Part shown: positions 1 through 64,000 of the stretch, piece after piece
Layout: each line of letters begins with the position of its first letter
Position numbering within the stretch: the stretch's first letter is position 1
Assembly (NCBI GenBank): GCA_019914945.1
Contig: CM034099.1
Coordinates: 15,675,923 to 15,739,922, forward strand
Source of the DNA: Typha latifolia
Lineage: Eukaryota > Streptophyta > Magnoliopsida > Poales > Typhaceae
DNA length: 64,000 nt
Direction: 5' to 3'
Notes under the pieces: model-generated
What the model saw: only the letters and a program-made list of their open reading frames with translations
Told to the model about the DNA's origin: nothing
Database searches by the model: none
Position numbers and translations under genes: made by a program

Positions 1-245
1 GCGTGATCAGGCATTTGCAAATACGAAGAACACATATTGGTCATTCGAATGCATTGTCGGGCCATTCGAACGTACGCATACGTTCAAAGTGCGCTCACAC
101 ATACAAAGAGGTGTATTTGTGCGTTCAAACACAACCTGGAAAAATTAAGTCAGCGCATTCGAATGAACTTAGGTCGCGTTCAAACGCACTTTGGAGAATT
201 AGTAAACTCGTTCAAATGCACTCGGACCGTGTCTGAACGCACTCA
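1..245. repeat. Cluster of degenerate TTCGAACGC units
   Basis: At least eight units of the form [C/G][A/G]TTC[G/A]AA[C/T]G occur in 245 bases, for example CATTCGAATGC near 42, CATTCGAACGT near 63, GCGTTCAAACAC near 121, GCATTCGAATGA near 156, GCGTTCAAACGC near 177 and CGTTCAAATGC near 210. Spacing is irregular (about 20-40 bases), so this is a motif cluster, not a clean satellite. Similar clusters lie at 2890-3080, 39130-39345 and 61290-61415. Confidence 0.7.
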
Positions 246-870
246 CGTAATATGCAAACTTTTGGAGTTACGTGAGTTCTGATATGACTTAGATTTGGCC
301 TTATCTTGTTAACCTATATAAAGTTTGGGATGCCCTAATCCTAAGAAGGTTGGTGATTGCTTTTGATAAGGAGCTCTTTGAGCTACAACGTTCTTCTATT
401 GAACAAGGTTCTTCTCTTCCACAACGCACTAAACTTTCGTCTTAAGGTTCATCTAGATGAATAATCAATCTCGAAGATTACTGAGATTAGAGATCAATCA
501 CGGAAAGCAGTGAATCGCATGCTTTAGCGATCAAGATTGAGGAAAATAAAATCGTAAGGATCGACGGGTTATTTTGTAAGTCAGTATTATAACTGCTACA
601 AGTTGTGATTGATTTTAATAAAGTTTGGATTTATGGTTTTTTTTTCCATTTGGATTTTTCGACGTAAAAATCTTGGCGTTCATCTTTGCTTTACTCTTTA
701 GTATTTATTCCGCATATTTACTTAAGCACAGGGTTGAAATCATTGCCTAGGGTTTAGATACATACGCGTGTCTATATTTTTTTCACGTATAAAATATTTG
801 TAAGATGAAGTATTTAGCCTTACCCAAAGCAGATTGAGAATTCAATATCATGGTAAGGATTTAGAAAGCA
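1..870 (+). mobile_element. LTR-like fragment at left window edge
   Basis: No long reading frame. The stretch has LTR organisation: a cluster of degenerate TTCGAACGC units (1-245), then a TATA-like CTATATAAAG at about 313, then a leader-like stretch, then a T-rich segment near 640-680 resembling the U5 of Copia-type LTRs (a poly-T run followed by GACGTAAAAATC). A related order of motif cluster, TATA box and T-rich segment occurs near 61.3-63.6 kb. The left end lies outside the window and no terminal TG or TSD can be assigned, so the class is inferred. Confidence 0.4.
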
Positions 871-2219
871 ATGATGAATGGCAAGAGGTAGTCCTCCTAC
901 CTGATCCCACAGCCAGGATAAATCCAATTAGAAGGGTTCCCATTAATTAGAATGCCATATTTGGGGGATTCAACATAGGCTTTAACCCTACACCAAACAC
1001 TAAGGAAACCCATAGAAACAAGGGTATGGAAAATAGCCATCCAGCTTAATTTATTATAGCCTTTTTTCATATTTATTTTAATTAGCATCATATGGAGATC
1101 TCTCTGCCAATATATTTGTTAACTTAGAATTATTCTTTTCTTTTCAATTGTTCTCTAAACTTGCAAGTGCCAAATTGGTTCCGAAATTGAGAAAAATTAG
1201 ATAAAATAAAATAAAGACTTATTTTAGAATAAATAAAAAATTTATCTTAATTTTTTATTGGGTATTCGGTTGTTAAAAACATAAATAAGTGTTGGAATAA
1301 AAATATTAGAAAAATAGTGTTTATTTGTGATAGTTGGGATAAGGAAAAATGACGATTCTCTTTTCATAGTTTAATGTAAATAGATATTTATTATTATTTT
1401 TTCAGAGAAAGATAATTTTATCTTACAATTATTATATTATCTTCTCAAGATTATTTTTATATTATTGGCCAAAATATAATTTGATTAAATTTGTCATAAT
1501 TTATATAATATAAATATCATCACAAATAACTAGACTTCAGGTTAAACTAACCCACGATGCTCAAATTACTAGTATAAACATCATCTTTCCCCAATCTATC
1601 ATCTGAAAACCCTATCTTTCTCCTCCAAAAATCATATTTCCCTAATCTCTCTTCACCAATCTCTCTTCCTCAATCTCTCTTCACCAATCTCTCTTCCCTA
1701 ATCCCTCTTTCTCTTCTAATCTCAAGATTTACCTAGGCAATCTTGAAGAGAAAGGCAAAAGTGCTAGTTATTGAGCTCTCTTTCCCAACTCACCAAAAAG
1801 GAGACAACAAGTATGTTTTTGCTCTATGAATTAAAAACAAGATATTCTCCCCTTAAGTAGTAGTACCTTTGTTTGAGTCTTGTATAATCATTTTCCATAG
1901 TTCTTTACCTATATCCCCTTAAGTAGTAGGACTATGCATGCCATATGTTTATAGAAATCCACAAATAAAGTTGTTAAGTATATCACTCAATTGCTTACCT
2001 ATTTGCAAATTATTTACTATATTTTGTTAAATTCTTGTTATCACATTTATTAACCCTATTAATGTTTAGCATGATATATATATAATTTATCATAGATATA
2101 TTTTGATGGGGGAAATTGTACTAATCAAATTGCATTATAGGGGCATATGAAAAGTAAATAAGAGAAATCTACTTAGAGAATATATTAGAGGAAGTCAACA
2201 TACATTTACGGTAGATCGA
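871..2219. other. AT-rich stretch without a gene
   Basis: No coding region or RNA gene is evident. It is AT-rich, with a pyrimidine tract of short repeats of about CAATCTCTCTTC at roughly 1640-1705. It may include the degraded 5' end of the adjacent MULE, but I could not match a terminal inverted repeat with certainty. Confidence 0.5.
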
Positions 2220-2331
2220 GATTATGTGAATTTTACTGAACTTTGCCACTACATATTAGTCAAAGCTAATTTTACTGAGATTATGTGAATTTTACTGAAC
2301 TTTGTCACTACATATTAGTCAAAGCTAATAT
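2220..2331 (+). repeat. 59-bp tandem duplication at the MULE 5' coding end
   Basis: A segment beginning GATTATGTGAATTTTACTG is present twice, starting at 2220 and 2279, nearly identical for about 50 bases. The second copy runs straight into the reading frame that resembles the N-terminal part of MULE transposases, so the duplication is at the start of that degraded gene. Confidence 0.85.
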
Positions 2332-2884
2332 TGAAGGAAATGTGATCAACCATCTATGCTACAGGTCACCTACATTGTGTCAATCCTTTATCACTTTGAA
2401 GAATGATAATGATCTTCTAGAAATGTGTAATGATTGCATGTTATTAATGTATATTGATACGTATGCTGATATAGGGAAAATTATTGCAATAATGAGTATG
2501 ATGATAGTTGTGAAGTAGCACAAGCTTCTTACAATCAAGATGGCAATCCACCAACGGAGTCACATGTACATGATATGTTTGGTTATGATATGGAATTTTT
2601 TAATAGTGTCTCACACTCAGTATCTTTCAACGATATAGGACATAATAGTGACAATGACAATAGCTCATCTTCAGATGATGAAAGAGAATTCATAGAGCAA
2701 ACATATGAGTAGCAAAATGAGGATTCGTCGATGGTTGTTGATGTAACATATGACAATGTTAACAAATTCAGAGATACACTAGGAGACTTTGCAATTGCTC
2801 ACCATTTTGAGACCGTGTACTGATACAACTAGAGTTGGAACGGGTTGTATCAAATGAAATAAATTTATTTTGGAAGAAAAATAA

Positions 2885-3085
2885 AGTTTTTATCGGGGGG
2901 CGTTTGAATGCAAGAGACCGCGTTCGAACGCCTGCAAGTTTTCACAAATACAAAGAACGGGAATTGTGCGTTCGAACGGCCTCGAGCCCGTTCGAACGCC
3001 TGCACATGTTCACAGTTATAAAGAACGGAAAATCCACGTTTGAACTCCCTCAGGCGTATTCGAACGCACCGCGGCGAGAACACTT
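2885..3085. repeat. TTCGAACGC motif cluster inside the MULE remnant
   Basis: Six units (TTTGAATGC, then several TTCGAACGC/G, TTTGAACTC and TTCGAACGC) lie within 200 bases, with a TATA-like GTTATAAAG at about 3015. This interrupts the MULE coding pieces and may be a fragment of an inserted LTR. Overlapping open frames here are by-products of the repeat and show no family likeness. Confidence 0.65.
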
Positions 3086-3161
3086 TATTTTTAGAATTTT
3101 ATTTCTATTGTTTGAGTCCAAAGGGTAACTTTTAAGTATTATGAAATTATATTTTCTTCTC

Positions 3162-3163
<2 letters not shown>

Positions 3164-3222
<59 letters not shown>
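3164..3222. repeat. (CT)n microsatellite
   Basis: A run of about 60 bases of CT with two CTAT interruptions at its left side, followed by a CT-rich tract to about 3440. Confidence 0.95.
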
Positions 3223-3224
<2 letters not shown>

Positions 3225-4258
3225 TCTTCCTTTTTGCTCTAACTTCACATCGTCCCCTAACCTCCATTGATTAGACCTTCCTTCTCATCTCTCGCGGCCC
3301 TTCTAAGAGCGACCCCTTCTTTCCCTTCATCCTATCCATCTATATTCGCCAATATTTCCATCCACTTATCATCTCTTTCTTCCTTTCCACCACCATCAAG
3401 ATCTCCCTTCAATCCAAATAACCAACACATCCCCATATCGATCTAATCCTTAGAATATACATAAAGAATGAGCCTAGTAGAGTTACTGTTAGATGTGCAT
3501 GGCAAGAGTGATGCTTCTACTGTGATTGGTTGCATAATAATGCAAGTGAAATCAATAAAAGGAACACAATCTGTGAGGCAAATTATATTCGTGATAACAA
3601 GATAGCGAAAGCCAGTTGGATAGTTGGAAAATTTATTAATTGGATACGGCTTGAGCCAAGTTTAAGAATCAATGTGCTAAAAGGAAGAATGAATGATGCA
3701 TATCATGTGGAGTCAAGTTATGATAAATTATGGAGGGGAAGAGAGATTGCTTTGAAAAGAATATTTGGTAATGTGGAGAAATCATTTCTAAAAATATCAA
3801 CATTAGATAAATAATTGTCTAAGAAGAACTCAACGAGTGAAAAAGTTTGATATAGACAGCTCTACTTAATGCAATATTATTTTCTTATTGTAGTATTAGA
3901 TAATGTGCCAATTCGGAGAAGCGACGAAGGTCCACTATTTTATGAATTATGGATCAAAATCTTTTAATAGATCTATCTTGGATGAACGTAGTTGCTTGTA
4001 TATTGATCTTATTAATAATATTAGGCAAAAAATGATGCAAATGATAGATAGAAGGTGGAGACATATTGACAAGTGGCAAGATGTTCATACCCTATTGATT
4101 TCAAAGTACATCATTTGGGTTAGCAAGGAAGAAAAGAAAAGTTATTAGGCTTGATAATGAAGAGGTAGAGATTCAAGGGAAAGAAGAGCGATGTACTATC
4201 AAATTGGACACCCGAGAACGTTCATGTAGATGTTAGCAATTATGTGGGCTTCCTTGCG

Positions 4259-4664
4259 TTCATTTTGTTGTCATTATTCTTTCCTCTCAAAGAAATATAG
4301 TGGACCACATTGATAATTACTACATAATTAAAAAATGTAAAGCAATATATACTAGCCGAATTTCAACTTTATCGGATTAAAATATGTGGTAATCTTTATT
4401 GGACAACTTGTTAGTTCAACCTCTAATTAGGAATCATCCAAGGGATAGGCCAAAGAAAAAGAGAATTAGAGGACCAAACAAGGAGCAATTTACATCTAAA
4501 CTTTTTAGGCCTCTCAAAATATGCAAGAGATGTAGAGGGCAAGAGCATAATTGGAAGTTGCAAAGAGCCTATTAATGTCCCAAAATCTATTAAAGAAACT
4601 TCTACTATACTACTTTATCAAGGGAAAGATCAACTAGCGAAAGAAGTCATCATAGTAAAGGTAA
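4259..4664 (+). repeat. Left arm of MULE inverted duplication
   Basis: About 405 bases covering the SWIM-finger end and C-terminal tail of the MULE transposase. The reverse complement of 6101-6505 matches it almost throughout with scattered substitutions and small indels. The matching stretches include the ATAGTGGACCACATTG region, the RPKKKRIRGP coding segment and the final AGAAGTCATCAT. Confidence 0.9.
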
Positions 4665-5172
4665 TTCTAATGAAAGGGGCCGTGGAAGAGGAAGTGAGAG
4701 AGTTGCTGCTAGGGTTCGTGGGAGAGGTCTTGGAAGAGCAATTCATACATTTTCAAGGAGCACTCAGTAGTTAAGGTATGTTTAACTTGGTTGTAATAAT
4801 CAGTTTTGTGTTAGTCTACTTGTTGCTAGATTAGTTAAGATATTTTTGCATTTTAAATTTTTTTTTTGACAAAGTAATGGGTTTTGCAGCAATAGAGGTG
4901 CAACAACTCAGTAATTAGCAACTTATTTGAAGATGTATTAATTCCTTTTTGGGCATATGATATGTAACTGAGAGTCATGAGAATGCTTCCTAGTTGAAGG
5001 TGGAGAATGTATTAATTTCCGATCACAATAGTTTTTTTGACTTAATAAGAATGTTAAGTTGCTGATGAACTATGTTGTAAATGAGCTTAAGTGTGTGTTG
5101 CTGATGAACTGCATGTTGCTTATGAATTGAATATTAATTTTGTCTATTTTACTGTCTTCTTGATTGATTTGC

Positions 5173-5302
5173 TAGAAGTGCGACTGAATGTGAAGTTTCT
5201 CTCTAGAGTTCATTATCTTTTTGTTGATTGGTTTGCTAGAAATGTGACTGAATGTGAAGTGTCTCTCTAGAGTTCACTATCTTTTTGTTGATTGATTTGC
5301 TT
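5173..5302. repeat. 64-bp tandem duplication in the inverted-repeat spacer
   Basis: A unit starting TAGAAGTGCGACTGAATGTG at 5173 recurs at 5237 (TAGAAATGTGACTGAATGTG) with few differences. It lies between the two MULE arms, in sequence with no coding likeness. Confidence 0.8.
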
Positions 5303-6100
5303 CGAATGCTAATGGACTAAGTAGATTCTAGCTTTAGTCTAGTGTTTTAGTCTATTTTAATGTTGGCACTGTGAAATAGAATAGATTCTAGCTGTAGTTT
5401 CATATTTGCTGATTTTCTAGCTTGTTGGTTGCTAACTTGCTTCAAATAGGAGACCACGACTGTAGTTTATTGGTTGTTGACTCTGTTCAGAATTGAGTTC
5501 ACTATCAATATTCACTTGGAATTTGTTCACCCTTAATATTTTTTAGAGTTCACTGACTTAGTAGTTAGTATTTGTTCAATTTGATGGTTGGGCATAATTT
5601 AAGTTGCAAGATCATTCTCAACTTATTCAATTGATCATTCTCATCAAAATAGAATTATAGCATAACTGTAAACAATCATTAAAATTGCTGAAACTTACTC
5701 TAATACAAAGTGATTATACAAATTTACTCTAATATAAGAGTTTTCAGCTAATACAAGATGACTAGTATTTACATATAGTTGAGGTACATCACAACAACAA
5801 ATAGAAGCATCCTAATAATTCCAATGGTCTACTAAATAGCTAGTTGGCCAATCTTCTTCTCCAATAATTTTTTATTAAAGCCTACAAGGTTGATACTTGA
5901 TGTCAATGGGTTTGAAGTTGATATCATCGCACCAAGCAAAAAATATTACAACAATCCTCCTGTAGCAATTAACCATGTTTTGATTAAGATTATCACAAAA
6001 ATTTAGACAAACTTAATAGAAAATTTATACTAACCTTCCTCCTAGGACAATAGTAGAATCTCTTATTATAATTCTTTTTAGTTGTCTAAGTTCTTATTTT

Positions 6101-6505
6101 ACCTTTGCCATGATGACTTCTTCCACTAGTTGATATTTTCCTTGATAAAGTAGTCTAGTAGAAGTTTCTTTAATAGATTCTGAGACATTAGTAGGCTCTT
6201 TGCAACTTTCAATTATGCTCATGCCCTCTACATCTTTTGCATATTTTGAGAGGCTTAAAAAGTTTTAGATGTAAATTGCTCCTTGTTTGGTCCTCTAATT
6301 CTCTTTTTCTTTAGCCTATCTCTTAGATGATGCCTAACTTGAGGTTGAACTAACAAGTTGTCCATAAAAGATTACCACATATTTTAATCCGATAAAGTTG
6401 AAATTCGACTAGTATATATTGCTTTACATTTTCTAATTATGTAGTAATTATCAATGTGGTCTACTATATTCCTTTGAGAGGAAAGAATAACGGCAACATA
6501 ATGAA
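6101..6505 (-). repeat. Right arm of MULE inverted duplication
   Basis: On the minus strand this repeats the MULE transposase 3' segment at 4259-4664, including the encoded RRIRGPNKEQ-like tail. The arms are about 405 bases each with a spacer of about 1.44 kb. A read-through transcript could fold into a long hairpin (inference). Confidence 0.9.
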
Positions 6506-6659
6506 TTATGGATTCTACGACATGGAAAATTGACCTTCTCCTCAACAAGATCATATGGTGAATCTTTTAAGTCTATTGTATTCTAAATAGTTCAAGTATG
6601 TTTCTAGATAAAGCACTTTACACTTGAGTTTACGGTTGACATTTTTTTGTTTCTACCAA

Positions 6660-6860
6660 CCTACAACACCATAAATGATATAAACTTCTTCTTCTTTGCT
6701 CTCGAGAGATATCTTCTTCTTCCTTGCCGTAGAGAGAGACCCACAGTAGAGATGATCTTTTTCTTCCTTGCCCTATAGAGAGACTCACGTAGAGATGATC
6801 TTCTTTCTTGCCCTAGAGATGATCTTCTTCCTTGCCCTAGAGATAGATAGGAGACTCAGT
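6660..6860. repeat. Imperfect tandem repeats with unit GATCTTCTTCCTTGCCCTAG
   Basis: Three to four imperfect copies of a 25-45-base unit with GATGATCTTCTT and CCTTGCCCTAGAGA in common. It lies outside the right MULE arm. Subterminal repeats are common in MULEs, so this may mark the element's right side. Confidence 0.6.
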
Positions 6861-6899
6861 GGAAAAAAAAAATAGGATCAATTTAGGCAGGTAGAAAAG

Positions 6900-9130
6900 G
6901 AGAAGTCGAAACCGAAATAAGGCAAAAAGAAGGGAGCAAAATAAAATTTTCCCTATATCTACTATATTACCAATTGTATTATAGTCACATTACTGTGCAA
7001 CTTGAATCTAAACCATAATATATCACCATAAATAGTGAATAAATAAGTGAGGGCAAATTGGTTATTTATATTTTTAGAGTAATTGGGTGAGATATTCCAA
7101 AACATTTATCTCAACTAAAATCTTGGATAAAGATCTAGAATAAGGGCTTTTATTTATTTTAATTTGTTAGAACTTTATTCTATGTTCGACATAAAAATTT
7201 TAGAATAAAAGGGAAATTAAGGAATAACTGGCTTATTTCACTCAATCGATCGAAGGACCCCAGAAAAGAAATGAGAATTCAACACAGTACAAATCACAAG
7301 TGCAAGATAAAGGGAAAAAAAATATTTGTATATATTTATTTCAAGTTTTCAGCTTGATTCTAATTCTCAAACCACGAAGAACTAAGCACACCGAGAGAGA
7401 AAATTAATATAGGACTTAAGATCTATGTCCTCAATTATCAAAAAGGTAAATTGCTGAGAGTCAAACCTTACAACTGCAAGGGATACCAGTTCCCTCAAGA
7501 AATTACCACCTGCAATATCACCATCACCATCAAAGGCTCAAAGACTTCCTACTAAAACTAATAACGATTCCCTCAGAATTTGCGTAGAAACTTTCAGGTA
7601 TTTTGCCAAATATCAGTATTATTAGGAGTCTAAACATCTTTCAACATAATGAGGAAGATGTTGCAGCAATGCACTTAAAGCGATATTATTTGAAGGACAA
7701 GACATACAATGCGTAAGGAAAGAAACATCTTGGATCTACCTCGGGTGCAAAACTACCATGTCAAGACCAGAAAATTTGCAAATGAATCTAGAAAACCTTC
7801 ATCCAAAGCTTTGCTCTCCGATTAATTCTCTTACTAGCATCAACCGGTTATTATCCGCCTGCTACCCCCTCGTTGAATGCCATCACTCACTTCTTCAAAT
7901 TCTTTAGCTAAAGAAGAAGTGACGAACCAATTCACTATTACTGCTCAATACTCTGGAAACGGCGGCAATGATCGATGATCCAAGATTGTTCGATCCAATC
8001 CGGTGCCAAAAATTGAAATCGGAGATGTTGGAACCATTAATGGGCTTAGACCTCGACTGCCCAGCCCACAAAAGATTGAACTCAATTAATTAAACTTAAC
8101 GTTTTTCTTGCATGTAAACTCCTCTTAATTTTTTTTTATTTTTGCATTTACACCATTCTTTTACTTTTTGATTATTATAAGTCAAAATCAGAACCATTTA
8201 ATTGGCGAAAAGACCAAAAAAAAAAATTCTTATTCAAATTTAACCATCAATGTGTATATATATATATATATATAATCTTTGCAATTGCATGACTCTAAAG
8301 CTCGTAGCTTCTTAAATAATTAGTAATATATGAAAACAAATCAAAGGGTTGGCAGTGAAGATATGCAACCTCTCTATAAGTGGATTTAGAAAAAGAAGAG
8401 TCTTTGTTTTGGTAATTAATGCAGTTTATTTGCTTCTCTTTCAACTCTTTATACTCTAATAAATTTGTAGAAAACTATAGTAATTGGTCAAATGTGAGTA
8501 TGGAAGTTGCATGACTATATTCTCATGAATTACATACTTTTCGCCTACATTGTGTCATACCACCTCATGACTTTAATATATATATATATATAGAAAGCTA
8601 CGAATTCCTAAAGTTTTAGCTACCAACCATTGGCTTGTGTAATCTAGAAGAGATTGAATTAATATTTTGGCGATCTCTTTGAAGAATCGACTAACTGACA
8701 GTTTCTTCTAACCTAAGGACAAGCTTAATGTTTGTCTTTATTCTAGTTGTCGCTTTGCTTCATGATGTAACTGAGCCAAATGAACTTGGTGCCAAATCCA
8801 GGAACGGAATATTTCTCCGAAGACTTTTGCTTTAATTCTTTCATCTTTTTCGCCATTCGAGAAAGCCATCTACCATGACCAAACTAGTTTAATTATACTA
8901 ATTAAATGACTTAATTATAGCTCTATATGTGTACACTGTGTCAAGTCTTGTTAAACTAAGAACTTTAAGCAGTAAAGAATCCCAATCTGATGTAAGCCTG
9001 GATTTATTGGTTGAAGGGTCTATTTCTAAGTTAAGATGATGAGAGCCGGATAATATAGGTTCCTAACTAGCTGTCGTTGAAGTACGTACTATGAAAATTA
9101 TATACGTGCATGCATACATTCCTATAATAA
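6900..9130. other. Intergenic stretch, possible degraded minus-strand exon near 7.4-7.5 kb
   Basis: Mostly AT-rich noncoding sequence with TA-dinucleotide runs near 8252-8273 and 8576-8591. On the minus strand at about 7519-7430, a run after a splice-acceptor-like ATATTGCAG reads GNFLRELVSLAVVRF and continues open for about 30 codons. I do not recognise the family and find no convincing partner exons, so it is left as unassigned sequence and not called as a gene. Confidence 0.3.
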
Positions 9131-9137
9131 AATCAAG

Positions 9138-9505
9138 GGCAAAGTACATATCTCCCTCGTTAATTGATTTGATTCGATTATAACTTACTCTATTTATTTA
9201 AAATTTAAGCATTTTTGTCACTCTTGTGATCCACACAGTTTAATTTTTTCATCTAATTAAATGCAGATGCTAATATTTTTCACGATAAAAAAAATTGCTA
9301 AATAACTAAATTATTTTGTCAAATTTATATTATATTATATTTTTATGGTATAATTAAATTTTTTTCATGTCATATTTATTATTGACTAACCATTGCAGCT
9401 TCACATATGGATCACAAAAGGATTAAGCATTTTAATTTAAAATACCTGAAGGTAAGTTGAAGTCCAGCAAAAATCAAAGAAGGGTAAACTACAATTTATC
9501 TTACA
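9138..9505. mobile_element. MITE-like inverted-repeat element
   Basis: The left arm (about 9138-9240) and the reverse complement of the right arm (about 9400-9505) share an order of matching blocks: GTACA/GTTTACCCT-like ends, TTGATTT, AACTTAC, a TTTAAA-rich part, AAGCATT/ATGCTTA and TTGTGATCCA. The interior is AT-rich and noncoding. This is the layout of a non-autonomous element with long terminal inverted repeats. The superfamily and TSD are not fixed. Confidence 0.55.
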
Positions 9506-10139
9506 ATTAACTTCTATTATAAAAATACGCCTATAGAGAGAAAAAGAAAAGGTACTTGAATATATAAAAAAAATTGGATCATAATCTATAGACATGAACT
9601 TTTGCCTTAAATTAGAGTTTACCCGATCATCAATTTACTTTGTCATGCAAATTCATAGTTAAAAACAATATAGATATGCTGGTTGATTAGGAGATTGTTA
9701 ATAAAATATAAAAAGGGCTGGGATATATATAACAATGAATATTTAAGTAGAACTGGACTTCATCAGATATACATTGATATATTAATTTAAATCCTATCTC
9801 TGGTGGGCTTGTCACTTTAATTGATTTTGATTCAGCTCCTGCGTCGTAGTCTAATAGATATGGAAGTAGTTTAAAAGATCTTCCCCAGCTTGTTTTACAT
9901 TAAAAAAAGTCTTGCTCCCACTTAGAAATTAAGCTTGTCATTTCAACATCCAACATCAAATGGGCCCCTGTTGTTTGGCTTCATATCTCTTTATTTTACT
10001 TTTGCACTTCTAACATGCGATTACTTTAAGTGATACGAATTCCTAGGATGATTAATACCGTAACATACTGCCATGTTGGCTCATTAAACGGAGTTAGAAA
10101 AGTTTGTTAATTGTTAGTAATCCTATGAAGAAGGTACTG

Positions 10140-10177
<38 letters not shown>

Positions 10178-10416
10178 AGCTCATCGGCTACGATCTCTAA
10201 TCTTATTATTTTGAATGCCAAGGGCTCACTCGGATGTAATCGTTTGGTTCATATATCGCAATAAGATTTCTTTTTAATAGGAAGGGTCGATTCGAAAACA
10301 ATTGAAATAATAATAGGAACAAACTATATACAAGGATCATCAGAAAGTAATATTAGGGATGCTAGAGGCCTGGAAGTAAAAAGACCGAGTCGAACCGGAA
10401 AAACTTTTTCTCCCGT
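9506..10416. other. Intergenic, 3' side of the zinc-finger gene
   Basis: No gene is evident. It contains a (TA)n(TG)n microsatellite at about 10139-10178. The sequence nearest 10416 would hold the 3' UTR of the minus-strand zinc-finger gene. Confidence 0.6.
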
Positions 10417-11019
10417 TCACCGAGTCAGCTGGACTGGCGACCCGGCGGGGGCGAGGCTGAGCTTGAGGTCCAACACGAACGCGTCGTCCGAGTTGGCACC
10501 CGACACGGATGAGGGTAACCTCGTGACTCGGTGGCGCTCTTCCTTCCCATAGACGGCGGCGGGAGCCTGCACCACCGTCACCTGCGGGTCCCGCGAAGGG
10601 AAGGCGCAACCGTGCGAGACGTGGAACCCCGACGTGGAGGCGCCGGGGGGCCGCGAGAAGTAGACCCACGTGGCCGCTCCGGCGTCGTGGAACAGATGTG
10701 GCGGCGGCACGAAGGCGGAGGAGATGGGATTGGGCCGGGAATACAGTGCGCCGCCGATCGAGCGGTGAGCGGAGCTAGCGGCCTGCATCTGGGCGCGCTT
10801 CAGCTGCTGCCGCTCCTTCTTGTGCGCGTTCTGGTGACCGCCCAAAGCCTGCGAGTTCGCGAACTCGCGGTAGCAGTACTGGCACTCGTACCTCCTCCCT
10901 TCTCCGACGCCGGAGGCGGCGGCCACCGCGGCAGCGGTGGAGGTGGAGGTGTCCAGAACCAGCCTGGCCTCCTCGGACACGTGGAAGCCGAATAGCTTAA
11001 TTGGATGATTGCTCATCAT
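10417..11019 (-). CDS. Single C2H2 zinc-finger transcription repressor (ZFP5/6/8-GIS type)
   Basis: Intronless 200-aa protein. One plant-type C2H2 finger spans about residues 44-66: Cys46, Cys49, His62 and His66, with QALGGH at 57-62, the plant-specific DNA-recognition motif. Near the N terminus is IKLFGF (7-12), typical of the ZFP5/ZFP6/ZFP8/GIS subgroup, and near the C terminus LDLKLSL (183-189), an EAR motif that recruits TOPLESS-type co-repressors. Alanine- and serine-rich linkers join these. Arabidopsis relatives regulate trichome and root-hair formation in gibberellin/cytokinin responses, and that role here is only inferred. The frame starts with two consecutive ATG codons and either could be used. 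The coding sequence is much more GC-rich than its surroundings, as usual for intronless monocot genes, so open frames on the opposite strand (10531-10995) are GC shadows. No overlapping host neighbour. Confidence 0.93.
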   Translation of the reverse strand: MMSNHPIKLFGFHVSEEARLVLDTSTSTAAAVAAASGVGEGRRYECQYCYREFANSQALGGHQNAHKKERQQLKRAQMQAASSAHRSIGGALYSRPNPISSAFVPPPHLFHDAGAATWVYFSRPPGASTSGFHVSHGCAFPSRDPQVTVVQAPAAVYGKEERHRVTRLPSSVSGANSDDAFVLDLKLSLAPAGSPVQLTR

Positions 11020-11043
11020 GCTCTTGATCTCGAACAGAGGAAG

Positions 11044-11100
11044 AGGAGATATATATAGTTTGAGTTCGATCAGCTATGTGAGTTATATGTATATATATAA
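11044..11100 (-). promoter_or_regulatory. TATA-like sequences upstream of the zinc-finger gene
   Basis: Reading on the minus strand, CTATATATAT lies about 30 bases upstream of the start codon and a second TA-rich run about 70-80 bases upstream. The more distal one would leave room for a short 5' UTR. TA-rich microsatellites are common here, so this is suggestive only. Confidence 0.3.
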
Positions 11101-13692
11101 TTTACACACGATTTAAGGAAAGTACAGTATAAGGGGGAACGAAAGCTAGTCGCAGCTGCAAACTTATGACTGGTCAGTAGTCACATATATATATAATACT
11201 CTTATAGACGTCAGTGATATATTTTTAGATTGAGAGAGAGATGATCGAGTGGAAAAGAATTAGCAACCAGTGTACTTTCTAAAGATCCAGTATGATGAAA
11301 AAGTACAAGTAAAATCAAAAGGAAAGTTACATGGGTACTTAGCTTTTGATATATATATATATATACGTAGTACACTTTAAATAGATGGACTCATATGTGT
11401 GTTGTGTATAGCTTAGGGAGGAGATAGAACAATAGGGGATTGGTAGAGTGGTTGGGGGGAATGATAATTTGTTAGATTAGGTTTGGTGGCATGGGTGTGC
11501 ATCACCTATAAATTTAAGCATGTCTCTTTTACGTAAAATACTTGAGGCGTAGCCTTGTAAACCTAAACCACATACGTAGGAAAAGGCTTTGACGAACTAT
11601 GTCCTTCTTCAACATTTTTCCACAGAATAGGAAAGAATATCTGGTGAGTTTATTACCATTTGATTCGAAGCAATTAACAAGCTTAAGTTCTATCACTTTA
11701 ATTTTGTATAGTTGTGTTACCGTAATAATTTGTAGCTGGCAATATGTAAATTAAACGCATACTTTCTATATATCTCATTTTAGATAAAGGAATGCTAGAG
11801 ATATAGCATGTCATAATAAGAGTAGGTGGAAAGTTATATAAAAGTTGGGAAAAAATATTAGAATTTCAAATATTTTTTGTTGGAGATGTTCAAACTTCAA
11901 AGAGAGTTCAAGCGTGTTCATACGAATCCTTTTGAATGGTGCCTTTGTATAAAAAGGTGAGATGGTAAATGAATTTTCTATAGAGCAGCCAGTATGTGGA
12001 ATGCTAGCTTTGAATGTCCAATGAATTTTGAAAGTTTTGGAGTCGATTTTGAAAAGATTTGAGAATGACTTAAGGGGGAGGGTTTTTTTTTTCAATTTAA
12101 CTACATTTAATTTTTCGATTAGTAATAATTGACTATGTGTACTGTATATATATAAATTATATGCACTCTTTTATAATAAAAAAAATATTTATCTACTATG
12201 AAAAATATATGCACTCAGTTTTATATACTTAATTAAAAAGTTAAATATAATTAAACTATAGAACCCTGAATTTAAGAGCATTTTAATTTGTTAGAACGAA
12301 TATGTCCACAGGAACAAATATTATTTCATTCATGTGCCTTTTGGAAATCTCTTCCACATTAAAAGTCTTAAAATTGTGAAAGAAGAGAAGCAATCATTAT
12401 TGTCCAAGACCAATTTCATTGCTAGGGTAGAACGCATGAAAATCTTGGAGGTTCTATAGTTGTTTTAGTGCAAAATTATATAGTGACAAATTTATGGACA
12501 TAAAATGTTTAGAAAAGTCATATACAATATAGGATAAGGCATATGTCTTATGGAGGATTATACATGCGAAGAGAATTAAAGAAATAATTAATTTAAGTTA
12601 AAACAATCTTATTCCAACATCACTGCATAACTTAGTGTGCACTTGAGTTTATACATCGTGCACACTAAGAATAAATTGTGCATAAATCACTTATGGAATT
12701 TAAGTTTGGTGCGAACCGAACTAGCTTAGTGTATATCGATTGCATAGAACTAATAAAAGAAAATTCACAAATGGTTTTTGATTGAGAATATTCTTTTATA
12801 GTTTGTTTAATTTGAATTATTAATTTTCTCACTTATAAAAGACTCAGAGGCTAGAGGAAAACTTACGAGAATTCAAGGGAGACGAAGTTTACATTTAGAA
12901 AACTCTAAGTTCTTACATCTATTATAAGAGGAACTACTATTATATGTTTGTGTATTGAGTCTTCAACAATTGATCATCAAGAGCACCAAATGAGCTAGAA
13001 CGAAAAAATGATATCTACATCAATCGACACGAGAAGTTTGAGGAGCAACATGTAGTGATATACAAAGCATTAAGTTTTTTACTTTCTATAATTAATTTAC
13101 AATCTTAGTGACCTTTGAGATTGACGTTTTGTTTTAGTGATCTTAGCTATTTGAATCTAATAAAATATTTTACCACTTTTTGTCACGGGCTCTTTTTTAG
13201 TCTTGATCTTAATCGCTCCTAAAATTAAAAGTAAAAAACTTGACTAATACCAAAGAAAATTAAAAGTAGATGCCTAAATAATACCCAAAAATGTCATAAA
13301 TGCATATTAAAAAAACTATGCAGATTAGCATTGAAAAATCACGAACTGGATGGATATCATAAAATCCTAGGTCAAATATATTCTAACCACTTTTGAATAG
13401 TTAGAACAGCCTCACAAAGACTTTTATCTCATTTACTTAAGGGATAAGATCAATTTTAAAATAGGTATTCTTCTTTGTTATTACTAAAATAAGGTTTTAT
13501 TCTAAGAATAATATTCTTGTGTTCATTTGTATCCTGAAATAAGAGTGTAATAATTATATTTAATGTGATATAAAATGAAGGAACATATGGAAAAAAATAT
13601 GTTTTATTTTTTCTAAAATTATCATAAATTCTTTTTGATTTGATATAAAATAGGTTTATAGGATAGATATCTAAGAGTAATTAGTAATTGAG
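11101..13692. other. Intergenic AT-rich stretch
   Basis: No gene is supported. A TA run lies at about 11349-11364. Weak TTCAAA/TTCGAA-like units occur at 11888-11940. The minus-strand frame at 11811-12095 has low-complexity composition and no family likeness. Confidence 0.5.
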
Positions 13693-14414
13693 TGATGTGA
13701 TTCGGGTTTAATCGGATCAATTTACGAGGATATTGGATTCGATTGATTGAGTATATTTATCTTTTAATTATTTCATAATGTAAGCTTTTTAGACAAGTCT
13801 AGTTTAGTCATGTGAGCCATTAAGACAAGTCGAAATAAGTCATGACACCCCTTAAGACAAGTCTAGTTAAGTCAAGTAAGTCTTTAAAACAAGTCTAATT
13901 AAGTCATGTAAGTCTTTAAGACAAATCATAATTCGAGTCGTGTTAGCCTTTAGAGCTAGTTCTAGTGGGACTCATTGTAACCTACTTCTATATATAAATG
14001 AGTTGGGCTCCTTGTTAAGCATCCAAGCATTGAAAATTAATTGAGTTTAGTTATTTTTTATTACCATATTTACCGTTTTATTGTAGTCTTTAGATCGTCT
14101 TTACCTTTCTAAGAGTAAATTATATTCGTAAAACCATCAAAACTTCTAAATCCTAGCCATCACCTTCCTCCAGCAGCCACCCTACCTTACAGTCGTCCAC
14201 CACCACCCTTGGCCGTCTGCCACCCTCCGACGACCGCCGCAACGTCAGATATTTACCGTTTTGACCTATATCCACTGCTTTATTTTTAGCTTTTCATTTC
14301 GACCTCCAATTTAAGTAAAATTAGAGCTATTAGAATCCTAACTCACGAGGCTACCACCATCTAAATTTTCACAATTTTCTTACGTTCGGATCAGTTCAAA
14401 TTTAGTTCATAACA
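13693..14414. mobile_element. Solo LTR with 5-bp target-site duplication
   Basis: The 722-base segment starts TGATGTGATTC, ends GTTCATAACA, and is flanked on both sides by TTGAG (13688-13692 and 14415-14419). Inside are three to four imperfect repeats of about 38 bases around TTAAGACAAGTCTAGTTAAG (13780-13930), then a TATA-like CTATATATAAATG at about 13990. No primer-binding site or internal region follows, so this is the product of LTR-LTR recombination. Copia or gypsy class cannot be decided from the LTR alone. Confidence 0.85.
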
Positions 14415-14419
14415 TTGAG

Positions 14420-16863
14420 TTAGTATATAATAAAAGATGTGATTAATATTTGTATCCTAAATTGCAGATATTACGGTGTTCTAAAAATTTATAATCTATT
14501 ATACGAAAAAAGTTTTTCCTAAATCAACGAAGGCTTATATTTTCTTCGACACTTATAATGATACTCAATCATAAAATCTAGATTCTTTTATTACAAAATT
14601 TTCAGGTGTTATGAATTATAATAAACTTTATAGATTGACCTCACAATCATGATATATGTACTCTCTAGCACCAATTTTTCAACATAGCAAGTCACATTCA
14701 GTTGTCCTTAGTAATGATGTGATTTAGATTCCGTTCTGGCTCATCTGATGTATGAAGTTCCTGTTGCTTGAGTTTTGGACGTTTGTTGGCTTGTGAGTTG
14801 TGACTCTTCTAACAATCAAAAGTTTGAAATGACCATCAAACTTATTCCTGTTCCTAATCTACTGCTCCCTAAATTTTGGACTCCTTGGGGCTACTCAAAT
14901 TCAAATTCTTCACTTATATATATATATATATATATATAAAGCACCAAGCTAAATGATTCAATTTTTTTTTTCTCCAACCAGCAGAAATTATTAATAATAA
15001 CAATAGATGTAGTTCAGTACTTACGAAATGTGATAATTTTATTTTATTTTATTTTAAATTGAGAAAAAGAAAAGGAAATTATTTTCGACTATTATAATTT
15101 CTCATAATACTACTACAAGAGCACTATTATTTTGATTGGATGATTAACTAATTTAATGGACTCTTTATGTATCGTTTATTTATCAACCAGATAAAAAATT
15201 AATCAACGCAACCTGCATCAAATATTTATCAATCAGTTCATATATTCAAACTCATCCTAATTCAATTCAAATGATTCAGACATTTAACCGACCCCAAAGT
15301 GTCTCTTCTACCATTAGTTAATTTTTTATGTCGGTCTCACTCAATGAAAAATTTTAAATGGCCATCAAATCTGACTATGATTATCATCATCTATTATCAC
15401 TCCATGTATTTTAGACACCCCTAGGGTTAGCATAAGCAATTTTCACCGATACGAAGAACTAAAGTTTGCAAATTTTCTAATTCACTCTTTTCCTTTGCTT
15501 CAAAAACTCTCTCTCTCTTTGTGATGTCTTTTTATGACCCGAGATTTATTTATTTATTTATTTATTTTTGGGAAGGTCCATAGGCGACAAATTATTTATT
15601 TCAAATCAGAAGATTACAGTTAGCTAATTGCTACTTGCTAAGTCTTTTACACAAAAATATATGTAAGAAATAATTTAAACAAGCTCTACAACTCAAAAAA
15701 ATATCAAAAGTTCAATAGTAAACATATTATGTCAAATCCAAAGGGTCGAGATGGAGCCGTTGAAAGCTCCTATTCCAGTGGGATAGCATGATCTTAATTG
15801 TTTTTATTTCTTCTCTCTTTTACGACCAAGAGTTGTAAGACCAATCAATTGAATGAAAACCCTGTGATGGTACAAATAGACTGCATCTCATTTTGAATGT
15901 CCAATGGGTCAAAAGGATGATGCATCTTATCCAACCTTAAAGTCCATTTGATACATAGACCTCAATTAATCACATCATACCATTTTTCTCTTAATTGCAT
16001 GGTCAAATTTGATTTTTTTTTTTCTTTTTATTGAAACAAGTTTGGCAACAGTGAAGATCACCCAAATCACATATAGGTCCCACCAAAATTTTCTGCTACA
16101 GGAAATCCTCTCCTCCTTTTAACCTGATAAGATGTTTGTGAAATAATTAAATCAAGATGATCTCCACCCATTTCCCTCTTAATTATTCTTTAGCATCAAC
16201 CACTTAAAGGACGACCCTAGAGAGTGATTAAAAGTGGGCTTTAATAATTGAGTTGATAATCTCCCTTTAGAATAAGTTGAAACCATATCAAACAATCCAG
16301 GCAGTGTGACAGGGAAATATAAAATATATGCCCTTGTGTTCCAAGTGGCATTACCTACTCCATATGTTATTAACTTGAGATTGGATGGATTTCACTTAAA
16401 GTCATGTGAAGTGATTGATTCTATATGCATATTTTATTGCGCCGTGACAAGGAAACTAAACCTAGAAAACCATAGTCTTAGGCACTAGAATGTCTAAAGT
16501 TTCACTAAAACATAATTAATTCCATGATGTGAAATAAATAACACCATAAGCTAAGAGACAAGAAAAGATGCAGCTTTGGGCTACGATTGAGACGTTTACG
16601 ACGCCCTACAAGTATTGACAGAGGATTGGCATGGAAAGAGAGGACTGGGAAGGGAGATTAGGTGTATGACTAGATGCCATATTAGACATGACTTTAGGAA
16701 GATGATTAGTTAATTCTTGGGGTTAATTTGAATATAGTAACAAAAGCCTTCCTTTGAGCAATCAAATCTTTGAATCTTCAGCCCTATTTGTGATGATAGA
16801 TTCAAAAGAATGAGCTATGTTGGTTCTAGAGAACCACGAAGCATCTTGACTCTGCTTCTATTG
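14420..16863. other. Intergenic AT-rich stretch
   Basis: No gene is recognised. It contains a (TA)n run at about 14915-14937 and (ATTT)n at about 15546-15567. The short open frame at 16306-16488 has no recognisable features. Confidence 0.5.
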
Positions 16864-16871
16864 CTTCTATG

Positions 16872-17394
16872 TAGGGGTGAAAACATGTCAAATTAACTCC
16901 GATCTAACTTGCTATTCAATCCGACTCAGATCGGATTCGGATAAAAAAATTTAAATACGGATTTAGATACGGGTCGGATATATTTTTCGGATTCAAATAC
17001 CGATATCGGATATCCGTTTACCTGCATATTTTTTTAAATAATTTACAATTTTTAGTTTGCTTATTTAAATAGTAAATATTAATATTGTTACTAATAATAC
17101 GTTATATATTTTAATTTCTCTAATTTTACATATTTGACATACAAAAAATTTATTTGTTGTAAAACTCAATATTTTTGTGTTAATTATATCTAAATAAAAT
17201 ATTATAATTCTTTTAAATTTAATCAATATTTGTTTAAGATCTGATCCTCTATCCGAAAATTATCCGTATCCGTTTAGTTAGGATATGGTTTTAAATTTTG
17301 CTATCCGTCCAATATTCATATCCGAATCTATATCCAAACTAAAAATATGGATCCGAATATAGGTTGAGCACTATCTGATTCGTTTTCACCCCTA
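16872..17394. mobile_element. hAT-type MITE with 13-bp terminal inverted repeats
   Basis: Ends are TAGGGGTGAAAAC (16872-16884) and its exact inverse GTTTTCACCCCTA (17382-17394). Flanks are CTTCTATG (16864-16871) and CTTCTATA (17395-17402), an 8-bp target-site duplication with one mismatch. Both ends and 8-bp TSDs fit the hAT superfamily. The 523-base interior is noncoding, with inverted subterminal blocks around ATCCGA/TCGGAT. Confidence 0.9.
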
Positions 17395-17739
17395 CTTCTA
17401 TATCTTCTTACTTATTTATTTACTTATTTATTCCCTCTTGGTACATAGGAACTACTTGAAGGGCAATTACATTTTTTCTCTTGGTACATTGGTGCATAGG
17501 CCCAATCCCGGCCCAAGGCCCATACCACAATGGAGCCATTTGGGAAGATTAGAGTCTTCTTGACTCTTGACACTCACAAATGGTCGCTAGTTTGTGGGTA
17601 ATTTTGGTTAAAGGAAAACAAAATGATAGTTTTGAAACTATACTTATATCCACAAAGAGCTGCGTTTTGGTGTTTAGATGTTTTATACTTTATTTTATCT
17701 ATTTATTTTGCATCTATACTCTTCGAAAATATCTTATTT

Positions 17740-18045
17740 TAAATTTGATATTTGCATATGTATCCCTCAACTTTTAGTGTGGATACCCTTGAGATATTTT
17801 ATTTTATATATGAATACCTCGTCAAATCTAGCTAACATTTAAATCTATCAAATTAACTATAAATAGACAACAATACTCTTAATCTTGTTTATATACATTC
17901 ATTTTAGTTATATATATATATATATTGTTTATTAAATTTTTAATATTTTAATTTATAATTGGTAAATAGTTAACCGAGTATCCACGCAAAAATAATAAAT
18001 TTAAAAAGTATAGATCACTCCACACTAAATTTATATTAATTTTTT
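17740..18045. mobile_element. Possible short inverted-repeat element
   Basis: TTTTAGTGTGGATAC near 17773 is mirrored by TCCACACTAAA near 18020, and GGATACCC/GAGTATCC blocks also pair, around an AT-rich core with a TA run at about 17910-17924. The ends and TSD are unclear. Confidence 0.35.
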
Positions 18046-18049
18046 GAAC

Positions 18050-19997
18050 CATTTGCTCATCTTTGTGTACCTTTAGGTTGAATATTTTTGTCCAACGATT
18101 TATAAGCCATCCCCGCTGTAATTTTTTTTAAAAGAAAATATAATTTTATAGATAAATCATCTTGGTTACAAAAAGTTCTATTAGAATCGAAGACAAAAAG
18201 CTTAACAAGTTCAACAAGGAAATCGCTATCCCAAGTACAATTGAGATATAGTAATCTACCACTTTTAGCCAACCAATCAGTAGGTTAATTGGCTTCACAC
18301 TATACATGACTAATTTTATAATTTTAGTAATTATGAGTTAATTTAATAATATCATCAATAAAATTTTCTACCGTCCAAGATGCTTAGGAATGTTGTTAAT
18401 CGTATTGACAAGGAAAGAAAAGCATACTCAGTCCAAAGATTAGGGATACTTTTATCCTTTAAAAAGAGCAAAGTCTCACGAGTTCTCATGGCCTCGGCAT
18501 ATAGTGCCAAATTGAAATATCTACATCTTACACTTGCAATTATAGGCTCACAGCTAGCCTGCCGAACTACGAAGCTAGCTCCACTTGTGCTCACAAAAGA
18601 GCCATCCGTGTTTACTTTAAACTACCGAGGTGGTGGTGGTTCCCAATGGATTAGAGCAATACGGGAATTTGGTTTCATAAAACTAACTAAGTAATTCTCA
18701 ATATACTCAAAGGTCGGTTAAGCTTAAGGATCGAGCCAAACCTTTACTATGTCCTTTCTTTGATTATTATAGCAGGTGTTGTTTCAGTATTTTCAGATTT
18801 GCCAAAAATTGATGATAATAAGAGTACACAACCAACTTTTTTTTTATCCTAACATTTTTTGCATTCCTTAAGTTAAATGCCATCCTCCAAGAATCCCAAA
18901 AAGAGATACGCCAATCTTCAAAATATTCCACAAGGTAAAAACCCTTAGACTGCTATAGTGCCCCTTGATAAGTGGCCAACTTTTGTTAACATGGACACAT
19001 GAGCAAATATTAGTGTCTATGCCATTCTTGATAACATTAATTAGACCATCCTTCATTTCCTATATGGGAGATAAGAAGAGCCACTAGGCCTAAGAGATAT
19101 TTTTACTTTCCTCTTTGGAAACGAAGGTTGTGAAACCCTATATTTAGCCCTAACTAACTTGGCCCAAGGATCATCAAGTCCATTAAACACCTTAACAATA
19201 ATTTTTGCCATTAGCAAGAACCGAATAGAGATTTCGAATACCCAATTGCCCCAAGGCTTTTGGAAGGTTGGCATGATCCCAACTAATAAGGTGCAACCCT
19301 TTTTTTTCTAAGACTTTATCCCATAAAAATTTTTGAGCAAGTTTAGCAATACGATCAACCACTGTCATAGAAGTCCAAGTATAGAACAAGAGATGAAACG
19401 ACATAGAATTTAAGACCGAGTTGATTAAAACAACTTTAATCACCTAGGTCAAAGTGACTATTTTCCACTCACAAGTTTCATTCAATTTTAGAGAGAAAAT
19501 CCTTATGATCCCTAAACAGCAAGCGACTAGGGAAATTTTTTGACCCAAGATACTTAAATGAAAAAAAAAATCCAACATTCATGTGAAGGACTTTGGGAGT
19601 GTTTGAACGAACAACGATAGAAATTCTACCAAGAAAGAGAACTTTCAATTTTTGCTTGATTATACACATATTTGTGATATTTTTAAACTTCACAAAAATA
19701 TAACAAATTTTGCATAGAATTTTCACAAATTTTAATAATTAGAAGGTCATCTGCATACATAAGGTGACTAAGTTGCACTTCCTCGGAAATGCAAAGGGAT
19801 ACGATATCCCCTGACAAAATTATTTTTCTAAGAAAGCGAGTTAAAATTTCAAAAATTAAAGTAAATTGATAAGGGAAAAATGAATCTCCTTGAAGGATAC
19901 CCCTATCTCTTTTAAACCAGTTTGAACCATTGCCACCATTAAAGCAGCAAAAATCAATTTGAATGCTATTGTATAGTTGTTTATAGTATTTCTTCAA
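18050..19997 (-). pseudogene. LINE (L1-type) remnant: reverse transcriptase to RNase H
   Basis: Reading on the minus strand from 19997 down, broken frames give the C-terminal half of a LINE reverse transcriptase. 19997-19683 has GILQGDSFFPYQF and the catalytic MYADD motif. 19726-19478 and 19443-19192 are thumb/connection parts (MTVVDRIAKLAQKFLWDK, LGIRN). 19274-19053 has DPWAKLVRAKY. An RNase H-like domain (about 18640-18355) contains EPIIASVRCRYFN and the alanine/glutamate-rich helix ALYAEAM. Stops and frameshifts disable it. LINEs copy themselves through target-primed reverse transcription. No poly-A tail or TSD was located at the 18-kb side. Confidence 0.8.
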
Positions 19998-22090
19998 TTT
20001 GATATATGATGCATAGCTTGATATGTAATATGCTAATAGTTTTAATGTCTACTTTCACGATTAAGAAATTGGGAGTTGTCTGGACTTACAGATTGTCAAA
20101 GCTCTAAATTCTCTTTCTTTCTTTCCATAATTAGAATGCTATCAAGAAAGAACATAAAAGATTGCAAGCACTGACTATAGCATAGTGTTTGAGGCACTAA
20201 AACTTGTAGGTCTTATGATTCATCTCAAATACGTGGCTAGGAGTCCAATGAGAGGTGGGTGCTCGTGCACTGCCTTTTCTTATCTCACTAGTCTTTAATC
20301 TTTTCTTTTTTACACCATCTCCTCCTCGCCCACTTGAGCATGAGCTTGATTCTCCTTGTAGTTGCTCGTCGACACTGAGAGGGACGGGAGAGGTCATATA
20401 TCCTATATCCTAGGAGATTAGATGCACCATATTTTATCGATATAATAATGTTAAAAAATAAAGCATAAAAAAAAAATCTCAAATACATAAATTTTATCAT
20501 GAAAAAAACTCTAAACCTAGGGTAAAAACTAAAGATATTTTTCAAAATCAAATCAATCACTAAATAACTATAACAATTATAAGATGATAGACTTATCGGC
20601 AGCTCATTGATATCCATGACTATCCTTATAGGGTCGCTCAAATCCATGATATGCTGCTTTCCATGATCTTTTTTTAACCTCATTGATTATCAAGGTTGAT
20701 GCTCTTGTCTTAGTGGCCCTCGAGACAAAGTCTTTCAAAATTTATAATAGATGAGATATATAAAAAGCTATACAACGCCTTCTGTCATAGATTTTTCCAA
20801 AGCTATGATGTGATTTCCAAAAGTTGCTCCATGGATAATAAAAGGGAGTTCTATGATTAGATTAAAACTTTCTTATATACCTCTACAAAATAAAATCTCA
20901 ATAACCATAGAAGATTGCCCACGAAATCTGCACAAAAGAAAATTCTTAAGTGCTTTTAAACGCATTGTTCACCATTTGAACATGGTATTGTTCATTTGAG
21001 TTTGAATGTCTTAATGATGAGGTTATATTCTCAAATTGGTTAGAATCACTCTTCTAATATCTGACTATCTCAAACTTTTTTGAACCACTTTTAAAGTTAT
21101 TAGAACCGCTTTGAAAACATGCCTTTTTTTAATATCCTCGTACACCTCTATAAGAAGTGTTTATGTTCATACAAAAATTCTAGATATTTTTATATATTTA
21201 GAGTATTTTGAAACACATTATCAATTACATAAAACCTAATATTCTCAATTTTTTAGTAATTTGTCACAAAATAAACTTCACCTAAAATACAATGTTTAAA
21301 ACATTCATTACAACATCCTAAGAGAGCATGTAACAAGTGTTATGAGATTCAATTAATCCTATAAAGCTCAAAAATGCATATACCAAGTGAAAAAAAACAA
21401 GTGTGGCAAATAAATAAATATGCATGTGTGGTAAATAATTTCATATGTATCATGTAAAAAAATGTATAATCAACGTAACTATATGTATGTCAAATCGGTA
21501 ATTAAGCGCATGCATATCAATAATAATAAATTAAGTACACGGCGTATACTATATCAAACGATACCATAGTATAAGTTCCTCATTATTAGTCATTAGTATC
21601 ACACCAAGTGGTTTGCAAAGTTTTGTCTTTTCTTTACAATTTGCGCAAGCCATGTGCTCATAAGATTGGATAGCTCTTAGTTAATATTTACTCCTAGACT
21701 AGTTGCCCGAGCCACTTTTAAATTTTGAATATTTCTTTAGTTATTTTCATAAAAATTCTATCAATGCAATATTATTATTTCTCATTTGACTCCAAGAAAG
21801 CGTACATATGAGTTTTCAAGATAAATAACTATATTTATTTGAAAAGGAAGGTCTAATAGAGGATTGTATTTCTGTGGAAAAATTTCATCTCCTAGTGGCT
21901 CTTTCTTTAGAGTAAAAGTCTTATTTTGATATCAATTAAATTTTGACTAAATTACACTTTGCCTTTTATATTTTGACCCAGTATCATTTTATCTCCTTGT
22001 ACTATAAAAACATACAAATAACTTCCTAGACTTTTTAAAAATAACCCCGTAAACACCGTTAACAAATATCCTAAAATTACTTTTTTATTC
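19998..22090. other. Intergenic, possible trace of a hAT transposase start
   Basis: No intact gene. On the minus strand, 20397-20197 encodes a short serine-rich peptide with VKKKRLKTSEI, reminiscent of the basic region before the BED finger of hAT transposases, but the finger itself is absent. Weak TTTGAAC/TTCAAA units are present at 20955-21010. The rest is AT-rich. Confidence 0.35.
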
Positions 22091-22094
22091 TTCT

Positions 22095-23580
22095 ATAATT
22101 ACAGCTTGTCGACGTCGTGTACAAACACCTTTGCTATGGTTTTCACTAAAAATGGGTGTGCCTAGGGCTGAGAAGTAAGCATACTTGCTCAGCCTGTCTA
22201 CCACCACAAATATGATAGAATATCCCAATACTACTAGTAGCCGCTATAAAATCTATGGAGATATCCTCCTAAACCTACTCCAAAATTCGTAAGGACTATA
22301 TGGCCTAAGGGAGTTAATCTTTGCCCGCTGGCACACCTCGCATGTCTTAACGCACTCTATCACCACCCTCTGAATTTTTGCCCACGTACAACTTTGTGAA
22401 AGCCGTTTGTAGGTCCTTAGTGTACCCTCATGCATGGCCTATAGAGTGGAATGGAACTAGTTCATTCGTAGGTGCTCGAGGAAGACCATGGGTAGACTCG
22501 ACTCCTCCCCTTGTCGTGGAGGGTGGACCAAACAATCATTGGTCAGGAGGGCGTGACAACAATGACTCACCATGGTCGGTGGTAGCTCATGCGGATGCTG
22601 GCTTCGATGAGGACCCTTCCGAACTGAACGAAGGCAGCTATAGGCCTAGCAGTCTGTCGCATCCCTAGCTTGGCTCACCTTCCTCCGACCCATGAGTGCT
22701 AGGGTGATGTTCTCTTGTGCTAGGTGGTCAGGGAAGGAGGGGGTTGCAGATGTCCACGTTGCTGTTGTAGGAGGTAGCAACTGTTCCAATAGCCGACATT
22801 AGTCTTGCAGCTAGTCGTCGAGCACCAATGCTCTTAAATCAGCCCGCAACCCTCTCATTTCTTTTTGAGATCTCTCTTGCAAGTCTAAAAATCTTTGGAG
22901 AAGAAGGGTGACGAGAGATTTCGGTGGCGGAGCTCCTCCCGTCGGCGATGTGCTTGACGCACTCAAGAAGGCCTTGGCTTTTGAGGGCAAAGTAGCGATG
23001 GTGGTGATCAAGGGCTCTCCGTTCGCCGGCACCTCGACAACAGCTTGACTGCTTGCCGTTGCTCGCATGGTGGTCATGGCCGAGGAGGGAGTGGCTCTAA
23101 TACCACTATTAAGCTCGGTGTGGGTTTCAGCTAAATGGGGTGAGCTCGGTCATTGCGATTGGAGTTGGGTTCGTGATTGGAATGGTTAGAACGATGGAGA
23201 TTGGTTGTGATCGAAGAGTGGTGGGGGCTACACCTAGCTCGGTGAGCTTGGTGTGGATTAAGGTGAGATAGAGTGAAGGTGAGTTGGGGATCGGGGAATA
23301 AGGAGAAAGTGAGAGGTAGCAAGGCTAACTAGGGGAGAGAGAGAGTGAGCTGCAACTAGTGGAGGCTTCGTAGGATACGCCGCAAGCTGTGAGGTGAGAC
23401 AGGGAAGAGAGAGAAATTATAATAAATCTCATTAATTTCCTTGGGTGCTTACCACACCTCATTTATAGTGGCTACCCTATTTTATATGACTTGCCCTCTA
23501 AGCAACCCTAAACTAGATTCAACTCAACTAGATCGACTCACCAAGTGAGTTCGTGACCTGACTAGACTAACCATGATTCA
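22095..23580 (-). mobile_element. Truncated Ty3/gypsy retrotransposon
   Basis: Minus-strand order is 5' LTR-like sequence (right, about 23110-23580, with a TATA-like ACTATAAATG at about 23465), a primer-binding site, a gag N-terminal frame (23077-22811, with FLDLQERSQKEMRG), an unassigned part, then integrase. In the integrase part, 22435-22253 gives the H2C2 zinc-binding region (HEGTLRTYKRL and CEVCQRAK), and the downstream stretch to about 22100 reads FVVVDRLSKYAYF, the start of the core. Protease, RT and RNase H are missing and stops occur in the integrase. No 3' LTR was found on the left. Confidence 0.8.
23093..23105 (-). other. Retrotransposon primer-binding site (initiator tRNA-Met type)
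   Basis: On the minus strand this reads TGGTATTAGAGCC, one base from the usual plant TGGTATCAGAGCC complementary to the initiator Met tRNA 3' end. It sits just upstream of the gag-like frame. Confidence 0.75.
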
Positions 23581-23589
23581 ACTAGACCA

Positions 23590-24780
23590 ACCAGCTCTAC
23601 GTGGTTCATAATAAGATTTTAGCATTAGGTTTTGTTTAAACAGATGTGGACGGGTGCATGGGAGATAGAGGGAAACGTGAACGTTCCAAGATAGCCTCCA
23701 AGAATGTGAGAATGGTGTGGTTGAGACTAAAAATATGTGTTTTTGATCCAACATTGATATTTGGTGATGGCCAAGTTTGATTGGGATGCTAACTATGTCT
23801 AACACTTGTTTAGTGGATTTGGGCTTGCCAATTATCAGAGCCCACTTGGATTTGCCATGAGGTGGGAAATAGAGATATAATAGGGATTGGTAGAGTACAA
23901 CGGGCCTTTCTAACACAAGAGGCCTTATATATTGGAGTTGATTTAGCTTATTGAGTGGGAGCTGATCACCATTGATGGGCTAACAAGGATTATGAGGATT
24001 TCACATGTTAGCTTAGACTTAGGATAGGAGAGAGTAGCTAGGTTAGCCAGCTAATGAAGATGTTTGTTACTACTTCTCTGACCGAAATCTGACATGCTTG
24101 GAGAATCGTTGAGGTTGAAATACCTAGACTTGAGGATGTGCATAAGAGAGGCGAGAAGATGGGGGCATAAATTATTGACCTCCATATCACCCTTGAAACA
24201 ACACTCATTGAACTCATGCCTAATGCGGAGGCAAGATGTGCAAAATTAGGGGGCAAGTTAGTACTTTATAAGAATTTCTTTGGATTTTGTATTAAGAGGG
24301 GAGACTGAGGCAACACTTGTGAGATGTTTTGATATATCAATCTTTACAAGGGCATGTATAAACCATACCCATTTGATTACATCTAATAGATTTATAACAA
24401 TCAGGATGCAACTATTAAACGCAAGTAGATGTCCCATTTTGGGGCCCAGGTAATTTAAAAGGAGATCTTGGGACTGTAGCCAAAATTCCAATCTTTCGGA
24501 GATATGTTGGGTTCTAGAGAGATTTATATTAGATTTTTTTCACTTATCAACTTCTTTTTCGAAAGAGATGAGAAAGGACTGTTTGTTGACTTCAAGGAAT
24601 TTCATTGCACCAACTGGGGACCAAGCTTGGACACGAAGGCCCGCTAGACTTAATGACTTATCAAATATAAGCCTTCCCACAAGGCACAAGTTTGGGGACA
24701 GACCTTGATGTATAATGTGTTGAGATAAAATATGAATGGTGTCATCCATAGAGCTATTTTAAAGGAATTATGAGAATTTG
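23590..24780 (-). pseudogene. LINE ORF1 remnant (DUF4283 and CCHC knuckle)
   Basis: Minus-strand frames give the nucleic-acid-binding ORF1 of a plant LINE. 24749-24540 has the DUF4283-like core (LVGRLIFDKSLSLAGLR, then a segment rich in F and E). 24491-24258 continues with the KIDISK segment. About 24256-24100 contains a degenerate zinc knuckle (C-x2-C, then HE-x3-C in shifted frame). 23916-23578 continues with KSKWALIIGKP. It has several stops and frameshifts. It has the same orientation as the LINE RT remnant at 18-20 kb, and the gypsy fragment lies between, so both could derive from one LINE (inference). Confidence 0.65.
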
Positions 24781-24789
24781 GATAGAAAC

Positions 24790-25684
24790 TCTCGATTGTC
24801 TGCCATGAGGGTAGAGAAAGCAGAGGGAGAAGAGATTAGGATTTCAAAGAAAAGGAGAAAAGAATGGATCAAAGCTCTCCAATAAGAGAAAAAGATCGGA
24901 GAGAGCTGTAGGAGAAAAAAAAAGATATACTAGACCCATCTAATATTCCTGCTAAATGGGTCAACAAATTTATTGCCCATATTTGTTATGCTATGAACAA
25001 ACCTGTTTAAAAGACTTTTGAATTTATGTCACGACAACGTGTTAGGTTGAAAATAACAATCCTTATAGCTTTTGCCTGTTGCGGCAACAACGTGTTGAAA
25101 AGACTTCTGGAATGCTTTTGTTTGTTTGGTTTATTTAAATTTGACATGCTCTAGGGAAAAATATAATAAAAATCGAAATTACAAACTATAAAGTTGATGA
25201 TCATTTAAGCATGAGAATACATACTGTCAGACAAATTTATTTTGCAAAACGCAAAATCCTAGAAGAAATAGTATTCACAATAATCACAATTTTATTGAAA
25301 AGACCTCCTTTTCTATTACAATTGCAAAATATCTCCTCATCTTTCAGTTTATACTTGAAGAAATTCAGAAAAACACTGCCATAGGTGAGGGCAGTCAAAA
25401 GTCGAAACCTCTTAATTGGAAATTAGATATATCAATCAATGTGATAAAAAAAAATCAAGAGATTATCTTCTTCTTTCTACTTAAAGAAAGAACGGTTCAG
25501 AAGTTGGAACATACTGAAAATATTATTTGAAGCTGATATCTTTAGTTGATTTGAAGCTACGTAAACGTCAAGAGAAGAAGTTTTCCTAAGACATACGGAG
25601 ATGTACACAGCAGGCAAAAGTAAGCAAAAGGCTACACTTTCTGTATCCATTTCGAGTAGGACTATTCACTGTCTACTTTCTCTG

Positions 25685-25740
<56 letters not shown>

Positions 25741-26132
25741 AAAATGAGTTGGTGATGTCAGGGAGAGCATTATATCAAATCTCTTTGACAGATCAGATTA
25801 AAGAATAATTAATTAAAAGTTCAAAATTTGGATCCATCTCAAGTATGTTGACTAATCAGTAGTCCCTCCCCTGCTAATAAGACAGCAATGGAAGCAGTGC
25901 CACTGGGACCACAGTCCACTATTCAGCTTATGCTGCATCCTTTCAAAAACAAGTCAGAATCCCTTGTCTTCTGCCAGCATCTTGGACTTTCCCTCCCTAC
26001 TCCAAGCCCAAAATCATCTCCAATATATATCACTTTAAATACAGTTTTCGTACTGATATATCTAAAATCTCTTTAAATAATTCTCACATCCAAGAATAAG
26101 ACATTTGTTTTAGAGGAGCATTACATATTTTG

Positions 26133-26164
<32 letters not shown>

Positions 26165-26506
26165 ATATATATATAATATGACAAAAAAGGTACGAGTGAA
26201 ATAGAATAGTGAGACAGAGAGGGATGATTGCTTTCCTGTCAAGCGAGAGATAGAATCCCTTCCGACACCGCACGCTTCTTTCCACGCATCTCCATCGTTC
26301 TTCTCGCTCTCGCTCTTCTCCGTCTTGAGATAGAAGCAGCTACTACTAATGCTTGCCAGCTAGTTTCGTTCTCTCTCTATCAGACCCACATTCCCTTCTT
26401 TGCATTCTGGGTTTCTTCCCCCCACCTAAGCCCAGAAACAAAGAAACGAGCATTTCTTGAGAGATCAATGGAAGCAGCACAGCAACTGTAAGCAAAGATC
26501 GGAGAT
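24790..26506. other. Upstream region of the VARLMGL/DUF4378 gene
   Basis: No gene is recognised up to about 26.2 kb. A (GA)n microsatellite lies at 25687-25739 and (TA)n runs at about 26134-26175. CT-rich sequence from about 26270 to 26420 is typical of a plant 5' UTR or core promoter. The ATG of the next gene is at 26507. Short open frames overlapping the UTR (26228-26491) are not supported. Confidence 0.5.
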
Positions 26507-29500
26507 ATGAGTCTTGCGATAACAGAGAGGAAGCCGCAGCAGCAGCGGCCATCTGGTTGCGTTGGCATTCTCTTCCAGCTCTTGGACTGGAATCGCCGGC
26601 TCACCAAAAAGAAGCTCTTCTCCAAAACCACACTCCTCCCTCCAGGTATGCAACAAAAGTAGTTTTTTTTGTACATAAAAGAAAAAAATTACTTCCTTTT
26701 TTTCCCCAATGTGAGTTGTGTGCCGTCATCTTTGCTCCAGTTCGTGCCGCGAAAAGGGTGAGCAAGAAGCTTGGCAGTGACGATGACAAGATGCCCATCG
26801 GCAAGCTGCTTCTGGTACTTGTTTATTATTATTTTAGTTTTTTTAACTTCCTTTGGTGGCTATTGGTTTGCAAAATCTGTTCCTTTGGTGAATGCCTTTG
26901 ATTTGGGATGTTTTAGATTGCGGAGGAGAACCGTGGGGGTTTTCCGAGTGCGAGGAAGCCAGTGGAGGATGCCGGTGATGGAATGCGCCCTCCTGGGCTG
27001 GTGGCGCGGCTTATGGGTCTTGAGACGATGCCGGTCGAGAAGCCAAGGAGGGCTTTAGATTCAACCAGTAGTTTTGCAAGTAGTAGTGGTGGTAGTACTA
27101 GTTCTGATGGATATAGAAGGGTGGACCAAGATCTCTGTTTGCAAAATGGCAGTCTTGGGAAGGCGGAGTTGTCACGACCGCAGAAGCTTCAGAAGACTGG
27201 GGGGTTCTTGGAGAGTCGCCCAGCGTGTGGCATTGATAGGAATGTGCTATCGCCCCGGTTGCGAAGGCAGCAGAACAGGCTTAGTTCACCAGTGAAGAGC
27301 CCAAGGTTTCTCTCAGGCAGTTGCCACAGGGCTCGGTTGGCTCAGGTTGCGAGTAAGATTCTGGAGCCGGGGATGCGGCCGAGGAGTCAGGCTAAATGCG
27401 CTCTTACCTACATTGGTTCTTCGCAATGTGATCAGGAATTCTTGGGTGATCCCTTAGTCGGGTCTTGCAAGAGCTGTGGTAGTTTAGTTGAGGTTGCGCA
27501 GTTGCGAGTCGGTGTCAAAGAGCCTTGGTTGCCTGAGCATAGGTATTCTGCTCCAGATTTCAGTAATAGCTCTTCAAAACATGATGGTTCTTTGGAGACT
27601 AAATTGGAGCCAATGTTGATTCCTGGTGAGAATGAGAGAGTTTTGGCACATCCTATTCATGATAAGGTGATTGTGGAGAGGAGGGCCAGCGATTTAGTGG
27701 AGAGAAATTGTGATATTAGGAATGTTCAGGACCAGTGCAAGGTAGTGCAGAATGCTGCATCAAAATCCTTTATTAAAGTTGACAAACTGAGGCAGAATGA
27801 AAAATCAGTAGTTAAGGGCAAAGAGGCGTGTGGATCCAACAAGGTTGCTAGTCGGACCATGGCCAGAAGAGTCTCAAATGATCTAGTTGGGTCGAGGGAC
27901 ATTGGAGCTTCAAACAGAAATGCAAGAAGTCGTACAAAGATGAGATCCGGCGCTACTGGTGATAGAACTGAAAGCGAGAGGAATGGTTTGGACAAGAGCA
28001 TGACCCGTAAACGAAGACCTCCTAGCAGCCCTCAGATTGAAGGTGGTGTGATTAGTTCAGACTTTGTGAAGCGAAGCATTGGAAGTAACATGATTAACCA
28101 AAAAGGAAAAGGGTCCATAAGTAATTCATTGATCCATAATGCTTGTGTTAGAAGAGATTTGAGGAAGAAAGATAATAATCGGACTGTTAGCAGCAGGAAA
28201 GAGAATAGTAAAGTTTCTTTCTCAGCTAGTTCACAAATGAAGCAGATAACTAAGTCTTCCACTTACAATCAAATGGCACGGAAGAGCAGCGCTGAACATG
28301 AACTACCCTGTAATGCTTCCAATACAAGAAGGTCGGTGTTGGATGCAGAAAGTGGAAGTGGACCAAGTTCATCAGAGAGGATAATGACTTTAACAGGAGA
28401 TTCCTTAAGCAAACTATTGGAACAGAAAATCAGGGAACTAAATTTCTTGGATAGGGATGAGCTGGCAACAAGTGACGCCCTTTCAGGAAGATCTACTGCT
28501 TCAATACTCGAAGGTCTGGTATCTGCATTTACTAAGGAAGCTCCCATAACTCCCATGACTCAGAAAAGTGTTGACAGCTGCTCTGGTTTGTCCACTCCAA
28601 CAAGTTGCACAAGTCATGGCAGCAGGGATCTATCAGACAGTACAGTCTTGCCTGATCAGACACCTGACATTCTGAAAAATTATCAGGTATGTTTATTTTA
28701 TTTGTATTTATTTAGAAAAAGTTATCAGGTCTCTACGTTGCTTCTTCTTATCTGCTTTTGGTAGAATATGTTGTGCTCAAGTATCCATCTGATTTTCTTA
28801 ATAAGTGTAAAGATACAAAGATGTCATGATGTGTTCCATTCATCTGATTTTTTTGCATGAGCCTAGTCTCCAAAGAAGTATATTACTCTGATCATCAAAA
28901 TTGCTTTGGCATTAATTTCTAGACGATTGATTTTAGGTAGATACTTGACTTTAAAATCGTGGTGGTTTCTTCTTTTTAGTCATTCCCATATTTGGATTTC
29001 ACTCTCGCAGAATGTGATGTTGTTGGGAGAGTATTGGATGACAATGACGATTACGACGATTTTGATCTTATTCATTCTAAGCCCAATTGCCATTTTGGCT
29101 AATATTATGCTAGATCTTGAAGCGACTATAAAGCATGTTAATGGGCTCGAGAGATATTTTCCATATAATATGGATACTCTTATAGCAAAAATGTCTAGCC
29201 AGACATCAAGCAAAAGACAGTCCTGAATTGTCCTAAATGTCTTAGTTAGAGATCAAGCAAGAGACAAAAACCTAAAATGATGGCAAAGGAGGCCATTGTG
29301 GAAGCTTAGTGGAATGCAATGCTCTTGAGGGCTCATGCAAGGTTGAATAGGTCAAAATATAATGCAACTTCCAACATTGGAAATTGAAGCAGAGCAGGCT
29401 AGGGCTTTTTGTTGAAGCCGATTAGCTTAGTGACATCAAACCTGCAATGGAAGCTGAGGGATCCATGAAGTTATACTTGATAGCAACTTGATCTGGACTT

Positions 29501-32500
29501 TGTAAACTTGGAGAAGATGATGACAAAGGATAAGAAAGGAAAGTGAAGCCAGCTGACAATGTGCTAGTGCAACAGTGCAACTGTCTTATTGAGAAATGGT
29601 GGGAACCGTCTTAGCAACATAATGCATGCTATATGATTGACATGGTTGGGATGGTTCAAGTGTTGGATGTGACTTTTCTTGATGGTGGGTAATTATACTA
29701 TTTTGGATTCTTCTCACATTATGCTACTTCGAAAAGTGATGACTCCCTCTTCCTTTTTGAAACCCACGGGAGTACTTTAGAAAGATGTTTTCAAAAACTA
29801 TGTTCAAAAGCCGTATCCATGACAATGATGTTTGCCTTATAGGGAAAGAAAGTTCATTCCCCTTCGTTACGTGGGTAAGGTAGGCGAACCACTTAAGCTT
29901 TGCCTTATAATAAAGCTAAGAAGTTGGCAGAACGGAAAAAGGAAGAGGACAAGGATGGTCATCGCTTGGAAGGATCTTTTAATGCCAAAAATGCTAACTA
30001 CATTTGGAATGGCAATTGGAATGATATTAACTTTTATTTATTTACTTATTATCTATGCTATGTCAGATGTTCAATAGAAAAGGCTGGTTTGCCTTCGTCT
30101 CTCATGGTTCGGGTCTATCCCTTCCAATTCCCTCTCCTCCTTGAGAGCAAGGTTACTTAAAGGTATATGTAGAAGCATCTTCCCTCTATAGAAGATGCTT
30201 TATATCCCTTACCAAAGCCCTTCCTTGAGCCTAGGAAGGTCTTCTCTTTCTAGAGATGGCCAGGCCCTTTTACTTGTGATCCTTGAGAGAAAGGTTACTT
30301 AAAGGTATATGTAGAAGCATCTTCTCTCTATAGAAGATGCTTCATATCCCTTACCAAAGCCCTTCCTTGAGCCTAGGAAGGTCTTCTCTTTCTAGAGATG
30401 GCTAGGCCCTTTTACTTGTGATCCTCGCAATGGGTACAATCAGCTAATGGCTTGTCTTGCAAGGAAGGGAAAAGGTTTTTTGGATTGATCTTTATGGTGA
30501 CAGGTGGGCAAGAGCGCTGCTGTCAAAACAAGAGCTCGAAATCACAGTGTCATGCTGATTGCATTACGTTACGTCTGAAAGGAAAAGGCAAAATCTCTGA
30601 AAGGAAAAGGCAAAATCCATTATTATGTAGCTTCCACAATGTATTTAGATTTTTTTTTTTAGAAGAGCCTTTATCCATGGTTGATATGACTAGTTGATAA
30701 TTGTACCATACCTAATTAGCCATCTATAATCAATTAACCATATCATGTACTGGTGGTTCTATCGAGTTCCTCACTATACCGTAGTGGATTTTAGTAGTTC
30801 TTAGAGGTAAACTTTAATTAGCTTTTTTGACATGTGAGTGTTAATCACTGGAAGATTATGACTTCATAATTGTTTTCAAGGATCCTATCTTAAGATAGAG
30901 CAAATTGAAGAGGTTTTGTTCAATTGGTACATAAAAAGGTTATATAGACCAAGGTTTCAAAACTCGATATCGGGATCGAGATCAGTCGTTAGAAAAAACG
31001 ATACGTATCAACAACTCATATCCGATCAGACTATTTTTAATTACGTAAAATTCTAAATATTATTTAAAATGCAGAAATATTTTTAAAAATTTATAAAAAA
31101 TAAGAAATAAAATTAGTCACATATGAACTTTAAAAACTAAAGAAAAAACTCATTTAAAACTATAATGAATTTTAACTTGAATTAGATAAACTTTTATACT
31201 CATAAATTATTATTACAAAACAACATGAAGAGAGATATCTCTTATTTGTTGTTCTATAGCAGTAAGAAAAGAGCAGTTAAAAAGTGGTTGAGAAAGAAGG
31301 AAAAAAAATAAAAAATAAAACTCATCCTAATTTACCAAAGTGTGGACTAGCCATAGGGGCTCACCGGAATGGCCACCAAATGAACTCGGTGAAGTGAGAG
31401 AGAGAGAGAGAGGAGGGTGTGTATGATATAGAACATAAAAACTGAAAATTTAAAAAGAATACAAAATGAAATCAATTATTAATGTTTCTTAGATTAGATA
31501 TATTTTAGGTTCAACCTGAATTAAAAAAAATAATTAATTTCAGCTGATATTGTTGTTTTTAGCCGATACCGGCCAATACTGGCTTGATTGGGATCAGTTA
31601 TGGCTGATCCCGATCTAGATCGGCCGATTTGACTCGGGATCGACCAATTTTGGGATCCATGATATAGACTATTAGACTTATTGGAAGATGCCTCTTGGTT
31701 TCATATACCTTTAAGCAAATTCATGCCATGCAACTTGGGGGAAGTCTGGTCTCAAGAATAGAGCAATTCTTATCAATTGTTGATAGTCACATTCTTTACT
31801 GCTCATCAGTTAATCTTTGAGGTGAATGCACCTTATAGTTGAAAAAGATGTTTTCACAGTGCAAGAAAGCCAGCAAGAAATAACTCTTCACAGTGCAGGG
31901 TCAACTAACAATTTAGTATTTGAAAAGGATGTTTTCATGCTTACAATTTAGTGCGAGAATTCATCTCTAGCTTGGAAAATAATTAGCACTAGTATTATCT
32001 ATTCCAGGTACCTCTGATATATTTGGAACTAACATTATGAGTGTTTGTAAACAACTTGGATGCCCTCTTCTACTATGATTTAGTATATTTGCTTAACTCA
32101 TAGTGATCATAACAAACTTAAAATAATGAAGCGTTTCAGGGGAACAAGGTAATTATTTTCTTGGTCATGCTTGTGATCATCACATCTTTATTTTTATGTA
32201 ATTGAAGATACCATGATAAATGATAGCTGTAAACTTCACCTTTATCTAACCTTATTTTTCTTGACATATGGAACTCCTATGGGTGATAGAGGCTATTTTG
32301 CACATTCCTGCAAAAAACTGTAGTTAATTTTATTTGTCATATTGTACGTACATAACTCATATATCTCACGCAGTCACATGTACAGTAGATAAGTGCCTTT
32401 GATCATCTAAGTTTTGGTAAGAGGACCCTTATGAAAAATATTTTTTAGATAACCATGTTTTCTATTGGTATCCTCTCAGGGTGATGCAAACATTGGTAAC

Positions 32501-34558
32501 TCTACTGCATATCTAAACTGTGATAGCAGCCAGCCCAGCCCAATATCAGTCCTTGAAGCATCTTTTTCCAATGATAGTTGTTCTTTGGGGAGTTCAAATG
32601 ACAATGTAGTTATGAGAGGTTATTTCTATCTTCAATTCGTATATCATCCTCATTTTCTCTTTTAATTTCTTGTTGTTTAATTTGTGGGGATTTATATACC
32701 TATATTCATTTAAGCATTTTTGTTCTCCATATTTTCTACTCTGTCTTTCAAAATTTCACATACAGGTGGAGAAATAGAAAGTTCATTGCAATTCTTAATC
32801 AAAAAGATAGATTCTACATGTAAATGGAAAAAAAGAGAGAACAGTAGGACAATCAATCCTTATTAACTAGATTATTGATATTTATGCTTAATCATATTTG
32901 ATCTTGCGTTTAAGTGAAAGTTTTGAAGTTAAGAATGCAAAACAGGCATGTGTAAAATCAAGTTTTGGTCTTGGCCCATGCCTCAACTATAAGCCTGAAA
33001 TATTCGACCTAGTTTTGGATCGAACAAGATCAAGTCCTGCATATATACCTGTTTATAAAGATTCTATGTGACATTTATGTTTATTATGATGATTAAAAAA
33101 CACTTTTAGCAATTACCAGTGAGGTCCACATATACCTGCCTGGGCTTGCATAATTGCCCCTGGCTTTATCTTGTATCTTGTTGCTAACTCCGAAACAGAT
33201 CAGATATGACACCCTATAGGACTGCATATGAGGTTATATCTGCTTCTAGGAACCACATACAGGGCATCCATTGTTTCCTGACGGTAGGATCCCTATTGGT
33301 GGCTGCATGGACTGCTTTTTAGAGTTTAGATCACTTCTACTAAAGCATGCATCTCTACCAGCATGCCATTTAGATACCTTACTGACATGGAATAGAGGGT
33401 CTAGTAAGTTCTATTTCTGGATCTCGAAAAACATGAAAAGCATCAGTGGTAGTTACTGGGTTTGCATATCGTATAATTTATGCAACTCTACAGACCCAGC
33501 ATTTATAATGAGGACTTAGTGGCTTCTGACAAGTATGTTCAAAGAGAGTCCATTCCTAACAAGCTGGTATGCCCCTCTTTGGTGCACTGGTTGTTTAGTT
33601 ATGTAGTCCATCTTGCTGAATTATGTTCTTTTTCACCTAACCATCAGAGACATGTGGAAGTGGAAAAAGATTATCTTAAATGCCTACCTTTGGCATATAA
33701 ATAATTAAAATTATTGTTCTCTGATAGCTTAAGCTTTTTAAAAATAATTGTTGATTTAATATATGCAATCTAAACTAAGATAAGAAATACATAACATGTA
33801 ATGTACTAGATTGCTGCTATCTAACGTCTCATCATGTTCCTTGCTTTTGATTTTCAGGAGGTAAACCACTCTTTGGACTGATGAACAGTTCTGACAATGC
33901 AGAAATACAGGATCTAGACTCTGATCTTTTAGACTCAGCAACTTCAATTAATGCAGCAAACTCTAATATTGGAACAAAGGTCCACTCCATCAAGAAAAAG
34001 CTAAGTTTGTGCTGCATAGACTCACTTGATTGTGGCCTTTCAGAAGCTAGAATCACCAGTGCTGCTGAAGCTATTTTAAATGCTCAACTTTTATGTGGTA
34101 ATATTTCCTTTTGGGAATCAGATGGGGCATTAAAGTTTTCTTTGCATTCTTTCCTCCTTGACATGTTGGGTGCTCTGGTGAATGTCTTCTGCACCAGTTC
34201 AAAAGGCAACTCAGGTTTCACACTAGATCAGGAGGGACATCAACTCCAGGAGTTACTATTTGACTGCATCATAGAGTGCTTGGATTCGAAGTATCTTCAT
34301 ATCTGTAAGTCTGGATACAATAAATGGTCCAAGTTGCCTCTCCTGAACAAAGATAGACTAGCAGAAGAGATATTTGAAAAGATAAGTGATTGGAAGGAAA
34401 TGGCTGGAAAGTTTCTAGATAATTTAGTTCAGAAGGAATTTGTTCATTCAAACGTTCAGTGGAGTAAGTGCGAAACAGAGGCATTTGAGATGGGAATGGA
34501 GATCGAGAGCAACATACTTCAGGCACTAGTCGATGAATTTGTCTTTGAACTTTGCTGA
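26507..34558 (+). CDS. VARLMGL/DUF4378 protein, LONGIFOLIA/TRM type (five exons, 940 aa)
   Basis: Exons reconstructed from GT-AG borders and frame: 26507-26645, 26741-26814, 26917-28686, 32480-32618 and 33858-34558. They total 2823 bases and stay open to TGA. The N terminus MSLAITERKPQQ leads to CVGILFQLLDWNRRL (about residues 18-32). Exon 3 carries VARLMGL at residues 100-106, the DUF3741-associated motif, then a long basic, serine-rich low-complexity middle with KR-rich segments. The last exon (residues 708-940) resembles DUF4378, ending with acidic-hydrophobic helices including EIESNILQALVDE. This architecture is that of the TON1-recruiting motif/LONGIFOLIA family, which act on cortical microtubules, preprophase band placement and organ elongation in Arabidopsis. 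Function here is inferred by family. The start was chosen because it gives the conserved N-terminal exon. Intron 3 is 3.8 kb and enlarged by insertions. Confidence 0.88.
30141..30424 (+). repeat. 142-bp tandem duplication
   Basis: Two head-to-tail copies (30141-30282 and 30283-30424) start TTGAGAGCAAGGTTACTTAA and TTGAGAGAAAGGTTACTTAA. Only a handful of substitutions separate them, so the duplication is recent. Each copy contains the short inverted pairs GAAGCATCTTC/GAAGATGCTT and CTTCCTTGAGCC/CTAGGAAGG. Confidence 0.92.
30950..31661. mobile_element. hAT-like non-autonomous element in intron 3
   Basis: Flanked by ATATAGAC on both sides (30942-30949 and 31662-31669), an exact 8-bp target-site duplication. 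The left end CAAGGTTTCAAAACTCG and the inverse of the right end CATGGATCCCAAAATTGG form an imperfect terminal inverted repeat. GATCGAGATC/GATCCCGATC-rich subterminal blocks follow. It is 712 bases and noncoding. Confidence 0.8.
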
Positions 34559-35790
34559 TACTGAAAGGATAGTTGCTGATGACTTATATAAATCGTTGAT
34601 CCACTGAAGATATCATATGAGCAAATATTCTTCAAGTTGTGGCTGGATAATTGTGCAACAATTTAACTGCAAGACATATCTGTACAGTTGCTGGGGTATT
34701 ATCTGAAATCATTTTTGCTCTGAAGGCTTTTCAAGAAAAAAATGGCCATGAATTGTTGCAACTATCTACATTAATTGTGTGCTCCTGGTGCAAGAATTGT
34801 CTTCAATAGTTTGTCTCCCCAGATGATAGGAATTTTCTCTCTTCTATTTTGCCCTTCTTAGCCAGTATACATGCATATCTGAGGTGTGCTACATATTAAT
34901 ACCTAGAGCTGTCAAAATAATCGAGTCGCGCGGCTCGAATAAACCATATAAGCAAACTGCGGAGCTAATCAATTTCAACAGTTTGAACTGTAGAAAAGAA
35001 ATTATAGTTAATATCCAACGGCATGCTAGAACGAAATTAGACCTAGCAGCTCATATTAAAACCACGTCGTATTTCATTAAATTTTTCTATGAATTGATTT
35101 TTGGCTCGGGTCCTTGGATGATCATTGTAACTGACGGTACATAACATAGTACGTTCGGCCCAACGCGGAGAAGCCTTGAGGCATTCTCCTTTTCTTTCTC
35201 TTTCATCTTTCATTAGAGCCCGATTAAAAAGTGGCTCACTGAATATACTATAATGTCTCGTTGAAATTTTAGTCGAAATTAAGGTGTCGTGACAGTCCAA
35301 GAAACTAAATAGTGTAATAGAAAAGCTGGACTCAAGAGATAGAAAAGCTGGACTCAAGAGACACTAGGATAATTAGGTAAGATTTGAGTTTATGCATTGT
35401 TGAATTGATAAGGATACGGAATGATAACTCTTAAATTTATCTTTAGCCTTCTAAATATCTTAGAGGTATCTTAGTAGCTAAATTTTATTACAGCGATAAA
35501 AGATTTAGTGAATAAAAAAAAGTAAGAACTTCATTAAAAAAAACTTGTTTTTTTTATGTGTTATTGAAGTCTCTTTTTATTTTCTTACTTCTATACTATC
35601 TTTACTTCGAGATTTATTTCATCTTGTAAAGGAGGAGTGCCACGCAACCTTGCCAACTGATAGAAAAAGTTACGTCCGTGACAATATGCTCAATACAAAA
35701 ATGATTCATACCTAGAACATGTTTTTTTAGCACGTGTAGTTTGTGTTGGGCCATGTTGATTGCGAAGCACGTGGGCATTCCTAAGGGTTA
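34559..35790. other. 3' region of the VARLMGL/DUF4378 gene and intergenic sequence
   Basis: The first 250-350 bases are probably 3' UTR. Afterwards no gene is seen. A 22-base tandem duplication around AGAAAAGCTGGACTCAAGAG lies at 35319-35362. Confidence 0.5.
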
Positions 35791-35794
35791 AAAA

Positions 35795-36490
35795 AAAAAA
35801 AAATTTACACCCTACATTTTACTTATTTTATTTATTTCGTAATTCACATTCTGTTTTTAAGAATTTTGTAAATCAATTCTTTCTTTTTCTCTATAATTTT
35901 TATTAAACACATTGGTGTTACTTTGACTAACGAAATTAACCTTATTAGATGACTTATATAACTATACTAATTAAATTACTAAAGTACTCCTATAAGCCCT
36001 TCCCCTCCTCTCTACCCCCATCTTATGGAGTTTGGTGAGGGAGAGGAGCTCGTCTAGGTGGGTGGAAGAGGAGGTAGACCTCAGTGACTAAGGAAGGTGG
36101 AGCTTGATGATACGTTTCTAGGATTGTTTTTTTGGCTGCATGAGAAAGATGATAATAATGCGAGAGATAGACTCCTCTCTCACTCGACGGGAGGCTTTCT
36201 AATAACTTTTTTTTTGGTTGCTGGTTAAAGAAGGACAATAAGATGGTCACTTTTTATAAATTAGGGATGAGGTTAGCGGTAATTTAGGTATTCTATAAAT
36301 TATTTAGTGTGTTGCTAGTACCATTCTGTTTAGTTACCACTATTTTAAGCTAATTTAAAGTGTTAAATAAAAATTATAAGAAAAAAAGAAAATGTCAAGT
36401 TGTAAAATTCTCAAAGACAGAGTGTAAATCACAAAATAGATAAAATAAAATAAAAAGGCAATTTATAAATTTTCCAAAAGAAAATAAAAA
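35795..36490. mobile_element. Long inverted-repeat element (MITE or foldback type)
   Basis: The left arm (about 35800-35915) and the reverse complement of the right arm (about 36360-36480) match block by block: CTTATTTTATTTAT, ATTCACATTCTG/ATTTACACTCTG, GAATTTT, TTTCTTTTTCTC and TATAATTTTTATT. The core contains a GC-richer part (36000-36200) without a recognisable gene. TSDs could not be fixed because the flanks are A-rich. Confidence 0.7.
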
Positions 36491-38279
36491 TTTATACTAA
36501 AAACTATACTTCTTGGGTTGTATCATCGTACATTTTATTCTAATCTTATCTTATTACTTTTTTGTAAAAATAAAATTTTTATATAAGAGGTATCCATTTA
36601 ATATATTGGATTAATTTCAACGCACCTTTAATAAGAATCTTGGAAGAAATTTTTATCTTATTCAAAGTGGTATCATTTAAATTTCAGCCGACTGTTGTTC
36701 GAGCACTAGCTATGTGTTGTTACCACGTAGATATTTGATATATATATATATAAAGATAACATTATAAAATATTATCTGATTAAAGTCAATTATCTATTCA
36801 CAAGCAGATCTTAGTAACAAAATTTTTGGGAAATCTTTTATGAGAGAAATACTAATTCGTTTCTCTCTCGTGGAGTAAATAGTTAAAACTACCCTCCTAT
36901 TGCCGTCAGTTTCATGCATTTATTATTCTACTAGTGCACTGATGAGTATTCAGATATTTAATATACCAAAATAGTCTACTTTACAGGTTTAATAAATAAA
37001 TATTAAATTAATTAGTGTTTTACACTATAAACTAATTGTTGATAGTTGAGTGCTTCGCTTAGCATATAAAATACTAATCTTATTAAAAGTCTTTTTATTA
37101 CTATGACAATAGTAATAAACTATTGATCTAAGATGTTGATATGTTCAATATTTAGTTTACTTAAATAAACTATTGATCTTTTCAGTGTATTGAGCTTCAA
37201 GATAAGGCATTCAACATTTTTTGTATCTTTTTTCAGTCTTAATAAGCTCTCCCAACTGAGCTATCCCCACTTTTTTTTTGACATTATAGGTTATAATTAC
37301 CAATGCAGTTATGCCTAAAATTAAACTATTCTTAAAAAATTTTATTTGTATCACTTTAAAGTTTTGACTCTAAAGTTCTATGTTTCTTCTTTAAACAAAT
37401 TATACAAAGTGAAAAACTCAAAGCACACTCGAGAAATAAAATTCTTAGGAATTTTTATTTCATAAGATCACTTTATTTCTTATAACCAAACACGCCCTTT
37501 GTGGCATTGATCCATGAAAGTACATTCAATTATTCAAAAGGAGGTTTATATAGAGTTTTTGACCAATTAACTAGGCCTCCGTAGAAACTTATTAATCCAA
37601 ATAGTTCATCTATCAAAATTAATTTGTGAAGTGGTTTATTTTGGATACGTTAGCTGTCAACTCATAATCCTAGCAGCAAAATGTTAAGCTTTTTTGTGTT
37701 TACGTAAGTTGTAATGCGTTAAAAAGTTAAGTGATTTATCCTAAACATAAAATATTAATCTCAAGGACACTTTATCCTTAGAATATGTGTTGAGAATGAG
37801 AAGATTATTAATAATTATTTGGTATGTCAATCCATTTATAAGTAGAGTAGAAGAGGGCCATGTTTCCTCTCCTCTAAAGTAGAATTGTTTTATCTTGTCA
37901 CCATTAAAAAACACTAGAGAAAAGTATTTGATTTAGATTTAGATAAGATAAATGTTAAATAAATCTTCTCACTCTCAGAATATATTTTTATATTTGCATG
38001 CAACTCTTAGTTAAATTATTGAATAGATTAACATTTTATATTGCTTAAAACAATGATAACTTTAGTGTTTTTTTTTTCACCCAGCCTACATTGAACATTT
38101 TAGTATTTTTATTTGGTAGGAATACGTTGAACTTATTTATAGTTTATCTTATTATGTAAAATACTTATCGGTTCAGCATTGTATTAATATGGACAAGTGA
38201 GTTAGAAAAAAGTAAATTTTATTATGCTTATTTCTCAAGTATCATATTCAATTACAGGCCACCTTGTTTGAAAGACGAG
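36491..38279. other. Intergenic AT-rich stretch
   Basis: No gene, RNA or element with defined ends is seen. A TA run lies at about 36740-36752. Confidence 0.5.
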
Positions 38280-38975
38280 AGAATTCTACCAACTTGTGGA
38301 GCCCGATCCAATACGATTGGTATAGATGGTAATTTAATTAATCCCCCCCTATTTGATAACATATACAAGCTCAATCAAATAGAAACTTATGTTTGCTCTC
38401 TTTTTGTAATTATTCAGTAATATATTAGTTTCAATTAGTTTGAATTTTAGTTAGATTCTAAATTGTGGAAGGCAGTCATTTTTTAAAAGTATTGAAGATT
38501 ATTGTCATTTTCCTTATCTTCCTCCTCCTTTAGTCTCCCTTTCTCTACCTTCTCATCTCTCTCAATCTTCTTATTTAATTTACCACTCGTTGCTAGTAAG
38601 GTCTACGGGGTTTCAAATTAGGGGTTCAGGATATGAAAATATTTGAGTAGTATGATGTTAGCTGTTTATCTCAATTGCCGACCCCTCTAATCCAATAAGG
38701 CAAGTTAACTTCTCTCTTTTTCTCAAACCTTAGTTGCCAGCTAGCTCCTCCCTCGTTATTCGTCGACCTCCTTTCCTCTTTAGGACCCAACCAACTACTC
38801 CCTCCTCTTTTTTCTCTAAGTATCAAATCTACCACACGTCGTTGTTATCTCTATTATCCATTCTTCTTCCATCCTCTAGATCTCATCTGTCTCCGGCGAT
38901 TCCACCACTTAATTGCCTACCACCATCTCAATCAAAATCCACTTTAGCTTGGTACATAACAATTGATATTAGAGC
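38280..38975 (+). mobile_element. LTR-like end followed by a primer-binding-site-like sequence
   Basis: A CT-rich, noncoding stretch ends GGTACATAACA at 38961. It is followed by TTGATATTAGAGC (38963-38975), which differs at two positions from the plant initiator-Met primer-binding site TTGGTATCAGAGC. This is the expected LTR to PBS junction of a plus-strand retrotransposon. The left boundary is uncertain and no gag or pol follows. The open frame at 38734-38979 is a by-product of the CT-rich sequence. Confidence 0.5.
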
Positions 38976-39119
38976 TTGAGTGCGTCCTAGGATCAGTCTA
39001 CAACAATTGCACGAGAATTATTGTATTTAACTCTTAGCGGCATCAATATTTAGTAGGACACTATTAGATTCTCGCTTCTCTCTAAAAAAATAATTAATCA
39101 CTTATGAGAGGCTTACACT

Positions 39120-39350
39120 TGGACGGATAACAATCTTGACGTCAAGCGTTCGAACGCTATTGGGTGGCTGTGCTCTTGGATTTAGGTGTTTGACCACAAA
39201 TACTATTGTTAGATTAGGGCGTTCAAATGCCCGTTGGACTAGTGTTCAAATTGCTATCGGGTTGGAGAGTTCAAATGCCTCGACATTCTGTTACTCCTAA
39301 GATTGTGGCATTCAAAAACTGTTAATTGGCCTTTCGAACGCCTCAATAAA
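39120..39350. repeat. Cluster of TTCGAACGC/TTCAAATGC units
   Basis: Units include GCGTTCGAACGC near 39147, GCGTTCAAATGC near 39218, TTCAAATTGC, GTTCAAATGC near 39268, GCATTCAAAAAC and TTTCGAACGCC near 39333. It has the same style as the cluster at 1-245. Confidence 0.65.
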
Positions 39351-40690
39351 GGTAGCTCTTATATTCCATCATTTGATTGTCGTTGACCAAGTATTCGACC
39401 ACACGAATTCGATACCAGAAGTTCTCTAAAAATAGTAAACAATTAGTACTACGATAAATATATTTAACCTAATAAATTTAATCTTCCTTGAGAGGTGACC
39501 TGATTAGTTTCGAATCACATCAACAACGGGAGTCTTTTTAGCTAATTAAGCACTATCCCATTGAATTACAAGAGAAACCAAAATATAGTCCCACCAAGTA
39601 TTCAAATATAAACAATTCGGTTCTTATTTTCGTCACAGAAGAATTCCTAGTATTGTTTTTATTTTCTTTTTCTTTTCTTTTTTTATTGCCCAAGCCAGTT
39701 TGTTAGCTTATCATTTGAGAGAGCAAAAGGAAATTAAAAAAGAAAATTTCAAATAATACACAGCTTTTATTTAGTGATTTGTGATTAATTGCTATTTATA
39801 ATTCAACTCCTTTTTGCTTATAATTATCATATTACAGCCTGATTTAATTTAAGCTAACCAATCTTTAACAAACTATTTCTAAATCGACATATTCTTGTTA
39901 GGGAATCACATGTTTACCTTTTAAAATAGCAAAGACACGCTATTTTTTAATTTTTAAAATGCATTGGCCTAAAATAGCATTGTAAAATTCAAACTTTTCA
40001 AGAGCATTAGCAAGTGTATTATAACAAATGTCATTAATATGGGTTTAGCTCAGAAAGTGTTTTGGGGTATCTTTGATTAATTTCATTGGTAAGAGTTAAA
40101 AATAATAGTAGGCTATGATACAAAATTATAAGCCAAGGTAAAATCAGAGTAGAAATGGTTTAAGGTTTATTATAAATTTGCCTTAATATTTCTTGACTCT
40201 TTTAAAATTATCACTATAATTAAATTTTACTAAAATATTTCTAACATATTATTATAAAAAGTTAACAAATACATGTAACTAACTGAAATATTGTTTAGAA
40301 TGTAATATTTTTATGCCTAATAAAATATTTTTCGTTATGATAGATAAAATATTAGATAGCTTTTAGAAAAAGACAAAAATAATCTTTTTAATCTAAATTT
40401 ATTTTTAATTATGATTATTTTGATTTAGTTAATAGAATAATATTGTTAAAATTGCGGAATAATTTCGATGATAATTATAAAATATTTTAAAGAATGTAAT
40501 GGCAATTATGTAAAAATCCTAATGCGCGCTGGCAGCATCTACCATTCAGGCACATTCATCGTGGTAGCCAACAAAACTCACCTGTCGCGTGGGACCGTCT
40601 CGAGGCTCGACGGCACAACGGAAGTTAACTTCTCTTTCTCCGTTGCTCCTCCGGAGTCGATTTCGGATCCCGTCACCGCCGGTGGTGGCA
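39351..40690. other. Intergenic and promoter region of the sterol desaturase gene
   Basis: AT-rich until about 40530, then GC-rich sequence that would be the 5' UTR and first exon. No other gene is seen. In-frame ATGs upstream at 40589 would add 34 residues with no family likeness and are rejected as the start. Confidence 0.5.
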
Positions 40691-43600
40691 ATGGAGGCGA
40701 TGGTGGGGGAGGATTACCTGCATCGGTTTGCGGAGGAGACGGACTGGTTCAACGATATGGTGCTCGGGAGTCTCTTACCGGGCGGCGCCTGGAAGCGCCT
40801 CCCTCGGCCTATTCGATCGTGGCTCCGGAACTACATAGGCGGAACCCTCGTCTACTTCGTTTCGGGATTCCTGTGGTGCTTCTTTATCTACCACTGGAAG
40901 CGCAACGTCTATCTCCCAAAAGGTTTTCCTTTCCTCTTTTTCTCTCCCCCCCCATCTTTTCCATAAATTTTTTGGATTTTATTTATATACAGTGATCATT
41001 CATCTAAAACTTTTCTTTCTGATATATGGATGGTTTTCTTTGTTTTTAATCGGCATATCGACCCCATATCCCATACCGTCTGACTCCGCTCCATTACCTT
41101 TTCAAATACCTTTTCTCTTTCATGATTACTGGTGATCACATCACGGCCTAATGATGTTCCATTTTCTTTTGTAGTCCATTCATCAGACATGGTTGTACAA
41201 GCAAACTTTTTAGTAAATTACCCGCTAATCTCCTCTACCTCTAGGGACTGGGACTAGATCAAGATACTGGCGGATTTCATATGCACTAGTAGTATCTAAA
41301 CCGCTCCTTGACACAGGTGTATGATATTTGTCATAGTGTGATAACAGGGATTATTGGGTGTGTTGAAAGAAATGTGTCTATAGAACAGATTTTAGATATA
41401 GCCATGCCATTATGATTCTTTGCGTTTTTGTTCTCTCTGAGTGCAGGCTTTATCTTCGTCTCTATTGTACTTTTTTGAATCATGTATCACAAGCGTGAGA
41501 TATACGTTTCTTTCCATGAGATATCCGAGATTGTGTGCCTATACTTGTGTCTAGATGACTTCACTTATTGTGATGGTCAAGTTTTTTCCCCAGATGATGT
41601 GCTGGTAGAGAGAGACGGGTTGCAGAAACAACTCCTTTAGTAACTAGCATTAATTAGCGTATATTTGTCCCTTTTGAGACCCAGCATGGGCTGGAACCTC
41701 ATACTTTGTGATGCTATTTTAACATGAAGTGGTGTATAATGTATAAATCTGCTTTTCTGGTTTCTACTTTACATAATAAATGCCATAATCTTAATTAAAT
41801 CATGCACTTATAGTCTGCAGTATGGAATCAAGTGGTCACTTATTTAAATTAGAAACTTTTAGGAAATCCAATTACTTTAATACGGAGGCAATCTAAAATT
41901 CTGTCCTTGCCATGAGTTTTACTTCAAAAATCTGTTACGAACCAGATCTGGAACGATCTGATCAAAGGATGATCCTGAGATTTTAATGGGTAGTAACCTC
42001 CGAAGTCTCGAATTTAATGACTTTGGAATGAAGTCAATCGGAGATTTGCATGAAAATTTATAGTTAAAATAGTGGAGCAAGGTTAGAATGGGACAAAAAT
42101 AGAAAAAATCGACATTGCGGAGGTCGTCGGAGGGTAGCGGACAGCTATGGGATGGTGATGATCGGCCGTATGAGTGGGTGGCTCGTGGAGGTAGATTGTG
42201 GCTAGGATTTGAAGATAGAGATAGAGTTTCTAACTTAGATATACTCCTAAGAAAAATAGACGACTACACTTGAAAGTAATGCAAGGATAAACTTAATTTA
42301 GCTTAACTCAATATTTATTCCAGGCATCGACATATTTATAGAAGCTAATCCTAGACTGACTTTCATTAGGATTTGCCTTATTAGCTTTTCTAATTCAACT
42401 AGGACTCTTACTTTAAGATAACTAGGACTCTCGCCTTAAGAGCTTTCCTAACTCAACTAGGACTCTTACTTAGCTAAATTACAAATACATTAAATAAATG
42501 CATAAATAAAAGATAATTAGGAATTTAATCCTATTAGATTAAGCTCGAGACGGTCTAGCCGAGATTGTATCATTCCATTACGCTTCACAACCTTATCTGC
42601 AAGGTGATTAATCCTTGACATCCTTGTTCCCGTAGAGTCAATCATGCCAATCAACGGACTCGGTCCATCATCTTTGAGACCACCTAGGAACATGACGTGG
42701 ACTAGTTGACGCTTAGATTTATGATTTGGTAGAACGGTCATAGCAGTAAAAGCATAAGCGTTTTCTTCTACGCTCCTCTAAGTCATTGGATACAAAGCTG
42801 CGCAAGATCATCTGGCGGGTAGGCTGAGCCGTCTACGCAGGCTAAGTTAGGGCTGATGCAGTCTCTAGTAGGCCGTGGGCTTAGGCCGTCTTTTTTCTCT
42901 CCTCTTTGCGGATCTAGTTCAACCGATCCAACTTGGACTCCACCAGAATAGCTAATAAAAAGGCATCGTCAGAAGTATTGGCCCTCAAAGCCTTGTCCTC
43001 AGCTTGAATGTCAGGCCTGAGCCTACTATGAAAGTACTCTTCAGGGCCGATTCAGACCAGTTAATGACCCAGTTGCACATCTGCTCAAACTCCCAGTAAG
43101 TTCGAATTGTTGTTGACTAAGTCAACTTTGTCAACATAGCTTGATGATAGAACCGAACACAAATCGCATCTGCAAAGTCTTGCCAAGACTCAAATGGTCG
43201 AGTCTGCTCAGCCGACTGGTACCACCTAATAGCTACACTCTCCAAGTGGAATAAAGCTAGCTGGACCTTCCAGTGGTCGGGCGTGCAATAGTACGTGGAA
43301 AATTGCTGTGCTAGATAAGTCCAGTCTAGTGGGTCTCCTCTAGAGAATTTTGAAAAATCAAATTGACGATCCGAGCTTGGATCCCAAAATATGGCCTATC
43401 ATTGCGAGTTAAGTGACCTCGTGTTCGAGGCTAGTCATGTCGGAGATGGGCCCATGGGTCCGGCTCATGTCGTACTCGGGCTGTACACAGGTTTACCTTA
43501 GTCCGATGGCACAGGCCCACTAGGTCGTTCTACTATTCATCCTCGGGCTTATACTCGTGCTCAGGGTCATATTCATAGGTTCCAAATTGGTTTGCACAAG

Positions 43601-46600
43601 GTGGTTGAACCGGTTTGCGAAAATTTGGCATGCTTCGAAAAATCGTGCAATTCATCACCTTCATGCACTTGCCCTAGCCCTAACCTTAGGGCTGAAATTA
43701 GATTTTGGCCTAGGGGCGCCGTTGTAGCCTTGGTGGCGACTGTGCATGGTAGGCGGCTGGCGGTAGTCGCCATCTGGCAAGTCCACGGCGGAGCGGCGGT
43801 GGAAGGCCGAACTCGAGCTTGGGCTTGAGCTAGTGCGGCGGCGGCCATGACGCGTCATCGATGTGTCTACCGGGCCCCGACGGCCGCAGAAGGGACCCAT
43901 GACCCTATTGCAGGGGAGTGACAATAGCAGGAAGCCCCAGCGTCGTCGGTGGTTTACCGGGCCCCGACGGCTGCGGCGGCCACCATTGGTTGGCAGTTGG
44001 CCCGAGGAAGCCAGCCATGGCCACCGGTGATTGTGTGAGCGCCGGACTCGCGACCACTAGCCACAGGTTTGCTGCAGTGATAACCACTCTCATCAGCGGT
44101 CTTCCAACAGTTGTTGGTGTGAATAGAGGCCACGTCTCGGGTGCAAGTGGCCCGAGAAAGGTGTTGGACATTGAGTTTGGTGCCGGTAGGGGGCTAGATC
44201 GTTGCCGGTGGGAGGCTAGATTGCCCTAGCTCCTATCGAGGGTAGGGAAGATGACCTCACGGCTACGGGGATGGTTTGTGGTGATGGGTGGGGCCTCCAT
44301 CGTGGCCGGAGGAGGGGTTAAGGCTGCGGTTTGGGCTGGCACCTCCCTCCCTCCGGTTTGGATCTTGCTCGCTATGAGGGCAGTTTCAACCATGGCCGAT
44401 GGTGCTGGCAGCACTGGTTGGCCATGCTGGGCTAGGAGAACCGCCATCAAAATTTGGATTGAGTCTTTGATGGCGGTTTGGATCTCCTTCGATGATTCTC
44501 TCAATGGGTTGACGGACTCAAGTAATGCCTTCACCCATGCGGGTGGCTCGTCATTGATGGTTGCTGGTGGTGTCGGAGAATTCCCCATAGGAACGGAGAT
44601 GAGTTCCTAATCCTCCATGGTTGATCTCTCCTCGTTCGTCTTGGATCGCGTGTTAATCATCGTCCGAGGAACATCGGCTCTGATACCAATTTTGCAAACC
44701 AAATTTGGAACGATCCATTGTAAGATGATCTTGAAATTTTGATAGTAGTAACTTTGGAAGTCTTAGATCTAATGACTTAAGAATGAAGTCAAGCAGAGAT
44801 CCGGATGGAAAGTTATAGTTAAAATAGTGGAGCAAGATTAGAACGGGAGCAAAAATAGAAAAAACTGATGTTGTGGATGTTATCGGAGGGTGGCGGATGG
44901 CTGTGGGATGGTGGTGGTTGGTCGTATGAGTGGGTGGCTCCTGGAAGTAGATGGTGGCTAGGGTTTGAAGGTGGAGATAAGCTTTCTAACTTAGATATAC
45001 TTTTAGGAAAAAGAGATGCTCCCATTGAAAGTAATTGAAGGTAAATAAACTTACCTTACCTTAACTCAATTTTAATTCCAGACATAAATAATTAGGGTTG
45101 CACTCCACATATTTATAGAGGCTAACTCTAGACCAACTTTCATTTAGATTTGCCTTATTAACGTTCCTAATTTAACCAGGACTCTCGCCTTAAGGGCTTT
45201 CCTAACTCAACTAGGACTCTTAACTAAATTAGAAATACATTACATAAATGCATAAATAAAAGATAATTAGGAGTTTAATTCTATTAGATTAAGTTCGAGA
45301 CGGTCTGATCTAGTCGAGATCGTATGAAGATCTCAAAAGTCACGAAGTTTGATCCTACAAAAGTGTTTCCTTTAAGAAGTGGCATGGAGTTGGTCAATCC
45401 AATTACTCGAGTAATTCACTCGTTTAAACTTCAATCATTGAGATAATCCAATTACTATGGCATGGAGCATCTCAAGCCCTGTTCTCCTCATACATTTATT
45501 CCAAAGATCTCAGAAACATGCCATATTTTTGAGTTCTGGTAAAAAACCCTTTCTTTGAGAAATGATGCCAAGGTGAGAAAATGCTCCATTCTCATCATAT
45601 ATTTACTATATGCAAACAGGGAAAGAACAGTGTCCAGAAGAATAAGATACAGATAATTTTAAAACAAATCACCACTATTTTGAGGAAAAGTCCTCTTTTT
45701 TCAGAAATGCAAGAGAGCAATTGTTTCCGAGTTGAATACTTAAACTGAACAAGCGAGGCAAACAATAATGTAAGTGAATTACTTTGTTGTTTTCAGTTAA
45801 TACTGTAGGCAGAACTAATACTTCGTCCATGGACTTGACTCCTCGGTCAGCACATTTGAAATAATGCATGGGTTTTTAGCATGAATTGTTGTGCCGATTG
45901 GCACAGGTCGATATGTATCATGCCAATAAATTATCAGCACTAATATAAGGGGAATACTTGATATTCTTTCATGGCTGCTTATTGATATGTGTCACTAGAA
46001 TTGATCACATCTTATTCTAAAGAAATATAATTTGAAGTCTCTTTATTTTTCTTTGTGGTACCTCTTTGTAGTTTGGTGCTTGATCTATATAAATTAAAGT
46101 TTAGATTTTAGAAATCAAAGAGAAATTTTGGGTTTTCCCAAGTTATATTCCCCCACAAAGAGGATCCTAAAAAAATTGAAAAAATTCATGAGATTAGAAT
46201 CTAATTGTATATGTTGCACTAATAGTCTAATATTTAGCATTAAAGGACTTACATTTAGGCCGTTAGCCTAAAACCTATTTTAAGGCCCTAGAGAGGTTGG
46301 AAGATTATTTTTATTCATGCCAAGTTTATTCAATATGCCAATGGCACACCAGCTTGACTAGGCACATGCCAGTGATATGTACTGTGTGGAGTCAAGAATG
46401 ACACCTCAATGCCTGTAATTCTTGGTTTCTAGAGCTAATGAAGTTATTTGATCTGCAGCTTATGCTTTTTATATGGAATAGAATAAATGAGAATGCAATG
46501 GTTCTTATTGTCAGGGTTTACTCTCTTATTTTCTATGGAAATCACGACCATTATTGTGCTTGTGTGTGAAATGAAACATCAGCTCTGGGAGAATGTTAAA

Positions 46601-49600
46601 CCTTCACAAGTTAACAGAGGTTGTGACTTCATTTAGATAAATTCAGAACCTTCCAGCATGTCAACAAAATTGTTGTTAGCAATTCCTTCCAATGACTGTA
46701 ATAGAAAGTGGTGTTGCAGAATCAAAGAATCTACCTCTGGCTGTGAAATGAAACATCAGTTCTAAGCAATAGATAACTTAGAAAATTTTTACTAAACTCT
46801 GTAAACATTACTCCCCCCTGAACTACCTTTTTGCTGCACATTTTTCTGCCAACAAGAGTAGGAAGAATTATTCAGGGAGCCTGCATTTACATTTTATCTC
46901 GCAGTCAGTGCACTGCACAGTAATAAGGTATTAATTGGGTCTAAACTTTTTCCTCACATTTCCCTTTCTACCAAAACTTACCATAAATAAGGAGTGATCT
47001 ATATGGTATATTATATAAAGATTGGTGTTGACCTGGATGTTCACCAAGTTGATAGGAAAGTTTCAAACATCATAGTTTACTCACATAGTTTGTAGATGCT
47101 AGATTGAATTTAAATTCTGCGCATTGGCAGCAGGCTTCTTCCCTCTCCTCATTGCCCAGGTGATCTTCCTTATTAATTGTAGTATAAGCTTAAGTGTTCT
47201 TTTAGAGAGCATAGAGTGAGGGGAAAAGTTGTTTAGATCATCTTGGTGTCACAAATAAGGCAGAACTAAACCAAATGCGCTAGCAGTGCAGCGACTTTAC
47301 TGCTAAGATAGTCTTTCTTTCTTAATGTATGCTTCTGATTTTAAAGGTTACGTGTACTGATTCATAAATTTTGCCATTTATGTGGATCATATTTTATTTA
47401 TAGGAATATTGAAAATAAGCTGTCATTGTCACATTTCCTCCTGAGAAAAACTTCTATAGTTTCAATAAGGGAGAAAATGATGTGTGTTAGACTATGGAAG
47501 AACTTCTGAATTCGCTTTTTTATTGTTTTGATGATAGAGTTATGAACAAAATGGCGCATTTAAACGAGCATGTATATGTCATAAATTCCAAGTCATATGG
47601 CTGATAGCTTAATAACATGCTGAACTGCAATCAGCGTAAGGTAGCTTTTACATTTTGTTTAGTATATTTCAGCATTGGCTTTGTCTTGTTAACATATTCT
47701 ACATTTTCTAGGGCCTCACTGAAATTCCTCACTTGATGCAGATGCCATACCTTCTAACAATGCAATGCTTTTGCAAATAATAGTTGCGATGAAAGCTATG
47801 CCTTGGTATTGTGCTCTTCCAACACTTTCTGAGTACATGGTTGAAAGTGGATGGACAAGATGTTTCTCCAGTATCACAGAGATCAGTTGGGCAGCATACA
47901 TTGTCTATTTGGTTTTGTATCTTGTCATCGTTGAGTTTGGAATTTACTGGATGCATAGAGAGCTGCATGACATAAAGCCATTATACAAGCATCTTCATGC
48001 AACTCATCATATCTATAATAAGCAAAACACACTCTCACCATTTGCTGGTCAGCTCCCGTCTTCTCTTGCTCATTTTCTAGATCATTTGTAGTATGTGGTA
48101 GTTTTTCTTTTCTGAGTTTTGACCTAATTGTTAACCACCTTATAGAATAATGTACATGATTATCAAGGTTTTTATAGATCTACATGCTACTCTACCACCA
48201 TTACATTGCTATGATTAGTTATTTTGCCCTTATTAGCTTAAATTTTAGGCCTCGTATGGTTCATGCATAAATTTTTTTAAGATAATTTTATGCACACCTC
48301 TTAAATATAAATTTATTATTTGGCTGTAAAATATAATTATTATCTTAAATAAGTTTATGCAAGAATTTGTGTTTAATTACTAACTATGAATATATATATA
48401 TATTAATTGTACTAAAAATCTTATTTAAAAAATGTGCATAACTTTATCACACATTTTATATGTGATAATATTTTTTACATAACTTGTCATGTGACTTATC
48501 TTATATAAAAGTTGATCACAATATAATAAGTGAGTGTTTGGTTGTAAAATATATTTTAAAAGAGTCTTAATTCTTAAATAAATATTCCTTATGCCCGAAT
48601 CAAACGCCACCTTAGAATGGCTATAGTAACACCCAAAAACATTAATCACATTTTGGAACTTAATCGAATTATCTATTGACAATATTTTTAGTTGTATTGA
48701 TCATCTGTTAGTCTAGATAGTTTCCTTGTATAATTTCTTTTATACAACAGAAAGTGTGAAATTGAGTACTCTTAAACTATTTCTAAATTAATTTAGGTTT
48801 GATCCAATAGTTAAATTGATCATATCTAGGATTTTCCTCAGTATATCTGATTGAGGATGGGACTTGATTGACTTTCTTTTGGAAATTCTGCAGTAAGAAT
48901 CTCTCCGAGTGAGCGAAAATGTTTTCACATTATTGATATTGGAAAGATAAACCTTGGTAATTGAAAGCATAAGTTGTGTACGTAATACCAGTTGCAACTA
49001 AACTGCCAGTCTGCGGGAGATATTGCTTGGATGGATTACTTTGACACTAAACTGCCAGTCTGCAAGAGATATTGCTTGGATGGATTACCTCTTGAGCTAT
49101 AGTTGGCTTCAGAACTTAATTAGAGTCTTTATTTACCTATCTTGTGATTTCTGAGTAGTTTTGGATGAGACTAAATTGAGTGACTTCAATTTACTACATC
49201 ATGATATCAGTAATAGGATAATAAAGTACAAACAGTAAATTTTATGATCTAGTTTCTTTTACTTCCTACTTATTTGTGTTGTTAGAAATTTTCTTTGAAG
49301 TTAATGCAGAATTTGCTCTTGTAACCTAATAGCAGAATGCAGATAAACCATACAAAAGAAAAAAGAAAAAGAAATGTTGAGTGTTTTCTCTTTTCCTAAA
49401 GAGGTTGCCTCATAAAATAAATATTATCCTCTAAAATTATTGAGCGCTGCAACTTTTTATTAATTTAAACAAAATTTAAATAATAACTGTTTATTTTTTA
49501 TTTTATTTTTTTGTTTTATTCACTGCAACTTGTCAGGTTGTATTACAAAGCCTGTCCTTATCCCCTGGTGACAATGCAAGCAAATTTCATTGACACCCTT

Positions 49601-51924
49601 AACTCAAAGTGGCCTAAACAGGCTGCACCACTTTTCAGTGGAAGAGTGTTTTAGGAATTCTAAGTTTCACTTGTCAGCCAGACTAAATATCACTCTGTTT
49701 GATATTTTGATTCCTCTCTTTTTAGTTATTTCTTAGGTTCGTTTTTACTGAAGAATTGTTTGTGAATTTAAATTCAAAATATAGGGCTTGAGGGTAGACA
49801 GATCGAACATATGGGGTATAAAATGTAAAGTGTATTATGATTTTTAGACACTTATTATTCTGTCTTAATTTACTTTTATCTATGCTTCTGGAAAATTTAT
49901 GGCATAGTGTACAGGTCTGTGATCTTGAGTAGGTGAAACAAGAATTCTGCAAACAATCTTCCTGGTTAAATTGTCGGTGGAGTGGTTCATAATTTATTAT
50001 TCAAATTCAGCTTAAGATTAATCCCTTTGGATTGGCTTTCACCTATTAATTATCTCAATGAGTCTAGAATTATAAAAATAGCATTTGGTAAGCGGACCAT
50101 TCTGGTAAACTAGGGATGACGTCTTTCAATCTATTTCCCGCCTCTTTTATAGAGTATTGGAAAAGAAGTCCAGAGGTTTTCAAATTAGAAAGAATGATGT
50201 CATATAAGCATGTAAATTTATGTCAATTAACAGTATTGTTTGGAAACTAGATGACCTTGTGATTTAATCATGACATTGGGATTTCCAATTGAACAGTAAA
50301 GTAGGGTTATGCTTAACAGATAGTGATGGTTTACTATGTTGGAATATAACCTCATAATATTTTATTTTATAAAACATGAAAGATATTACCAAAGAAATCA
50401 TCTATAAGTTTGACAGTCGGAGTTACTTATAGCTTTTAGTATAATGACTTTGTCTGTTTGATTTGCATGAAATTAAAAATTTATGCTTTTATTGTCTAAT
50501 ACATTTTGACATGCATGTTAGTAGGATTCTCCATGAGAGGAAATACTTTTAGGAAAACTATGTTAGCACTCTGAAAATTCTGTTTTTTAAGTACTCGATG
50601 CATTCGCAATTAGGTCTATCCTAAAGAGGATACAAATTGAGATGCAGATGGCAGCTGATATCACATTGTTAGTATTGTCTACTATGTCTCATGTTAAGAG
50701 ATTGTTTTCTATACTGTCCATCATGCATGGAATGGCTTGTGATATTAGTGATGTTATAAGCATGAACATGCATGTACTTGTAAATAGTCTGTAAATTAGG
50801 GATAGCAGTTATCTTGAGTTTTACTTAATAGTCAATCCTGTATAGTTGGTAGATGGCTTGTTGATGATGATGATGATGATGATGATGTTGAGCTTTACTT
50901 AATTGAGAGCAACTGGTTACAAGTACATATCATAGAAGAAACTTTATCAGGTGTCTCCTATTTATATTGCAACAGGTTGAACAATATCAAAATTATGGTC
51001 CTTCATATAACAAGATTATATCATGAGGTTTCAAAATTATATAATCAAGTTTTAGATATTGATGTTCTTCATGTGTGAGTATTGATTGACTATTATTGCA
51101 TTGTTTGATGGCTCTTATGATTAAGAATCATGAGACTTCCTCTTATCTATTTGTCTACATGACAGATTATACTTTATAGTTATTGATTTTATTTTTTTAA
51201 TGTGAAATGTAGCTGATACTGAACCAACATTCAGCATTAAATGCTGGCAAATAAGAGCAAATGGCGCATTTTAATCTTATTACTCTGATTCTAGTGACTT
51301 CTGTTTTTGACCTAAATGACATGATATTTGGAAGTTGTAGAGTTTGTTATTTTTACTTGTCATTTTGATTGTATTGACCAGCAACAGCTGTTAGATAGCA
51401 ATTTCTTATTTCAGAGATGAAATCAAATTATTAAATGTTCTACTGGGGACAAAGCTGAGGCCTTGCCTTGAATTGTTATGCCACTCTTCTGTCATCAATT
51501 TCCAAACATCTTGGATTAGGGTTGACACTGTTAGGAAATTTATTCTTGATTGGAAAGATTGATGAGAAAAGTATGTCGTGGACTAGATCTATATTCCAAT
51601 AATAAAGTGCGCATGATCATTTGTTCTCTTCCAGGATTAGCTTTCCATCCATTGGACGGGATACTGCAGGCGGTGCCACATGTGATAGCCCTCTTCCTTG
51701 TTCCGACGCACTTCATGACTCACATACTTCTCCTGTTCTGTGAGGCTGTATGGACAGCCAATATTCATGACTGCATCCATGGAAAGTTGTGGCCTGTTAT
51801 GGGTGCAGGTTACCATACTATCCACCATACAACGTACCGTCATAACTATGGTCACTATACTGTATGGATGGACTGGATTTTTGGAACTCTTCGCGATCCT
51901 GAGGAGGACATCAAGAAGGCATAA
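40691..51924 (+). CDS. STE1: Delta7-sterol C5(6)-desaturase (three exons, 275 aa)
   Basis: Exons from GT-AG borders and frame: 40691-40922, 47742-48047 and 51635-51924, together 828 bases ending in TAA. The protein starts [13 protein letters not shown] and closely follows plant STE1/DWF7 (about 281 aa). An N-terminal conserved segment ([14 protein letters not shown], then WLRNYIGG) precedes hydrophobic membrane segments at about 48-66 and 128-146. Three histidine boxes bind the di-iron centre: HRELH at 149-153, HATHH at 163-167 and HTIHH at 240-244. It belongs to the fatty acid hydroxylase/sterol desaturase superfamily. In the ER it introduces the C5 double bond into delta7-sterols (episterol and relatives), on the way to campesterol, sitosterol and brassinosteroids. 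Introns of 6.8 and 3.6 kb are enlarged by transposons. The ATG at 40691 was chosen by N-terminal similarity. A second in-frame Met at residue 4 is possible. Confidence 0.93.
41933..42572 (-). repeat. 3' LTR of the gypsy-type element
   Basis: Runs from TGTTACGAACC to GAGATTGTATCA on the plus strand, with terminal TG and CA. It aligns over its length with 44690-45327. Shared stretches include AGTTAAAATAGTGGAGCAAG and GTATGAGTGGGTGGCTC. Confidence 0.85.
43010..44588 (-). pseudogene. gag remnant of the gypsy-type element
   Basis: On the minus strand the frame at 44588-44226 begins [16 protein letters not shown] just downstream of the primer-binding site and contains [18 protein letters not shown], a coiled-coil-like gag start. 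Further down, at about 43290-43120, broken frames read [13 protein letters not shown], then RWYQSAEQ and [10 protein letters not shown], the pattern of the retrotransposon gag capsid domain. Frameshifts and GC-rich spacers separate the parts. It is not functional. Confidence 0.7.
44676..44689 (-). other. Primer-binding site of the gypsy-type element
   Basis: On the minus strand this reads TTGGTATCAGAGCC, an exact match to the plant initiator-Met tRNA primer-binding site. It directly follows the right LTR. Confidence 0.9.
44690..45327 (-). repeat. 5' LTR of the gypsy-type element
   Basis: Partner of 41933-42572. Its plus-strand left end TTTTGCAAACC and right end GAGATCGTATGA have lost the canonical terminal TG and CA by point changes. 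A TATA-like ATATTTATAGAGG region lies near 45110 (minus-strand promoter not assigned). Confidence 0.85.
45333..47741 (+). other. Remainder of STE1 intron 1
   Basis: No further element with defined ends. The minus-strand open frames here (45675-45869, 47716-47968) are shadows or chance frames. The 3' splice site is CTTGATGCAG at 47741. Confidence 0.6.
48248..48611. mobile_element. PIF/Harbinger-type (Tourist-like) MITE in STE1 intron 2
   Basis: The left end GGCCTCGTATGGTTCATGCATAA pairs imperfectly with the inverse of the right end, GGTGGCGTTTGATTCGGGCATAA. TTA on both sides (48245-48247 and 48612-48614) is the 3-bp target-site duplication typical of PIF/Harbinger. The 364-base interior is AT-rich and noncoding. 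Confidence 0.85.
48998..49094 (+). repeat. 49-bp tandem duplication in STE1 intron 2
   Basis: CTAAACTGCCAGTCTGC starts at 48998 and again at 49047, followed by GAGATATTGCTTGGATGGAT in both copies. Confidence 0.9.
49095..51634 (+). other. Remainder of STE1 intron 2
   Basis: Noncoding, with a (GAT)n microsatellite at 50862-50887. No TE with defined ends was found. The acceptor is TTCTCTTCCAG at 51634. Confidence 0.6.
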
Positions 51925-52144
51925 TTGTGGAGCTGTGTGAATCCTTTGCTGCCTTGGTTTTGTTATAGACTAATGAGATGATGACACATAAGGATCCCTG
52001 TATACTGTTCTTCTAGATTGTCAAATTTGAATCTTTAATTAATGTTATAATACTATTAGTAGGAGTTCCTCATATTTGTATCTAGAATCATTGCGTAAGT
52101 TGTGCTCTCAGCGAAGTATAAAAAACAGTTGCTGTTTGTGTATT

Positions 52145-52162
52145 TGAGGACCATATTTTAAA
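52145..52162. repeat. Left copy of an 18-bp direct repeat flanking the LINE nest
   Basis: TGAGGACCATATTTTAAA is repeated with one substitution at 58185-58202. Length and position fit a LINE target-site duplication. Confidence 0.7.
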
Positions 52163-55100
52163 AAAAAAATTTCATTGAGAAAATAGAATTGCACCTAATT
52201 ATATTATGAGAAAGAGTGTACAAAGAAAAGAAGAATACAAAGGCAAAGCAAGATAAAGATTTCAAAAGAAGTGGAGATGAGAGTAGTGTAGGAGGAATCC
52301 AGATAGTGTCAGCACCGAGAAATTGAAAATTTTGTTGTTCCTTTCCTTCAAGACCTTTCCTTATGAGGGATGGAATAAAGTTAAGTGTTTATATGATGTC
52401 GGCCATCCTCTTAGATGCAATATAGTTAGAAAGATGGTTGTAGATTCTTTTCATGTATTCGCATTCAAAGATGTGAGTGACTTATGATGGATGCTCATTA
52501 CAGAAGGTGCATATCATCATACTTGGAAAAACCCTTCTTGGCCAGGTTGTTTAGTGTGTGAAGTCTATTAAGATGAGCTAGCATATCTATCTAAGAAGTT
52601 GGGAGGTCATATACAGGCCTCCTAACAGCAGTGGGCTTGGAATTAGACAATTGGATTTGGTTAATCAAGCTCTGATGCTCAAGCTAACATGGAGACTAAT
52701 CTAGGGCAAGAGTAGCATTTGGGCTACAATTATGAAAGCAAGGTACTTCCCTAACAATAGTTTCTATGATGCTACCCTCTGCCAAAGAGCATCCCAGACT
52801 TGGCGCTCTATTCTTTAGGTACGCAGCTCACTCAGGTGCAACTCAAGATGGCTGGTCGGCGACGGGCCAGATATACACATCACAAAGGACAATTGGATCT
52901 CAATGCATGACCTATCCAACATTTCTCTACCTACAGGAATATCTCGTGTTAAGGATCTCATTAAGGATGGCTAGTGGGATGTCCCGCTGATAACTAGTAT
53001 CTTCTCCAATGAAGTTGCTGATACCATCCTCAACACGTATGTAGGGATGGAAGTTCCACCTCGACCGGATAGGCTAATTTGGATAATTTTCAAGAACGAG
53101 GACTTCTCAACAAAGGAACCTTCAAAATCATCTCTGCTAGCAGCTTCGACCTTGAACCCGGCAGACAGATCACTATGGAATTTTATCTTGAAGAATAAAA
53201 TGATCATCCCAAGGGTTAAAACCTTCTTATGACGTTGCCTCATAGGTGCTCTTCTTGTGAAAGAGGTTCTCGCTCGGCAAGCAAGAGGCAGAATCAGTGG
53301 ACCATCAATTCCTGAAGTGCAACTTTGCTAGAGCAGCATGGTTCAAGGTGCTGGGTTTGCCTCAGTCAGGCTTCTCAAACATTGCAAGGATGGATTATGG
53401 ACTCAAGTGCCACCCTTTCCCCGGAGAACATGGTGCTCCTTCTCACCTCTATTTGGGCATATGGAAAATCAGAAAAAAAACAACTTATTATTCACAAACT
53501 CCTCTGCCCTCCTAGAAGATGTAGTTTCCATCGCGACAAAGGCAATGACTAAACCTCTTGAGACGGAAGATGATGAGCAGCTGAACTCTTCAACAGTGAT
53601 CTCTAGGTTTGGCAATTGCACTAATATGTGCAATAGTGGGGATCTTCTCTACTGGTTAGACGCAGCGTGGATGGGTGACTCGTGTGGCGGTCTTAGACTT
53701 CTGCTCGACTCGAGCATGGTGGCCAAAGCAATCAACATGCCACAACTCAAGGTTGATTGGACGATCTCAAATGTGATCCAAGATTCCATCAGCATCCCCT
53801 CAACTCACCCTAATTTTAGGGTCTCCCATACTTATAGGGTTAATAACCATTCTACACACAATCTTGCTAATATAGCATACTGTGATAGATTTTGCCATGT
53901 TTGGTTTGATCGGCCTTAGGATCTTGATGTAATACCGAGTTTTTAATGCATTTGGTCCATAGACCTTTTTCAAAAAAAAAAAAAAAAAGATAAGATACCC
54001 AAGCGAACACTTTGACTTTGGTGGGAACGATGAGATTATTCCATATGCTTATAAGGTTGTCAAATTTCAAGCCCAAGAAGTTAATGATATTATAAGGGAT
54101 TTGACAATGTACATTCCACCAGGTGTAAATCTCCCTACAATTCGATCAATATTCATTCGTCAATTGTTTTCCTGCAAGAAGATTTCAAATATTTTAAAAA
54201 TTCTTAGAAATCCTTACTTTAAGGAGTTCTGAAGGATAAAGATAGGTATTCTGGGTTGGATCTTCTTACAATAGAGGTTAAGCTTTCCTCTATTAAGGGC
54301 CTATAGGCTAAGTAATAAAGTGAGAAATGAGATATTTGTAGCCCATCTATTTGTTAAAGGATTAATTCATTCTCAATTGCCAAAAATTTAGTTGATTCCA
54401 ATTGGGAAAGGATTCCAAGTTTTGTGAATACCTTTCCAAATGTAGGAGCAAAGAAAAGGTCTTACTTTTATAGAGGAATTCTCCTTCGGTATTAGGAATT
54501 GAGGATAAAGTTATGCCAAGGTCGAGTTAATTGTCACTTCCTAAAAGTTTCTACCGCTATTTAGCTAGTAGGGCAATATGCTAAGATTGGAGATTGAAGA
54601 TGCCAAGACTCCCTTGATTTTTGCTTTTATAAATACATTCCCAGCTTACCAGGCAATAGAAGTCATTTGATTTTGATTTAAACTACCATAAGAACTCTTC
54701 TGATAGAATCAATTTTGTATATAATTTTGGTCGGAATTCAAAAGACAAAATAAATAGAAAGAAATGGCTAAAATAACTGCATTAGTTAGTAGCATCAATC
54801 AATCGACCCTCAATTAAAAGAATTTTTGTTGTCTAACAACCGAACCTTCGATTGTGATGACAGGATATCAGTCTTCCATTGAGAGTACTCCAAATTTTAA
54901 TGGTAGGCCCAAATATTTGATAAAGAAGTAGCCCATCGAACATCCTAGAATTTTTATCTATTTTGTTAGATCATTTTCAACTATGTCTAGAATGCAAAAT
55001 TTGTTGAAATTCACTTTGAGCCCTAAATTGTAGAATAGAAGAAGGCTATGTTTTAGGTTCGTGATAGAGGCTTCATTGGCTTTAGAGAAGAAAATAATAT

Positions 55101-57631
55101 TGTTTGTAAATTGAAGAATTGTCATATTCAATTTGTGGACCCATGCCCTTGATAAAAAAATTTTGTATTGTAAGGTTGATCTATATTGATAGAATGTCTA
55201 CAATTAGAATGAAAAGAATCAAAGAGAGGGGTTCCCCAATCCCCGCTAATGAGAAAGGAGTTAAAATGTGTTTAATTTATGAGCAAGAAGCAATAAGTTG
55301 ATAGGAACTAGTTTTGATCTAGCAAATCCACTTCAAAGGGAAACACTCAGCTTTGAGAAAGTTTAGAAGAAGATCGTGATTCATTGAATTAAACGCTTTG
55401 TTAAAGTCTAGTTTAATTAATAGATTATCTATCTTTTGTCAGGCCATCCAATGGACCAATTCATGGGCCATGAAGAAATTGAGAATATATCTTCCTTTAA
55501 TGAATCTTGAATAAAAAGAAATGATAAGTTTATAAATAAAATGTGTTAATCAAATACCAAGTATTTTTGCAAAGATCTTGAAAGAGCAATTAATTAGATT
55601 GATGGACATGAATTCATTAATGTGTTTTTTTCTACCAGTTTTGGGAACGACTTGGCCAACTCTCGTAGGAATACGACTCTAAGATGAATGTCCTTGAAGG
55701 CCCTAATGAGATCATCTTTGATAATGAAGTTAGTATCTTTGGAAGAAGAGAGGCAGGTATCTAGGTATCCATCTGGATTATGTGCCTTTTCGATGCCCAT
55801 AATAAATACATCACATTTTACCTCCTTTTCAATAATGACCTATCTAAGACTTGTAGATTAATGTTGGCTAGCCCAAAAAGCTTAGCCTAGCCTATCTTAA
55901 AGGAGAGGGTGTTGCTAGGGTTGAATAAACTTTTGTAGTGAGCTAAGAAAATTCAAAGAATACTATTTTGATAGATAAATTTAGAGTATTGGTTTTCAAT
56001 GATAGAAATGAACTTTTATCTTCTCCTTTCATTGGCAAAATGATGAAAAAAACTGAATATTTTTGTCTCCTTCCTTGATCTAGGGTTATCTCGTTCTGTC
56101 TCCATATGATTTCTTTCGTTGCACTTTCTAATAGCATGACAACACGGCTCTTCCAAGATTGGGTCCACCTATCTTGAGGTCCACAAGGCTTCCCAAGATG
56201 GACCAAGAAAAGGGGCGGCGACGAGCGAAAACACTATTGCGATATGGTTGCTGCTCCTATTCATAAGGCTTTGTATAGAAGAAGAGGAGGCATCATCAGC
56301 ATAGCACGCTGCACTAGAAGGATTCTTTTCATATGGTAGGGAGGGGGTTGTAGGGTGCGATCTTAGCATTCTAGAGGTTCATGGCACACTTACGCTCCAG
56401 CTTCTTTGCTAACTTTGTTCTCTAAGTATTTTCCTAGGACCTCGTACCAACAATAGTTGATCAAACATTTATTTTCGGCCACAATAGATGGAGGTAGAGA
56501 TCCTCAAATCCACAAGTTAATATGAATATCTACAGGGTTGGAGTAACCATTGGCCACCACTCAAATGCACTTAGGTTTTTATAGGAAATGATTGCCCAGA
56601 AGTGGGTTATCTCCTTGAGCCACAAAAGTCAAAATTCAAGATTTTTGGGATTCTAAATTTCAAAGTTGGAGACTATTTCTCTTACTATTTTGGCTTTTCA
56701 GTAATCCAGAGAGAGATTATAGATAGTAATCCACAAGCAATAGGAGAGAGATACTATGTGGTGTTCTCGTCGAACACTATGATTTAAGTATAAACTCACT
56801 TCCAAGTGCTAGGATTTGGCCTTAAAGGGCAGTCCACCATAGGAGGTCCCTTAAGGGAAAGGAGACAATGAAATATCCCTTTCTAATAGAAGGGCGAGTT
56901 TGATACCTCTAAGCGGTAACTAGATTGTTTGCAAGAATAATGGCATAAAAGAAGAGGTTGCCACAAGTTTGCTTGATTGAGGGAGGGGGATAATAGGTAG
57001 ATTGTAATTTCCTCTGTCTATTTCTAAATTTCCATTAAATAGAGAGAGCAATAGGAAAAACTTTTGTATTCAAGTTTCTCACACTTGAAGCAGTATATAA
57101 GGTTTCTACAGGAGTGCTTTGTGATCCTTGTTCCCATAGTGCAAGCAAGAGTTTTGAAGGAGAAAATAAGAGAGGAGAACGTGGAGAAATGGGTGAGAAG
57201 TGGAAGAGGGTATTTTGTCACCTTTTTTGTGCCGCCTTAACAAGGAAAAGGAGGGCCACATAGAGGTGAAAAGAGATGAAGAGTTGGGGAGGAGCATTTT
57301 TGCTTAGGAGTGTGTCTTTATAGTAGATAGGTGAAATGCAATTGGTATTAGGTCGGTTGTCTTATCAAAAACTTTAGATCTCCTCCGTTGAGAGTTTGAG
57401 TGTTGATACAATCTAGCTATGATGTTTTTTCTACTGTCATTTTCTATGAGAAACAATCTGTCATCCATCCCCATCTCTATTAATGTAAAGAATCACATAT
57501 AAGAGGCATGATTAACTTATCTCATAGTGATATAGTCACGCCGAGAGTGTCGTGTAATCGCCTTGGATGCGACTGGCTTGGCTTGAGTCCTCTCCTTAAG
57601 AATCATTTCCTCTAACTAGCTTTTCTTTCTT
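52163..57631 (-). pseudogene. Long LINE remnant, minus strand, interrupted by another LINE
   Basis: Minus-strand order from the right: ORF1 with tandem zinc knuckles (57297-57024, C-x2-[C/Y]-G-x2-H then C-x2-C), a further ORF1 part to about 56450, then ORF2 reverse transcriptase (56206-55943 with LDQGRRQKYSVFF; 55800-55594 with NPDGYLDT and AFKDIHLRVVFLRELAKSFPKLVEK; decayed palm to about 54900), then the zf-RVT region (54076-54000, IWNNLIVPTKVKVFAW). The zf-RVT region resumes only at about 52590-52500 (LAHLNRLHTLNNLAKKGF). The A/T-rich 3' tail is at 52163. The endonuclease seems largely deleted and stops are frequent. It is an inactive retroelement. Confidence 0.75.
52590..53988 (+). pseudogene. 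5'-truncated LINE fragment with poly-A tail, plus strand
   Basis: Plus-strand frames give the C-terminal end of a LINE ORF2. About 52630-52750 has GLGIRQLDLVNQALMLKLTW. 52950-53235 contains WDV-like and RPDRLIWIIFKNEDFS, then LWNFILKNKMIIPRVKTF (zf-RVT). 53660-53920 is an RNase H-like tail ending NHSTHNLANIAYCDR. It ends in an uninterrupted A17 (53972-53988). It splits the zf-RVT motif of the minus-strand LINE, so it inserted later. Several stops and frameshifts are present. Confidence 0.8.
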
Positions 57632-58184
57632 TTTTTTGAAATGAAGAGATGTATTAAGCTTTGCTCCTCAACCAACTAAGTTGGTGGGGAGTCCAAAGGA
57701 AGAATTTTACATAGATCAGGGTGGATTGGGCAGGCCATCAGGCCCAATGAAAGTAAAATTTGTTCCAAGCGTCTCTTAGCTGACTACCCAATTAGCTGCT
57801 AAGTTTGCCTCTCGGAACACATGCAGAATGCGAACATTCCTAAGTCCTCTCAAGAGGTCCATACAGTCCTCCACAATGTTCCTTATTTTCCAAGGACAAG
57901 TTTCTTCCTCCCGGAGAATTTGCGCTAAGCCTACAGAGTCCATTTCTAGGATGACATTCGTATTCGGATCTGTGGCCCAGAGACCCATTTTAGTAGCCTA
58001 GATTTTTGAAAAGATGATAAACACCTTTGGATAAGATCTGCTGTAACTAGTTCTATCACTATTTTGTTGCCTGAGTCGAGAGTGGTGTCATTCTCCACCT
58101 TTGGTACATTACCTCTCACCCTCTCTTGAGAAATTAGAGACTTAAAAAGTCGCATGGAAAGCGGTCAACTACTCTGAACTACTC
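57632..58184 (-). pseudogene. Short 3' LINE fragment (RNase H), minus strand
   Basis: 57988-57776 on the minus strand reads VILEMDSVGLAQIL and ILHVFREANLAANWV, the RVT_3/RNase H-like end of plant LINEs. On the plus strand the fragment begins with a T-rich run (57631-57638), the inverse of a poly-A tail, so it is a 5'-truncated copy. Confidence 0.75.
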
Positions 58185-58202
58185 TGAGGATCATATTTTA
58201 AA
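58185..58202. repeat. Right copy of the 18-bp direct repeat
   Basis: TGAGGATCATATTTTAAA, 17 of 18 bases identical to 52145-52162. It is preceded by a doubled ACTACTCTGA at 58170-58187. Confidence 0.7.
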
Positions 58203-59659
58203 CTTAATTAGAATGGTGCAACTATCGAGCAACTTATTTGTGTTGTACTTTCTGGTACAAAAAACTCACGGTCTTTTAGTTTGAATGCTTGGCCACACCA
58301 TGACATGGTATTTATGTCTATGATTACTAGAAGTATTGATTTCAATGAGTTTAAACTAAATAAGTTCCTTCCCTAAGATAGTGACTATTTTCATCTCATA
58401 TATATATATATATATATATATGGTGCCATTGTGCCACTGCGCCACTGCCACAGCATTATTCTTTCATTTCTCACTGCTAGTTTCATATGAACATTAGCTA
58501 ATTTACATTTTGCATCCTTTCGGTTCCAAAGGAGATAATTAGCATGGTTGTTGAATATATTATGCAAAAGAAAAGGAGCTTTAGGAACAGAATAAATATA
58601 AGAGAAATATTTTGCTTACAATCTTTCTTCTTCTTTTTTATATCGTGAGACAGAGAATTTAAATTTGAATGATATTCTACTTAAACTGTGTTATTTGGAA
58701 TTCGAACTTGAGAATACTCACACAACACAATTCTCTTTAATCATCTAAGCATTATCTCGTCGGGAATAATTTGATTGCAATCCTTTATAGTCCCCTTTTA
58801 CAACTATCATGGGAATAGAATGGCAAAATATAAACAGATGAGATAAAGAAAAACTATCATGCACTAAGATGCTACAATGTCACCTTAGTTGCACCAAGCT
58901 GACATTCTTCTATAACAAAATCTACAGCTTGGAAAAACAAGGCAACCATCCTCAACAAGACTTAAAGGTCAATAAGAATGGACCACGGACATAGAATGAC
59001 AGCAAAATTATAAGCGGTGGTGGAAAATTCTCAATAGAGACCGCTTGAGAATCTCGTGAATGTAGTTCCGATCTGCATATTGTTTGGATGTTTATTCTGT
59101 GGAATCCCTTTGAGCTGAATCGTTAGCAAATTGAATAATGTTATATGTTTTGCAGATTGATATTTGTTTATTATGTACTTGATAATTTCTTTATATTGAT
59201 ATTATCCCCGTAAGTGTTATTATGCACATCACACTACTAGCTATTCCTGTCTAAAACTTTTTCTTTTTAATTTGAAAGAAGTGGGAAAGTCCCAATTAAA
59301 CTGGTACTGTTGGGATTTTGTGTTGGGATTTTGAACTCAAGTATACCTATACAATATGAATCTCTTTAACCATTTGAACACAATCCTACTAGCCTATTCT
59401 TGTCTAAACTTTACCAAAGAACTAATCCACAATAATTTGAAACAGTAGTACTAAAATGCTCCTTTTGGCTGCACACAATGAACTGAGCTGAATGGATGTG
59501 TGAAGTCATTACAATATTTGCATTGAAAATAGCACCTGTACCACTATTACTGCTATAACATATAATCAAAAACCTTCAGCTCTCCTACATCAACCTGTAC
59601 AATTACCATAACATGAAGAGCATCACAGCTTTAGGTGAGTAGAGAACAATAAAAGCACC
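58203..59659. other. Intergenic and 3' flank of the receptor kinase gene
   Basis: AT-rich with a (TA)n run at about 58399-58422. No gene is seen. The last few hundred bases before 59660 probably include the kinase gene's 3' UTR. Confidence 0.5.
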
Positions 59660-62069
59660 TCATCCACTAGTGTTAGGTGATGTCGATCGGCTTGTCCACA
59701 TATCTGTGACAGTGTCAGGAGAACAAAATGGATCACTTTTCACCAAGTTTTCATCCTCCCTAGTAGAAGCATCCTTGTCAACACTTTCCACCTTGTCTGG
59801 GCCATTCTTTATCCCTCTCAAAACCTCCAGAACCTCCCTCATAGGAGGCCTCACATACCTCTCTGGTTGCAAGCAACTAAATGCCAGTTCGGCCACCTGA
59901 CCAATCATCCTCTTTATCTTGCTGCATGATTGATAACCAAGTCCAGGATCCACCAACTGATCTAGTTGGCGATTCTGAAGTTTGTTGATGGCCATGTTAG
60001 ATAAATTGATCTCATGGCTGCTCCTGTTCATATCAACAGCTGGTTTGGATGATATTAGCTCCATTAAAACTACCCCAAAACTGTACACATCACTTTTGTC
60101 AGTGAGCTGGTAGCATTGATGATACTCAGGGTCAACGTAACCAGGTGTGCCTTGAGGAACTGTAGAGACATGAGTAACGTCGACTGGGCAAAATCTGGAG
60201 AGTCCAAAATCGCCAACTTTTACATGGAAGTTGTTATCGAGCAATATATTACTTGTTTTAACATCACGGTGTACTATTTGAGGTTCAACAGAATGGAGGT
60301 AGGTTAACGCATCAGCTGTTTCAATGGCAATGTTCATTCGTATGGGCCATGTTAAGGTGTGTTCACCTGAACGGGCCCCGTGGAGATGATCTGCAACAGT
60401 GCCATTTGGCACCAACTCGAATACTAGGAGCAGCTCATGACTGTTGCAGGAGGTACAGCCATAGAGAGTTAAAAGGTTCTGGTGGCGCAAGCAGGATAGG
60501 ATCTCCACCTCATTCATGAACTGCTCTACCCTTCTATAGTTGTTCCTGTATAGATGCTTGACTGCAACTGTCCGTCCATCTCGGAGCTTTCCTGCAAGGA
60601 AACAATTAGCAATGTGCCAATTAAGTCAAGCAAATGGACCAGAGAAAGAAAGAAAATTTGAATTGGTTGAATATGCAAAGCTTGTTGACAAGGTTCAGTA
60701 ATAAGAAATCACATATTACCTTTATAAACAGTGCCAAAGCCTCCGTCACCAAGTTCGTTGGAGACATTGAAGCCATTGGTGGCTTCCTTAAGTTCATCAT
60801 ATGAAAAAATTTGGGTATTGAAAATTGGCCCAGAAGAGGACATTTGAAGCTGTTCTGAAGATGAAGAATACCGTTTTCTCTTCTTGTGCTTGTACCACAG
60901 AAGGCAGAGGATGCTTACTGCAAGGATACCTCCTACAGCTGAACCAATTCCTGCTCATGAAAAAAATTAAAATATAAGTTAACAAGACGACATACAAATA
61001 ATCTGTCATTCAGAATGTAAGATGCTTTAGTTTCTTTTCTTAAACACGAAAACTAGTATCTACATTCCTACTAAGTGGAAAGCACTAGCGTGCTGTTTGT
61101 TAAATGACATTCGTGAACAAAAACACATTTATTTAAGTTGCACAGACCTTAGATTTTATTTGCATGTTGCAAGGCACACATAACATAGGATTAAATCTTC
61201 AGTAGACTATTTTCAGGTTTAGCACAGAATTTTCTCAGACAGTGTAAACCATTTCAATGGCAGCACAAAGTCCTGGTATTGACTGAAGGCTGTGGGCATC
61301 GTTCGAAGAGCTTATGAATCACTATCGAATGACTCTTATCTTAAATAGTACCATTCAAGAGCCAGAACGATGAAATATATGGCAGCATTCAAACGGGAGT
61401 GCAGACGTTTGAACATCGCACAAAAATTAGATAGTTAAGGACATGAAAGTCATTTTCAAATCCCATCTTCTAGTGGATCTCCTCCGGTTATAAAGGTGTG
61501 TCTGAGGGCTCTTGTTACTTATGTTTTCCACAGCAAAGAAACCCTAGGAGGTTAAGGAAAAGAGAGGAGATTATATCACATCTGAGATCATCTTCACCAC
61601 CAGAGCTTGATCGAGATCTCAGAGGCACTTTATCTTCATCATCTATATGGTGATCTCAGTCTCTCGACGAAGTGAGACATGGGTGATCCATGTTGGAGGA
61701 TGTCAACTAGAGTCGATCAATTGCAAGAGAGTAGTTAGTTGCCATGTGTAACAAGTAAGGTTGACTTTAACCGATAGCCATGAGTGTCTAGTGATGGGAA
61801 TTGTGAGTTGTATCTACGTTTTGATTGCAATTGATTAATCTGTGTTTAGGGGTGGCAAAAATTGATCCAACCCGATAACCCGTTAAGATAACCTAACATT
61901 TAATCGGGTTTGAGTTTAATTTAATCGGATTCGAGTTATAAACGGATCAACATTTAACCTGATTAATAATCGGGTCATGTTTTGGTTTATATCATTGATC
62001 TGTTTTGACCTGTTTGATTTGTTTAAGTATACAAATCGAATCGAATTAGGTCGAGTCAACCCACAATCC

Positions 62070-62108
<39 letters not shown>

Positions 62109-63889
62109 TCTACATATGCCTAACCCTAACTGACACACTCTCAATCTCCAATCCCTATTTCCCTCCTCCTTCCTCCTCCCTCACCCCCAACCCAAACCCT
62201 CCTTCCCTTTCTTCCCCAGAAGACCTTTGTGCCCCCAAGTCCCCAACCTCCCTCCTCCTCCTCCTCCAAGCTCCCCTTCCGCCCTAAAAAGATCCGCAAG
62301 CTGCCCTCCTCTTCCGATCCCTCCTCCAAGAAGTGCTCGAGTCGGCAACTGTGGATGACTCCTCCGAACTAGGCAGGAAAAAGAAGAGAAGATGATGAGT
62401 GGAAGCATGAGTGTGTGTGACTGGTGCTTTCGGCTAAATTGCCTCCTGGTTGATGAAGCTCCTTCTCCAACACGATTCGCAATGCTTTCAATATACTCTC
62501 CATTTTTGTCAATTTTAAGCTTGATTTGACAAGTAGATCTCATTATGTGATGCTTCTCTTTTGTAAATAATTAATCTATTTGAACTATAATTGAAGATTA
62601 AAAATCTAAATTTCAATACATATATCATTCATTCGTGTTATCTTTTAGCTGATCCGAAGAAAACAGAGCACTTGCAAGCCCTCAATGGAGCTGATGAGAT
62701 CACAGTTATTCTAAGTAGATTTGTTAAAAGAGGGATCTTTTGATGATGTAGTTGAGAGATGTCAAGGTGTTTTCCACATAGCATCTCTCATGCATTTCAT
62801 GATTCGGGTGGTAATGGATCCGGTGCTGGTGGTGAACAGCGTCAATCTCGTTTTTAACTCGTTTTGTCATTTGGTATCAAGAATTATTTGGTTTGACTTC
62901 ATCTCATGTTATTTCATATTTTGAAAAAGGAAGGTTGATCCATGGCAAATATTTTGTGTTGTAAAAATTGTTAATCAGGTTAATCGTGTAGTGTTATCTT
63001 ACTATCGTCATGTTAACATGTCACATGTACCCGACCCATTTATTAAACGGGTTACACGCGTCGTGTCATTTAATAATTAGGTCGTATTCGTGTCTATTAA
63101 ATTTGACCTGTTTAATCGGGTCATGTTCATGTTAGGGTGAATCTAGCCCGATCTGATTGCCACCTCTATTTGTGTTTGCTCAAATCTATGGTTATTTTAC
63201 TCTCTAAAAAATGAGATTTTTTTCATGTAAAGATCATTATTGTTTGCATGCGATTGTGTATGATCTAATTGCTCTATATTGCCTACTATGGTTTAAATCA
63301 TACTTGATGATTTAGATCTCCAGATGTGCATACATATTGGATGTTTGTGTGATTATTCCACATTGAGATTTATATCTTATTGGGAATTGCAGTGAACCCC
63401 TTCAGTCTCACATGTTTGATTGAGTTGCTTTACATTGCTTACTATGTCTTAGATCTTACTTACTTGTTGATATAAATCTCTAGGTGTTTTTGCATGCATA
63501 CCAAATGTGTACTGTAATTTCATATTGAGAAAATTATCACCCTCACTTTTACTAGAACTCACAACTAGCATAAGAAGCCTAGAAATTCTCAATTAGTATC
63601 AGACCTCAGTGCTTCGTAATCTTGCACCATAACAAAGGTTTGCCAGCTTCTTATGTCCCAGAAGATAATATTATGAAGAAAATATGTGATGTCTACTTGT
63701 GAAAATCACTACAATTATGGTACAACATTTTTTCTAAAAATACCGATTGTCGCATTATATCTTAATGCTGCAGCTACAAGGATGTATTCTATAACACATG
63801 GAAGAATCAGAACTAATCAAAGCTAGTAATAGGTGGCTTGGAGAGATGAGGATTACCTATTTGAATTTTCCTTCCAAAACCTCTTTTTT
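59660..63889 (-). CDS. LRK10-like receptor kinase, 3' part (partial)
   Basis: Minus-strand exons: 63889-63857 (linker), 60950-60720 (transmembrane and kinase start) and 60591-59660 (kinase and tail, stop TGA at 59662-59660). All three junctions keep phase 1, giving 397 codons of a longer protein. The small first exon reads [10 protein letters not shown] and joins [20 protein letters not shown], a single membrane span followed by a basic stop-transfer KHKKRKR. The kinase shows the glycine loop [17 protein letters not shown] with the catalytic lysine, [17 protein letters not shown] and [10 protein letters not shown]. It is therefore an active-type Ser/Thr kinase at the plasma membrane. Similarity is highest to the LRK10L1/WAK-associated group, whose extracellular part has GUB_WAK cysteine-rich domains. 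Those exons must lie beyond 64000. The ligand is unknown. The intron 60951-63856 holds LTR and hAT insertions. Confidence 0.88.
61290..61415. repeat. Weak TTCGAA/TTTGAAC motif cluster
   Basis: Units include CGTTCGAAGAG near 61301, ATCGAATGAC near 61325, CATTCAAGAG near 61353, GCATTCAAACGG near 61386 and GACGTTTGAACATCGC near 61406. A TATA-like box follows about 80 bases on, the same order as in 1-320. Confidence 0.5.
61847..63168. mobile_element. hAT-type non-autonomous element carrying a gene fragment
   Basis: The left end TAGGGGTGGCAA and the inverse of the right end TAGAGGTGGCAA form terminal inverted repeats. Flanks TCTGTGTT (61839-61846) and TTTGTGTT (63169-63176) give an 8-bp target-site duplication with one mismatch. 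Subterminal repeats of the ACCCGA/TCGGGT type occur at both sides. The 1322-base interior has a TA run (62070-62096), a GC-rich CT tract (62150-62395) and a cinnamoyl-CoA-reductase-like fragment, but no transposase. Ends and TSD size match those of the MITE at 16872-17394. Confidence 0.82.
62649..62790 (+). pseudogene. Captured fragment of a cinnamoyl-CoA reductase-like gene
   Basis: After an acceptor-like ATCTTTTAG the frame reads [17 protein letters not shown], then a frameshifted stretch, then [22 protein letters not shown]. Order and spacing match the NADPH-binding N-terminal part of plant cinnamoyl-CoA reductase/dihydroflavonol reductase-type short-chain dehydrogenases. The start coincides with an exon border in that family, suggesting genomic DNA, not mRNA, was captured. 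About 45 codons remain, with a frameshift, so no enzyme is encoded. Confidence 0.75.
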
Positions 63890-64000
63890 CTGCACATCGA
63901 AATACCACTGATCAGCACAGATTTACAATAAAATCATACTGTAAATCAAAGTTATCCATATGCAGCACTTAAAAGCATTAGATTAACTCCCGTCCTGTAT
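63890..64000 (-). other. Intron of the receptor kinase gene at the window edge
   Basis: Sequence upstream of the linker exon. The minus-strand acceptor is CGATGTGCAG at 63890. No coding likeness is seen before the window ends. Confidence 0.45.

Follow-up and report, generated by a model that had tools for sequence, protein, structure and literature searches.

The inverted repeat that we examined probably arose as a by-product of DNA repair, through templated gap filling within a dead MULE, in which a piece of the transposase gene's 3' end would have been copied and joined back in the opposite orientation. The repeat lies near one end of a 64-kb window (the whole stretch of DNA analysed here, C1:15675923-15739922), and the genome searched for related sequences comprised 214 Mb in 62 contigs. 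Arm 1 (4259-4664, plus strand) aligns with the reverse complement of arm 2 (6099-6505) at 92.6% identity in a 407-column alignment that contains a single 1-base gap (self-BLAST E = 4.5e-141), which confirms the proposal of an earlier, sequence-only reading that the two arms form an inverted duplication of one source. The coordinates given in that reading held for the whole of arm 1 and for the end of arm 2 at 6505; similarity in arm 2 begins at 6099, two bases before the start that had been placed at 6101. A repeat search recovered the same pair split at the 1-base gap into segments of 248 nt (93%) and 167 nt (92%). Between the arms lies a spacer of 1434 bp (4665-6098), and the tandem duplication reported inside it is real: a 64-bp duplication occupies 5157-5284 on the plus strand (copies at 5157-5220 and 5221-5284, 64 nt at 91%), with a third copy of 30 nt at 77% (5285-5314).

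We then asked how unusual this arrangement is. It was the sole inverted pair found in the 64-kb window at thresholds of at least 150 bp, at least 80% identity and at most 5 kb of separation. Pairs of at least 150 bp and at least 80% within 5 kb occurred in 3 of 14 sequences, a base-rate sample made up of the window and 13 fetched loci of ~9 kb each that were chosen for resemblance to the element and not at random. The two other positive loci each hold a relative of the MULE, and their inverted pairs lie at 5201-5437 / 6125-6366 in L041 (91% over 242 columns) and at 5430-5688 / 8601-8869 in L043 (83% over 270 columns). A genome-wide search with the arms returned four places, namely arm 1, arm 2, a C7 copy at 78% and a C14 copy at 70% along 144 bases. 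All 4 candidates were scored, but very common words are skipped, so that the count is not exhaustive. The inverted layout was single-copy in this search, rather than present in the many genome-wide copies that the sequence-only reading had named as grounds for giving up a silencing locus, and this rules out the layout as the MULE family's own structure. An assembly artefact as the source of the arm pair is ruled out by the 7% divergence between the arms and by the 24-Mb contig in which they lie.

The arms sit in a decayed MULE-type element (1512-6955, transposase on the plus strand) whose left end is truncated (boundary ±~20 bp) and whose right end is present, with DNA relatives on C7, C15, C14 and C2. 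Comparison with these relatives resolves the element into a 5' part (~1527-2820), a foreign repeat (2816-3453) and the 3' part of the transposase gene (3454-4895). The foreign repeat, a high-copy sequence inside the transposase gene, is missing at C7 and C15, where the copies pass from 2813/2820 to 3455/3454, and has more than 30 matches listed elsewhere in the genome, most of them at 71-82%. These come from an element-wide query with 545 first-look candidates, the best 40 of which were scored, and most listed matches fell within 2816-3453. An imperfect self-inverted stretch (2877-3092) lies inside this repeat. The right terminal, TIR-like sequence of the MULE (6864-6955) has inverted matches at the left ends of L040 and L041 and recurs at further places, including match clusters at C5, C4, C14 and C1 that we read as short elements; its left partner is lost in the window element. 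Pairwise alignment of the element's ends yielded only loose, A+T-rich alignments as candidate TIRs, and comparison with relatives was used instead.

The borders of the element are further defined by the DNA into which it inserted. The stretches 1175-1529 and 6954-7215 are halves of one short repeat family, separated by the MULE. At six of nine fetched loci (L053, L054, L055, L056, L057 and L061) the parts left of ~1530 and right of ~6954 are only 9-94 bp apart, and the other three (L058, L059 and L060) do not clearly show the join. MULE target-site duplications are ~9 bp long. The MULE-free repeat copies place the insertion point near 1527-1530 / 6954-6958, an estimate that is not exact to the base, the left end being truncated.

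Assignment of this element to the MULEs draws on less direct evidence than a domain match. Pfam searches of nine translated window pieces gave no match above cut-off; three sub-threshold matches were to unrelated families or to PB1. The MULE transposase core, PF10551, has 101 matches genome-wide, all of them outside the window; we infer that the core was lost between ~3791 and ~3859, where the relatives' matches break. A SWIM-like Cys/His motif recognised by eye, the occurrence of the terminal sequence 6864-6955 in inverted orientation in relatives, and the location of a C14 relative all point to a decayed MULE-type element and not to an intact member. The last of these supports the assignment because the relative (C14:6778616-6778760) lies ~1 kb downstream, on the same strand, of a PF10551 match (C14:6777363-6777569). 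The sequence-only identification of the arms as MULE transposase is upheld by this motif, relative and terminal sequence, and not by any Pfam or PF10551 match in the window. Elsewhere in the window, inspection by eye suggested that a minus-strand open frame with a YADD motif (19683-20048) is probably a LINE reverse-transcriptase remnant, and that a 615-residue open frame with a VARLMGLE motif (26917-28764) is probably a LONGIFOLIA/TRM-type plant gene.

Having placed the arms within this element, we compared each of them with relatives. Arm 1 carries a SWIM-like motif at its start and a zinc-knuckle-like motif inside, both recognised by eye, and the C7 relative is collinear through window positions 3846-4895 (79.7%), which marks arm 1 as the native 3' end of the transposase gene, still in place. 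Arm 2 is bordered on both sides by parts of a small gene convergent with the transposase, the 3' part forming its left flank (5655-6098, minus strand) and the 5' part its right flank (6506-6682, minus strand). Matches to all or part of the left flank lie at no fewer than seven other places (all 10 candidates were scored), and five of the seven (L039, L044, L045, L046 and L047) carry both flanks without the arm, with 0 to ~134 bp between the matched pieces. In L039 (C2) sequence matching window 5750-6109 lies next to sequence matching 6514-6584, so that 6109 adjoins 6514. Of the remaining two, L049 passes from the left flank, across ~163 bp, to a match with the terminal sequence and lacks the right flank too, so a deletion could account for it; L048 covers only the far left (5606-5876) and is uninformative. 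Since one gain fits better than five losses, we regard arm 2 as an insertion. The relatives that lack arm 2 match the left flank at 65-78%, too distantly for any of them to serve as a near-identical empty site, and divergence of this order could mask a very short target-site duplication. Under loose scoring the left-flank matches of L044 and L047 extend ~50 bases into arm 2 (to 6150 and 6148), and under stricter scoring they end at 6101 and 6105.

The junctions of arm 2 suggest how it was inserted. On the left, the bases TTA (6099-6101) are common to the left flank, arm 1 and L039, a 3-base microhomology of a length that chance alone can produce; TTA is present also at 6506-6508. The right junction lies near 6505/6506, with arm similarity stopping at 6505 and flank similarity back by ~6509 in the junction alignments. 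In these alignments we recognised no target-site duplication around arm 2, against relatives at most 78% identical at the flank, found no extra transposon sequence beside it, and saw no flank visibly lost relative to L039. Arm 2 thus combines a copied insert, junction microhomology and no target-site duplication recognisable at that level of flank identity, features by which templated insertions are judged, and the last two make it look like a templated repair insertion rather than a second transposon.

The gene that surrounds arm 2 is found near the right end of MULEs of this family. Its minus strand reads RFYYCPRRK and FFAWCDD, with C-x-C-G in L039, and by eye it resembles a GRF zinc finger. 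Pfam searches of five pieces of the gene and its relatives found no GRF domain (the one hit, to an unrelated family, was weak at E 0.064), and none of eight genome-wide PF06839 (GRF) matches falls at the convergent-gene loci. After the gene, L044 and L049 both carry a match to the right terminal sequence of the MULE. This layout is reminiscent of mudrA and mudrB in MuDR. On C1, at C1:12751409-12751501 (plus strand) and C1:12753229-12753510 (minus strand), a PF06839 match lies ~1.7 kb from a PF10551 match in convergent orientation, which we take as a second hint that some MULEs here may carry a convergent GRF gene.

These observations lead us to the following scenario for the origin of the repeat. 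A MULE whose coding capacity had probably already been lost would have broken in its 3' part, inside the small opposite-strand gene, and repair would then have copied ~405 bases of the transposase 3' end, either from ~1.4 kb away or from a near-identical sibling. The copied bases would have been joined inverted into the break, a case of templated gap filling, the mechanism put forward for the capture of fragments by TIR transposons; both the break and the strand switch are steps that we infer. Comparable events are described in two reports: at plant plasmid and T-DNA/T-circle junctions, filler DNA that was copied from other sites, shows microhomology and is in part inverted (PMC8395108), and single-copy fragment capture by animal TIR transposons, attributed to gap filling with a cis bias and microhomology (PMC8277862).

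We next considered how the arms have changed since the copying. Two stops (D*NMW*S) are common to both arms, and C7 reads K and Q there; shared stops against Lys and Gln suggest that the copied template was probably already broken, on thin evidence, the sole polariser being C7, one decayed outgroup. Of 406 aligned columns, 29 differ between the arms, 21 of them by transitions, and polarisation by C7 assigns 11 changes to arm 1 and 14 to arm 2, with 4 unresolved, a near-equal division as for neutral decay of both. Identity to C7 over 396 ungapped columns is 79.5% for arm 1 and 78.8% for arm 2, and with gaps counted arm 1 reaches 78.4%, compared with 79.7% for the containing stretch 3846-4895. 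We see no sign in these comparisons of selection keeping the pairing or the sequence of the arms.

The arms have a strong predicted capacity to pair. The predicted RNA duplex between them has an energy of -598 kcal/mol; ten mononucleotide shuffles gave -93 to -118. Folding of 4259-6505 to minimum energy places 384 of the 406 bases of arm 1 in pairs with arm 2. Perfect arm-arm runs reach 56, 41 and 28 bp; arm 1 alone folds in no unusual way (z = -1.06). A transcript spanning both arms would therefore be expected to form a long duplex, if the locus were transcribed through. Transcribed separately, the two convergent genes would each give only the sense strand of their own arm, so a hairpin would need read-through past the end of one of them. 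On that side the closest gene-like open frame, on the minus strand ~3.5 kb away (10417-11073), points towards the element; judged by eye from its QALGGHQ C2H2 zinc finger and LDLKLSL ending (EAR-like), it is probably a host transcription factor gene, and read-through from it into the element is speculation. Rfam at gathering scores gave no match in window 1-12000, a result that says little about a long hairpin.

This folding bears on a reading in which the fold-back RNA of a transcribed, decayed transposable element would serve only as a cis-acting source of siRNAs, keeping its own locus methylated with no target in trans. We consider this possible, if on the unlikely side: besides the folding evidence, C>T and G>A changes make up 13 of the 25 that could be polarised in the arms, which is compatible with methylated DNA, but ordinary transition bias, or methylation of transposable elements that involves no hairpin, yields the same signature. 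Such a source is compatible with a repair origin, and its odds overlap with those of our preferred explanation. It is improbable that arm 2 is the leftover of a second MULE, nested tail-to-tail in the opposite orientation and since largely deleted. Nesting is plain at this locus, where the repeat 2816-3453 lies in the MULE and the MULE itself within another repeat; however, the sequences flanking arm 2 run together without a break in relatives, and neither a TIR nor other MULE sequence is attached to the arm.

Also distinctly improbable is a Mu killer-like locus, in which siRNAs from a read-through hairpin would silence related MULEs in trans. The strength and extent of the predicted duplex, with its long perfect runs, and the single-copy layout are what such a locus might show, but the genome arm search returned no near-identical target, the best other copy being the 78% match on C7, followed by the short C14 match. 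Only 4 of the 386 distinct 21-mers of arm 1 occur in the fetched 9.5-kb C7 locus, as do 4 of 387 from arm 2, whereas 70 of the 386 are shared between the arms, so no good present silencing target is visible, though one may have existed in the past. The genome search for intact MULEs matching the arms, which the sequence-only reading had proposed as a check, gave no near-identical MULE. What survives of the proposed hairpin silencing locus is its geometry, the common source of its arms, its single-copy layout and a strong predicted fold-back; the silencing role itself is disfavoured by the want of a near-identical MULE, by a template probably already broken, and by arms that have drifted about equally with no extra conservation. 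A further reading, which we hold to be very unlikely, is that a MULE captured part of itself by gap filling and so became a source of hairpin RNA that helped to extinguish its own family. It would account for the scarcity of similar copies and, if true, would mean that inverted self-capture can give rise to Mu killer-like loci.

Under the repair origin that we favour, one repair insertion can create an inverted transposase repeat, the raw material of hairpin RNA, inside a MULE, and an inverted layout alone is weak evidence of a silencing locus. Small RNAs, if found at the locus, would tie transposon self-capture to the birth of silencers.

Among known systems, the precedent invoked by the sequence-only reading was the maize Mu killer (Muk), and it applies to the geometry: in both, part of a Mutator-type transposase gene is duplicated in inverted orientation within a defective element, the MULE assignment being indirect in our case. 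It does not extend to the region duplicated or to the route of silencing. According to one report (PMC3440606), the Muk halves start with TIRA and run 1.298 kb into mudrA, a TIR-proximal region, the centre not having been sequenced, and there Skibbe et al. 2012 tie MuDR silencing to short antisense transcripts from inside Muk, while leaving room for a hairpin route through less abundant, longer transcripts. The arms described here, in contrast, span 0.4 kb of the transposase 3' end, are 7% diverged and contain no TIRs, the terminal sequence lying outside them at 6864-6955; and whereas Muk, in the same report, silences MuDR, our arm search found no near-identical target. Pack-MULE/Pack-TIR gap filling (PMC8277862) may be compared with our locus, where a copied fragment lies in an element with one remaining TIR-like end, with junction microhomology and a candidate source within 5 kb in cis. 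It differs in that the fragment here comes from the element's own transposase and not from non-TE sequence, and in that the left end of our element is lost. An insert of ~400 bp is long for filler DNA, and arm 2, at ~405 bp, differs from filler in this respect. In being a copied insert, with microhomology, inverted and without a recognised target-site duplication, arm 2 otherwise resembles the filler DNA found at plant breaks (PMC8395108).
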